The translations under genes and the position numbers were made by a program. Of a stretch of 64,000 bases of DNA, positions 1-64,000 are shown one piece after another. How positions within the stretch are numbered: position 1 is the stretch's first letter; every line of letters begins with the position of its first letter. Under the pieces are notes generated by a model. That model was not told where the DNA came from and made no database searches. It saw only the letters and a list, made by a program, of their open reading frames with translations. This DNA is from Hysterangium stoloniferum (taxonomy: Eukaryota > Basidiomycota > Agaricomycetes > Hysterangiales > Hysterangiaceae), in contig WHVD01000042.1 of the NCBI GenBank assembly GCA_015178975.1, positions 363,501 to 427,500 on the forward strand. Reading direction: 5' to 3'.

Positions 1-1471
1 TATAATATCAAATGTTTACTAATAAAAGCAAAATTGCTCCAAAACTTCATCTTTAAATAGCAGTATCTATTCTGAGACTATTATATTGTTAACAACCAAC
101 CATATTACATCCTAAACAATTCAGAGTCAATTAATAGAACCTATTGTATATGGTTTTCCAAGTTATGTAAATACTTGCTACTACTGTTAGGATACGTACA
201 GGGCGGGTCTCTGGAGAAACCCATGGAATATCCGGTAGGACTTGGCTTCAGCTTATAGGCTGTGCCCTTGCTAGATCGTGTTGTCCAATTTCAGACAGGT
301 GGATGGGAATCCTGGGGAGTCTGGGCCGGGGTCATGGGTCGTGAGTCATAAGTCGGAGGTCGTGGGTTGTGAGTCGAGACTGGTGAGAGAGATAGATATG
401 CTGGAGCCCATGGGCTCTGACTAGTGCAAGCGGTGTGAATCAAGTAGAGTTTTAGAGTGGAAAATGTATTAGATTACTGGGGGGAATCTAAGCTGATTTT
501 CTGACTGGATTGTAGGTACAACATCTGCCAGTTTAAATAGACCATGGAGTGAATGACATACCAAATCCAGTAATGATGAAACGAAAACTAACAAAACATA
601 AAACGGGAATAGTAAACACCAAATTGGTGTTAGGAACGGAACAGAACGGAGCGGAGTCCGAATTGTGACAAAGCATAACCCATAACGGGAAACGGAGCGG
701 GAGTGGAGTACAAATTGTAACAGGTCATTTGACTAAAATGGGAACAGGGCTCAGTTAGAGTGGTGACGGGATTCTGAGTGGGGTCCAGTGACTGATGTGT
801 GGGACGAAGACGGACATAAATAGAGACGGAGTCTGGGGGAAGTCCGGTGACTGATATGTATCGTAATGAGGTCGAACATAACAAGTCTTGACATATGGAG
901 TCCAGGTGGGAAATCCTATAAACAGACAATTGGTGCATGTAGGGCGTGGTGGCATACAGGTTAGTGCCTGGAGTCCAGCAGGATTGTCCTGTCGTAACAA
1001 CTACTTTTGTTGTTAATTTGTTTTTTAAAAGCTAAACTGTAGTTATTTCCTGGTAAAATATGTGAGATGTCATTGGAAATTTTTCATCTTATAGCCTTCT
1101 TTATTAAGTGAAACCACCTACATATATATTCTGGGTATGTTGAATCAAGTAGAAATCTGTTCAGATTGACAGATCCATTCTGAAGTAATACATATGTATT
1201 TAGAGGTGCCAATGATATACATACATACATATGCATGGAACGGACTATCTAAAGGTATCTATTTTTTAAAAGTATTAGTGTTTCAACCTACTAATTTTTT
1301 TTATTGTCTACTCGTGTCCAGAAAGATTCTTTAGTTTGTAATGTACGAGAGAGTTTAAAACTTTCAAAAAGTTTTAAAAACCAAATTATGTTTGAATCAC
1401 ATCCCAGATGTTTAAATGACCTTTGAAGTATATTAGAATTTGGTATACTTAATAGTTTTCAGATATCCTCC
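1..1471 (+). mobile_element. TIR DNA transposon X, copy 1 (left end outside window)
   Basis: This AT-rich non-coding element is cut by the window edge and interrupted by a solo LTR at 185-999. The same sequence recurs at 41692-42365 and, inverted, at 38839-40171. The right end reads ...ATATCCTCC at 1471. In the complete copies the two ends form an imperfect inverted repeat of about 12 bp: GGAGGATATCTG against GGAGGTTGTCTG. The complete copies are flanked by 3-bp duplications (ATA, ATT). No ORF of note is seen, so it is a non-autonomous element of about 680 bp. Here it is inserted in the zinc-knuckle region of a Gypsy gag. The superfamily is not determined; 3-bp duplications with GG-starting ends would fit PIF/Harbinger or CACTA-like elements. 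Confidence 0.75.
185..999 (-). mobile_element. Solo LTR, family A
   Basis: The LTR runs from TGTTAGGATAC to GTCGTAACA and is flanked by the perfect 5-bp target duplication ACTAC (180-184 and 1000-1004). Its sense strand is minus, judged from family A copies that follow a polypurine tract at 5282. It carries the shared stem-loop motif at 238-271. It still has many CpGs, unlike the element it sits in, so it is a fairly young insertion. Confidence 0.93.
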
Positions 1472-3094
1472 CTTGTGCAGAAAACCTGGTCATCCAGTTC
1501 TGGAATGTCCATTGGCAAAAGCAAACTCTGCAAAAGGTCAAACAGCCAAGACTTCCTCCATGGAATCCCTGTCGAAGGACAAACTGTCTTCTGACTCAAA
1601 AAAAGAGTAAGCAACCCCACGGACTCCATGCAGGTTGGGGGTTGCATTACCTCTCCACACATTCATGAGTTTACCCATTTCAATGCATCCACTCTTTTGA
1701 ACTCTGACTTGTTTTTTATTAAACTTATGTCTAATATGATCCCGAAATTTGTTTTTTCAGTACTTATAAATTCTGGCTCAACTCATTGTTTTTAGATGCA
1801 AAATTCACACAAAAAAATCTGTTGTCAACTTATCTGATAAATCCAATTGGACTCTGACTTTTTGATGGCACAAGCAATTCGGTTATCACCCAAGCTTGTG
1901 ATTTACCCATCTGGTTCCTGTGTAGAACATCTCAGTTGGTCACTTTCTATGTGACCCAGTTAGACTCAAGTTGCTCAGTTGTGGTAGGACATAACTGGCT
2001 TGCCTGATACAATCCGTTGATTGACTGGGTATCAAACAGTATAACTTTCTAGAAACCCACAGCACCCGAGATGACTGTATCTGACACAGCCTCCATGGCA
2101 CCCATGGCCTTCCTGGCACTTGCAGCTTTGGTAGCCCCTGTGATCCCTATGGCACCGATGGCTTCCCTGGAACCCAGGGCACCTCTGTCTATTTCTCTTA
2201 TTAATGCTGCAGTGTTTATTAGGGCTATAACAATGGATGGATCCCAGGCATTCACTATCAATTTGAAAATTGATGAAGCAACTGGTCATTTTTCAACTCT
2301 GGCATCTAAGCAAACTGCTGATCTAGAAGCTGTCCTGGAGAAATACCATGATTTTTCAGATGTTTTCAGTAAGTGTAAAGCTGACCAGCTTCCACCCCAC
2401 AGAGAGTATGACTTAAAATCAACCTTGAAGAAGGTGCCCAGCCACCCCTTGGACATATTTACCTGCTTTCCTCCATGGAACTTTCTGCAATGTCCATAGG
2501 TTTTATCAGACCCTTAAAGTCTCCTTTTGGAGCATCTGTTCTGTTTGTCAAGAAGAAGGATGGATCCCTTAGACTATGTGTTGATTTCAGAGGACTCAAT
2601 GCTGTCACAAAAAAGGATAAGTATCCACTCCCACTTATATCTGACCTGCTCAATGCTCCGTGGAATGCCCAGATTTATACCAAAATAGACCTTAAACATG
2701 CCTACCATTTGGTCCAGATATCTGTGGGAGATGAGTGGAAAACCACTTTCAGAACCCATTATGGGGCTTTTGAGTGGTTGGTGATGTCTTTTGGGCTCAC
2801 CAATGCTCTGTCTGTTTTTTGACGATCACATACATATATGTACCAGACTCCAGCAGCCTCTATCTCAGGATCCTCCAGTACAAACACGACCATCCACTCT
2901 TGGGACATTTTGGGTTCAACAAAACTCTATCATTAATAAGAAGAGAATACACTTGGCCTGCACTCTGAGACTTTGCCAAACACTATTGTAAATCTTGCAT
3001 CACTTGTCCACACTCTAAATCACAGTGTCACAAGCCATATGGCCTTCTGAAATAACTCCTGGTACTGGAACATCTGTGGAATTCCATCTCTATG
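1472..3094 (+). mobile_element. Ty3/Gypsy fossil G: gag end, protease, RT, integrase start
   Basis: An old, heavily decayed Gypsy internal region. Order on the plus strand: gag zinc knuckle (about 1475-1515, LCRKPGHPVLEC), short protease trace (about 1755-1800, SGSTHCF), a spacer resembling the same part of the B-family element at 22345-22560, RT (2475-2815, with [16 protein letters not shown] and the KIDLKHAYH block) and the integrase HHCC zinc region (about 2835-3055, HDHPLLGHFGFNK). Its left part is interrupted by element X and the sequence stops abruptly at about 3094, where a D-family element begins. It is broken many times and CpG-poor, hence old. The fragment at 5218-6440 is probably its 3' end. 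Confidence 0.85.
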
Positions 3095-4076
3095 CAAGGC
3101 AGAGTTGAGTCCCTGTTCAAATTTCTCAATGAGGGCTGCATCATTGTACAATGTATCCTCTTTGAATTGTTTGAACTGAGAAATGTACTCCTCAGCACTC
3201 TGTGATCCTTGTTTGGTTCAGCTTATGCCTAGCTGTACTGGCAGGGTTGGGGTCTCCAAAGGTCTGATTGAACTCCTCTACAAAGTTCTCCCAAGAGTCA
3301 ACACCCTTGTTGGTGTAATACTCTTTGACTTTGAGTTTGGCCCAAGGTTCAGCAGTGCCCCCTCTCATGTAAGATAGGGCAAAAATTATTTTGTCAGAGT
3401 CATCCTCCACCCTCTTCCCATGAAAATAGAGCATGAGTTGAGAAATGAACGTTTCTGTTTTCTTCTGAGACCCATCAAAAGGATTTGGAGTGGCTACTTT
3501 CAAGGTTTTGGCTGATGAGGTAGGTAGAGATGGCTGAAGATCCTTCAAAAGCTGCTGCATCTGGAGTATCTTTTGCTGCAGCTCTTGAATAGAAGGAGTA
3601 GAGGATGTGGTAGGGGGAGAGGTATTCATGGTATCTGTAAATATCTGTAAAGGGAAAAAAGAGGTGGGGTCCAATAGGGTAGGCTGTGCACTGATCTTCC
3701 CTCAGGAGTGTGTGTGAAAGAAAGCTAGCTACAAAAGTGCCCTTGGTCACACCTATCTACTTTAAACTGAAAGGACTATTTAATTATTTTATGAACACCC
3801 AGTTGTTAGCCTTTTGAGCCTGATCCCAGAATCACAGGCTTGACTACCTGGATATTTTCTGGAGAACTGAAAGCTGTCTCAAAATGAGAACCAGCCCCAA
3901 CAGTTGGTGTTCCTAACTAAAAAGGTCACAACACACCATAAGGGAGATTTGTTGACAGTGCACAGAGCCTGAGAGGTTGATAGATGGAGGAATAGGGAAT
4001 TGGATGTGGGGAGTTATTGAGAGAGAGAAAAAGGATAATAGATTTGTAGAGAGATAGATGGTAGAGTTGTTAAAAG

Positions 4077-4087
4077 AGTTTCAATCT
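4077..4087 (-). promoter_or_regulatory. Self-priming primer-binding site of element D
   Basis: Two bases inside the LTR edge (4090), the minus strand reads AGATTGAAACT. This is the exact complement of the sense-strand LTR sequence AGTTTCAATCT (4206-4216), which lies where transcription should start, about 33 nt after TATAAATA. The layout matches the self-primed Tf1/sushi elements. Family B shows the same arrangement with a different 11-mer. Confidence 0.6.
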
Positions 4088-4293
4088 TCTGTTAGGGCAA
4101 CACTAACAAGGCTACCAAACACAAGATAGAATATAGAAAGATGAAGTGAAGAGGAGATAGCTCAATGACAGGGGAGATCACACTTGTTTTAGTGGGATTC
4201 CTAAGAGATTGAAACTGAGGCTAACTACTGTACATGTAAAGTATTTATACTATTGAGAGCATAGCATGATATCACAGTATCAGTCATGCATAG

Positions 4294-5036
4294 TGTTAAG
4301 AACTGAAAACGGACTGATATCAGTAGGCTGACAGGGCCGATCGGAAGGACTTGGCTTCAGCTTATGTGCTGCGCCCTCGCAGTTGTCTGTTGGGTGTCCT
4401 TAAATTTCGGGCATGCGAAGACTAGTCCTAATGAATACCTCTCAGCAAAACTACCGATCGGAGACGAAGGATAAGTCAGGTGTCGGGCCAAGGGGTTGGG
4501 GACCGAGAGTGGGTAAGCACACACGAAGGCAGATAGTGGAGTACTTAGTATGAGACCTCTGGAGATGTAAGAGGGTATTCTGAGTCGATATTCTGATTGC
4601 CTAGGAACTACAACTGCAACTGATTTATATACAAGTATTTGGCATCTAGAAGATACTAACTAGGAGAAGAGTGGAAAACGGTATTGACAAATAAGCTTGA
4701 CTAGGAACGGGAAGGTTACAATTAGTTCAGAGGCTGTGCATTAACCGAGAGCGGGATTACGAGAAAAGGAAAAAGTCCGAGAGTTACAAGTATATATAGA
4801 CATGTGTGAAACATAGAGTAGAATGGATCATCATAATAAAAAGGGGATGTATCAGAGTTTAACCAGATAGTACAAGTATATTTTGACAGGGGTGTAAATG
4901 GAGTTTGATCACTGCGAAAGCATATGTCAGTGTCAGGGAGCCGACGGCTTCCGATGTGAGGACTTGAGCAATGACTTGAATCGTTGATAGGTGGCGATAA
5001 CCTCGGGGACCGTCGGGTTGCGACACGGTCGTAACA
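4294..5036 (-). mobile_element. Solo LTR, family C, inside LTR D
   Basis: The LTR runs TGTTAAGAACTG to GGTCGTAACA. Flanks are CATAG (4289-4293) and CATAC (5037-5041), an imperfect 5-bp duplication lying in a tandem repeat. The stem-loop motif is at 4347-4380. The sense strand is minus relative to the TGTTACGACC start. CpG content is moderate, so it is younger than the D element it interrupts. Confidence 0.88.
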
Positions 5037-5040
5037 CATA

Positions 5041-5136
5041 CATAGCACAGCATCAGTCATGTATCAGTCATGCATAGCACATCATCAGTCATGCATCAGT
5101 CATGCATAGCACAGCATCAGTCATGCATAAGTCATG
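5041..5136. repeat. Three 32-bp tandem repeats in LTR D
   Basis: Three consecutive units of about 32 bp are built from CATAGCACAGCATCAGTCATG and a second ATCAGTCATG. They lie in the upstream (U3-like) part of the D LTR, and the left side of the interrupted LTR (4270-4293) carries the same words. LTR promoters often carry such direct repeats; a function here is only inferred. Confidence 0.75.
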
Positions 5137-5217
5137 CATAACACAGAAATTGTGGTACCCTCACATTACTAAAATATTAAAATAAAATAAAAGGGTAAAA
5201 TATTCAGTACCCTGACA

Positions 5218-6440
5218 CATAACCGACAAACTTTACCAAGTTCTAGAGCCTCTTTGGGACTTCAGCATAAAGGGAGGGTACTGTTATGACTGGAATACCC
5301 ACCGGACTCTGGGCACCAATCTATATGCACCCACACTCTAGATACACCAGTTTTCAGTTAACTGGAATACCTGCCAGGACCCAAATGTCAATTGCCCATG
5401 TCCAACTTTTGTTGTCTCATGAATCAGTCACTGGAATGCCCGCTGGGACCTGTGCACATCATACTGTTGAAACAGTTGAATAACCCTTTGCAGAACACCC
5501 CTGTGAGTGTGATTGGAAAGTAAACACTAAGTATATTCAACTGCAAAGACATACCTGTGAGTGTGATTGGAAAGTAAACACTAAGGAGACTTTCCCACAC
5601 CCACAGTGGACTATACTACTAGGTGCTTATCTAAGCACCTATACAGCAGTTACCGACCTAAGGTAACTCACTCAATACTGTACCTACAGTGCTGGGAAAA
5701 ATACTACAAATATCAGAAAAATATAGAGATCATAATAGACTATGTTAGAGCTGTAGTATCATACTCTAACACATACCTGTCTATCTCTGACCCGGTCCCA
5801 CACATCAGCCAACTGGACCCCATTTGGAAAACCCTTCAGCTCTCTAACTGAGCCCTGTTCCCATTATGGTCAAATGACCTGTCACATTTCAAACTCCACT
5901 TCCACCCCATTCCCATTATGGTCTAACAACCTGTCACATTTCGGACTCCACCCATTCCGTTCCATTCCTAACACCAAATTTGGTGTTTACTTATCTCATT
6001 TCATGATTACTAGTTCAGATTTCATTATTACTGGATTTGGTATAACATACATTCCACAGTCTATATAATCTGTTAGATGTTGTACATACAATCCAGTCAG
6101 AAAATCTGCTTAGTTTTCCCCCAGTAACCTTAGTTCCTTTTCCACTCTAATCTCCTCTTTGAAACACACCACTATTTATGTACCTCGTCGGGGCCCATGG
6201 GCTCCGACCTATCTATCACTCAACCTCCAACCCATCACCACCCAACCCCTTGACCTCCATGGGATTCCCACAGTTGACCCTCCAACCCCTCAAACTACTC
6301 CCAGACTCCCCAGGTTTCCCATCTGCCTATCGGAAATTGGACAACATGATCTTGCAAGGGTGCAGCCTATAAGCTGAAGCCAAGTCCTACCAGCTTTCCC
6401 ACATGTTTCTCCGGAAACCCTCTGATAAGTTCTGCATGCA
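5218..6440 (+). mobile_element. Gypsy 3' end: polypurine tract and LTR A
   Basis: A short internal tail (5218-5281) ends in a purine-rich tract, GGGAGGGTAC, directly followed by an LTR start TGTTATGACTGG at 5282. This fixes the sense direction of family A. The LTR carries TATATAATC near 6061-6070 and the stem-loop motif at 6354-6387. It is interrupted by small solo LTR E (5465-5771). Its 3' end is not clear; similarity to other A copies stops near 6440, so it may be truncated. It is probably the 3' LTR of fossil G, but the intervening integrase and chromodomain are gone. Confidence 0.7.
5465..5771. mobile_element. Small solo LTR, family E, nested in LTR A
   Basis: A 307-bp insertion running TGTTGAAACAG to CTCTAACA, flanked by the perfect duplication CATAC (5460-5464 and 5772-5776). 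Inside are two direct repeats of about 31 bp containing GAGTGTGATTGGAAAGTAAA. No other copy occurs in the window. Its size and ends fit a small LTR (TRIM-like or a solo LTR). Confidence 0.85.
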
Positions 6441-7829
6441 TGGTACATGTTGTGTGCCCTGCACATGTTATATATGAGTGCACACCTGATTGCACACACA
6501 CTGTGTATGAGTGTGCACTTGTTCATGCACATGCTGTGTATCAGTGCCCACAACATGGACAACATGTTCATGCACCACTCACACCACAGAAAAATAAAAT
6601 AAAAAGCTACCCATGTGTATCCCTAGTACTGATTTTCAGTCATCCCTTACTTTAATTCTTTATATGGGTTAGGGTTAAATGTACTTGGTCCCTACACACA
6701 TTCATGATTGATTGCTCAGCTACAGAAGCACTCACACTTGAATTGGCATTTGCAGACTCCCCTGTGCATATTTTGTATTGTTATTGGCACTTACATATGG
6801 GAGGATTGGGGCACAAATATAAAGAAAAATGTATTTATTAAAGTTCAATTTATACTTAAACTGCTAATAGTTTGCAGATCACAGAGAAATATTACATACA
6901 TAATGTCCAACAAGAAGTATATCTCTTATAATAGTAGAAACTGCTGAAGAATTTGAAGGGTGATGGACCAAGATCCAAGAGGCATAGGTGGAACAGAAGG
7001 TTTGGCTCAAATATATGGCGAGTTAATGGATCCCACATACAGTATGTAGGGAATGTTGGTGTCATGCTTGGTGCAAAGTCAGTCCTCTTTCTTTTTATCC
7101 ACTCATATATTGCTAATTATTTTTTTTCTAGCATGCACATTATGGTATTGATACCAACAATTTTATTGAAAGTTGGCATTCAAATCTCAAATGGAATTAT
7201 CTACACAAAATTCACTGTCAACATGTCAAATTTTTAATGTGCTGTCCCAAGAAGTTGAGCTGGATTATTTCCATGCACATATTTGGGTTGAATGGGGTTC
7301 AATACTCATACATAGAGAAGGTTTGGGTGGTTTCTGAAACTACAGTAAGTTATTATTTCTGGCAAATTGTTTTTTACTGGCTTTCTTATTTATTCCTGAT
7401 CTCTGTGATCACAGATTTCTGTTGATTCATTTGTTCAAGGTGATAATGGGTTGTTCTTGTCTGACATTCACTCAGTCAGCATTGGCTCACATATTTCTAG
7501 CTCAGCACGTTACTATCTTCAACATTTATTTCAAACACATCACTCTACCTGCATCCTAACCAATATTACAATTCACTACCAAAAATCACCTTGAAGAGAA
7601 ACAGCAACTTCTTGGCAAAATCAAGGATGTCATTTCTGGTATTAATAATGAGGCAATGTAGAGGTCAGTTGACACTGCAGAACAACTAAAAAATATTTCC
7701 CATTCTAACCTTACAAGGTTGTTGAGGGACTTTTGCATCTCCAACAGGACACATTGCTGAATAGGCTATATCATGCAAAACAACCAAGTTAATATATCTT
7801 ATTTGAATTTTTCAAATTTATTTCATATA
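6441..7829 (+). repeat. Decayed, unassigned repeat region
   Basis: CpG-poor sequence of about 1.4 kb between LTR A and the first gene island. 6441-6600 is rich in TG/CA runs (degenerate GTGCAC words). 6950-7770 has short coding-like stretches on the plus strand, for example around 6965-7035 (DPRGIGGTEGLAQIYGEL) and 7597-7700. I do not recognise the family. Low CpG and broken frames point to an old transposon rather than a host gene. Confidence 0.4.
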
Positions 7830-8024
7830 TTAGTATAACACCGTCTTTGCTAAAAACACAAGAAATACGAACTTTTGAAAATTTAATCTTGTATTGATCA
7901 GATCAGCAGTCCGGTGAATTTCGTTGTAGCGGCAATCACTAGAAATTAATCGGCTAAGCCTTCGTATGGGGGATTTGAGAACACTCACAAAAAGGGGGAG
8001 CAGACTTGTTCTACCGTGTCGAGT

Positions 8025-8231
8025 CACGTGCCCTTCCAGAGCAACTCCAAATCAATAACGTAGCACGTGACAAATTTTTATTTATTTTTTAATACATTTG
8101 TATACAGCATCGCATAACGTAGATACATAGCGGTTGGGAGCAGGTACCCTAATGGTAGGTGGATAGGTATGTAGGTACTAGGGCGAGAAGGTGTGGTATG
8201 CGGGTCAATTGTAGAGTGGGGGCAGCACGTG
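8025..8231. promoter_or_regulatory. Three CACGTG sites upstream of the F-box/WD gene
   Basis: CACGTG palindromes occur at 8025-8030, 8064-8069 and 8226-8231. The last two share the longer word GCACGTGACAAAT. All lie 130-340 bp upstream of the start codon at 8364. CACGTG is the E-box core bound by fungal bHLH factors (Pho4/Cbf1/SREBP-like), so they may be promoter elements; no binding data are available here. Confidence 0.45.
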
Positions 8232-8363
8232 ACAAATATTGTGTATTAGATCATCCTTCACGGGACCGTAACAAGACTCATATTGCCATAGCAATACACT
8301 GCACTGACAATGCTTTAAAACCAGAGAAAAGCACATCAACAAAGAAACCGTTACGATCCTAAA

Positions 8364-9853
8364 ATGACTTTATCGCAAACTCCTGCGGATATCCTATTTT
8401 TAATCCTTCGTTATCTGGACCTTTTGTCCATATCTAGGCTTTCTCAGACCTGTCGTATTCTGAATACTGTTGTAAGCGTTGCATATGAAATATGGCCGCC
8501 CCTATCTTGAACCACTTATATTGTCAGATTGAAAGTTATGGTTGGAATGTATACGCCATACAGAACCCCCTTCCATCCCCTAGTCTTACCCCAGCCTTAA
8601 CCCGGTGGACAATGCACCAATTCGTGCGGACTCAAACCAAAGCTTCGACGTCTTGGGACCGTAGACGATTTATTACCCGCCCATTGGGTCCAGAATGGTT
8701 TTCTAAATTCCAGCCCGTATTGACAATCAATGGATCCCGTTTGGTTGTAGGAGCCGGAAACACGTTGTTTTTATACAAGTTCTCCCCTCCAAGTAGTAAC
8801 TGTTTCGAAGCTCCCCGTGTCAGGTTCGAAAACACAATCAGATTCCCTCGAGATCCGAAGAAGGATATTTCTGGAATTGCTTTCCACGGAGACGATATAA
8901 TCATCTCTTTCGTCCATGGCGCACTAGGCCGCACCCCCCTCCCCGAAATCTCAAATAAATTTAATCTAACTCACTCTCCCATTAACAATCCCGAGGTGAA
9001 ATACTTTACAGAATCAGGCCCTGCGATTAAAGATTTGTCTGTGTGCAACAACCTTGCACTCACAATGAACTCGTCAGGATGCGCTGCTTTATATTCACTA
9101 TCTGAACCAATATCACCGCTGTTATCCTCGGTTGCGCCACCTGCGCGATGTAAGGCCGGGTGGTCTTCACACCTATCCCTCCAGTCTTCTTCTGGATATG
9201 CCGTTTTGGGGACAGCTTCTATGTTGCCTTTGGCGGTACATTCCCTAACACAGACCCAGATTGAAGCGCGACCCCAGACTATTCTATATCCGTACAAAGG
9301 AGACATATCATCCCATCCCACTGCTGTTTATTGCATAACTGGGGCCACAAAAGCATTTCCCTGGACAACTCCGTCAGACCAGATCGTCATATCTGGATGG
9401 TACCACGGCGCAGTCACATTGCACGATCTACGTTGCCCCACATCGACAACAGACGGTCAAAAACATGCGCTCCTTCCCTCGTTAACATTGCGAGACCCTC
9501 TCACAACGTCGGGTATTTATTCCTTATCGAGTGCCGGTAACCATATTGCCGCAGGAGCAGCAGAATATAGTTTGCTTCAGCTATATGATGTTAGATCTCC
9601 TAAAAACGGATTCAGTATTTATCTTCCTCAAGGACGGGTAAAGTCATCACCGGTGTATGCTTGCATTCTTGAGAGCACACGTATTTGGGCCGCTACAGAT
9701 TCACACTCACTTGTAGTTGACTTTGGCCCGGTGAATAACCGGACATATCCTTCCCTCAACAGATATTCATCGCGTGATAAATCGATTGGATGGAATGCAC
9801 CTATTTATAACCATTTCGATCCATATTCTCATGTATTGTTTAAAGACTTTTGA
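8364..9853 (+). CDS. F-box/WD-repeat protein (FBXW-like)
   Basis: Probable substrate receptor of an SCF ubiquitin ligase. Exon 1 is 8364-8471, a 56-nt GT-AG intron follows (8472-8527), and exon 2 runs 8528-9853, giving about 477 residues. Residues 6-45 form an F-box (TPADILFLILRYLDLLSISR, then LSQTCRILNTV), the part that would bind Skp1. The remainder reads as a degenerate beta-propeller with WD-like ends such as VTLHDLR and LLQLYDVRSP. The start was chosen because it puts the F-box in frame with exon 2; a later ATG at 8492 lies inside the intron and would lose the F-box. The reading frame is intact and CpG is normal, so this is a live host gene. CACGTG sites lie upstream. Fission yeast and animal FBXW4-type proteins have this layout, but I cannot assign the orthologue. 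Confidence 0.85.
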
Positions 9854-10417
9854 TTCGGTTACGCAACTTACATAAACCCATAAAAATTGTAAATTTCAAA
9901 TTAGCGGGAAACGTGCTGCGCGAAGATACATTATTTCAGTTTTCTAAGGAAGTGTTTGCGGCCTTTCCGTGACTGACGAGCCAGCGTACACGACAGCATG
10001 CATTATGCACCAGCCAAAGAGCTAAAGCCGAACCATGCCCCAGCATTCTGTCCCAAACCCACGGCTACGTACGGGCTGATGTCTGCGCTGAATGAAGCAT
10101 CAAACTCTGGGTTTCAGAGTCAATAGCATCATGGTACTTCGGTGTTGGAGGAAGCAGGCATTGCAAGTTTCCCGAGAATGTTCAAATTTTGGTAGAAAAT
10201 CCCCTATCTTCTAAAGAATTCTCTTGGCATGCAATGAAAGTATTAATGTAACTTGAGCTGTCGACCACGGGCACGGCCTGGTAATACGAAGATGGCAGAC
10301 ATTTCCCACCTTTCATAGTTAAACTACAGTGCACAGATCTATATCTTTGAAAAATAAATTCTTCAGAATATTAAAATATAACACATGAAGAAACTGTGCA
10401 TAAATAGACCCTGCTGT
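9854..10417. other. Intergenic, tail-to-tail spacer
   Basis: Lies between the 3' ends of the convergent F-box/WD and P450 genes. The part from about 10165 to 10375 is similar to 14190-14640, which shows that the P450 duplication includes the 3' flank. No gene or RNA was recognised. Confidence 0.6.
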
Positions 10418-12713
10418 TCACCAACGCGACCGAATCCGAACAGGAAGTGGTCCTTTAACCAGAATGAAATTATCTTTCAAGTCACGCTCCCATTGCAACA
10501 AGTCATATTTTGGCGCAAACTCGACCTCAAACCTCTGAATGAGAGAACAAATGACGGTGCGAAGTTCGAAGAGTGCCAGATTCTTTCCAACGCAGCTGGT
10601 GGGTCCTGTAAATAATGATTTGTAGGCAAATTAATATGCTGAAACAAGGGAAAGTTACTCGTACCGTAGCTGAAGGGGAAATATGCCGTTTGATCGAGTT
10701 CAAGGCCTGAACCTTTGTCTATCCACCGATCCGGATTGTATTGTTCTGGATCGGGTGAGAAATACCTCGGGTCGCGATGAACTAATCAGATGAGGTATCA
10801 AAATAGAGACTGTGAGTTAACCCATGGATAACATTACGTACCGCTGTACGAAGCAATTTGTACGGTGGTGCCCCCAGGAATCCATCTATGCCATAGTTAT
10901 CGAAAATGAGACGAAGCCGTTGAGAGCAGAAAACTCATAAGGCTTACTTCTCTGCAATCATGCAACCTCCACTACCACGCGGTAGGAGTCTGTGGATCCC
11001 GTTCGGAACAGCCGGTTGAAGTCTTAGCGATTCATTTCTAGGGGTTGGTAGTACAATTTAGTAGATGTCCGTTGTATCCTCACAGGAAATATTGTAACAA
11101 ACATAACGGCATTGAGATACTTCATGTCTGCAGTGCCAGCGCTCGTAAAAACGTCTGCACCACGTGGAAATTTCTCATCCACCTCCTTTTGTAGACGAGA
11201 ATAGACAGTACGATTGGCGAGTAGATAAAAGAATACGTTGGAGAGCGCTGTGCCGGTTGTATCGGAACCTTTGTCAATCTCAGTGTCTGCTGAAAGAGAA
11301 GATTCTGATGTCATACCAGCTACCATTACTAACGAAGACTCCGCTCTTAGAGTAGGATATGACTGTGACCCAGATCCAATTCCATCCTCGTCCAACTGTC
11401 CAGAGGTCAGAGGGTACTGGCGATAAAGACTGGACATTGCGGACCAAATAATAAAAAATGTCCTTCCTCATAGATCCATTCTCTATCCTAGATTGAATGC
11501 TGTCCGTAGCAAATTTCCGAAGCCTGCGCAGTGGTCCTGAAGCAGGCAATAGTTGGTAGAACGGGCCGGCCCAAGGTATTCCCCCAATGAGCTCTCGAAA
11601 CCTTCGAGCCAAAGAGATGGTCTGATTAAAGTATTAAAGCGATATGGTGTGTGTATATACCTTGTACTCATTCTTGTCAACTCTGTATAGCCATCAACAT
11701 CATACCCCCGTTGCAACAAATGGAATGCACCCCCAAATCTATGATAAAACAATCAGGCTCGAGAAACGACATGAAACAGAAGGTGGCAAGTACGCTAAGT
11801 CACCCATGAAGTCGAACCTAGACAATATCAGTTTGCATTTTTGGTTATTAATTCTGTTGAACATACGAAAAACACGATAGCCAGGAACCCAAATCGACGA
11901 CAGCACCTTGTCGCTTCTCTAAGGCGTCCGTGAGTTGTATGATACGGGCGGCGAGAGCATCGGAATATCCCTGTACAGCACTTGTATTCATACTCTTTTC
12001 CCATATTCGCTTCCTTTCGGCATGTTCCTGAGGATCCATTAGTTCAATGAGGCTGCCAGTAGTTCCAGGAATTTTCATTATGTCATATCCTGGAAGGGTG
12101 TGCACACAGTTATTAACGTATGTCAAAGCAGGCATGAAGGGAAATCATCGACCTACGTTCGCCTCTCCAGAAAGGTTTAATCGACATGACAATGTTCAGA
12201 GCTTGGGCGTCGCGGATGAAAACATGATTAGGTCCTTGAGAATTATCAATGTAGTCTGGCGCAGGGAACACGTAGATAACCTACCTGCTCGGACATGGGT
12301 GCCATACTTATCGTGTAGATACTTGTAGTAGATTTGCTGATTTCCGGTATATGCGATATATACTGCCCAGAGCCTTGTAATTCTACATATCAATGGTCCA
12401 GGAATGTGAGCTAAAGGATGGAATGGCGAGAGTCGGTATACGACCGTAGACAAGGAGAGACTCCCAAGATAAATAACAATAGATGTGATAAATGCCTTCA
12501 AGGGGATGTCGTACCAGGGATACAGACACAACGGGATAAGGCACGGGGGGAGAGTAAGTAAGCCGAGAATGACAAAAACCCTTCTTGGCTCAATTCTGCT
12601 GAATATCCCATGGCACAGCTAGAAATGTGTCAGACGAGGGAGGAATTCCCGTTTCTTCACCATTCACATACCACACCAACGATAAATGCTATGAACGGCA
12701 AACTGTACACCAT
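10418..12713 (-). CDS. Cytochrome P450 monooxygenase, multi-exon
   Basis: A complete-looking microsomal P450 of about 520 residues with roughly nine exons. The start at 12713 encodes a short hydrophobic exon (12672-12713), followed after a 53-nt intron by further membrane segments (CLYPWYDIPLKAF and next) and the proline-rich hinge HPLAHIPGP. Later landmarks on the minus strand: I-helix VAGSDTTGTAL split by a 48-nt intron near 11275-11325; K-helix ESLRLQP (E-x-x-R) near 11005; PDRW near 10730; and the heme loop FSYG / PTSCVGKNLA split by an intron, with the cysteine ligand near 10600. The C-terminus is VRIRSRW, stop 10418-10420. It resembles the large basidiomycete secondary-metabolism P450 families; the substrate is unknown. 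No breaks were seen. A truncated duplicate lies at 14690-15722. Confidence 0.87.
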
Positions 12714-13397
12714 TGGATGTATTGACTGGGACAAAATTCAGGGGATGCTACTAGCAGGAGACAAAGGTTGTCACAAAGTTCGATGACTGACGGCCGTTGA
12801 AAAGATAGTCTTCTTAGTGTTGCCGCCGGTCCAAGACGTCCGTTTTTCGCAGCGCTACCACGATTGCGAAAGCTACCTCAAATATTTACCTTTGGACCTT
12901 TTTAGTATATGTCTACACTTTTTATTATATCATGGGGTCCCTAAATTGCCCCTGAAGGCTGGGGCCGTGGGGCCGAGCCGGCATCACTTAGCCGGCAACC
13001 AAGTCTTGATTATATGAGACAACTTGTGACAGAAGCCTGTTACTATGGTTAAATCATATCCACAGCAACGTCTGAGACCTTCAGTTCGTTGTGACAGTGG
13101 GCGGCTATTGCATCGCCACCGGGCTTTTACACAACCCGAAGAGGAACGGGTTGTGTTCGCCGGAAGCAAATTACATGAGGGATACACAAGAATTATATAA
13201 GGGTAAGTGGAAGGGTGGGTGCAAAATGAACCTATCTCGAAGTCTTTGAAGACTATTGAATGCGAAAATGAGACGACTAGATGAAGCATATATATATACT
13301 CAATGGAGCAAAAGAGAGAAGAGAACAATGAAGCAGCTCAGGGGGAAACAAAGTGACACAAACCACAAAGCAATCAAGATCTATCTAAAGGGACGAG
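12714..13397. other. Intergenic: P450 upstream region
   Basis: About 680 bp between the P450 start and the 3' end of the next minus-strand gene. It has normal CpG content, so it is host sequence. No gene, tRNA or repeat was recognised. Confidence 0.5.
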
Positions 13398-13931
13398 TCA
13401 GTCCTCGTTCGGAGAACATGTCCAAATGATATTTTTGTCCAAATCAGCGAGGACTTGGTCCCCTGTGCCGACACTAAACCGAAAGGCAAGCCCAACAGAA
13501 ATTAGAAACACCCCAAGAAGTATTTCTAATATCCGCTTAGTCTGCGAGTTCTAAAGCTGAATCGTGTTTCACTTGGTAACTCACCATGACTAGTGTGAGT
13601 TGGCATATGAAGTCTGTTGTAATTTAGCTTACGTGTGCTCAAGGCTCGGGGATTATACCCCAAGGTAACAATGATACGATCGGGGTGTTCCCCATTTCAA
13701 AACTTGAACATTCTCGGGAGAACGTTTCTCAATGAATTTCAAAGGATATTCCGATATTAAGAATTTGAGTCTCAGCCCTGTGAGAAAGGAAGAAATGCTG
13801 GCGACTTTTGCATAACCACCATTTGATACTAGAGCCTCTCCATATAAGGCGAAAAAGAACAAGGAACGTCCAAACACCAAAGTGTAGATATAACTTATAT
13901 AACGTGAACGAGCCGAGTCACAGATGGTCAC
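13398..13931 (-). CDS. Unrecognised membrane-protein gene (C-terminal part)
   Basis: Two minus-strand coding blocks seem to belong to one gene. The first (13653-13931, 92 codons) contains LVFGRSLFFFALYGEALVSN and LRLKFLISEYPLKFIEKRSP. The last (about 13398-13545) reads as a hydrophobic helix, LEILLGVFLISVGLAFRF, followed by a short polar tail and a stop at 13398. An intron between about 13548 and 13655 is likely but its borders are not settled. The composition is normal for the host. I do not recognise the family. It could also be a decayed gene end, since the upstream exons are not obvious. Confidence 0.35.
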
Positions 13932-14189
13932 GCGTTGTCACCACAAAAGTAGATTGGTCTGAACAAAGGTTTGTCATTATCCCACATCCTTTTTATTTCA
14001 TTTATGATGTGCTGATTTTGTACACATCATAGTCTATTGTCCCATGTAGCAGCCCATATCTGCCACCATATAGGTGTCTCTCCATCGCATGTGATTACGG
14101 CCGGCTTTGCTTTAGACCGCAACATAGATGTTGCTTACCAAGCCGTAATGAAGAGGAAGACGACTCGTTTTCTCAGTCTGGGGATATAA
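13932..14189. other. Intergenic
   Basis: Host-like sequence with normal CpG. No gene or repeat was identified. The duplicated P450 block begins near 14190. Confidence 0.4.
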
Positions 14190-15722
14190 GCTTTTCCGAG
14201 AATGTTCGGGCTTTTGAAGGAGATTTTACATCTTCTAAAGACTTCTCTCGGCACTTCCCAAAATAAATTATATATATATTTATACTCAGGAAAAAAATTT
14301 ACAATGTATGAAATTTCCGGCGCAATTTCAAAAATTTGGGCATTCTTGGGGAATGCTTTATTTCTGCTTTCATGGATTCTAGAAAATCGAGAATTTCAAC
14401 TTCAGCACTGTATGTTCTCGGAACCGCTGTACGTTACTCTCATTCAGCGTGTTCTTCAGATCAACCTTTTTCTGTATTCATCGGCCACAATGAAAATATT
14501 AAAGTATCTGGAGCCGTCGACCACGGGCACAGCCTGCTAAGACGAAGATACAGATACTCTCCACCGAATGATTCCAACCTTTCATAGTTAGCTACAGTAT
14601 ACAGATGTATATCTTTAAAGGGTAATTCATTAAAACATAACAAATGAAAAAATTGCACACATCTCGATCCTCCTCTTCACCAGCGCGACCGAATCCGAAC
14701 AGGAAGTGGTCCTTTAACCGGAACAAGACAATCCTCCCAAGTCGCGCTCATATTGCGATAAATCATATTTGAGCGTAAACCCAAACCCGAATCTCTGAAT
14801 GAGAGAACATATGACGGTACGAAGTCCGCAGAGTGCGAGGTTCTTTCCGATGCAGCTGGTTGGTTCTGGAATAATGATTTGTATGAAAATTAATATGCTG
14901 AAACAAGGGAAAGCACTCGTATCGTAGCTGAAAGAGAAATATGCCGTTTGATCAAGTTCAAAGCCTGAACCTTTGTCCGATCCGGATTGTCTTGTTCTTC
15001 GTCGGGCGAGAAATACCACGGGTCGTGATGAACTAGTTAGGTTAGGTATCAAACTAGACACCGAGAGTTCATCTATGCACAGAGCTACATACCGCTATAC
15101 CAAGCAATGTGTACGGTGGTTCCTTCAGGAAGCCATCTATACCACAGTTTTCAGAAATTGACACGAGTCCGCTGATAGTAGTAGTAGGACTTTCTTCTCT
15201 GCGATCATGAGACCTCCACCACCGCGCGGTAGCAGTCTCTGGGCCTCATCGGAACAGCCGGTTGGAGTCTTAGCAATTCATTTATAGGGGTTAATAGTAC
15301 AATTTAGTAGATATCCGTTGTATGCTCACAGGAGATATTGTAACAACATCACCGCATTAAGATACTTCCAGAGCTACGTGGAAACTTTTCATCCACCTCC
15401 TTTTGTAGACGAAAATAGACAGTATGATTGGCGAGTAGATAAAATAATACGTTGGAGAGCGCTGTGCCGGTTGTATCGGAACCTTTGTCAATCTCAGTGT
15501 CTGCTGAAAGAGAAGATTCTGATGTCATACCAGCTACCATTGCTAACGAAGACTCCGCTCTTAGAATAGGATATGACTGTGACCCAGATCCAATCTCATC
15601 CTCGTCCAACTGCCCAGAGGTCAGCGAGTACTGGCCGAAAAGACTGGATATTCCGAACCGAATAATGAAAAAAGTCCTTCCTCGTATATCCACGCTCTAT
15701 CCTAGATTGAATGCTATCCGTT
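14190..15722 (-). pseudogene. Truncated P450 duplicate with its 3' flank
   Basis: A second copy of 10165-11520. Shared coding blocks on the minus strand: heme loop TSCIGKNLALCGLRTVICSL (near 14820-14860), the I-helix KGSDTTGTALSNVLFYLLAN (near 15440-15485) and SIQSRIERGYTRKDFF (near 15660-15720). The N-terminal half is absent; similarity stops at about 15722. Compared with the intact gene there is a deletion after the I-helix that removes the DMKYLNAV block, a loss of frame in the final exon after YERDL, and FSYD in place of FSYG before the heme loop. It is therefore a dead partial duplicate. The copies are diverged but easily alignable, so the duplication is not very old. Confidence 0.8.
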
Positions 15723-16705
15723 CCATTTTCCCGGTGGCAACCTTGTTCACACAGTCTAATAATAAACCTTGTCTCAGACTCTGTTATCCACATATTCCAA
15801 CACTCCTCCTCAGCATGGACAACAGTTATGAGCTCCTCTTCATGTGTGGGAGAATGAATTGGGACTGAGAGAAAATTGAAGATTGGTAAACTTTGTCAAT
15901 TTGAGAGGTTTCACAAATATTGACACATTTGTAGATGCAATGCAGAATCATCTGTAAAGCACTCAGTTATATGGATGCAATAATTGGTGCAAACAAGCAG
16001 AGGAATGGTGCTGAAAGTGACTGCCAGGGTAATATGGAATGGCATTGCAAAACTATGAGAGCTGTTGAACACTGGATGAGATGTTAGAGCAGGTGGAAAC
16101 AATAAGTAAGCATCTGACTGTTGTGTTAGGATCAGGATTTCTGCCAGGCCCTGGATCCCATCCCATATGTAGTACTTCTCTCTGTTGTCCAGGATGATCA
16201 TCACTGGACTCCATTTGGATATCTTGGACCTCTAGATGCTTGAAGATTTCTTGTTCCAATCTACCTCTGAGACTGTTTGACATGCATCCATTCATCTGTT
16301 TATTGGTTTCCTAGCCTTGTTCCTATTCCATCTTCATCCTTATTCCTATGGTGTGTATTGTGACTTCTCATCCATGCCTCTGTACCTTGTTCCACAAGGC
16401 TCCACTCACACTTGGACCTCAACCAATTGATGGTGCTTGATAAAAGGAGTGGATTGGTGCAATTTTCTGTGTGATTACATAATATGTCTCAAATTTTCAA
16501 GGTCAGAAAATTGCTCCACAGCCACAATGTAGCAGATGCCAAACACATTTTTGGATACTTAGTTAATACAATTTATTTTAATAATAGTGTGAGGTTATTG
16601 AAAATTTTTCCAAGTACTGTAATTTTCTGCCCAATTTCCTCATTAAATGGTGGTATCTTTAGTGACTTGGTACATTAGCTACATATTGTGTACTGCTGTG
16701 GGTCC
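15723..16705. repeat. Old decayed repeat, CpG-poor
   Basis: From about 15790 the sequence loses CpG and becomes transposon-like. Minus-strand fragments at 15911-16295 (for example SLRGRLEQEIFKHLEVQDIQ) look like former coding sequence but match nothing I recognise. It probably continues at 17659-18039, because solo LTR A (16706-17653) is inserted between the two. Confidence 0.4.
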
Positions 16706-17653
16706 TGTTAAGGGACATGCAGGCTCATGAAGGGTTTCCAGAGAAACCTGTGGATAATCTGGAGAAACCTGTGGATAATCTGGAGAAACCTGTGGATAAT
16801 CTGGAGAAACCTGTGGATAATCTGGAGAAACCTGTGGATAATCTGGAGAAACCTGTGGATAATCTGGAGAAACCTGTGGATAATCTGGAGAAACCTGTGG
16901 ATAATCTGGAGAAACCTGTGGATAATCTGGAGAAACCTGTGGATAATCCGGTAAGACTTGGCTTCAGCTTATAGGCTGCACCCTCATGAGATTGTGGTGT
17001 CCAATTTCAAACAGGCAGATGGAAAACCTGGGGAATCCAGGAGTAGTCAATAGGTTGATAGGTCAGGAGGCCAGTCAGAAAGCCTGCAGGCTCTGACAAG
17101 GTCGATAGCATTGTGTTTCAAAGATGTGAGATGGGGATAGAGTAGGATATACTGTATGCTAAGTTAGTGGGGGAGAACTAGGTTGATTTTCTGACTGGAT
17201 TGTATGTACAACATTAGCTAGACTATATAGACTGTGGAATGTATGCAATATCAAATCCAGTAAAATGAAGATCAAAACAAGTAATCATGAAACAAGATGA
17301 GTAAACACCAAACTAGGTGTTAGGGATGGAATGGAATGGGAGCAGGGTGCAAAACATGACAGGTCATTTGACCATAATGGGAATGGGGCTCTGTTAGAGA
17401 GCTGATGGGTTGTCCAGGCAGAGGGCTAGTGCATGAGACAGAGTTGGATATAGACAGGTTCAATGTGTGCCAGTCCTGGCAGGCACTCCAGTTGTGACTG
17501 TACTTGGGTACCATATAGAGGGTCAGGTGCATACAGTATACAGCAGGGTCTGGATGCTGGTGGGTTTTCCAGTTAACTGTAACCTGGTGGGTATAGAGAG
17601 TTGGGTGCATGTAGGATGGGGTCCAGAGCCTGGTGGGTTTTCTGGTCCTAACA
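16706..17653 (-). mobile_element. Solo LTR, family A, with expanded minisatellite
   Basis: Runs TGTTAAGGGACATG to TCTGGTCCTAACA, flanked by the perfect duplication GGTCC (16701-16705 and 17654-17658). It is longer than other A copies because a 21-bp segment near one end is repeated ten times (16741-16950). The shared stem-loop motif follows at 16954-16988. CpG is largely lost, so it is an older copy. Confidence 0.92.
16741..16950. repeat. 21-bp minisatellite, 10 copies
   Basis: Ten head-to-tail copies of a 21-bp unit (GAGAAACCTGTGGATAATCT plus G), nearly identical; only the last unit differs at its end. Read in one frame it gives the heptapeptide EKPVDNL ten times, but this lies inside an LTR and is not a gene. 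Other A copies have a single unit at the same place (for example near 212-232), so the array grew in this copy. Confidence 0.95.
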
Positions 17654-17658
17654 GGTCC

Positions 17659-18039
17659 ATAGTTAATATCAGTGAACCTTTGTCCACTCATTTGTGTCTG
17701 TGTCTGTGTCTGAGCTCCTGCACATTTAGTGCTTCACATCCACCTCCCTTCTTCATTCTAACAAATGGTTTTCTCTTAAAGAAGAAGAGGGCTGCTTTAC
17801 AACAGGAAAAACAAGCCCATGGAACCTCACTTGAAATCCATGAGTCTGGAAGTGAATATAATCCTAGCAATAGTAGCTCTACTGCTGGCAGTGGGGTGGT
17901 GGGGGATACAGAGAATACATCAGACCCATGCATGTTACAAGATATTTCCATGCAGGAAGTTTATCAGAGAACAGACCATTTTGATTTAGAGACTGAGGCC
18001 AATTAATTGGAGTCTCTTACTGGGTTGGAAGGGCTTTAT
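17659..18039 (+). repeat. Decayed coding-like fragment
   Basis: CpG-poor sequence between solo LTR A and a B-family LTR. A plus-strand open stretch (about 17740-18006) is serine-rich and polar (for example KKKRAALQQEKQAHGTSLEI). It probably continues the old repeat 15723-16705. No family recognised. Confidence 0.35.
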
Positions 18040-18554
18040 TGTTATGATCCATTCCTGGATATTTCAATATTCCAATATTCCAATGTATTCTCTGCCTCTG
18101 GAAACTGACTAATCTCCAGACATACTGAACTTTGCTCTTGTTCCATATTTGGTAACTTGTCCATTGACAAGTATTCATTCCTTTTCTTATTATGTCCCCA
18201 ATTCGGAACTTCTATCCTACTGTAATCCATTCTTATTGTGATCTCAATTTGTAGTACAATAGCCAGAGAGTCTATATTAGTTTCCACACATTTGTACTTC
18301 ACCTTAGATCTGATATCAACTTATGTAGTTAGCTTATTCCTCGTCTCTCTGTGTACACTTGATATTTGGAACTCTTCAGAACTCTGAATAAACTCTCTGA
18401 CACTTATCAGTTCTCTGAAATTAAGGACATCTGAGCATTTATGTAAGGGCACAGCACATAAGCTGAAGCCAAGTCCTGACCCTACCTGGAAGAATCTGAG
18501 TTCCCAGTTATTTCCTGATAGTTCTGGAATAAGTCCACAACATGGAACTTAACA
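18040..18554 (+). mobile_element. 5' LTR of element 2 (family B)
   Basis: Runs TGTTATGATCC to GGAACTTAACA. It includes the presumed RNA start AGATCTGATAT at 18306-18316 and the stem-loop motif at 18444-18477. Two bases after the LTR end lies the complementary 11-mer ATATCAGATCT (18557-18567), the self-priming PBS, and then the gag start CATCATGG, at which LTR A inserted. Confidence 0.88.
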
Positions 18555-19265
18555 GTATATCAGATCTCACACTTACAACTCACTCATCATGGTATTAAGC
18601 ATGGGGCTTATGGGCAGGTCTCTGGGGAAACCAGTGGAAGTTCTGGGGAAGGACTTGGCTTCAGCTTATGTGCTGCACCCTCACAAGATCATGTTGTCCA
18701 ACTTCAGACAGGAGTGGACCAAAAACCTGTGGGTTCTGAGAATACACAGGGAAAATTGCTAGAGAGATACTTAGTTGATTTTCTGATCAGATTGTATGTA
18801 CAGAAAGCTACTTGACTATATAGACTAAAAGACTATTGTACTACTGATTCAGAGATACAAAAAGATATAACAAGCATATGTTATGACCGTGTCACAACCC
18901 TATCAGTCCCGAGGTTATCACCACTTGTCAACGTTTCAAGTCACCATCTCGGAAACCATCGGCCCCGAAGCTGACGAATGTTTTCACAAAGATCAAACTC
19001 CGTTTACGCCCACGTCAAAATAACTCGTATTGTCTGGTCAAACTTTGATACGTCCCCTTTATTATGTTGATCCGTTCAATCTTATGCTTCGCATATGTCT
19101 ATCTATATTTGTAGTCCTTGAACTATTTCCTTTTATCGTAATCCCGCTCTCGGTTATCATCGGCCTCCGAACTAATCATAAACTTCCCGTTCCTAGTCAA
19201 GCTTATTGTTAATACCGTGTTCCGCCCTTCTCCCCATTAGTATTTTCCAGACGCCTGTTACTTGT

Positions 19266-19908
19266 TGTAAAGGGTATGCATATATGCATAATTGGACTAA
19301 GGAATAATAGTTGGATTATAGTACTTTATTATTTATCTTTTATTTTCTTTCTTTATATTCTTTCTATATTTCGAGCATACCTTTATTTTGTAGTTCGAAG
19401 CTTTGTGTATACGTATGGGCGCTCTCGGCGCCAAAAAGATAGACACTTTTACCCAGCAGACACCACCTCGTAAACGACCCAGACGTCAAATAGCGAGAGG
19501 TGTCAAGGGTAACGTCTCAACTACCTTTAAAGGTAGTATCCTCTTGCATACTAATGAACTTTGGACTCGAACCGCGAAGGTCGAGTTCCAATCTAAGGTC
19601 TTTGTGCTAGTCAACATTATAGTCGACTTGCGCTATTATTTCTTTACTCTAGATATTCAGCTTCGCGTTGATTATCTATTTTACATCTAGCTACGAGTTG
19701 TACCGTGAAGGTCAACTCTTTCATTCTTTCATTCTAGCCGTCAAGAGCAACTGTACAGTTGCTCTTGTGATGCGTAGCGTGTCTTCTTACTAGTACTCCT
19801 TGTCTAGTAATCTACGGTATTGTACTGTACGGTCAATACCTGCTAATAGTAGTTGAATAAACACTAGTCTTCGTATATTGAATGGTCAGAATCTATCGAC
19901 TCTTCACA
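19266..19908 (+). mobile_element. Solo LTR, family H, nested in LTR C
   Basis: A 643-bp insertion TGTAAAGGGTATGC to GACTCTTCACA, flanked by CTTGT (19261-19265 and 19909-19913). Other copies are at 31827-32464, 40714-41121 and 50825-51438. The internal parts of this family are not in the window, so Copia or Gypsy origin is open. Confidence 0.9.
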
Positions 19909-20161
19909 CTTGTATATGAACCCGCTGTAGTTGTAGTCACTAGGCAATCAGAATATCGACTCAGAATACCCTCATACGCCTGTATCAGTCTCATACTAAG
20001 AATCCCCCCATCCGCCTTCGCGTGCGCTCACCCACTCCTGGCCCCGACCCCTTGGCCTGACGCTCGACTTGTCCTTCGATTCCGATCGGTATCACACAGA
20101 AAGGTACTCATTAGGATTAGTCTTCGCCTGCCCGAAATTTAAGGACACCCTATGGATATTT

Positions 20162-20195
20162 GCGAGGGCGCAGCACATAAGCTGAAGCCAAGTCC
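20162..20195 (+). promoter_or_regulatory. LTR-shared stem-loop motif (representative copy)
   Basis: The segment pairs as GGC-G-CAGC, loop ACATAA, GCTG-AA-GCC, and is followed by AAGTCC. Plus-strand copies in the sense orientation: 6354, 18444, 20162, 20728, 28290, 28462, 33472, 40381 and 46052. Copies on the minus strand: 238, 4347, 16954, 18651, 30732, 39247, 40605, 47727 and 51540. Families A, B, C and L all carry it, 60-190 bp from the LTR 3' end, while most of the surrounding LTR sequence differs. Loop variants (CTATAA, ACATAA) keep both stem halves. It lies downstream of the TATA boxes, so it should be in the RNA leader. Confidence 0.75.
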
Positions 20196-20297
20196 TTCCG
20201 ATCGGTCCCTGTCGGCCACCGACATTAGTCAGTTTTCAGTTCTTAACAGCATACAATAACACAATAACCCAGATGTCAAACAGGCAAGGATGGATTG

Positions 20298-20853
20298 TGT
20301 TACGACCCATTCCCAGATGTTTCAATATCCGACTTCCAATCTCTGACTATGGAACATCATAGTTACCGTATCATCCACGTTCTTCCCTTGTTCCACATTT
20401 GGTAATTTGTCCGTTGACAAGTATTCACTCGTTTGTTTGTTGTATTCCCATTTCGGAATATTGTCTCCCTAATATGTCTTATTGTATTTCCGTTTTAAGA
20501 ACACTTCCATTTCCATCTTATTATGGTCTTAGTTTGTAGTACAATAACGAGTAGACTTATATTAGTTTCCGCAAATTTGTACTTTACCTTAGATCTGATA
20601 TCGACTTAGTTTCTTATTCCTTCTTCTGTCTTTCTGTACGCTCGATATTCAGAACTCTTCGGAACTCTGAATATCCATATCTTCCATCGTAAGTTTCATT
20701 TCTGAAATTAAGGACTTGAGCGTTTGCATAGAGGTGCAGCACATAAGCTGAAGCTGACGTCCTGACCCTATCCGATAGTTCCCGACTTCCCGGTGACTTT
20801 CCAATAGTTCCGGAATAAGTTCCCGACACGGCACTTAACAGTATATCAGATCT
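20298..20853 (+). promoter_or_regulatory. 5' LTR promoter and self-priming PBS of element 1
   Basis: A TATATTA box lies near 20551-20557. About 35 nt on is AGATCTGATAT (20591-20601), the presumed RNA 5' end. Two bases after the LTR end (20840) lies ATATCAGATCT (20843-20853), its exact complement. This 11-nt pairing and 2-nt gap match the Tf1/sushi self-priming design; no tRNA complement is needed. The stem-loop motif at 20728-20762 falls in the transcribed leader. Confidence 0.7.
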
Positions 20854-23800
20854 CAACTCTGCGACTCGCTCATCATGGGTCCCAAACGCAAAGCTGCCAA
20901 AGGACCATCCCAACTTCAATCCCCATTGCAACTTTACACCACTCAATCTGAAACCCCAATTCAGCCAACAACATCAGCTTCAGTTGAAGAAGTTACCGAG
21001 GAGATTACCGAGGTAATGAAGGACCCCAATGTTCCCCACACTTCCAACAACGAAGCAGAAGATCAGCTGGAGACATCGAAAAAGCAATCTTCCGATGAAC
21101 CGACTGAAATGTTGTTTATCAACTCCATTGTGAAATTTGCTGACTACTTGAAATCTGCTGAGGATAGTAAAGAATCATCCCGCACCAGAGTCAAAGAACC
21201 TGAACCATTTACCGGCAAGGATCTGAAAAAATTGAAGAATTTCCTTCTCCAATGCCATTTCAGTTTCCATGATCGACCCACTGCATTTAAATCCGACAGT
21301 CGAAAAGTCAATTTCATGCTCTCTTAACTCAAGGATACCGCTCAAGATTGGTTCGAACCCGGACTATCTGGAATATCCGACGAGACACCCGTATGGCTCG
21401 ATGACTGGGACGCTTTTGTGGAAGAACTGGAAACTAATTTCGGACCTTACGATCAAACCGGCGAAGTGGAAAATGAATTAATGACGCTCAAGATGAAGGA
21501 CAATCAACGAGTTTCTGATTATCTCATCAAGTTCAATACCCTCGCCGCACATTGTGGATGGGACGATTCCGCCCTCAGACACCATTTCTATATGGGACTT
21601 CCATCATGCCTTAAAGACGAGATCTGCAAAGATGGAAAGCCGAAAACTCTCCAACTCATGCGGATTAAAGCTCAAACATCCGATGCCCGTTATTGGGAAC
21701 GAAAAGCCGAGGTCTCTCGTGAGAACCCTCCAGCATTCTCAGAATAACAAGGCATCGACTAGCAAGTCTTCCGGCAACAACTCAGGCAATAACACCGGTA
21801 ACTCTGGCACTAATACTGGCAAATCAAACTCCGACCGGAAGAAAGACAAGAAATCCAACAAGGAAAAACAGTCAACTTCCGACAAACCTGACATTTCCCA
21901 TTTGTTGGGCACCGACGGTAAACTCACCCCGAAGGAGAAACAATGACGTATGGACAATGACCTCTGCCTTTTCTGCAGGGAAGGCGGACACAAGGTTTCC
22001 GACTGTACCCTTAAATCTAACTCTTCCAAGGCCCGCGCAGCAACTTCCACTACGACTACAACGTCCAAGGAAAAACCCACCACGGAGTCGAAAAAAGAGT
22101 AAGCAACCCTCCGGAATCTGCACGGACAGAGGGTTGCGTTGACTCTCTCCATGTTTCCGAGGTTATCCGTCTCAACGTGTCGGCTCTCTCTAATCCTGAT
22201 TCATTATTTGTAAAACTCATTTCTGACTTTCTTGGAAATTTAGTGTTCTGAGCTCTGATAGATTCCGGCTCCACACACTGTTTTGTAGATACCACCTTTG
22301 CCACGAAACATAATCTGAAACTCCATTCTGTTCCCGCAATTTCCTTGTGTTTGTTTAATGGCACTAGCAATACGGCAATTACCCAAGCCTGCAACATGTC
22401 TATCTGGTTCCCTTGTGGAACATCCCAGATGGTTACTTTTTTCGTAACACAGTTGGACTCTGGCTGTTCGGTAGTTCTTGGATACAACTGGCTCACCCGA
22501 TATAATCCGTTGATTGACTGGGTATTGGGCAGTATTAATTTCCGGATTCCCGACACTTTGGTTCCTCCTGCAGCATCTCTTCTGGCCAATGCCTTTTCGG
22601 CATCAGCGGCATCTCTGGCTTCTACCGAAACCTCTGTGCCTCCAAAAATCTCTCTCATCAACGCTTCGGCATTTGTTAGGGCAAGTAAACTGGATGGCTC
22701 ACAGTGTTTTTCGATCAGCTTAAAAGTTGATGAAGCATCTGGACATTTTGCGACTCCAGAATTATCTGAGCTAAAAGCCGACCTGGAAGGAGTTCCCGAA
22801 AAAATACCATGATTTTGTGGACATTTTCAGTAAGCAAAAAAGCTGACAGGCTTGCACCACATAGGCCCTACGACTTAAAAATCGATATTGAGCCCAGTTC
22901 AAACCCTCTGTTAGGACCTATTTACCCATTATCCCAATCGGAACTTTTGTCTATTTGGGAGTTCCTGGATGAACATCTGTCGATAGGTTTTATCCGTCCC
23001 TCAAAGTCTCCGTATGGAGCACCTGTCCTTTTCGTCCGAAAGAAGGATGGCTCCCTTCGACTCTGTGTCGATTTCAGAGGATTAAATTCCATCACACGGA
23101 AAGATAAGTATCCACTTCCACTCGTTACCGATTTACTCGATGCCCCACAGAAAGCTCGAATCTACACCAAAATAGACCTCAAACACACCTATCATTTGGT
23201 CCGAATTGCCGAGGGCGATGAATGGAAAACTGCCTTTTGAACTCGCTATGGATCCTTTGAATGGTTGGTTATGCCGTTCAGCCTTACCAATGTCCCTTCC
23301 ACTTTTCAACATTTTGTTAATGATATATTTTCCGACATGCTTGACGTATGTGTTATAGTCTATTTGGACGACATTTTGGTATTTTCCGAGGATCCCGCTC
23401 TTCACGACGAACAGGTCCGTGAAGTTTTCTGAAGACTCCGTAAAAACGGTCTTTTCGCCAACGGTAAAAAATGCTACTTTGACATGGATTCTATCGAATA
23501 CTTAGGTTTCATTATCGGACCTGATGGTCTCTGTATGGATGAAACCAAGGTTCAAGTTGTCCACAACTGGCCTGAACCACGGAAAGTCAAGGATATTCAG
23601 TCATTTTTAGGTTTTGCCAACTTTTACCGTTGTTTTATTCGGAACTACTTGGATATTACAGTACCACTCACTTGTCTTACCCGTAAAACTCAACCATGGG
23701 TCTTTGACGACAAATGCCGCTCCGCCTTCCAGACTTTAAAAAATGCTTTCACTTCTGCCCCGATTCTTTCCCATTGTAAACCTGATGTTCCGATCATTGT

Positions 23801-25881
23801 GGAAACCGATGCTTCCAATTATGCAATTGCCATGATTCTTTCCATTCAAGATTCTGACAGTGAAATTCATCCAGTCACATTTTTTTCTTGGACACTGAAA
23901 GTGTCCGAACTCAACTACGATGTTCATGATAAGGAACGTTTGGCAATTTTTGAAGCTTTCAAGCATTGGTGCCATTATCTCAAAGGTTTCGCAACTCCCA
24001 TTGATGTTGTTACCGATCACAAAAACCTCAAATATTTTTCCACCACTAAACTTTTAACCCACCGGCAGGCCCGCTGGTCTGAATTCCTTTCCGCTTTCAA
24101 CATGATTATCCATTTCCGACCCGGACGTCTTGGTGGAAAACCAGATGCCATGACTCGACAATGGGACGTCTATCCTAAAGAGGGGGAAAGTAACTATGCC
24201 GTTGTTAATCCGCATAACTTAAAACCGGTTTTTACAATGCAACAACTTTCCGCATCTATTCGAGCAACTTCCCTCTACTATCCAATTATGCGTAGCGTCA
24301 TGATTATGGACATTGAGCAATTACATCAAGATATCCTTTCCGCACTCACTTCCGATCCGGTTCTCAAGCCACACTTAGAAGTTCCCGATAATCCCAACCA
24401 ACCCCGATGGTCACAAGACTCTCAAGGTTTTATCCGTCTCGATGGACGTATCTACGTTCCAGATTCCAACAATCTCCGACTCCACGTACTTCAGTATAAA
24501 CACGATCATCCGATCTCTGGACATTACGGCATTAACAATACTCTTGGTTTAATCTGCAGAGAATATACTTGGCCCAACCTCCGAGATTTCGTAACCCAGT
24601 TCTGTAAGTCATGCACCACCTGCTTACGCTCCAAGACCCAGAGGCATAAGCCGTATGGCCTTCTCAAGCAACTCCCGATACCAGAAAAACCCTGGAACTC
24701 AATTTCCATGGATTTTATCGAACAACTCCTGACTCCCGAAGGCTTTACATCCATTCTAGTTGTTGTGGATCGATTCTCGAAACAAGGCATTTTCATACCC
24801 ACTCATGATACAATCATGTCCTTACAATTTGCGGAAGTTTTCATTATTCACGTATTTTCCAAACACGGAGTTCCTTCTCACGTAACTTCCAATCAAGGCT
24901 CCAAGTTTGTCTCCCATTTCTTCCAGGCCCTCGGAAAAGCTCTCGACATGAAACTACACTTCACCTCAGGATATCACCCGGAAGGTGATGGACAAATGGA
25001 ACGTGTAAATCAAACATTGGAACAATACCTCTGCATCTATTGCAATTATCAACAGGACAACTGGAAATCCCTTCTCCCGATCGCGGAATTCGCCTACAAT
25101 AACTCTCTGAATGCAACTACCGGCATATCTCCTTTTTTCGCCAACAAAGGCTATAATCTAAATCTCACTGTACATTCCGAATGAGATTTGGTTTCTGTTC
25201 GTGCTCAAGAATTTATTACCGACCTCGACGAATTACATCAAGAACTTTGGAAAGCTATTTCTTCCCCACAGGAATATTATCAACGTTCCACAGACAAAAA
25301 CAGGATCCCGCCTCCTAATTTTAAATTGGTGATCAGGTTTTTGTAAAAGCTCAATTCTTCCATACTACCTGACCTTCTAAAAACTCGCTGAGAAATTCTT
25401 AGGCCCTTTTGAAATTATAGCACAAGCCAGTTCACTCTCATGGACTCTCCGACTTCCTGATAGTATGCAAGCAGTTCATCCTGTTTTCCACGTTTCCATG
25501 TTAGAACCCTGTGTTCCTAACAAAATCCCGGAATGTATTCAACCTCCGTCCCCTCTGGTCATCATTGATGGAGAACCCGAATTTGAAGTTTCCGAAATTT
25601 TGGATTCTAAAATCGACAATCACTGACATACTTGTAAATTGCTCTATTTAGTCAAATGGGCAGGTTATGAAGGTACCGACGAGGAAACTTCATGGATATT
25701 GGCCACAGAACTCGGACACACTATGGAAATTGTTACTGATTTCCACACAGCTTATCCAAGCAAACCCGGACCTTTATCATCACTCTGACCATTTCCGTTT
25801 TCTTTCTGTTCAGTTTCCGACACTTCTGTTACTTCCGATATCACACTCATTTTGAATCATACAAGTCAAATTTATTTGCAT

Positions 25882-27004
25882 CTAGTTTAAAGTCTCTGAC
25901 ACTCCAAATCCTCCTTCCATTTCCATTCCCATATCATCTGCAATCTCCACACTTTCCACCATATCCTGTACCTCTTCATGCCCATTTCCTGACTCCCACC
26001 TTTTCTCGACACATTCTGCCAATGGATCATTAGGCTGTTCCCGTGCCTTATCAGAAAATCTCTTGGAAACTGCGATCACACCAATGCTAACCATTACCTT
26101 CTCCAGGAATTCGTTTTGTCTCCAGAAATTTCGGACCAACGAATGGAAACCTTTTTCCTGGATCTCATTATGGCAATCTAGAGTATCCCGCATTTTCATA
26201 ACTTCCATCCCGATAAAGACTAACGCGTCAATGGTGTCCTTGAGGAGCTCCATGCCCATACTATCCATTTTTGGCACCTCAGTTTCCGCAGCTTTAGCCG
26301 CTCCCGAACCTTCCACATCGTTAGTTTTCTGAGCCTTCTCACCTTTTGGAACCCACTTCGAGGCGAGAGTGCATGGAAGTTTAAGAACTGCGCAGGGATA
26401 GCAAGTTCCACCCCATTTTACCTTCTGTTTCCAACACATCATAGTCTGTATGGAACATCGATAACATGGATTTTCATGGACCACTTCCATCCGTTCCGGA
26501 GCCTTGACCTTTGGCTTCTGTTTCGGAAGTTAATCAATACCGGTCTTTCTTGTAGATGCACTTACTTTAGGACTTGAAGGTCCAGCCTCTCCCTCTACTT
26601 CCACCGACACGGCTTTTCGCTGTACCCAATAGTTATCGGTTGGAACCACAGAAATTATGGATATCACTTACCTTTCCTTCCCTTATCTCCTCACGTTTCT
26701 TCGCCACCTCTGACTCCCGTTGTAATTTTTCCGCCTCTTCCTTCTTTTTCTGAGCCTCTGCCGTTTTCCGGATCCACACTTCCTTCTCTGCCTTCGCCCG
26801 CTCCAACTCCTGTTTTTCTGCCTCTTCCGCATCTTTCAACTCCTGCATCAACACCTTTTCCTCCTCCACCTGTTGTCGCTTCAACTCCTCCATCCTTTGT
26901 CATTTTTGTTGAAGTTCTGCGACCTTCGACATTTTCTGAAGCATGGCAATTTCGGTATCTGAATCTTCCGGGGTAGTGATGAATAGAGGCTGATGAATCA
27001 ACAT
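25882..27004 (-). CDS. Antisense gene in Gypsy B: coiled coil and Zn2Cys6-like cluster
   Basis: A gene-like unit on the strand opposite to gag-pol, between the chromodomain and the 3' LTR. The ATG at 27004 starts MLIHQPLFITTPEDSDTEIA. A long charged coiled coil follows (about 26680-26895; runs of E, K, Q and A such as EEEKVLMQELKDAEEAEKQE). Candidate GTAAGT splice donors lie at the ends of the coiled-coil block and of a short proline/serine block (about 26550-26620), suggesting introns. The last block (25882-26490) contains six cysteines spaced C-x2-C-x6-C-x10-C-x2-C-x6-C, the Zn(II)2Cys6 spacing of fungal transcription factors, then an alpha-helical acidic region. A TATAAAAA box lies 50 nt upstream. 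It may encode a nuclear DNA-binding regulator. Whether it is expressed, or still whole, is unknown. Confidence 0.55.
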
Positions 27005-27052
27005 ACAAGTTGTGGATAAAGAAACAAAAATGTTAATTCAAATATTTGGAGG

Positions 27053-27060
27053 TTTTTATA
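27053..27060 (-). promoter_or_regulatory. TATA box of the antisense gene
   Basis: The minus strand reads TATAAAAA here, about 50 nt before the ATG at 27004 and just inside the 3' LTR boundary. The older copy has the same TATAAAAA at 38478-38485 in the same place, though much of the surrounding sequence has drifted. Confidence 0.55.
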
Positions 27061-27188
27061 CTCAGAACATCAGCCGAAACTCTCACCTCCAGAATTGCGT
27101 AAATTTCACGACACATAATAATCAGCCGTCACTTCAATCACTCAGTACCTAATCGCCTCTATGGGATTTCAGCCTAACAGGGGGGTAC

Positions 27189-28576
27189 TGTTACGACCCA
27201 TTCCCGGATGTTTCAATATCCGACTTCTGATCTCTGACTACGGAACATCACAGTTACCGTATCATCTGTGTTCTTCCCTTGTTCCACATTTGGTAATTTG
27301 TCTGTTGACAAGTATTCACTCATTTGTTTGTTGTATTCCCATTTCAGAATATTGTCTCCCTAATATGTCTTATTGTATTTCCGTTTTAAGAACACTTCCG
27401 TTTCCGTCTTATTATGGTCTTAGTTTGTAGTACAATAACGAGTAGACTTATATTAGTTTCCATGAATTTGTACTTTACCTTAGATCTGATATCGACTTAG
27501 TTTCTTATTCCTTCTTCTGTCTTTCTGTATGCTCGATATGTTACAACCGGACAATCCCACCGGACTCCGGGCACTAACCCGTACGCCCCCACGCGCTACA
27601 AGCACCAATCGTCTGTTTATAGGATTTCCCACCCGGACTCCGTTACGTCAAGACTCGTTACGTTCGACCTCATTACGACACATATCAGTCACCGGACTTC
27701 CCCCAGACTCCGTCTCTGTCTATGTCCATCTTTGTCCCACACATCAGTCACCGGTCCCCGCTTAGAATCCCGTCACCACTCTAATCGAGCCCCGTTCCCG
27801 TTTTAGTCAAATGACCTGTCACGATTTAGGACTCCGCTCCCGCTCCATTTCCCATTATGGGTTATGCTTTGTCACGATTCGGACTCTGCTCTGTTCCGTT
27901 CCATTCCTAACACCAATTTGGTGTTTACTATTCCCGTTTTATGTTTTGTTAGTTTCATTTTGTTATTACTGGAATTGGTATGTCATGCATTCCACGGTCT
28001 ATATAAACTGGCAGATGTTGTACATACAATCCAGTCAGAAAATTAGCTTAGATTCCCCCCAGTAATCTAATAATATTTTCCACTCTAAAACCTTACTCGA
28101 TTCACATCGCTCGCACTAGTCGGAGCCCACGGGCTCCGGCGCATCTATCTCTCTCAACCAACTCGACTCACGACCCACGACCTCTGACTTACAACCCACG
28201 ACCCCCGACTTATGACCTACGACCCACGAACCCCGCCCGGACTCCCCGGGATCCCCGTCCATCCATTTGAAATTGGACAACACGATCTAGCGAGGGCGCA
28301 GCCTATAAGCTGAAGCCAAGTCCTACCGGATATCCCGCGGGTTTCTCTGGAAACCCGGCCTGTGTGTGTATCCTAACACGATATTTGGAACTCTTTGGAA
28401 CTCTGAATATCCATATCTTCCATCGTAAGTTTCATTTCTGAAATTAAGGACTTGAGCGTTTGCGTAGAGGTGCAGCACATAAGCTGAAGCCGACATCCTG
28501 ACCCTATCCAATAGTTCCCAACTTCCCGGTGACTTTCCGATAGTTCTGGAATAAGTTCCCAACACGGCACTTAACA
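27189..28576 (+). mobile_element. 3' LTR of element 1, split by solo LTR A
   Basis: Preceded by a purine-rich tract, CAGGGGGGTAC. LTR sequence occupies 27189-27538 and 28384-28576, totalling 543 bp like the 5' LTR once the CGATA duplication is discounted. It ends GGCACTTAACA and is followed by GATTG. Confidence 0.92.
27539..28378 (+). mobile_element. Solo LTR, family A, youngest copy
   Basis: Runs TGTTACAACCGG to GTATCCTAACA with the perfect duplication CGATA (27534-27538 and 28379-28383). It is rich in CpG. A TATATAA box lies at 28000-28006 and the stem-loop motif at 28290-28323. As it sits in the 3' LTR of element 1, it is one of the most recent events in the window. Confidence 0.95.
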
Positions 28577-29941
28577 GATTGACAACAAGGGGGTCTGGAA
28601 TGTCCAGTCAGAGTCTGGTGAGTGGTTTGTATGATAGAGTCAAATACCTGTAGGATGGGTTCTGGATCCTGGTGGGTTTCTTGGTCCTAACACATGGGTC
28701 CTAAACATAAAGCTACTAAAGGACCATCTCAACTTCAATCCCTTTTGCAACTCTACACCACCCAGCCTGAACCTCCAGCTCAGCCCATCACATCAGGTTT
28801 GGAAAGTTGTTTCATTGAAGTTCCTGAAATTCCTGAGGATTCTGAACATGATGAGGAAAACCCAGATTCTCCCATCAAACCCCAGGAACAATCTACCAAA
28901 GATCTGACCATACTACTCCTCAAGTTCCTTGGAAACTTCTTGGAATATCCAAAAACAGCCAATAACAATCTCAAAGACAGAGAACCATCTCAGACAACTG
29001 TCAAAGAACCTGAACCATTTTCCAGCAAAGATCTGAAGAAATTGAATAATTTCCTCCTTCAATGCCATTTTAGTTTCTGTTACAGACCTTCCACATTCAA
29101 AGCTGACAGCCAAAAATTCAACATTGTGCTCTCTTATCTCAAAGATTCCACACAGCATTGGTTTGAACCTAGATTCTCCAGATTATCTGACAAGACACCC
29201 ACTTGGCCTGATGATTGGGATGCATTTGTTGAAGAACTGGAAACTAACTTTGGACTTGTGATCAATCTGGTGATGCAGAAAATGAACTTATGGCACTCAA
29301 AATGAAGGACAATGAATGAGTTTCTGAATATCTTGTCAAGTTCAACACTCTCACTATGTGCTGTGGTTGGGATGATTCCACCCTAAGACACCATTTTTAT
29401 ATAAGTCTTCCATCTTGCCTCAAAGATGATATCTGCAAAGAAGGAAAGCCAAAAACTCTCCAACTCATATGGGTGAAAGCTCAGAAATATGACACCTGAT
29501 ATTGGGAACACCATGTGGAAGTTTCCTGAGAAAATCTGACAGAATGCACTCAAAGCAACAAGGTGTCAAGTAGCAAGTCTTCTGGCAATAACCCTAGCAA
29601 TAACTCAGGCAACTCTGGCAATAATAATAATGGCAAATCAAGTTCCAATCAGAAGAATGACAAGACTGCAAATAGCAATAAGGGCAAACAGTCAACTTCC
29701 AAAAAACCCAACATATCCCATTTGTTAGGTTCTGATGGTAAACTCACACACACCATGGATATTGACCTCTGCCTATTCTGCAGAAAAGGTGGATATAAGG
29801 TTTCCAAATTCACTGTCAAGGCAAACTCTTCCAAGGCTCATGCAGCAACTACCTCCATGGCAACTATGCAAAGGAGAAACCCACCATAAAGTTGAAAAAA
29901 GAATAAGCAACCCTCTGGATTCCACACAGACAGAGGGTTGC

Positions 29942-30399
29942 TGTCACGAATCGAATTTTACTCAATAAAGTTGAATAAACAATTGAAGAATATTCAACAA
30001 TATCGAATAAAGATGCCTCATTCGACGAAGTATTAATTTGTCCTGTTGATAAAGCATGAGGCAAAGATAGGACACAGAGGCTCACAAATAAATAAGTTGA
30101 AGAAAGGCTCGGAAAAAGTTCGACAAATATATAATATGTAAATAATATAATATAGTACAGGTTTTCTGACTGACTTCCTTCGTTCCTATCATTCTTATAT
30201 ACTATATATCATTTACCTATGATGATAATATGATATCAAAGTGAAATCATCAATGACATCAATCTGAGACAAGTTGAAGATATTGTCAAAGAATAGTCAA
30301 GTCGGAAGTCGAGTTGGAAATTGAGTCAGAAAGTTGAAGGAATGTTGAAGAAATATTAAATTGAATATTATCGAAATTTGAGTTTGTACATTCGTGACA
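29942..30399. mobile_element. Solo LTR-like element K, copy 1
   Basis: 458 bp with perfect duplication GTTGC (29937-29941 and 30400-30404). The ends form a perfect 10-bp inverted repeat, TGTCACGAAT and ATTCGTGACA. It is rich in GTTGAA/TCGA words and has no ORF. TG...CA ends and 5-bp duplications fit an LTR; the inverted ends are unusually long for one. Confidence 0.85.
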
Positions 30400-30589
30400 G
30401 TTGCATTGACTCTCTCCATGCTTCCAAGATTATCCATCTCAATGCTTCTGCCATGTCCAATCCTGACTCATTATTTGCAAACTTAATTCTGACCTTCTTG
30501 GAAATTTAGTGTTCTGAGCTCTCATAGATTCCAGCTCCATGCACTATTTTGTAGATACCACTTTTTCCATGAAACATAATCTGAAACTC

Positions 30590-31575
30590 TGTTAAGTTCT
30601 GGATCTCAGCAGATTTTTTAGTGGATATTCCGGACACTTCCCAGAAATATGTTCACAGAGTTTCAGAGAATTAGTCCAGGGGTTTCCAAGGATTAGTAAT
30701 GGGAGTATCAGAATATTACCAGAGTACAGATGGACTTGGCTTCAGCTTATGTGCTGTGCCCTCATGCACTCACTCAGATGTCCATAATTCAGAGGATGGA
30801 TATATGCTGGAGAATTTATGGATACTCAGAAGTTTCAGGAGTTCTGGATATCTGGAGTCCAGAGAGTTCTGAAGATTGAGTGTACAGAAAGACAGAAGAG
30901 ATACAAACTAATTTCAGATTAAAACCAAAGAGTAAGTACATGGCTATGGAAGACTATATAGATGTTCCAGTAATTGTACTATAAATCTAGAAGTATAATA
31001 AGACAGATTAGGATGAAGATTCTGAAACAGGAATACAATAACAAGTCAGATAAATGGGGAAACAAAGATGGGGACAGATCAGGGAATAAGTTCAAGAACA
31101 ATAAACAAGTGAATGAATAACTGTTAACCTGTCAGTTATCAAATACAGAACAAGGATGAGGTTTGGAAATATGGGAACTAGAAATGTTCCATGGATGGAA
31201 GTAAGGTCAGAAAGTTATGGAAAGTTATGGAGAATCGAAGTATCCAGGAATGGGTCATAACAGAAGGTTGGGCCACAGATGAAAGTATCTAGAATAAACA
31301 CTGGGAGTCTCACCAGAATTTCAGGCCAGAAAATGACTAGGGACATGCGGAGAACTCAAATGTCAAGGGGCAGAGTCTGATGGGTTCCGAGTCATAACAG
31401 GAGGTGTCTAGTCAAGGGCAGAATACCAGAATGGGATTTGGATTGAAGGGTACTTGAGGGATGAAGGTCAGGTTCCAGTGGATTCTGGATCTTGATACTA
31501 GTCTGGAAGATGGTTCAGAACTTGATATGATTTCCAGGAAATACTCCAAGGAGTCTCTGGGAACAGAACTTCACA
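30590..31575 (-). mobile_element. Solo LTR, family L, copy 1
   Basis: Runs TGTTAAGTTCTGG to CAGAACTTCACA with the perfect duplication AACTC (30585-30589 and 31576-31580). The stem-loop motif is at 30732-30765. Its middle part resembles family B (reversed), but the sense start TGTGAAG differs, so it is a related but separate LTR family. Confidence 0.9.
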
Positions 31576-31826
31576 AACTCCAAACCATACCCACAATTTC
31601 CTTGTATTTGTTTGACAGCACCAGCAATACAGCTATTACTCAAGCTTGCAACATACCTATCCAGTTCCCATATGGAACATTCCAGATGGTTACATTCTTC
31701 ATAACACAGTTGGACTTTAGTTGTTCAGTCATTTTAGGATACAACTGGCTCACCCACCACAATCCATTGATTGACTGGGTATTGGGTAGCATAACTTTCC
31801 AGATTCCTGACACTTCCATTCCTCCT

Positions 31827-32464
31827 TGTGAGAGGTACTGCGAAATATACTCCAAAATATAGTCTGGATGAGCCCACACTATATTTCCATTATTATTTCT
31901 ATTTTCTCTCTATTTTATTATACGCATATATTTAGTTTGACAACCTATGCATTTGGTACATTGACTCTTGTGGGTGCATATGCGCCAGACCTATGTATTC
32001 TAGTGCTGATAGTTAGAACTCAGACACTTTTTACCCCATAACCACGACTTACCCAGACACCCACTTAGTGTCCTGTAAGCTGTGATTGGGGTATCATCTC
32101 GACTGTCACAGACGGGCTTTAACTACCAGTGCAATCATAGTTTTGAACTATACTAGTCGAAACTAGAACTGTTATCTCAATCCACACGGACTATATCCAC
32201 ACTGCTCTGCTTATTCGACTCTCTTGTTATTTCCTTAAACACTCAAGTAGTCGCTCATAATCAAACTTCAAAGTTGATTCTCTTTTATTCGTCTTAGCTA
32301 TCTATTCTACTTAGGATAGCTAATCCTCTTAACCATATTGAACTACATAGTCAATATGCATTTGGCCTGTATTAGACTTAGATAGTCAATACATTGTTGT
32401 GTTATACCTAAACAGTCAATATTCTTTGTATATAGAACAGTTAGAACTTCCACCACTCTTCACA
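31827..32464 (+). mobile_element. Solo LTR, family H, copy 2
   Basis: Runs TGTGAGAGGTACTG to CACTCTTCACA with the perfect duplication CTCCT (31822-31826 and 32465-32469). Inserted in the protease/RT spacer of element 2. It retains more CpG than its host. Confidence 0.92.
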
Positions 32465-32656
32465 CTCCTATAGCATCTATTCTGGCCAGAGCTTCTTCAG
32501 TCTCAATGGCAATTCTGGCTTCTCCAAAATCCTCTGAACCTCTAAAGATTTCCCTCATCAATGCTGCAGCATTTGTTAGGGAAAGTGAATTGGATGGTTC
32601 TCAGTGTTTTTTAATCAGTCTACAAACTGATGAAGCATCTGGATGTTTTGCAACTC

Positions 32657-33782
32657 TGACACAAATTGAATTTCTTTCAATTAAGTCAAATGATAATCAC
32701 AATATATTCTACAAAACTGAATACAGACACCTCGTTCGATGAAGTATAGATTCACCCTGTCGATGAAGTGAGAGGCTAGCTAATACCAGTTGTGAAGGCT
32801 CACAGATGTTAGTGTCGGAGAGTTTTGACAATCACGTAAGATAAGATTGAGAGTAGATTAATAATACAGACAACTAAAGTACAATGGAGAGATTTTCTGA
32901 CTGAGGTCCTTTGCTCTTCTCATTGCCCTTTTATGCCTTTCTTCATTAAACTATAATTAAACTATGACCTATGAATGAAATCATATAGTTATGACCCATT
33001 CCCAGATACTTCAATATCCAATATCATCCAAAACATCCAACCTCTGCCTCAAGTCTCCGATCTGACTTCCCACCTCAATATCTGATCCCAACTTCCAACT
33101 ACAGAATATTCATAGTTCCTGTATTCCAGATCTTATCTTTGTTCTGCATTTGGTAATTTGTTGATTGACAAGTATTCACTTGTTTGCTTATTGTATTCCC
33201 ATTTTGGAATATTTTCCATTGGTCCATCTTATTGTATTCCCATTTCGAATACTTCCAATTCCATCTTATTGTGACCTTAGTTTGTAGTACAATAACAAGA
33301 AAATTTACATTAGTTTCTGTGAATTTGTACTTTATATTAGATCTGATATCAACTTAGTTTCTTATTCCTTCCTTCTCTCTGTATGCTCAATATTTGGAAC
33401 TCTTGGAACTCTGAATATCTATATCCTCCAGTGTAAAATCCTGTCTCTGAAATTAAGGACTTTGAGTGTTTGCATAGAGGTGCAGCACATAAGCTGAAGC
33501 CAATGTCCTGACCCTATTTGGATGTTTCTGAGTTCCTGGTCACTTTCTGATAGTTTTGGAATAAGTTCCCGACATGGCACTTAACAATGATGTCAAAATG
33601 AGACAAGTTGAATATAAGTTGAATGTTCATCAAATAGATTTGAGGGTGTCAAAGATGTCAAATAGAATGTCAAGTTGGAGTTTTTGTTGAAGATGTGTTG
33701 AAGTGTCGAAAATGAGTTAAAGAGTTGTCAAAAGTTACCTTGAATATTTTGTGACAATGTTGTGACTGTGACAGTTGTGACA
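32657..33782. mobile_element. LTR-like element K, copy 2, with nested LTR B
   Basis: Ends TGACACAAATTG and GTTGTGACA; flanks AACTC and TACTC are a near-match duplication. A B-family solo LTR (32987-33586) sits inside. Similar to 29942-30399 on both sides of the nested LTR. Confidence 0.75.
32987..33586 (+). mobile_element. Solo LTR, family B
   Basis: Starts AGTTATGACCCATTCC and ends GGCACTTAACA. It contains AGATCTGATAT (about 33341-33351) and the stem-loop motif (33472-33508). CpG-poor. The exact target duplication is not clear. Confidence 0.75.
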
Positions 33783-36376
33783 TACTCCAGAATTATCCAT
33801 GCTAAATGCTGATCTGGAAGGAGTTCCTGAAAAATATCATGATCTTGTGGACAAATATTCACTCCCACTCATGGATTTACTTGATGCCTCTCAAAAAGCC
33901 CAAATTTATACCAAGATAGACCTCAAACACACCTATCACTTGGTCTGAATTACTGAAGGTGATAAGTGGAAGACTGCTTTTTGTACCTGCTATGGATCTT
34001 TCTAATGGTTGCTCATGGCATTTGGCCTTACCAATGCCCCTGCCACTTTTCAATGTTTTGTTAATGATATATTTTCTGACATACTCGATGTATGTGTTAT
34101 AGTTTATTTGGATGACATTTTGGTATTTTCCAAAGATCCCCACACTTCATGACGAACTAGTCCATGAGGTCTTCTGAAGACTCCACAAAAACAGTCTTTT
34201 TGGAAACAGGAAAAAATGTTCCTTCAATATGGATCCTATTGAATACTTGGATTTTATTATAGGACCTGATGGCTTGCACATGGATGAAACCAAAGTCCAA
34301 GTTGTGCACAATTGGCCCAAACCCCAGAAAGTTAAAGATATTCAATCCTTCCTAGGATTCACAAATTTTCATCATTGATTTATTTGGAACTATTTGGACA
34401 TTACAATCCCTCTCACTCATCTTACCCACAAAACAACTCTGTGGGTTTTTGATGACAATTGTCATTCCAATTTTCAAATCTTGAAGGATGCATTCACTTC
34501 TGCTCCTATCTTGTCTCATTGGAAACCCAATGTGCCAATCATTATAGAAACCAATGCTTCCAACTATGCAATTGCTGCTATTCTCTCTATTCAGGACTCT
34601 GATGGAAAAATTCACCCAGTTCCATTCCTTTGCTGGACACTCTCAGTTTCCAAACTCAATTATAATGTTCACAACAAGGAACTTCTGGCAATTTTTGAAG
34701 CTTTCAAACATTGGCAGCACTACCTGAAAGGTTCCATATTTCTGATCAATGTCATTACTGACCACAAGAATTTAAAATATTTTTCCACTACTAAATTTTT
34801 GACCTGCCAGCAAGCCCACTGGTCTGAATTTCTCTCTGATTTTAGTGTGATTATCCATTTCCAGCCCAGACATCTTGGTGGGGAACCAGGTGCTGTGACT
34901 CAATGGTGGGATGTCTATCCTAAAGAGGGGGAAAGCAACTACACTGTCATAAACCCACACAATTTTAAGCTGGTTTTTTTGACTCAGAAAAATTTCCACA
35001 TCAATCTGAGCTACCCACCTCATCCATCCCATCCTCCACAGTGTTATAATCATGGACATTGACAAACTACATCAAGACCTATCAGCACTTTCTTCTGACC
35101 CCACTTTGAAACCTCACCTGGATGTTCCTAAAGATCCCAATCAACCACATTAGTCTCAAGACTCTCAAGGTTTTATTCAACTCAATGGACACATCTATGT
35201 TCCAAATTCTCACACTCTGACTCTGTGTGCTTCAGTACAAGCACAATCATCTTATCTCCAGACATTCCAGCATTAACAAGACTCTCAGATTAATCCAATG
35301 GGAATATACTTGGCCCAACCTCCAAGATTTCATCACTCAGTACAGTAAATCTCATATCACTTACTCACACTCTAAATCACAGTGACATAAGCCATACAGC
35401 CTTCTCAATCAACTTCTGATTCTGGAAAAATCCTGGAATTCAATTTCCATGGATTTCATTGAACAACTTCCATCTTCTCAAGGCTATACATCCATCCTCA
35501 TTGTGGACTGATTTTCAAAACAAGGAATTTTCATATCCACTCATGGTACTATCACATCCTTGCAATTAGCAGAACTATTTGTTATTCATGTATTTTCCAA
35601 ACATGGTGTTCTGGCACATCACTTCCAACTAAGGTTCCAAGTTTATTTCCCACTCCTTCAAATCACTCAGAAAAGCTCTTGACATGAAGTTACATTTCAC
35701 CTCCAGATATCCAGAAGGTGACAGAGAAAAATGGATCATGTCAACCAAACACTGGAACAATATCTCTGTGTCTATTGCAACTATCAACAGGACAACTGGA
35801 AATCTCTTCTTCCACTTGTGGAATTTCCATACAACAACTCCCAAAATGCCACCATTGGCACATCACCCTTCTTTTCCAATAAAGGCTATAACCTCAATCT
35901 CACTATCCACTCCAAATGAGACCTGGCATCCACTTGTGCTCAGGAATTCATTATGGATCTCAATGAGTTACATCAGGAACTTTGGAAAGCCATTTCTTCT
36001 GCTTAGGAATTTTATCAACACTCTGTGGATAAACACAGAATCACACCTCCTAACTTCAAGGTTGGAGACCACACTTTTGTGAAGGCTCAATTCTTCCAAA
36101 CCACCCAACCCTCAAAAAAACTTGCCAAAAAATTCTTAGGCCCCTTTGAGATCATAGCACAAGCTGGCTCACTTTCTTGGACTCTCCAACTTCCTGATAA
36201 TCTGTGAGCAGTCCACCCATTTTCCACATTTCCATTTTGGAACCTTGCATTCCTAACAACATCCCAGAACATATTCAACCTCTGCCTCCTCCAGTCATTA
36301 TTGATGGAGAACCCAAATTTGAAGTTTCCGAGATTTTGGATTCCAAAATTGACAATTGCCATCATACCTGTAAGCT

Positions 36377-37071
36377 TGTTACAACTGGAAAACCCACTGG
36401 ACTCCAGGCACTAACTTATACACACACATGCACCAGTTATCAGTTTACTGGAATATCCACCCTGGATGTCAGACCTGCCTGTGCTTGACCTTCATCACTT
36501 CATGTATTAGTCACCAGAATACCCACCAGAACCCACACCTGTCTATCTCCAACCCTGTCCCACGTATCAGTCACCAGACTCCTCTCAGAATACCTGACAG
36601 CTCTCTAACTGAGCCCCGTTCCCATTATGGTCAAATGACCTGTCATGATTCAGACCCCATGCCTGCCCCATTCTCATTATAGTTTAACTACCTGTCACAT
36701 TTCAGACTCCACTCCGCTCTGTTCCATTCCTAACACCAAACTTGGTGTTTACTTATCTCGTTTCATGTTTACTAGTTTAGATTTCATTATTACTGGATTT
36801 GGTGTGTTATACATTCCACAGTCTATATAGTCTGGCAGATGTTGTACATACAATCCAGTCAGAAAATCAGCTTAGATTCTCCCCAGTAATCTCAGTATAT
36901 TTTCCGCTCTAATCTCCTCTTTGAAACACACTGCTATTTACCTCATCGGAGCCCATGGCTCCAACCCATCTACCACTTGACCTCTGACTCATCACCACCT
37001 GACCTCTCGATACCGGCTTTCCCATGGGTTTCTCTGGAAACCCTCTGATAAGCTCCACACACAACTTAACA
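36377..37071 (+). mobile_element. Solo LTR, family A, in the chromodomain of element 2
   Basis: Runs TGTTACAACTGG to CACAACTTAACA with the perfect duplication AAGCT (36372-36376 and 37072-37076). It splits the chromodomain coding region (VKWAGYEGT follows at about 37080). The stem-loop motif is not evident in this shorter copy. Confidence 0.92.
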
Positions 37072-37327
37072 AAGCTCCTTTATCTGGTCAAATGGGCAGG
37101 CTATGAAGGTACCAATGAGTAAACCTCTTGGATATTGGCTACAGAACTTGGCCATGCTACAGAAATTGTACTTGACTTCCACAATGCTTACCCTAGTAAA
37201 CCCAGACCTTTATCATCACTTTAACCTCTGACATTCTGACATTTCTGCTACCTGTCCATCTTTCTCTCTTACAGAATCTTACAAGTTCACACCAATGATT
37301 TTTCAAATCAAAATTACTCAATTCAAT

Positions 37328-38485
37328 CTACATTTCTTTTGAAGTTTCCACCTCTCCAAATCTTAGCTCCTCAGCCACAACTTCCATTTCCCCCTGAACC
37401 TCATCCTTATTTCCCAGCTCCCTCTGAAACTTCAACTTTTCCTCAAGCTCCATGATGACACCATTGTCTGACCTGGAACCTTCTTCTCCCAGTTCTTCCC
37501 ATGCATATTTTTTGGTTACTCCCATAATGCTGATACTGACCATCACCTTTTCCAAGGTTTTGATCTATCACCCTAAAACCCTTAACCTAAATCTGGTTAT
37601 TGAGTTCCATAACTTCCTGCACTTTCAATAATTCTTCAGCATTTGAAGCATGGCATTTACATTGTCCTGCAGAAGATTCTCATCATCACATTTCCTGTGT
37701 GCTAGGTTGAGTTTCTGATGCTCCAGCAGCTTCCAATGGTCCTGCAGCTTCTGTTTTTTCCATCTTCCCAGTCTTCCCCATTTTCTTCACCATTTTTCAA
37801 GACCTGTTTCCCAGCAAGTGTACAGCACATGGAACCTTGTTAAAAGTGCAAGGGTAACAAGAAGCCCTCCACTTAGCCTTCTGCTTTCCACACTGGACTC
37901 CCCAGTCCTCACATCATGTACATGGGACCACATTGATCTCATCAAGATGCTCAAGAACCCTCACCTTTTGTTTCTGCTCTGGATATCAGCCACAAATCCC
38001 AGACTCTGAAAACAAAGACTTACTTTTGGACTCAAAGGCCTGGCATCTTCCTTTTCATTTAACTCATTGGCTTTTCACTACTCTCTAATAAACAGAATAT
38101 TAAATGGAAATTGAAAACCAGTAATCACTTTTCCTTCCTGTTTCTTTTTCAACCTTATCAACTCCTCCTCTGCCTCCTTCTGCTTTTTCTTCAACTCTGC
38201 CCATGCCCTCCACTCTTCTGCTAGTTTCTTTTCCACCTCAATCCATTCCTTTTCCCAATTTTCCACATCTTCTGCCTCCTGTAACTCACACATCAACTCC
38301 TTCATCTCCTCTTCCTCAACTCCTCCATCCTTTGTTATTTCATCTTTAGTTTCTCAACCTTTGACATTTTGTAGATTTCAGTGTTGGAAGATTCAGGAGT
38401 TTTGGTAAAAATAGGAAGGTGGATTGACATATAAGTTCAGGTTAAAGAAAAGAAATCACTAATTCGAACTTCTTGGGTTTTTATA
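37328..38485 (-). pseudogene. Fossil of the antisense gene in element 2
   Basis: The older B element keeps the same antisense unit in the same place: TATAAAAA at 38478-38485, a start region near 38432 (MSIHLPIFTKTPESSNTEI), a coiled-coil block at 38078-38305 (EEVE/KKKQKEAEEEL-type) and an acidic tail block at 37328-37555 beginning EKVMVSISIMGVTKKY, matching EKVMVSIGVIAVSKRF in the younger copy. The cysteine block is decayed. Broken in several places. Confidence 0.6.
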
Positions 38486-38838
38486 CCCAGAACCTTGCCC
38501 CTGAAATTAACCACCTCCAGGCATGTGTACCTACAACACATAATGGATTATCAATGGCTCACTACTTTGTACCTAATTGCTTCTATGGAATTTCAGGCTT
38601 AATGAGAGGGTACTGTTATGATCCATTCCTGGATGCTTTAATATTCCAATTTAACCTTCCATTCTTGGGCATTCTAATATTCCAACATATGTATCCTCCA
38701 TCTCCAGAAACTAACTAACCTCTGGACATGCCAAAATTTGCCCTTGTTCCACATTTGGTAATTTGTCAGTTGACAAGTATCCATTCATTTACTTATTATG
38801 TTCCCAATTCAGAACCTCCAATTTAATCTGTTCTTATT

Positions 38839-40171
38839 GGAGGATACATATATGAAAACTAGTAAGTATATCAAATTTTAATATACTCTAAAGGTTATTC
38901 AAACATCTGGGATTTTATTCAAACATAATGTGATTTTTCAAACTTTGGGAATGTTTAAAACTTATTTGTATATTATGAAACAAAGCTTCTTTCAGGACCT
39001 GAATAGATTATGAGAGAGTTTAGTTGATTAAAACATCAAGACTTTTAAAAGGCATATCCTTTTGAATGGTCCATTTCATGCATGTGTATGTCATTGACAT
39101 CTCTGAATACATATGTATTACATTAGAATGGGTCTGTCAATCTGAACAGATTTCTACTTGATTCAACATACCAAGAATATATAGGTGGTTTCTGTTAAGA
39201 ACTGAAAACTGACTAATGTTGGTAGGCCGATGGGGACCAATTGGAAGGACTTGGCTTCAGCTTATATGCTGCGCCCTCGCAAGTAACCATCGGGTGTCCT
39301 TAAAATTCGGATGGGCAAAGACTAGTCCTAACGAGTACCTCACAGTGAGTTACTGATCAGGACCGAAGGATAAGCCGAGTGTTGGACCAAGGGGTCAGGG
39401 ACCGAGAGTGGGCAAGTGCATGTGAAGGTGGGGAGCAGGATACTTAGTGGTAAAGTCAATGGAGATGTAAGTGGGTGTTCTGAGTCAATATTCTGATTGC
39501 CTAGTAACTACAACTACAGCGGGTCCATATACAAGTTATCGGTGTCTAGAAAATACTAACTAAGGGAAGAGTGGAAACATTATTTGACAACTAAACTTGA
39601 CTAGGAACGGGCATATGTGAAACATAGAGTAGAACAGATCATCATAATAAAAAGGGACATATCAGAGTATAACCAGATAGTACAAGTATATTTTGATGGG
39701 GGTGTAAACAGGGTTTGATCACTGTGAAAGCATCGGGCGACCGATGGTTTCCGATGTGATGACTTGATCAATAACTTGAAACATTGATAGGCGGCAATAA
39801 CCTCGGGGACCATCGGGTTGCAACATGGTTGTAACAGTCTCACTTAATGAAGAAAGTCATAGGATAAAAATCTCCAATGATATCTCACATATTTTACTAG
39901 GAAATAACTACAGTTTAGTTTTTAAAAAACAAAGTAGCAACAAAAGCATTAGCAAGTATTTATATAACTTGAAAAACCATATACAATAGGTTCTATTAAT
40001 TGACTCTGAATTGTGTAGGATATATAATATGGAGAATTGTTTCTCATGGTTGGTGGTTAACAATATATGTAATGGTCTCAGAATAGATACCACTATTTAA
40101 AGATGAAGTTTTGTAGCAATATTGCTTTTATTAGTAAACATTTGATATTATAATGATTACAGACAACCTCC
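38839..40171 (-). mobile_element. TIR DNA transposon X, copy 3, with nested LTR C
   Basis: Runs GGAGGATACATATATG to CAGACAACCTCC, flanked by ATT (38836-38838 and 40172-40174). Inverted relative to copies 1 and 2. Without the nested LTR it is about 684 bp. This copy shows both ends and the 3-bp duplication most clearly. Confidence 0.82.
39193..39836 (-). mobile_element. Solo LTR, family C, inside transposon X
   Basis: Runs TGTTAAGAACTG to ATGGTTGTAACA; flanks GTTTC and GTCTC are a near-match duplication. The stem-loop motif is at 39247-39280. Confidence 0.88.
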
Positions 40172-40713
40172 ATTGTGATCTTAATCTGTAGTACAATAGT
40201 CAGAGGATCTATATTAGTTTCTGTGCATTTGTATCTACACATTAGATCTGATATTGACTTAGTTAGCTTATTCCTCTTCTCTTTCTGTATACTTGATATT
40301 CAGAACTCTTCAGAACTCTGAATATCCATAAGCTCTCTGACACTTATCAGTCCTCTGAAATTAAGGACATCTGAGTGTTTGCATAGTGGCACAGCACATA
40401 GCTGAGCCTAGTCCTGACCCTACCAGGAGGTATCTGAGTTCCCAGTTATTTCCCAATAGTTCTGGAATAAGTCCCAACACAGAGCTTGACACAACCCCAT
40501 ACCATGAGGTTGTTTCCTCCTCCATGTTTGACAGTCAGTGTTGTAGTTTGATGTTAAGGTGTGTACATGGAGGGTTTCCAGAGATACCTGTGGGAAAGCC
40601 AGTAGGACTTGGCTTCAGCTTATAGCCTGCACCCTCGTGAGATCATCTTGTCCAATTTCAAACAGGCAGACAGGAATCCTGGGGAGTCCAGGTGGGGTTC
40701 ATGGGTCAAGAGG

Positions 40714-41121
40714 TGTGAAGAGTGGTGGAAGTTCTGACCATTCTATATACGAAGAAATGAGTAGAATGGGAAGAAGGATGATTTGAGTGGAGGCCTTGAC
40801 TGCTATATGTAGTTTGAGGCCTGAAGTGTTAGATAGCTCAGATAATGCTACCTATGTGGTAGCTGACACATTACCCTGATCACCGCTCGCTGTAGACCTA
40901 GTTTATGTCTTACGAGTGGTGGTGCTTGGGTAAAAGTGTGTCTGAGTTTTATTTGGTGCTGAGTGCACCCACAAGTATACACAAAGCTTCAAACTAATGA
41001 AATGGTGCAATATTCGAAGAATATAAAGGATAGAAAAATATGAATAAAATGTGTAAAATATAAATAAAATAAAAGGAGTGTTTTACCACAATGAAACTGT
41101 GGTAAAAGCATACTCCTCACA
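40714..41121 (-). mobile_element. Solo LTR, family H, copy 3 (shortened)
   Basis: Runs TGTGAAGAGTGG to CTCCTCACA with the perfect duplication AGAGG (40709-40713 and 41122-41126). At 408 bp it is about 230 bp shorter than other H copies. Confidence 0.9.
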
Positions 41122-41691
41122 AGAGGTCGGGGAGTCGAGATAGATGAGTCAGAGGTTGAGTGATAGATGGATCAGAGCCTGTGGGCTCTGACGAGTAAGA
41201 GCAGTGTGTTTCAAAGAGGAATTTAGAGTGGAAAATATACTAAGATTACTGGGGAGAATCTAAGCTGATTTTCTGGCTGGATTGTATGTACAACATCTGC
41301 CAGACTATATAGACTGTGGAATGAATGACATACCAAATCCAGTAATAATGAAAACTAACCTAGCAAACATAAAACAAGATAAATAAACACCAAACTTGGT
41401 GTTAGGAACAGAACAGAACAGAACAGAACAGAATGGAGTCCGAATTGTGACAGGTCATTTGACTACATATAATGGGAACGGGGCTCAGTTAGAGGACTGA
41501 CAGGTTTTCTGAGTGGGGTCCAGTAACTGATGCGTGGGATGGGGTCGGAGATAGACAGGGATGGAGTCCAGCAGGTATTCTGGTGACTGATACATGAAGT
41601 AACGAAGTCAAATGTTGACAGGTCTGATGTACAGAGTCTAGCAGGTTTTCCGGTAAACTGACAATTGGTGCATATAGGGTGCAGGTGCATA

Positions 41692-42365
41692 GGAGGGTGT
41701 TTATAATTACTATAATCTCAAATATTTACTAATAACAGTCTTATTTTTACAAAACTCCATCTTTAAATAGTGATATCTATTCTGAAACAATTATATCATC
41801 AAAAAACAACCATCAGAAATAGTTCTCCATATTACATCTTATACAACCCATAGTTATTTAACAAATTCCATTGTATATAATTTCCTTCCTTTTACAGATG
41901 CCTACTAATACTTTTATTAGTACTTTGTTTTTTAAAAGTTGTAATGTAGTTATTTCCATGTAAAATATGTAAAATATTATTGAAAATTTTTCATACCACA
42001 GCTGTCTTTATTAAGTAAATCTCCTATATATTCTGGGTCTGTTGAATCAAGTAGAAATCTGTTCAGATTGACAGATCCATTCCAAAGTAATACATATGTA
42101 TTTAGAGGTACCAATGATATACATATGCATGGGAATGGACTATCTAAAGGTATCTATTTTTTAAAAGGATTAGTGTTTCAAACTACTAATTTTTTTTATT
42201 GTCTACTTGTGTCCAGAAAGATTCTTTAGTTTGTAATGTACGAGAGAGTTTAAAACTTTTTGAAAGTTTTAAAAACCAAATTATGTTTGAATAACATCCC
42301 AGATGTTTAAATGACCTTTAGAGTATATTAGAATTTGGTATACTTAATAGTTTTCAGATATCCCC
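41692..42365 (+). mobile_element. TIR DNA transposon X, copy 2
   Basis: A 674-bp complete copy, GGAGGGTGTTTATAATTAC to CAGATATCCCC, flanked by ATA (41689-41691 and 42366-42368). Non-coding and AT-rich. Confidence 0.8.
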
Positions 42366-42586
42366 ATATAAGTTAGTGCCCAGAGTCCGGTGGGAATTCC
42401 GGTTGTAACATTTGATCAGACACTGGTTCTCCTCATTGTTTCCACACATGTCTTTCCATCTGATCCAATCCTATTAATCTTGGTCTCATCTGACCATAAC
42501 ACCCTCTTCTGGTCCTCCACAGTCCAATTTTCATGATTTTGGGCAAATTTGAGTCACTTCTGATACAGTAATAAATGGCCTTAAGC

Positions 42587-42992
42587 TGTTAGGGCAACAC
42601 TAACAAGGCTACCAAAACACAAAAAGACACAAGAGAGAGGGCAAGATAAGGAGTAGGAGAATAGAAGTTCTAATGACTTAAGAATATCACACTTGTAGTT
42701 AGTGGAAATCCTAAGAGATTGAAACTGGGGTCTAACTATATACATCTTATGGTATTTATACTAAAGGGAAAATTAAATAAAGTTATTATTGAAGGTTTAA
42801 ACCTTGGAAGAAAATTAAAATAAAATTAAGTTTTACATTTGACATGTGTATATCATGTGATTGTCATTGTGTGGCCACAAACAATCTTTCGAGCCATTTT
42901 GCATTCACATGATGTCACACATGCACTCTGTGACTTGTGATGCATGACAAACAAACAAAACTAAAATTAAATTAAATATATGAGCCGTGACA
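42587..42992 (-). mobile_element. Solo LTR, family D
   Basis: A 406-bp LTR, TGTTAGGGCAACAC to GAGCCGTGACA, with the perfect duplication TAAGC (42582-42586 and 42993-42997). It keeps the TATAAATACC box and the AGTTTCAATCT start word on the minus strand, as in the D copy at 4090-5217. Confidence 0.92.
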
Positions 42993-44164
42993 TAAGCAAT
43001 GGTCACTTTTGCTTTGTTGCAGAGTGTTACGACCGTGTCGCAGCCGTTCGGCCCTGAGGTTAGTGCCACCTATCAACGATTCAAGTTATCGCTCAAGTTA
43101 CCACATCGGAAACCATCACCCCCAATGCTGAGGTATGCTTTCACGGTGATCAAACTCCATTTACGCCCACGTCAAAATATACTCGTACTATCTGGTTAAA
43201 CTTTTGATACGTCCCTTTTATTATCATGATCTGTTCTATCCTATGTTTCACATATGTCTATATATACTTGTAACCCTCAAACTATTTCCTTTTTCCGTAA
43301 TTCCGCTCTCGGTTATCTCTTCGGCCTCTGAACTAATCATAAACCTCCCGTTCCTAGTCAAGCTTATTGTCAATACCTTGTTCCGCTGTAATGTATTAGC
43401 CTTATTTTAATACTATTTTCCGAAAAAGGAGTCCAATGCTCTATCAAAATGTGCAAATACTCAATTCACTGCAAGGTAAAATAATTTAAGTATTTGATAT
43501 TAATCAGTGGCAGCTTAAATAGACTTAGAACCCCTGAAGTCAAGAGTTTACTTGAATATATGCACCCAACTTCGCAAAGAAGGTTTTGAGAGCTGCTTGT
43601 GCAAGCTTGTTCTTTTTCTGTGATAACAACTACGAAAATAAGAATAACAATTTACTGATTCCGAAGCTAGATTTAACTTCAATGCTAGCTAGTTTATATA
43701 TATTTTATACTATTTGTCAAACAGTAAAAATATTTATAAACGGGTCAAAAGATTAGATATAGAATAAAACACTATTTGGCTAATATTTATTTACACTAAC
43801 CTACAAGGTCTACTGTGATATTAACTTATCAGGATCTTAATGTAGTCTTAAGGATTCTGCAAGGATATTCTCAGTATTTGTTTATGTGAATATGCTTTAT
43901 TGATTCACAATAAATGAACAAAGGAACGGGATTATTTGCAATGTAATAAACAGTCAAATTACTCAACTAGAGGTGACTGAAGTCTTAAACTACAAATAAC
44001 AATGTAGAGAAAACTAATAATCAAATACTCAATTAAGAGATGACTATAGTATAAGATTATTTATATATTATTAGTTGATAACCAACAGCTCTAACTGAAG
44101 TGGAAATAATATATAAAAGATAGCCAACTATTCAATTAAGAAGTGGCAAGGGGGGAACAAAAGT

Positions 44165-44330
44165 CAACAACTCAGATTGAGGTGACAGGGGAACAGCAGA
44201 TCAGTCAACAGCTCAGATTGAGGTGACAAGGGATCTGATTGGGCCAACAACTCTGATAGAGGTGGCAAGGGTTTCCAACAGCTCAGATAGAGGTGGAATT
44301 AGATGTCCAACTGCCCAGATAGGGGTGGAG
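44165..44330. repeat. Degenerate tandem repeats in LTR I
   Basis: Four to five units of roughly 35-40 bp, each containing CAACAGCTCAGATWGAGGTG or a close variant. Imperfect, so older than the adjacent minisatellite. Predicted to lie in the transcribed leader of LTR I. Confidence 0.7.
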
Positions 44331-44415
44331 TAGCCTGCTTGCTGCAGTGACACACACAGATGTGGTGGGTTGATGTGATGATATGATTGATTTTTTTAAG
44401 GCTGGAGCTGAGCTC

Positions 44416-44613
44416 CTTATATACATTTTAGTCTGAGACATTTAGAAGATTCTAGAAGATTTAATGATGTCATTCTGGGAGGAGTGATGTCATTTAGAAT
44501 TTTCTAGAATTTTCTAGAGCATTGTGGAAGGTTCTAACTACTTCTAAGACACTATAGAATATTCTTGGCATAATGGAACATTGTAGAATTTTATAGAATA
44601 TTCTACAATATTC
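44416..44613 (-). promoter_or_regulatory. HSE-like array upstream of a TATA box in LTR I
   Basis: The minus strand has TATATAAG at 44416-44423. Upstream of it on that strand are alternating GAA/TTC units at the 5-bp heat-shock-element spacing: 44445-44457 (three units), 44497-44514 (four perfect units), 44527-44534 (two), 44557-44564 (two), and 44596-44613 (three of four units perfect). HSF trimers bind such arrays. The array and the TATA box together form a plausible stress-inducible promoter; activity is inferred. Confidence 0.6.
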
Positions 44614-44772
44614 TATCTAATATTAGTACCTATTAACTAATGTTCCATTGGAAGCCACTGGAATGTTCCAGAGAGTTTCCTGTTTTTGTTGCAGTAGCAT
44701 ATATGATGACATAATGCTCTCGCGCCTGTGCGCGCGCATGACACCCTTCGCGTCTTGTGACTGTCACGCGTT

Positions 44773-45266
44773 GTGACAGTCGCGCGCCTGTGTGACCGTC
44801 GCGCGCCTTTGTGACCGTCGCGCGCCTCTGTGACCGTCGCGCGCCTCTGTGACCGTCGCGCGCCTCTGTGACCGTCGCGCGCCTCTGTGACCGTCGCGCG
44901 CCTCTGTGACCGTCGCGCGCCTCTGTGACCGTCGCGCGCCTCTGTGACCGTCGCGCGCCTCTGTGACCGTCGCGCGCCTCTGTGACCGTCGCGCGCCTCT
45001 GTGACCGTCGCGCGCCTCTGTGACCGTCGCGCGCCTCTGTGACCGTCGCGCGCCTCTGTGACCGTCGCGCGCCTCTGTGACCGTCGCGCGCCTCTGTGAC
45101 CGTCGCGCGCCTCTGTGACCGTCGCGCGCCTCTGTGACCGTCGCGCGCCTCTGTGACCGTCGCGCGCCTCTGTGACCGTCGCGCGCCTCTGTGACCGTCG
45201 CGCGCCTCTGTGACCGTCGCGCGCCTCTGTGACCGTCGCGCGCCTCTGTGACCGTCGCGCGCCCTT
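44773..45266. repeat. 19-bp CpG-rich minisatellite, 26 copies
   Basis: 26 head-to-tail units of GTGACCGTCGCGCGCCTCT (494 bp), with only the first two and last units differing. Each unit holds several CpGs, so it forms an island of about a hundred CpGs amid CpG-poor DNA. Because 19 is not a multiple of three and the unit lacks stops, all three minus-strand frames are open for about 200 codons (repeating TVTEARDGHRGARRSQRRA); these are not treated as genes. Confidence 0.95.
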
Positions 45267-46620
45267 GTGACAACTGTCACCTGTTATGACGGTTGTCACT
45301 CGTTGTGACGATTTTCCCGCGCGCCGTGTAATAAACGCCAGGCCGGTTTTATATTATTATATAATTATTATATTTACTTTTAGTTAGTTATAAATATAAT
45401 ATTTTATTATAATAATATAAAAATATATATATTTCGCCTTGATAATGCGCGAGTATTTCAAATCGCGTTTTGTCAGCGTCGGAGTTTGAAATATCATGTG
45501 AATGTCACATGATTACTCGCGCGTTGTGAATAAGCGCTGAGTCGCCGACATATTAATCAAAAAAGAATAAAAAGTAGAAATTCAATTACTTGCTCAATTT
45601 ATTAGATAAAAATACAAAATAAATTGTATAAATTCAGGATAAATCAAACAAATATTGTACAATTTAATAGTCGCAATATAATTACATTTGAATATTTGTT
45701 TTCGCAATTTGTTAGGGGAAATTGTTTAAAAAATTGGAAAAAACTTAGAAATACATAACATCCGCTCTTCTCCTAGTTAGTATTTTCTAGACGCCTGATA
45801 CTTGTATATGAACCCACTGTAGTTGTATTTATTAGGCAATCAGAATATCAACTCAGAATACCCTCTTACACCTCTAGCAGTCTTGTACTAAGAATCCCCT
45901 CATCCACCTTCACATGCACTCATCCACTCTCGGTCACGACCCTTGGCCCGACACTTGACTTAACCTTCGGTCCCGATTGGCATCTCGCCAAAAGGAACTC
46001 GTTAGGATTAGTCTTCGCCTGCCCGAAATTTAAGGACACTCAACGGACATTTGCAAGGGCACAGCACATAAGCTGAAGCCAAGTCCTTCCGATCGGTCCC
46101 TGTCGGCCAACCGACATCAGTCAGTTTTCAGTTCTTAACACAGAGTAAAAACCATTCCCCTTCAGTATATTTCTGACTGATTGGGGAATGACAGAATTGG
46201 AGATGATAAAATTAATGAATTGGGTAGCCTGAACTGTATTATCAAGCTGCCCAGAGCTGATTTGATGAATTATTGACTGTTTGCCAGGGAAATGAATGAG
46301 AACAAGGAGAACAATCCTGGGGGCTGCCCTTCCAAGCTTTCTGGTCATACTATACACAGTACTCTTGCCTAGACCAGTTCTTTCCTGGATTTGGCAATAG
46401 GAATAACCTTCATTGAGGAGGGAGATAACAGAAGAGTGTTGAGCAGCAGAAATAAATCTCATGATGGTGATAAGAAGTCAGGATGTGGTTAAACCACTTT
46501 AAACCTATCAAACAAATACAAATAAAGTCACATGACATGTTTTATTGTTCCCACAGCCCCCCTCTGCCTTGTACTGGTGCACAACAGTAGGAACATAGAT
46601 GAAAAAATGAAGGGTCAAAA

Positions 46621-46884
46621 AACTATCCCAATACTCAGCTGTTCTGTTTTATTTATTATTCAATGGGTTTTGATCCAAATCACATGAACCAAGGCTTATC
46701 TTCAAGCCATAATCCAATAGTATCTTTTATAATTTACCTAGATTTTTTGCTTCTGCCAGTGGTCCATACCAACCCAACCTTTCAAAATGAGAAAACATTG
46801 GGACAGTTTTTTGAGCCATTGTAGTCACTGATGCATGGTCACTGGTCCCCTCTTAGGTAGCCATCCCATCATCTAGCCATAAGT
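46621..46884. other. Unassigned CpG-poor spacer
   Basis: Between Tc1 fossil J and the recognisable Copia RT. It may be the decayed upstream part of the Copia element, but no conserved motif was seen. Confidence 0.35.
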
Positions 46885-48577
46885 CAATGTGCTGAAAAGG
46901 TTTCAAGCAAGTATTGTGTGATCACAGTATCTGGGTCTACCAAAAGGGCAATGTCAAAGTCATTCTTCCAGTATTTGTAGATGACATAACTATTGCATCC
47001 AAATCTAAGGAGGCTATGTATTAAGAAGCTCAAAGATGACCTGAAGAACCACTTCAAGCTTCATGATCTTGATCTGATCATGTACTTGTTGGGTGTTTGA
47101 ATTGAAAGAGATAGGAAGAAGCAAACCATCACTCTCTCACAGCAACAATACATCTTGGACATGCTAAAACACTATGGTCTTGCTGACTGTATTTCCATTG
47201 GTACACCCATGGAACTTGGCTTAAAATTGAGTAAAGACCAGGCTCCAGTGACACCTGAGGAGATTGCATACATATATGAATATATGAAAGACATTCCATA
47301 CATTCATGCTGTGGGTTCTCTCATGTACTCAGCTGTTGCAACTCATCCAGACATTCTCTATACTGTTGGAGTATTGGCCAGATCCAACCATAATCCAGGA
47401 ATGGCTCATTGGTTGGTAGTAAAACATCTTTTCCATTATCTCAAAGGCACTCTTGATTTGGGCCTGATTTATGGCCCTAGTAATGACAAGGAACCATTTA
47501 TGTCCTATTCAGATTCTGACTATAGTAGTGATATGTAAGTCCACTGGGTATACATACATATGTATGTGGTTAAGATGGGTACTTGTTAAGTTCCAGATCT
47601 TGGGGCAGAATTTCTGATGGATATTCTGGACATTTCCCAGAAATATTCCTCAGAGTTTCGGAGAATTAGTCCAGGAGTTTCCAGGGATTAGTAACAGGAG
47701 TATTGGAATATTACCAGAGTACAGATGGACTTGGCTTCAGCTTATGTGCTGCACCCTTGTCCACTCACTTGGGTGTCCATATTTCAGAGGATGAATATAT
47801 GTTGGAATGTTTATGGATACTCAGAAGTTCTGGGAGTTCTGGATATCCATAATCCAGAGAGTTCTGAAGATTGAGCATACAGAAAGACAGAAGAGATACA
47901 AACTAATTCGAGATTAAAACTAAAGAGTAAGTACATGGCTATGGAAGACTATATAGATGTTCCAGTAATTGTACTACAAATCTAGAAGTATAATAAGAGA
48001 GATTAGGATGAAGATTCCAAAATGGGAATACAACAAGAACAATAAACAAGTGAATGAATAACTGTTAACCTGTCAGTTACTAAATATGGAACAAGGATGA
48101 GGTTCAGAAATATGGAAACGATATATGTTCCATAGTCGGACGTCAGGTCAGATTTTGAGGTGGATGTCATATCGGATATTGAGGTGGATGTCAGAAAGTC
48201 AGATCAGAGACTTGGGGTGGAAAGTCGGATCAGAGATGGGAGTCTGATTGGAAGTCAAAATGAGGGCAGAATACCAGAATGGGATTTGCCTTGAAGGGAT
48301 GAGGGTCAGGTTCCAGTGGATTCCAGATCTTGATACTGGTCCAGAAGATGGTTTGGACCCAGAGATAATATCCAGGAAATACTCTGAAGAGTTTCCGGGA
48401 ATGGATCTTCACAGTACTGGGGAAATTGGCTGGCTGAGTAAACTGCAAACCATTGTGACTCTCTCTACTACTGAGGCAAAGTATGTTGTGGCAGTGTCAG
48501 CTGGTCAAGAGGTGTTATGGTTGCACAACTTGTTTGAGGAATTGGGATACCCTCAAAAGACTTCATCTACTTTATGC
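46885..48577 (+). mobile_element. Ty1/Copia fossil: RT and RNase H
   Basis: Plus-strand Copia pol remnant. The RT end carries the active-site block VFVDDITIASKSKE (about 46970-47025). It is followed by the RT thumb and RNase H connection (47155-47538, YIHAVGSLMYSAVATHPDIL and HYLKGTLDLGL). The RNase H end at 48425-48575 contains the typical LSTTEAKY and QEVLWLHNLFEELG. Solo LTR L (47584-48413) splits it. Broken in several places, old. Confidence 0.85.
47584..48413 (-). mobile_element. Solo LTR, family L, copy 2
   Basis: Runs TGTTAAGTTCCAG to GGATCTTCACA with the perfect duplication GTACT (47579-47583 and 48414-48418). The stem-loop motif is at 47727-47760. Confidence 0.92.
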
Positions 48578-48760
48578 ATCTTGTTAGGGAAACACTAACA
48601 AGGCTACCAAAACACAAAATGAAACAAGAGAGAGGGCAAGATACATAAGGAGTAGGAGAATAGAAGTTCTAATGACTTAATAATATCACACTTGTATTTA
48701 GTGGAAATTCTAAGAGATGAAACTGGGGTCTAACTATGTACAGTATATCCTAGGAGGATG
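48578..48760 (-). mobile_element. LTR D fragment
   Basis: Starts TGTTAGGGAAACAC and matches the D LTR for about 170 bp, then similarity stops near a TATATCC sequence. It ends the Copia remnant. A partial copy. Confidence 0.65.
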
Positions 48761-48925
48761 CATATTCTCAGACTGTTAGATTATGCAATACCAACCATTG
48801 TTCCATCTGGTTCCATATGGTATACATACAGCTCTGAGTTCAGTATGTATGTATGTATGTAATCTAATAGGAAAAGGCACTTGAGATTATATCCTTAAGT
48901 ATACTATAAGACCAGACCTACCCAA
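48761..48925. other. Spacer with a TATG microsatellite
   Basis: CpG-poor sequence with four to five TATG units near 48843-48862. No gene seen. It leads into the tRNA-like sequence. Confidence 0.4.
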
Positions 48926-48958
48926 GGTCAGGTGGTGTAGTGGTTAACACCCTTGCTA

Positions 48959-50481
48959 CAGTGACTTACAAAATGTGTCCAATGTTTTGCAGTTTCAACT
49001 TGTATAGCTTATACCCCAGTAGATAAAATTGTAAAAATCACCGAAATATTTGCCAACATACTTTATCATGTATAATCCAAGACACCATAATGTCGTTATG
49101 TAATATCCATATATGGTAACAATATGAATATTTTAATAGAGAGGGGTCATTGGATACCTTTGTCACTGACAGGCTTTTGGCAAGAAATTACTTATATTTA
49201 GTACTTGGTATAGCCACCCTTTGCCTTTAATACATCTGCAACCCTCCTAGGCATATTTTCAATCAAATCCTGGCACACCTTTGCATCAATCTTGTACCAT
49301 TCCTCCACCACCCTCTCCCAAAGCTCTTCCATCCCCTGGAGTGCATTCTCATACCCTGCCAACCTCCTCTTCAGGTGATTCCATAAGTTTTCAATGGGAT
49401 TCAGGTCAGGAGACTGTGCTGGCCATGAGAGAACCCTGAAACCATTTTCTGGAACCAATTCTGGGCCTTCTTGCAGGTATGCTTGGGGTCATTATCCTGC
49501 TGGAAGATGACATCATCTGCAGATTTACCATAATCCCTGAGGCTGGCTTGCAGGTCATCCTCCAGAATCTGTATGTAGAGATCCATCCATCCTTCCATCA
49601 ATCTTGCATGCATAACTGACCCCCCCCCACAGCATGCACCCCCACATCATCAAAGATCCACTACCAAACTTCAGGGTTCCCTCAACCAGCCTGTCACTCA
49701 AGCCCTCCCCTGCCTTTTTCCACACCCACTTCCTACCATCTGACCCCAGCCTATTGATTTTTGTCTCATCAGACCACACCACCTTCTTCCAGTCCTCCAC
49801 AGTCCAATCCTGATGTGCCAAAGCAAAGTCCATCCTCTCCTTCCTATGCTTCTTAGAAAGAAGAGGCCTTTTCTTCTTTACCACAGGCTTCATCCCAGCT
49901 AGATCAGCCTTCCCAGAGCTGATAAGATGTTGTGCAAAATGGATATTGGCTGTAGAGAGTTTGGAAGGACGACCACCAGAGGACTTAGAAAGGTGGGAGT
50001 GATGTTAGAGCGAAGTCTAGAGATAGTAGCAAAGCCATATCCAGTGGAAACTGAAATATGTTTGGCAGAATGGCCAGCATCAAGTAGAGAAAGGATCTCT
50101 TGCTGGGCAGCAGGGGACAGAGGATGCATAGTTGAAATTAGAAGAATCTTAGCTGTGAAAGCCCTTCTACTTATACTTTAGCACAGCATGATCACATGAC
50201 ATGTTGAAAAATATAAACAAGTGCAAACAATCAACATTGTCATATGATTTTCATGCAAAAGCCTGTCAGTTACAAAAGGTATCCAATGACCCCTCTCTAT
50301 TAAAATATTCATATTGTTACCATATATGGATATTGCATAATGACCTTATGGTGCCTTGGACTATATGTACATGATAGAGCATGTTGGCAAATATTTTGGT
50401 GATTTTTATGATTTTATCTACTAGGGTATAAGCTATACAAGTTGAAACTGCAAAACATTGGATACATTTTGTAAGTCACTG
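48959..50481 (-). mobile_element. Tc1/mariner element with long inverted repeats
   Basis: Starts CAGTGACTTACAAAATG and ends with its reverse complement, with TA on both sides (48957-48958 and 50482-50483). The inverted repeats are long, roughly 240-270 bp, and keep matching through GGGGTCATTGGATACCT near 49145. The transposase is on the minus strand. It is younger than fossil J, since the ends and the target site are intact. Confidence 0.92.
49198..50129 (-). pseudogene. Tc1-type transposase, frameshifted
   Basis: About 310 codons. N-terminal helix-turn-helix at 50129-50000 (SPAAQQEILSLLDAGHSAKH). DDE motifs are in order: first Asp in VVWSDETKINR (about 49755-49790), second in QQDNDPKHT (about 49490), and Glu in SPDLNPIENLW (about 49395). 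Three frame changes separate four open stretches: near 49995, at the C8 homopolymer 49621-49628, and near 49455-49480. No other damage was noticed, so it died recently or the homopolymer may be a sequencing error. The product would cut and paste this element; the long inverted repeats hold its binding sites. Confidence 0.85.
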
Positions 50482-50531
50482 TATATGTATGTATATGCAA
50501 AAAACCCTGGGTTCAATTCCCAGTCTGGTCA

Positions 50532-50775
50532 TTCACTTTCTACATTTTATCAGACTCCTTGGGCTACCTGTAGCCCTCTGTCTGAAGTTGGATCCAACAA
50601 TCATGCAAGGGCAAGCCAAGTCCTACCCATCCCCAGAATATCCACAGGTTTTCCCCAGATTTCTGACTGTAAGCCCAAAGCTTAACATGTTGAAAATAAG
50701 AGCCATTCAGTGTTTTTACAGTATACTCAGCACTCCTCCTCACTGCATTATTCCTCCTGTCATGCTGAAACAAAT
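50532..50775. repeat. Degenerate LTR end and spacer
   Basis: Contains a degraded stem-loop remnant (GGGCAAGCCAAGTCC, about 50608-50622) and an LTR A-like tail (about 50622-50686) ending GCTTAACA. It is an old LTR fragment; boundaries unclear. Confidence 0.45.
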
Positions 50776-52257
50776 GGTTAAATGCAGGAATCTACTTGGG
50801 TTTCCCAGTGGATATTCCAAGCAGTGTGAAGAGTGGAAGTTCTAACCATTCTATATACGAAGAATATCAACCGTTTAGGTACGACACAACAATGTATTGA
50901 CTATCTAAGTCTAATACAGGCCAAACATGTATTGACTATTTAGTTCAATACGGTTAAGAGGATTAGCTATCCTAAGTAGAATAGATAGCTAAGATGAATG
51001 AAAGAGAGTTGACTTTGAAGTTCAATTATGAGCAACTACTTGAGTGTTTAAGGAAATAACAAGAGAGTTGAATAAACAGAGTAGCATGGATACAGTCCGC
51101 ACAGATCGAGATAATGGTTCAAGTTTTGACTAGTGTAGTTCGGAACTATGATTGCATTGATAGTTAAAACCCATCTGTGACAGTCGAGACGATACCCCAA
51201 TCACAACTTGCAGGACACTAAGTGGGTGTCTGGGCAAGTTGTGGTTACAGGGTAAAAAGTGTCTCCCTGTTTGGTGCCAAGTGCACCCACAAGTATACAC
51301 AGAGCTTCAAACTAATGAAATGGTGCAATATTCAAAGAATACAAAGGATAGAAAATATGAATAAAATGTGTAAAATATAAATAAAATAAAAGGAGTGTTT
51401 TACCACAATGAAACTGTGGTAAAAGCATACCCTTCACAAGCCGGCTTCAGAGAATAGTCTGGGGATTTCCCAGGGAATAGTCCATGGAGTTTCCAGAAAA
51501 TGATCTGGGGGATATCAGAATATTACCAGAGTGTGAGAAGGACTTGGCTTCAGCTTAGGTGCTGTGCCCTTGTGCACACATTTGGGTGTCCTTATTTCAA
51601 GCCAACAGAGTATTACATACATAAGAGTTGTATATATCTGGAGCTCCATGGAGTTCTGGACATTGAGTGGACAGGAAGAGCAAAGGAGTAAATTAGACTA
51701 AGACTAATTTGAGATACAAACTAGAGAGCTAAGTACATGGCTATGGAAGACTATATAGTTGTTCCAATAATTGTACTAAAAATCTGAAAGCATAATTAAA
51801 CACATTTGGAAATGTTTCCAAACTAAGTATATAATAACAGGTCAGATAAATGAGAAACAAGGATGAGGACAGATCAGGGAATAAGGGGAGGAACAATAAA
51901 CAAATGAATGAATATCTGTCAACCAGTCAGTCACCAAATACAGGACAAAGGAAAGGAGTCAGAATATCCACAGATACCCGATATTATCTGGAAATGACTC
52001 TGAACACTATAATGATCAAGTGTGCATATTTTTGGGAAAGCCACAGGTTCTGGGCAGGTCAGAACATTGGCATAGAGAAGTGACAAGGATTGACAAGGAT
52101 GATTGAGTGAAGGTTGGGTCACGGATTAAAGAAGTATATAGAACAAACACAGGGAGTCCAACTGGATTCTGGATCTTGACACTAGTCCAGAAGATGGTTT
52201 GGAACCTGATATTGTATCTGGAAAATACTGTGGAGTTCCCAGGAACAGATCTTTACA
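50776..52257 (-). mobile_element. Solo LTR, family L, copy 3, with nested LTR H
   Basis: Flanked by the perfect duplication CAAAT (50771-50775 and 52258-52262); starts GGTTAAATGC and ends GATCTTTACA. The stem-loop motif is at 51540-51573. LTR H (50825-51438) lies inside. Confidence 0.82.
50825..51438 (-). mobile_element. Solo LTR, family H, copy 4
   Basis: Runs TGTGAAGAGTGG to ACCCTTCACA; flanks AGCAG and AGCCG are a near-match duplication. It is full length for the family (614 bp). Confidence 0.87.
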
Positions 52258-52373
52258 CAAATATTCACTTTGTGAACAATAGTGTCTAATGGAGTGTGAC
52301 ATCTAGCAGAGTATATTTGTTTGAGGAAATAGTCAAGGTATATACCTTTCAAACAAGAAAGATGTAGCACTCA

Positions 52374-52530
52374 GATGAGGAAGGTATGGAACTTGAGTGA
52401 GCAAAATGGTGCTTTTGAATGAGGAATATGTTGTGCTCAAATGAGGAAAAAGTGCTGTTGGATGAGGAAGGTATGGCACTTGAATGAGGATAATGGTGCT
52501 CTCAAATGAGGAAAATGTTGTGCTTAAATC
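52374..52530. repeat. Degenerate 22-bp minisatellite
   Basis: About seven units of 21-23 bp of the type ATGAGGAAGGTATGGCACTTGA, imperfect. It lies in the last CpG-poor stretch before the second gene island (52263-52620), which otherwise shows nothing recognisable. Confidence 0.75.
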
Positions 52531-52620
52531 AGGAGAATGCCATGGAAAAGCTTGCTGGGTCATATATGTATAAGGTAGGACTAAAATTCTCCTAACATTG
52601 GCTTAGTGGTTCCCAACACT

Positions 52621-52990
52621 TTAGGATGTTAGGATTGGTAGATATCGCGACCCTTCTGTTATTTATCTAATAAATGCTATTTTTTTCTATGATACTCGAG
52701 GCTTAGGGTTGATATCATCAGCATACGACTGTTGATGGAAGCACAATCGTAATGTCTAATTCGAAAATACTACATTGGCAACGTAAGACCCGGTCATGAG
52801 GGCCACATAAAATAGATTCGCCCACGCATCGGGAGATCAAGTAAACATATAGGATCAACTTGGAAAAGCTCTATCACTCACTTAAGTTAAAGGCGTCCCT
52901 GGCACATGTGACCATGTGACTACTGTCACCCTTACAGTAACCAGAAGAGCCATCAGTCTTTTGAACCCTTCATTCTTGAAGTAGTTCTGT
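52621..52990. other. Upstream region of the F-box gene
   Basis: CpG returns to normal here, marking the edge of the transposon block. No gene was recognised; the stretch should include the F-box promoter. Confidence 0.4.
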
Positions 52991-55364
52991 ATGGTTGATC
53001 CAGAAGACTATTTGTATGACAATGGTCAAGATGGTGAAAGTTCTGGCTCATCTTGCTTCACGTTTAACATATTTAACCATGCATCTTCCCCTTTCTAGAT
53101 CCGTCTTTCAGCAAGCCGCCTTTGAAGAAAAGACGCCATGACAGCCCTTCCGTGGCTGGAAATTCCAGTAGGGCAGAAAAATCGTCAATCAAGTTTGCGC
53201 AGAGCAGGAATACCTCCACCACCAAGAAGACAAGAGCTCAGAAAAATCGGAAGGAGGGAAGGCTATCCAAGCTTTTAGAAATGCCGATGGACATTTTTTG
53301 CGAGGTGATGATGCTTACTTTTGATTTGCCACCCTTATTTATTATTATTATTATTATTATTATTGGTTCAGATTAGCTCACATCTTGAACCCGTTGACTT
53401 GCTCCATCTCGCAAGGTCTACGAAAAGCTTCCATAACATGCTAATGTCTCGAAATTCTCGATCGATCTGGCGAATTTCTCGTTCAGCATCCTTCCCGGAT
53501 CTTCCGGATTGTCCACCTGATCTCACAGAGGCGCAATACACACAATTAATTTTCGAAAGGGATTGTCATGTAAGTTTGATACTTCCTTCAGTCAAGTTAT
53601 AATATGACAATAGTGGGCCCTCTATAGAATTGTCTTGTATCTCGCACGCTGAAAGTAGACAACTTCATACGAGTTCGTTTATGTCGTAATTGTTGGCCTC
53701 GCCTGTATAGCCATATCTTTACACGTTCTCTCTACCCAACGCTGATGAATCAATCACAGGATTATCTCGGGGACAGAAGCCTTGAAACGCTTTCCTGACC
53801 TTTCGCTTGAACTGTTATACTGTATTCCCTACCGTCACGAAGGTGAGTTTAGGTTCTGGCTTTCTGGGGGCTTTGATTACCTAATTGTTTACAGGCAGTT
53901 GGCGGAAAATAAGTTCACCGAATACACGAAAATTTTATGTGAAGACCATTGAAATTTTAATGAGGAATTTTCACAAGGTAGTTCCAGATAGTCTACGTGA
54001 AGATCAGCGGGAGGCTGTCTCTGAAGCATTCAAGCAATCCCAAAAAGATTTACTGAAAGAGATAGAAAATGCGAGTCATTTACCTTTTGTCGCCTTCCCC
54101 TTTTCTCACATTAAATATCCACAGCATTCTATTGATCTTGACCAATGGTTGCAATCTCAGTCGGATAAGAGATCCCGACAAGGATGTGATGCTGCAATGC
54201 GGCGCCGAAAGCAGTATGACTGTCTCCAGATTAACATACCCCATCACTAACATTTGTATTAAGAATTCACAAACAACTTTTAGGGCATGGCTATATCGAC
54301 GATGACTTGGACATAACATTATGGAGCCTAGAAACGTTAACGAAGTGGGAAAAATTCGTAACGCAACCCCGTGACCTCACACCACGCAGTTCGTCGATTT
54401 GCATTATATGAAATTTCCAGGGACTAATTGTAATATTTAGTCTGGAAAACGATATTGCCCAAACTAGAAGCCCTCATTGCTGACGGCCGATTAGAAAGAT
54501 CGCACGAAGAACGAATAACACGGAAAATCACGCGGCAAGAAGAATTGATGGTCTACATCCAACCGTTTGTCAAAAATCGACAAGATTTAGACAAAAGATT
54601 ATTTATCCCTTTGCCAAATGTATGGACACTGCCTGCCATCGTCGGACTGATCAGGGAAGATGACTACAATATTTCCATTACCGAAGAACGGTGGCTTGCG
54701 TTCAAAGATCAAGCCAAGCATGAGATGGATGAATTTGCCGTTACAAGTCAAAAGCAAATGCTTCAGCTTATAATGGATTCTGATTCAGGCATGGTTACCC
54801 AAGGCACTACCCCATTCTCCAAAATGCATGAATACTCTCTCCAGTCACCATGGACATACTTCATCTGTCGTGAATGCCAACTTTCATATATGATCGATCG
54901 CTCGCCTCAATGGCGATATCCGGAGCTTCTCCACCATCGTCACAATGACAATGATCCCTGGAACAGCGACATGTTTAGATTCAATGCCATCGAGAGTTTC
55001 ATAGGTAAAAAGATAATTCAATCTCTAGGCGGGCGGGACAGTTTCACCTATACGAAGGAAATGTTGAACAAAAGAATATTCTCATGTGTAGCGTGTGGGC
55101 CTCACCACAAACCAATGGTATGGCAGAGTATAGTGAGTTTTGCTGTTCTGGCTATCTGATTAGAGCTAATTTTTTTTTCCTCTCCCGCAGGTGCGCCATT
55201 TCAGGCCAACTTGGCAGGCACACCATCCATCATCATGTATCTTCTACATACATGATCCTTATATCAACACCCACACATTAGGTAATGACACTATCCTGGG
55301 GTTCCCACTTGTTCGTGTTGTGGATGATGGCGATGGCGATGGCGACAATGGCAATGATGGATAA
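52991..55364 (+). CDS. Basidiomycete F-box protein, multi-exon
   Basis: An intact gene of about nine exons. Exon 1 (52991-53024) starts MVDPEDYLYD; exon 2 starts at 53099. An N-terminal basic, serine-rich segment (KKRRHDSPSVAGNSSRAEKS) is followed by the F-box, LSKLLEMPMDIFCE / ISSHLEPVDLLHLARSTKSF, split by an intron with a TTA microsatellite (53306-53371). Later exons give a zinc-like CHNC...CRNC pair (53570-53695), SWRKISSPNTRKFY, a helical central region, and a last large block with FICRECQLSY and FSCVACGPHH (more cysteine pairs). An acidic DDGDGDGDNGNDG tail ends at 55364. This family is greatly expanded in Agaricomycetes and probably serves as SCF ubiquitin-ligase receptors of unknown substrate. 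All exons join in frame. Confidence 0.85.
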
Positions 55365-56368
55365 GGGAATGACGACCCTGACTCCGAATCGGAATAACAA
55401 GCAAAACGCTCCACGGATATATTTGGTAGATACGGCCCTAATGATTCCCTTCTTATATTCTTTTTCGATAGTGTATATATTTCAAGAACTTTCACTGGAG
55501 TCTCACAGATGGTACGGAAGTGATGTTCAAGTTAAGGCCATGACTTTGAGTATTAAAACTTTGTACCTAATGTCGCATGCAATTTCCTAATGTAATATAT
55601 ATTGATATGTAAAGGTGACTCCTAGGGAAGATTGGTTACCCAAGTACCATTGCAATTGGAATAAAACTTGTGCCCTTACTGCTAAGCTTCACTCCGCTCC
55701 CCCAGACTAAAAAGACGGGGACTGGTGTAGCTAAACTTCAAGTTCGAGCTGAAGTTGAGTATTCTTCTTATTATTCATTCCGGGCTAAATGGATAACTGA
55801 CTACATTTTGCCAGAACCATGCCGTAAGGGGATCGTTTATCTGAATTATCTGAATCGCAGTCATGCATAAACTACAATCGGCGAAGTAAGGGTAGCCTGT
55901 CAGTGGCATATTTTCCCAACAACTTATCATCCTCTGGGACGGCTCCCCCAAGCCTGAGCGAGATCTCGGCTGGACAATTGAAGGAGTAGCGTAGTCTAAT
56001 GGGGAGCTGGGTGAACGGTCGCTTCACCCCCCAACCGAATTCCAGTTTCAGTTTACAAGAAAACATCATACCCATCCCAACCCCAAGTTTGCATATAAGA
56101 TTGAATGTTCATCGATTCTATTACCTTTTTGACTTCAATAAATGATGTCGAATATCATATCAAAAATGTTCATCGATTCTATTAACCTTTTGACTTCAAC
56201 GAATAATGTCGATTCGTCTCGAATATCATACTAAAAATGTTCAATCCTTTCGATTAATAGTATGGAAAGTCCATTGTTTAAGACTACACATTGACTGATT
56301 ACTGGAACACAAGAGTCACATGGCATCGCTTACATGGTAAAACTTCAAGGTGTCAATGTCATTCTGTA
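55365..56368. other. Intergenic, with a 62-bp tandem duplication
   Basis: Host-like sequence between convergent genes. Two copies of a segment beginning GTTCATCGATTCTATT and ending AATATCATAYYAAAAAT lie at about 56107-56236, with a third partial start after them. A minus-strand open stretch at 55872-56075 (LRYSFNCPAEISLRLGGAVP) and a plus-strand one at 55670-55870 are not supported as genes. Confidence 0.5.
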
Positions 56369-57509
56369 TTACCCTCCCATACTCTCAAGGAAACTCATCA
56401 CACCCCTATCATAATCATCAACATTCGTCGAGTGACTCACCCTGGCCCACTGTTGTTGCTCCTTGAGCGTTTTCTTTGCTTGTGCCGTGACAAGATAGAA
56501 CGAATCCGAGCCAAGCTGCAGACGCAAAGGCAGGTCTGACGAACTCGCAAGATTATACATGGCTTCTGCACAACGATTAGGGTCGCCCATGTATTTAGAG
56601 GTAGCTTTCGCTGCCCGAAACCGGTTCGTAGGAAAGGAGGGGTCATCATAGGCGGGGTGCTGAGGGATCACGATAGAATTGTCCCTCCAGGCAGTAGGGA
56701 AACCTCCTAGCTCGAGAATGCAACCTGATATTTTAGCGATTGGTAGAATATCCTGTACCTGTGTAGGAGTATCGAAACACCTTTAATATTCCATTTTTCC
56801 GGCATCTCCTTTATGAATGCTTCTGTGAAACCTTCCAAGGCTGGATGGTACGTGATGAGAATGTGAGATACAGCGATTTTGTTTTTTGGGGTACGGACTA
56901 ATCACTTACCAAACTTAGTTGCAGTATAATACGCTAAGGTCGGGTTTGCCACGTAACCACTCACAGAACTAACATTAAAGATGCGTCCACCATGACCCAC
57001 GGGGTTAATTTTCCTGAAGAATTTTATAGCCTTTCAAAGAAGTTAATACCTAGAAAACTCGAGCGGTCGCATCTTACCGCCTTCGTAATATTCACAGGCC
57101 CCCAAAAATGGGTCTCCATCATTTTTCTTGCCTCTTCTTCCGGAATCGCCTCAATTTCTCCAACCAAACCATAGCCAGCCATGTTTACGACGACGTCTAA
57201 ACGACTAAACTGGGATTCTGTAGCCTCAAACGCTTCAGCGATATCAGTGGCGGAAGTTACGTCAAGTCGTTGGACCAGCAGCTGTGAAGCAGGGTATTTT
57301 GCCTGCAAAGTGGCAAGGGACGAAGGTTGTCGAGCGGTTGCGACTACGCGATCTCCATGAGCCAAAATAGTCTCGACCAAAAGCTTTCCGAGTCCTTGCG
57401 AACTGCCAGTGACTTTACCACCCACATATACATGTGGTCAATATTGAAGCATATACCAAAATTGACAAAAATGTAACTCACCAAACCAGACATGAGATTC
57501 AGAGGACAT
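56369..57509 (-). CDS. Short-chain dehydrogenase/reductase (SDR)
   Basis: A classical NAD(P)-dependent SDR of about 280 residues in about five exons. Start ATG at 57509 (MSSESHVWF), then an intron ending in AAAG, then the cofactor-binding TGSSQGLG near 57405. Next come DVTSATDIAEAFE, NMAGYG (the NNAG position, with Met in place of the second Asn) and ARKMMETHFWGPVN. The catalytic block lies at about 56915-57010: NVSSVSGYVANPTLAYYTATKF with the Ser and the Tyr-x-x-x-Lys. The last exon ends SFLESMGG, stop 56369-56371. Intron between about 56716 and 56790. Reading frames are intact. Substrate unknown; such enzymes oxidise or reduce alcohols, ketones or steroids. Its 3' end faces the F-box gene. 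Confidence 0.87.
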
Positions 57510-59066
57510 GTTATCTCAGGTTATATAAAAGTAACATGCTTTTATAACTCCCGGATCATGAACATGTCTCTATGCATCCAATACGATAGGGCACGCCAGG
57601 GGCGTTTCGTGATTAGTCTTAATGGTGCAATTGGTTCACCAAAATCATTAACACATGACACAAAGTAAAAATAGCCAGCCAAAGTTCTCAACTTAGCATG
57701 AGTACTATTATCGATCGTTTTAGGTCGGAAATATTTTTAGGACTTTGTGATGGCCTAACAGTGTCAAGGCGTTGAATACCGTCATTATGAAAATATTCAG
57801 CTTTGCTGACCAGGGTGGTGAATCCAATCTGTCCAATTAAATACTTGAGTGAATACTTAAGCCACAGATTAATATGCCAATAATCATGAGGCTTAGCATA
57901 AACTCAGGTTAGGGTGACTCTGACGTCGTGAATTAACATGCTAAGTATATAAGCAGTATACTGACATACTGACAAGTCTCATGCGTCATTGTAGATGCGT
58001 CTTCAAGACACCTGGTCAAATGGGGCAGTTGGCTTTGAAACAATCTTGATGGAGGCATGTTACTGGCTCTCAATCACGCGGAAACCACGTGATGGAACGC
58101 GAGTTGGAGAGCGTGTACTGCAAAGTTACTATGATATTCGAAGCAATACCCAAAAAGATTTTAACCCCATTTCTAACCATTTGGCATCTATTCAATCACA
58201 TTACTAATGTTCATATAGATTATGGTCCATGTTGCAACTGCCAGTGGCCACTATACCAACACACATCCGTCTCATTCGGAATACTAGATCTAGTGTGAGT
58301 GACCGTAAGGCTAGTAGATCTCTGGTTATAATTACCGTGAAGGGGAAGCCATAATATGGACGCATGGATATTTTCCTGCTGTGGAATCAGCAATTGTTTT
58401 TACTACAAGAATACTTGTCGATGAATTAGTTTCCGAGATGAAAACCGTATGGTCCGCAACCAGCGCAGGCAGATCCAAAATTGTGTAATTATTAATTGCA
58501 TCGTTACTTATTATTTTCCCCCAATTTTTTTCATAGAGAAATTGGATTACCTGCACTGATTATAGCTCTGTGGTAGGTAATCACGGTGCTAGGGGGTGGG
58601 CAAGACGAACCAGTGATAACTTTGACTTTCAACATAGGCACTTCATCCTAGGCTAATATCATAACTTAGAGTCTGTATCGCGCTGGTTACCATAGAATAA
58701 TTTACGCGGTAGAATGGACAATATAACAGTAAAGTGAGACAGTGTACAGTGATGAAGGGCATACCCATGCCGTGGCGCTACACATGCCAACGCCAATTGG
58801 CTGCCATGCCGCGGACTTTGAACCACTTCATGGCTTGAAATAAGCATGATTCTCAGTCGCGTCATCGACCAGGACGTGTCAACTTTGAATAATGTTGCGA
58901 TCTTTAATCCGTTCGAGTTCTCTGTTTCAGCATCGTGGCTTCGCGGCGTCTGCCCGGATAAGAGCAGGTACTTCAGACGTTGTGGAGGTGCGGCCGTCGC
59001 AGTGCGTGCTGCCATGTTATAATGATACATAAGCAGCTATAAACCTACCATGACAGATTTAGCGGT
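57510..59066. other. Divergent intergenic region
   Basis: About 1.5 kb between the divergent SDR and acyl-CoA dehydrogenase genes, so it should hold both promoters. Short open frames (for example 58659-59030 minus) lack recognisable domains. No cytochrome b5 HPGG motif was seen upstream of the dehydrogenase. Confidence 0.45.
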
Positions 59067-61556
59067 ATGGGACTCGATGGGCTTACTGAATCACAAATTC
59101 AAGTCCGCGAAGGTATGATCGCTTATTTCGTTAATTAACTGTCATTCACCCCCTACATTACACTATAGCAATAGCAGAAATATGTAAACAATTTCCAGAC
59201 GAATATTGGGCTGAAAAGGACCAGTATGTGCCAGTACAATGTCGATGCTACTTGAGTACTTTAGCTAAAACCTCTGAAGAACCCAAACATACCCAAATGA
59301 TCTTCATCGAGAGCTGGCGAAAGGGGGTTGGCTTGGCAGTGCGTACGAGAAATTTCTTGTCCTATGCTTTCTTGACAAAATGAATGTTGATAGTTTGCAT
59401 GCCGGAGAAATATGGGGGTGCAGGGCTCGGTATCTCCGAGGCCACAATAATGGTACCAACGTTCCACATCATTACCTTTTACGATTGACTTGGATTATTA
59501 CGTAGCTTCAAACGATTGCAGAGAGCGGTTCTGGGATCATGGGACCGCAAACCATTCATGCGCAAGTCTATGCCAGTGAGCCAGTTATAATGACCGATTC
59601 TACGCTAGAGTGTTCATTCCATTTCAGTGCAACCAGGTTAGTAAGCATCTTATTAAATGACATGTCAGAAAGCTGCACTTCATACTCGTTTAGTCTGGAC
59701 GTTCGGTACTGATGAACAAAAGGACCGCTGGTTACCGCCAATTATTTCAGGAAACCAACGTGCCTGTTTTGGAGTCACAGAGGTAAATATCGTTTCAAAT
59801 GCACAGAGATATTATGCCTGTTATCCTTCCGGCTAATATCTACTCTTTTGCGATTCAGCCCAATGTTGGTCTCGATACCTTGAATCTCCAGACCCGCGCT
59901 GAGCGCAAGGGTGGTAAATATGTCGTCAATGGCTCCAAAATGCGAGTTATTTGAGACATTTTTCAGCCCAACCTATACTTATCAGACCTCTGACCATAGA
60001 TGGATATCGTAAGTAGCCGTAAATCTTTGCCTCCTTAATTCCCGACCTCATACCGCCATAAGTTCGGCACAAGTGGCCTCAAGAATGGTTTTACTCGCAC
60101 GTACAACTCCCTTCAACACGCCAGGGGTCAAACCTACTCAGTCACTCTCTCTCTTCTTTGCTTCCATCAAGGAAGAAGATGGAGTCACACCCCGTAAAGG
60201 AATCGAGATGAGAAAAATCCGTAAAATGGGCGGTAGAGGCGTGGATTCTAATCAAGTGCGATATCTATCTCTCCTTTTTTGAGGTGTACGGGTATCGTTT
60301 ATAAAAGCATTATGGTAGATATTTTTTGATAATTTTGAAATACCTGCCGAAGACTTAATAGGAGAAGAAGGCAATGGATTTAAGCAGTAAGTGTGCCAGC
60401 TATTTAATCTTATATGTGGTGGGCGCAAATTATCATCCACACTTGGCATCGTAGAATCCTACATGGAATGAATGCTGAACGATGCCTCCTTGCCGGTGAA
60501 GCACTGGGTACATATCGGTCCAAAACCTCGCCCAGACATCTATATTGATAATCCCCGTACCTCATAGGAATAGGTTATGCTGCCCTTCGCCGTGCAGCTA
60601 GATATGCATCTGAGCGCGTCGTTTTCGGTCGTGCAAGTGGGTTCTTATTCTCCTCTTTACTCGATATGACATCGTTCTCATTTATATTCATTCAATTCCA
60701 TCTTCTCCCGGTGTCTTGTCATCTGCATCGGACGCTTAATCAGTTGGACAGAATCAGGCAATCCAACATCCTCTTGCTGTGAGTTTTCCTCATCAAATGC
60801 ACTTATGTGCTAATATATGAGTCAATCAACTCACGACCATATCATTTCTCACATTCATGACCATTTGTATAAAATTGCCACATGTACCAGCAATCCTGGG
60901 TTGACCTTGAAGCAGGGAAGCTTCTCACATATAGCGCTGCCCGAACTTACGATGAACTTGCATCTGCTGTTTCCGAAGCTGGAAGCCCACCAGGTGAGAA
61001 AATTGGTGAAGGTAAGCACGCAAGGGGAGACACAATGATCAAGTAAATTGCCATGTCCTGTAACAGATCGACCATATACTGATCTAGGAGCGCGGTGTAA
61101 CGCGGCGAAGTACTTCGCCGCGGAGGCTGCATTTAAGGCTTGGTAAGTGGTTGTTATTCTTTATGTAGGCCAGCCTTGTCAACGCCTATTCATAGCGAAA
61201 GAGCTGTCATGTATGTGTTTTATAGAACCATGTATTTTCATGTATCGACTCGAATGCGTAGGACTCATGGAGGAATGGGATATTCCGTTGATTGTACGCA
61301 CCCCCTTATGATCTCTCAGGGTTTTTAATTGCGTGCTTTTGTGCCAACACTGATGGACTGCATGTAGACCACGTTGAACGCTATCTTCGTGACGTGTTTG
61401 TTCCCCGAATCGCACCTGTCTCGAGGGAGATGATATTGTACGTTTCTCAGTCTTTTTTCTCCTTCACTTCGCTATATATTCGTCCCCCCCTCCCCAATAT
61501 GCTTTCACAGAAATTATATATCGCAGCGCGTTTTGGGTCTTCCCAAGTCTTATTAG
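59067..61556 (+). CDS. Acyl-CoA dehydrogenase, IBR3/ACAD10-11-like
   Basis: Predicted flavoenzyme of beta-oxidation-type chemistry, probably peroxisomal or mitochondrial. About thirteen exons and 430 residues. Landmarks in order: MGLDGLTESQIQVRE (59067); FPDEYWAEKD (59200); DLHRELAKGGWLG (59300-59340); PEKYGGAGLGISEATIM (59400-59455); ESGSGIMGPQTIHAQVYA; RACFGVTE|PNVGLDTL (FAD-contact region, 59760-59885); ASRMVLLARTTP (60075); GMEMRKIRKMGGR-like block (60205-60235); HGMNAERCLLAGEALG (60455-60510); NAAKYFAAEAAF (61100); THGGMGYSVD (61264-61295); VERYLRDVFVPRIAPVSREM (61375-61435); C-terminal LGLPKSY, stop 61554-61556. One intron (about 59943-59999) appears to use a GC donor. All exons join in frame. 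Fungal relatives often carry an N-terminal cytochrome b5 domain; none was found here. Confidence 0.87.
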
Positions 61557-63694
61557 ATCAATACCTACGATGACGAAACGAAATGACGAAGTATAACAAA
61601 ATGAATGTCTACTATTGCGATGCCCGCACGCTACTATTGTTGAATTTTATGATATTCCATAAAAATATAAACAGCTTGACCAATAGTGATAGTGATTATA
61701 CACAATGGGGTCATGACAACCGGGTTATGGTGTCAACCGCGGACAGATGGCAAGTTGATGGTCTTATTCTAGTTGTAAATCTTTTATACAGAACTACATG
61801 TCTCAAATGAGCTAACGGATAAAATGTGTACAGCCAACCTGTGCGGGAACTTTTTCTTAAGGCAATCACCGAAATGACACATTTTCAAAAGTTGTTAACC
61901 GCCGTGACCACATTGGGCATCGGGGGTTCTGTTCCTGGTGGGATTTCAAGGCTCATTTTGGTTATGAAAGGGTAAAGATTATCTTTGTAACGTCTATTTT
62001 CATTCTTAGCTCTTAGATCCCGTCCCTTCACTCGGATCTTTTCGTGAGCTTGGAAAACGTCAGTATGATAAGTGTGAGCCGGTGGGAAAAAATGTCATGA
62101 ATCAGTCAAATCAGGTTAAGATGATTATATCTGCAAGACCGAAAACCTTTCCCACCTGATCGACGTGGCTGACTTAACGTTGAGGCACTTTTAGGCAAAA
62201 GAGATAGGGCAGAACGGCGTTTGATGAACATTATATGGAAAAGTTAACAACTTGAATAGCAACCGGGCCGAAACGAAACTAAAAGGGATTTTTACCACTT
62301 ACACGTCCGACTTGAGTTGTACTTCTTCCATTAGCGAGTGAGAATTACCGATGAGCTGGCAGGGGCAATGTTCATAAATAAGGGCAATATTAAGAGGGTT
62401 ATCACGAACTTATAACAATATGTTTGTTCCCGTCTTTGCAGCGACGGGCAAAGAGGCACATTATTTTTGCCATGTCATGGTGTCCAGAGGCACCTTTATA
62501 ATCCCTGATCGCCATTTTTCTAGTTTTAAGATTTAATCCTCGATCGGTGATCCCCTCCCTTGATGTGGAGAAAAAGAAGCCTTCGAGGGGGTGTGGCAGT
62601 ACCCTTGCAGACTCCGACTAATCATATCAGGCTGAAAAACATGTCGTCGCTGCATTAGAAATACCCGATTGCTAACAAATATCCCCTCCGATTCGGTCCT
62701 CATTTTTAGGAGTATCCAATCCCCGGCGCGCTCGTGGAAGACCATCACCATTCATCACAGTTTTAATTGGATGACTTGTCTATCATACAACCATCATCGC
62801 GCGCTGTTTGTGGAGTTATCATCATAGAATATAGAAATTATTGGATCACATTACTTCGGATACATTTTTCGTTTTTCGCTTATGCGTCCTCCGGGTTGCA
62901 TCAAAGGCGCACCGATTCTGTCACTGCCTCTGCAAAGTCTTATATACCTGTGGGAGACGCCCCGATCAATCCAAATCTCCGCACCTTCTGAAGTACGACG
63001 TCAACGACGGCGTCCAAGGTGTCTTGATCAATCAGCACTCATTAAAAGTGGAAGACTAATAATACGTTTTAACATTATAATGCATCATTGATATTTACCC
63101 CCGAATCTCAGACTCTACTTATCGTATAGTACTAGTCCGCAGTAATGTATCTGCACGTTAACACCCCTGATATATCTCATCTAACATCTTAAAAAAATAG
63201 GAGTTGACAGCCGTTACGGTATCACTAGCACGATTGAAACATTTGTTCCTCCAGAGCGCCTTATTCAACAAAATACTTAGCATTCAATATTTGCGCCTCT
63301 TCCGAATGAGTACAGGCGATTATTGTGAACGGGCGGTCATTAGTCGCTATGAAAAGCTGGTCGATGGCGTTTTCTTTTTCTCTTTGTTCCACATCCGCCA
63401 CAGGGAGTGATCCTAATGATGGCGTTTTTTTTTGAAGGGGGGGGGGGTGAGGGGGTGGCATATACAGTGTAACCCGTGCATAGTGGTGTCCCAGCCGGGA
63501 GTAGATAATTTCTAATTCGATGTCGAGTAGTTTAAGAGGGCTAAACCCATTAATTTACTAATATAAACAAACAGATCGAATGTATGGGGACAATAAAAGA
63601 ATTCAAAAAGGTATGGCAATATTGCGGATGGGCGCCCATGAAATATTTTTCCGCACATGGGGTAGGACCTAGGGGAAAAAAGGAAGGGTGATGA
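61557..63694. other. Unassigned region
   Basis: Host-like CpG content. No gene with recognisable domains. 63421-63465 is low complexity (T10 run, then G12 run). Short open frames around 61819-61975 and 62840-63090 are not convincing. Confidence 0.4.
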
Positions 63695-63844
63695 ACCGAT
63701 GTGTCTTCGGAGTATATCCTGCCCTATGTGTTACGGTTCGACGATGACTCCCTTATATCAGGGATTTGGGAATGTCTGGAAAGCCACACTCGCTATGCAG
63801 ACCACAGAGACTGCTTGGACTCTCCTGAACTACACGCAGTGATA
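63695..63844 (+). CDS. Possible exon at the window edge
   Basis: An open plus-strand stretch of about 50 codons, polar and well balanced (RFDDDSLISGIWECLESHTR), ends exactly at a good donor, GTAAGT, at 63845. It could be an early exon of a gene continuing past the window. Family not recognised; the start is unknown. Confidence 0.3.
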
Positions 63845-64000
63845 GTAAGTCGTTTTAATGGCCAATAAATCAGAAGTAGTAGTGTGTTAAGCGAGCCTAG
63901 TTGAACTAGCGAACGCTCCCAAATGGATCTAGACAATATATACGGCATATATGATGGTTCCCATTTTCTTGATCTACAGAACGCCGGGCTATGGCGGGAG

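Follow-up and report, generated by a model that had tools for sequence, protein, structure and literature searches.

An antisense, apparently spliced gene for a six-cysteine protein in a Ty3/Gypsy retrotransposon family of Hysterangium stoloniferum

A Ty3/Gypsy retrotransposon family of the fungus Hysterangium stoloniferum carries, on the strand opposite to gag-pol and next to the 3' LTR, what the aligned copies strongly support as a genuine, spliced, protein-coding gene. We regard it as nearly certain that this is a real protein gene under selection. Its predicted product of ~340 residues would consist of a conserved N-terminus, a charged helix, a six-cysteine cluster and a conserved C-terminal part. 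The best model for this protein, to which we assign a probability of roughly 0.55, is a DNA-binding regulator that the element encodes and that acts on the element's LTR. The family was traced from a window of 64,000 nucleotides (the whole stretch of DNA analysed) through the genome that contains it, which comprises 111 Mb in 554 contigs and whose Zn2Cys6 proteins and short introns fit a fungus.

Results

Host element and structure of the antisense gene

The element concerned (element A) shows the order gag, protease, RT/RNase H and integrase, bounded by LTRs, as established by Pfam searches and LTR matching. Its 5' LTR lies at 20298-20841 (+) and gag at 21328-21747 (+; Retrotrans_gag, E 1.5e-13), followed at 22252-25785 (+) by the pieces of a pol that is broken in the window copy and encodes protease, RT/RNase H, integrase, an SH3-like Tf2-1 domain and a chromodomain. 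Pfam matches to the window pol include RVP_2 (1.7e-7), RT_RNaseH (2.8e-31), Integrase_H2C2 (1.4e-16) and SH3_Tf2-1 (6.4e-15). Element A is a Ty3/Gypsy chromodomain element, with a Chromo match that is weak in this broken copy (E 8e-4; 19.7 bits, below the curated cut-off of 25.1). The first part of the 3' LTR was matched at 27189-27539 (+) and its remainder at 28379-28577, past an insertion of ~840 bp (27540-28378) that interrupts the LTR and contains tandem repeats of 7, 21 and 28 nt of the CGACCCA type at 28164-28235. The antisense gene lies between the end of pol with its chromodomain (~25790) and a G-rich tract preceding the 3' LTR.

Alignment of copies resolves the minus-strand gene into three exons (27004-25882) separated by introns of 52 and 48 nt, both in phase 0. 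Exon 1 (26672-27004, -) opens with an ATG (27004-27002, -) that is present in 61/63 copies and encodes a conserved 34-codon N-terminus and then a highly charged, helix-like stretch; in the window copy it is interrupted by an in-frame stop. Intron 1 (26620-26671, -; GTAAGT...TACAG) has a GTRAGT donor in 57/63 copies, the acceptor TACAG in 53/63 and CAG in 61/63, and contains stop codons in every one of the three frames. Exon 2 (26566-26619, -) comprises 18 codons and is followed by intron 2 (26518-26565, -; GTAAGT...AACAG), whose GTRAGT donor is found in 61 and whose AACAG acceptor in 59 of the 63 copies. Exon 3 (25882-26517, -) encodes the six-cysteine cluster, a variable linker and the conserved C-terminal part and ends in TAG; a TAG or TAA is kept at this place in 61/63 copies. 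The TATA box TATAAAAA (27060-27053, -), exact in 57/63 copies, is the candidate core promoter of the antisense gene. An earlier note on this DNA had claimed such an antisense layout, and the TATA box, the ATG, two GTAAGT donors and the cysteine motif were all found, the donors, which the note had offered as candidates, now being marked as intron boundaries by their conservation.

Indels common to at least three copies measured 3, 9, 12, 21, 30 and, once, 29 nt in the exons; intron 2 has four, all of 1 nt, and those of intron 1 are of 1 or 5 nt. The 29-nt indel of exon 1 (4 copies) does not divide by three and could be the 30-nt indel aligned differently. When all distinct indels in the 63 copies were counted, shared or not, exons and introns were not clearly separated. 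The RNA through which an LTR element multiplies is that of the sense strand, from which introns in antisense orientation are not spliced out; the conservation of introns readable on the minus strand therefore appears to fit a gene transcribed from that strand. We infer both transcription and splicing of the antisense gene.

Copies in the genome

The 63 aligned copies comprise the window copy and 62 fetched ones, namely the best 39 DNA matches, 20 more divergent copies and the three most divergent (L068-L070); the family-2 loci L071-L073, described below, were excluded from this set. Since 23 of the 63 (the 20 divergent copies and L068-L070) were picked for an exon 3 without stop and the other 40 were not, counts of openness over all 63 are biased, and we give those for the unpicked copies alongside. 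All three exons are open in frame in 9/63 copies (2/40 unpicked) and all are stop-free in 11/63 (3/40), and exon 3 by itself is stop-free in 42/63 (19/40). Exon 3 is matched at 72-100% identity in at least 150 places of the genome (853 candidates at first look), and 109 of the 150 matches listed have no internal stop. Exact sites encoding the peptide KQKVKWG number at least 228 in the genome, compared with 0 in the reversed control; some of these sites and of the exon-3 sites may be allelic contigs. Among 59 loci, the gene is flanked by pol on one side and an LTR on the other in 52, whereas six are without pol and one without an LTR in the fetched piece.

Several copies on separate contigs are nearly identical (L024/L025, L021/L022/L023 and L019/L033, 98.7-100% alike), and the sites G000:C146:1965 and C456:373, likewise on separate contigs, gave equal search scores; all of these may represent allelic contigs, if two nuclei were assembled, or else segmental duplicates. 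Throughout the 63 copies CpG has heavily decayed to TG/CA, whether in exons, in introns or in flanks, a pattern that suggests cytosine methylation of these repeats in the host.

Selection on the antisense frame

Variants were split into private ones, which occur in one copy only, are mostly post-insertion and are expected to be neutral, and shared ones, which occur in at least four copies and were mostly inherited via transposing ancestors. In the antisense frame of the 63 copies, private variants look neutral (N/S 360/91, per-site ratio 1.06), in contrast to shared variants (N/S 188/207, ratio 0.24; Fisher p 6.8e-23). The difference was found again when CpG-type changes were left out (1.07 private vs. 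0.16 shared, p 7e-27), when copies at least 97% alike were dropped (57/63 kept; 1.11 vs. 0.24) and in the 40 unpicked copies only (0.84 vs. 0.28, p 4.8e-9); the corresponding values for the 23 picked copies only were 0.67 and 0.27. Over the first 35 codons of exon 1 the shared-variant ratio was 0.10. Pairwise NG86 comparisons of exon 3 among 17 chosen open copies (136 pairs) gave a median dN/dS of 0.24 (range 0.15-0.71). Judged by these ratios, the antisense protein is under purifying selection. The stops common to at least four copies lie, in all but one column, in codons that have a CpG in most or many copies.

Shared-variant ratios were 1.03-1.31 in the two other frames of the gene strand and in two of the three sense frames. 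In the remaining sense frame, whose third codon positions coincide with those of the gene, the ratio is 0.31 and stops occur in 63/63 copies, by which coding in this frame is ruled out. For the C-terminus of pol in the sense frame (51 rows) the shared N/S was 0.35 and the private N/S 0.36, and for the last part of pol the values were 0.20 vs. 0.49 (p 0.12); with the private ratio equally low and small counts, pol is not a clean control. Treating the 5' flank as if it were codons gave 0.57, 0.75 and 1.02 for shared variants, so that noncoding frames do not all sit at 1.

The six-cysteine cluster and protein architecture

A six-frame search of the window finds the pattern C-x2-C-x6-C-x10-C-x2-C-x6-C (26371-26466, -) a single time, and none of 20 base-shuffled windows contains it. 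Its cysteines, from the first to the sixth, are kept in 60, 63, 62, 63, 62 and 62 of the 63 copies, and two further exon-3 cysteines of the window copy, outside the motif, in only 13 and 50. Zn2Cys6 clusters span the spacing range C-x2-C-x6-C-x(5-16)-C-x2-C-x(6-9)-C, within which the antisense cluster falls (PF00172), and from spacing and conservation together the six cysteines likely bind zinc.

Assignment to the GAL4-type family is a separate matter. An HMM search with Zn_clus (PF00172), proposed in the earlier note, gave no match above the curated cut-off among 24 family members and no hit at all for the window protein; Zn_clus was the commonest Pfam family among these members, at 6/24 for E up to 10, with a best E of 0.89. 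When hhalign compared the antisense family with 11 true Zn_clus proteins from this genome, the match was weak (probability 20.9, E 0.0011, 16 columns), with the first cysteine triplet of the family falling on the second half of the true cluster. A search of the PDB yielded no sequence relatives at E up to 10, and AlphaFold2, run on the window sequence only (2 and 1 sequences), produced models of low confidence (mean pLDDT 36 and 57). Because of the sub-threshold Zn_clus scores, the weak profile match and the low-confidence models, we do not file the protein under PF00172; the Zn2Cys6 identity proposed in the earlier note has partial support, from the spacing and the kept cysteines. The first loop of a typical Zn2Cys6 cluster carries basic residues (CxxCRxxKxKC), most of which are absent from that of the antisense cluster. 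Mushroom genomes also contain many unannotated proteins with similar CxxC patterns. At G000:C56, C113 and C115, neighbouring Zn_clus matches are clustered, some of them inside open frames of equal length, an arrangement that appears as in tandem cysteine-cluster proteins.

Four residues past the fifth cysteine a lysine is found in 13/13 aligned rows; in L104, a further piece, an arginine stands there. If the second triplet is aligned with the first half of Gal4, this lysine would occupy the place of Lys18. In the available text of PMC5559640, Gal4 Lys18 is described as contacting CGG. The register chosen by hhalign and the position of this lysine provide a lead, namely that the halves of the cluster may be swapped relative to GAL4. 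The cluster also includes a bridge of the form [KR]-Q-K-x-[KR]-W-G.

The charged stretch encoded by exon 1 consists to 65-69% of E, K, R, Q and D (six copies). Its hydrophobic heptad periodicity was not clearly above that of shuffled sequences (median z 0.96, range -0.72 to 2.29, 17 copies), so that what had been called a coiled coil may be either that or a charged single helix.

Homologues in other elements

A decayed homologue of exon 3, at 30-36% identity, lies in a second Ty3/Gypsy element of the window (37376-37982, -) and retains the six cysteines, identically spaced; a stop in frame separates the first two. In its relatives L071 and L072, cysteines one to five are preserved; by eye, a charged exon is recognisable in L071-L073 and a short middle exon in L073. 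With L072 as query, at least 149 other places were found at 35-63% identity, many of which coincide with the places of exon-3 matches, and the full motif is present in 5/12 further pieces fetched from these matches. L094 and L096, which have the full motif, were grouped by eye as a third family. Judged from these alignments, divergent homologues with related clusters exist in other elements.

A CCGANNN array in the LTR

The 3' LTR begins with CCG triplets every 7 bases, forming CCGANNN units. In the window it starts with three CCGANNN-type units and a CGG (27220-27243, +), two of the three units being changed here, and a pattern search located a three-unit array in the 5' LTR (20329-20349, +). 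In the direction of the antisense gene, its TATA box follows the 3'-LTR array at a distance of 160 bp, and the 5'-LTR array is placed in U3, upstream of gag-pol. We measured 63 arrays at 61 loci, counting the 5' and 3' LTR of the window apart and removing duplicate loci. Whole 7-nt units fit 60/63 arrays, which range from 3 to 24 units, with 46/63 having three units only; the longest fitting array is that of L067 (24 units, 167 nt). Arrays beyond the usual three units were also observed at G000:C13:1210337-1210564 and G000:C68:618607-618687. An apparent 255-nt array of L053 was rejected as an artefact of the search pattern, being no multiple of 7, and the start of that LTR shows a short array. 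Across 250 units the first base is C at a frequency of 0.97, the second C at 0.84, the third G at 0.76 and the fourth A at 1.00, with the other three variable. The first three bases read CCG in 144 units, CCA in 53, CTG in 39 and otherwise in 14, and the CCA and CTG forms are those expected, from the bases that change, of CpG decay of CCG.

In the genome, (CCGANNN)x4 has 324 overlapping matches, compared with 1 for the reversed pattern. The 100 pattern rows considered, as listed, collapse to 46 loci, of which 16 lie at an LTR position of the antisense-gene motif, eight at the distance and on the strand of the 3' LTR and eight at those of the 5' LTR; for both positions together the mean over 1000 shifts was 0.13 and the highest count 2. 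Because the array and the gene are parts of a single element family, finding them together carries no independent weight. At the other 30/46 listed long-array loci no antisense-gene motif is nearby; these could be decayed copies or solo LTRs. At G000:C35:402542 and 408032, two arrays on one strand are separated by 5.5 kb in which no exact gene motif is listed, possibly an element whose gene is lost or mutated.

The signal lies in the array and not in bulk content: CGG overall is not raised in the 5' LTR of the window (27.6 per kb vs. 26.3 in the internal region), which counts against the array as a site. Inspection by eye found no 7-nt array in the LTRs of the window's second element, L071 and L106, all of which carry the gene; L107 and L108 have no readable LTR start. 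Zn2Cys6 proteins usually target CGG triplets repeated in direct, inverted or everted orientation, according to the available text of PMC5559640. Tandem arrays can also arise via slippage, without function, a further point against it. We treat the CCG array only tentatively, at clearly under even odds, as the binding site of the antisense protein. Given the array, regulation of its own LTR by the antisense protein is plausible.

Discussion

The reading that we prefer, slightly above even odds, makes the antisense protein a regulator of its element that acts on DNA or chromatin. The accessory gene would have a promoter of its own immediately internal to the 3' LTR, run in the direction opposite to gag-pol and yield a transcript that is spliced twice. 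The protein would be nuclear and DNA-binding, perhaps dimerising via the charged helix, and would act on its own LTR, most likely via the CCGANNN array at the start of U3. As this array lies upstream of the antisense TATA box in the 3' LTR and upstream of gag-pol in the 5' LTR, one protein could tune both the gag-pol promoter and its own. Its role might be that of an autoregulatory activator or of an anti-silencing factor in a genome in which these copies lose CpG quickly. Put together, these steps would amount to a self-contained circuit of a zinc-cluster-like antisense regulator and an expandable CCGANNN array serving both promoters, autoregulatory or anti-silencing, a composite that we offer with still more reserve than its binding site. 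Such a circuit would evolve by gain and loss of array units and would be a retrotransposon counterpart of VANC and its target repeats.

It is unlikely that the protein is instead a factor of the particle or the RNA, whose cluster and charged helix bind element RNA or Gag in packaging, export or assembly, with the CCG array an unrelated slippage array or a host-factor site. A charged helix and a cysteine cluster would suit an RNA-binding protein as well, membership of Zn_clus is unproven, the array is missing from the LTRs of some carriers, and RNA-export factors are found among retroviral accessory proteins, as far as the available text of PMC7264820 goes. However, a separate antisense promoter would make expression independent of the genomic RNA, and this appears to suit a regulator better.

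We consider equally improbable a protein of the VANC kind, which would recognise a short motif repeated in tandem within its element and remove or block DNA methylation instead of being a classical activator. CpG is strongly decayed in every gene region and flank studied, as methylated repeats would show, and the number of array units varies among copies, much like the VANC target motifs in the portion of PMC5735166 available. Yet CpG decay suggests methylation in the past rather than its removal.

Limitation of the element by convergent transcription had also been proposed in the earlier note; here the antisense RNA would pair with gag-pol RNA and the protein would be unimportant. The transcript would indeed converge on pol, and silencing via antisense RNA is considered possible in the available part of PMC7264820. 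But selection acts on the amino-acid sequence, and introns and cysteines are conserved, whereas RNA alone needs no reading frame; as a main role this proposal is disfavoured and to our minds very improbable. An open frame arisen by chance, or one that only accompanies a sense-strand gene as the low shared N/S of the sense frame with common third positions (0.31) might suggest, is ruled out by the conserved signals (splice sites, ATG, TATA box and cysteines) and frame-specific selection, by the stops of that sense frame in every copy and by divergent homologues that align in the antisense frame.

The preferred reading, a DNA-binding regulator encoded by the element, can be set beside several known systems. 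Antisense ORFs (aORFs) of plant Gypsy elements (gene23 of Grande, RIRE2, and Retand with its TRP28 domain) likewise lie antisense between pol and the 3' LTR, are widespread among copies and are suspected to encode a nuclear or DNA-binding regulator, with an own promoter in Grande, and their roles are reported as undetermined in the available text of the two sources (PMC7264820, PMC11963269). Compared with these, the present gene differs in its fungal host, its six-cysteine cluster, its two conserved introns and the CCG array in the LTR. By its features in the alignments, a conserved ORF between pol and the 3' LTR in many copies, it fits the class aORF-3R of Gypsy elements; TRP28 (PF04195) was absent from the Pfam hits at E up to 10 of 24 members. 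With fungal Zn2Cys6 proteins (GAL4-type, PF00172) it has in common the six-cysteine spacing, the lysine after the fifth cysteine and CCG triplets near promoters. Unlike GAL4-type factors, in which the charged helix follows the cluster, the antisense protein has it before the cluster, and it differs further in its sub-threshold Pfam score, in the basic residues mostly missing from its first loop and in being encoded by a retrotransposon.

VANDAL elements are plant DNA transposons. In Arabidopsis their VANC proteins are alike in the idea of a transposon-encoded regulator and in a short motif arranged in variable tandem noncoding arrays, as described in the accessible part of PMC5735166. The CCGANNN array is likewise a short motif in tandem inside the element. 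The protein is unlike VANC, and the fungal element is known from sequence. VANC with its tandem targets is the closest functional parallel. HBZ of HTLV-type retroviruses is a bZIP protein. HBZ and APH-2 are antisense regulatory genes driven from the 3' LTR side, again within the available text of PMC7264820 and PMC11963269; they encode a different protein, in a vertebrate virus.

Antisense ORFs at the same place in plant Gypsy elements are known, and what appears new is the six-cysteine protein type in a fungal element. Searches of an open-licence literature collection listed no account of fungal Gypsy elements with an antisense gene of the zinc-cluster-like type; the earlier note, too, had known of no described family with an antisense Zn2Cys6 protein. 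One family here combines hundreds of copies, clear purifying selection, a candidate zinc-binding domain and a candidate target array, and through this combination the function of antisense genes of LTR retrotransposons becomes directly testable in a simple heterologous system. By this finding, plant elements would not be the only ones with antisense accessory genes. Should the array be what the protein targets, the family would join VANC as an example of a transposon whose regulator goes together with tandem target motifs.
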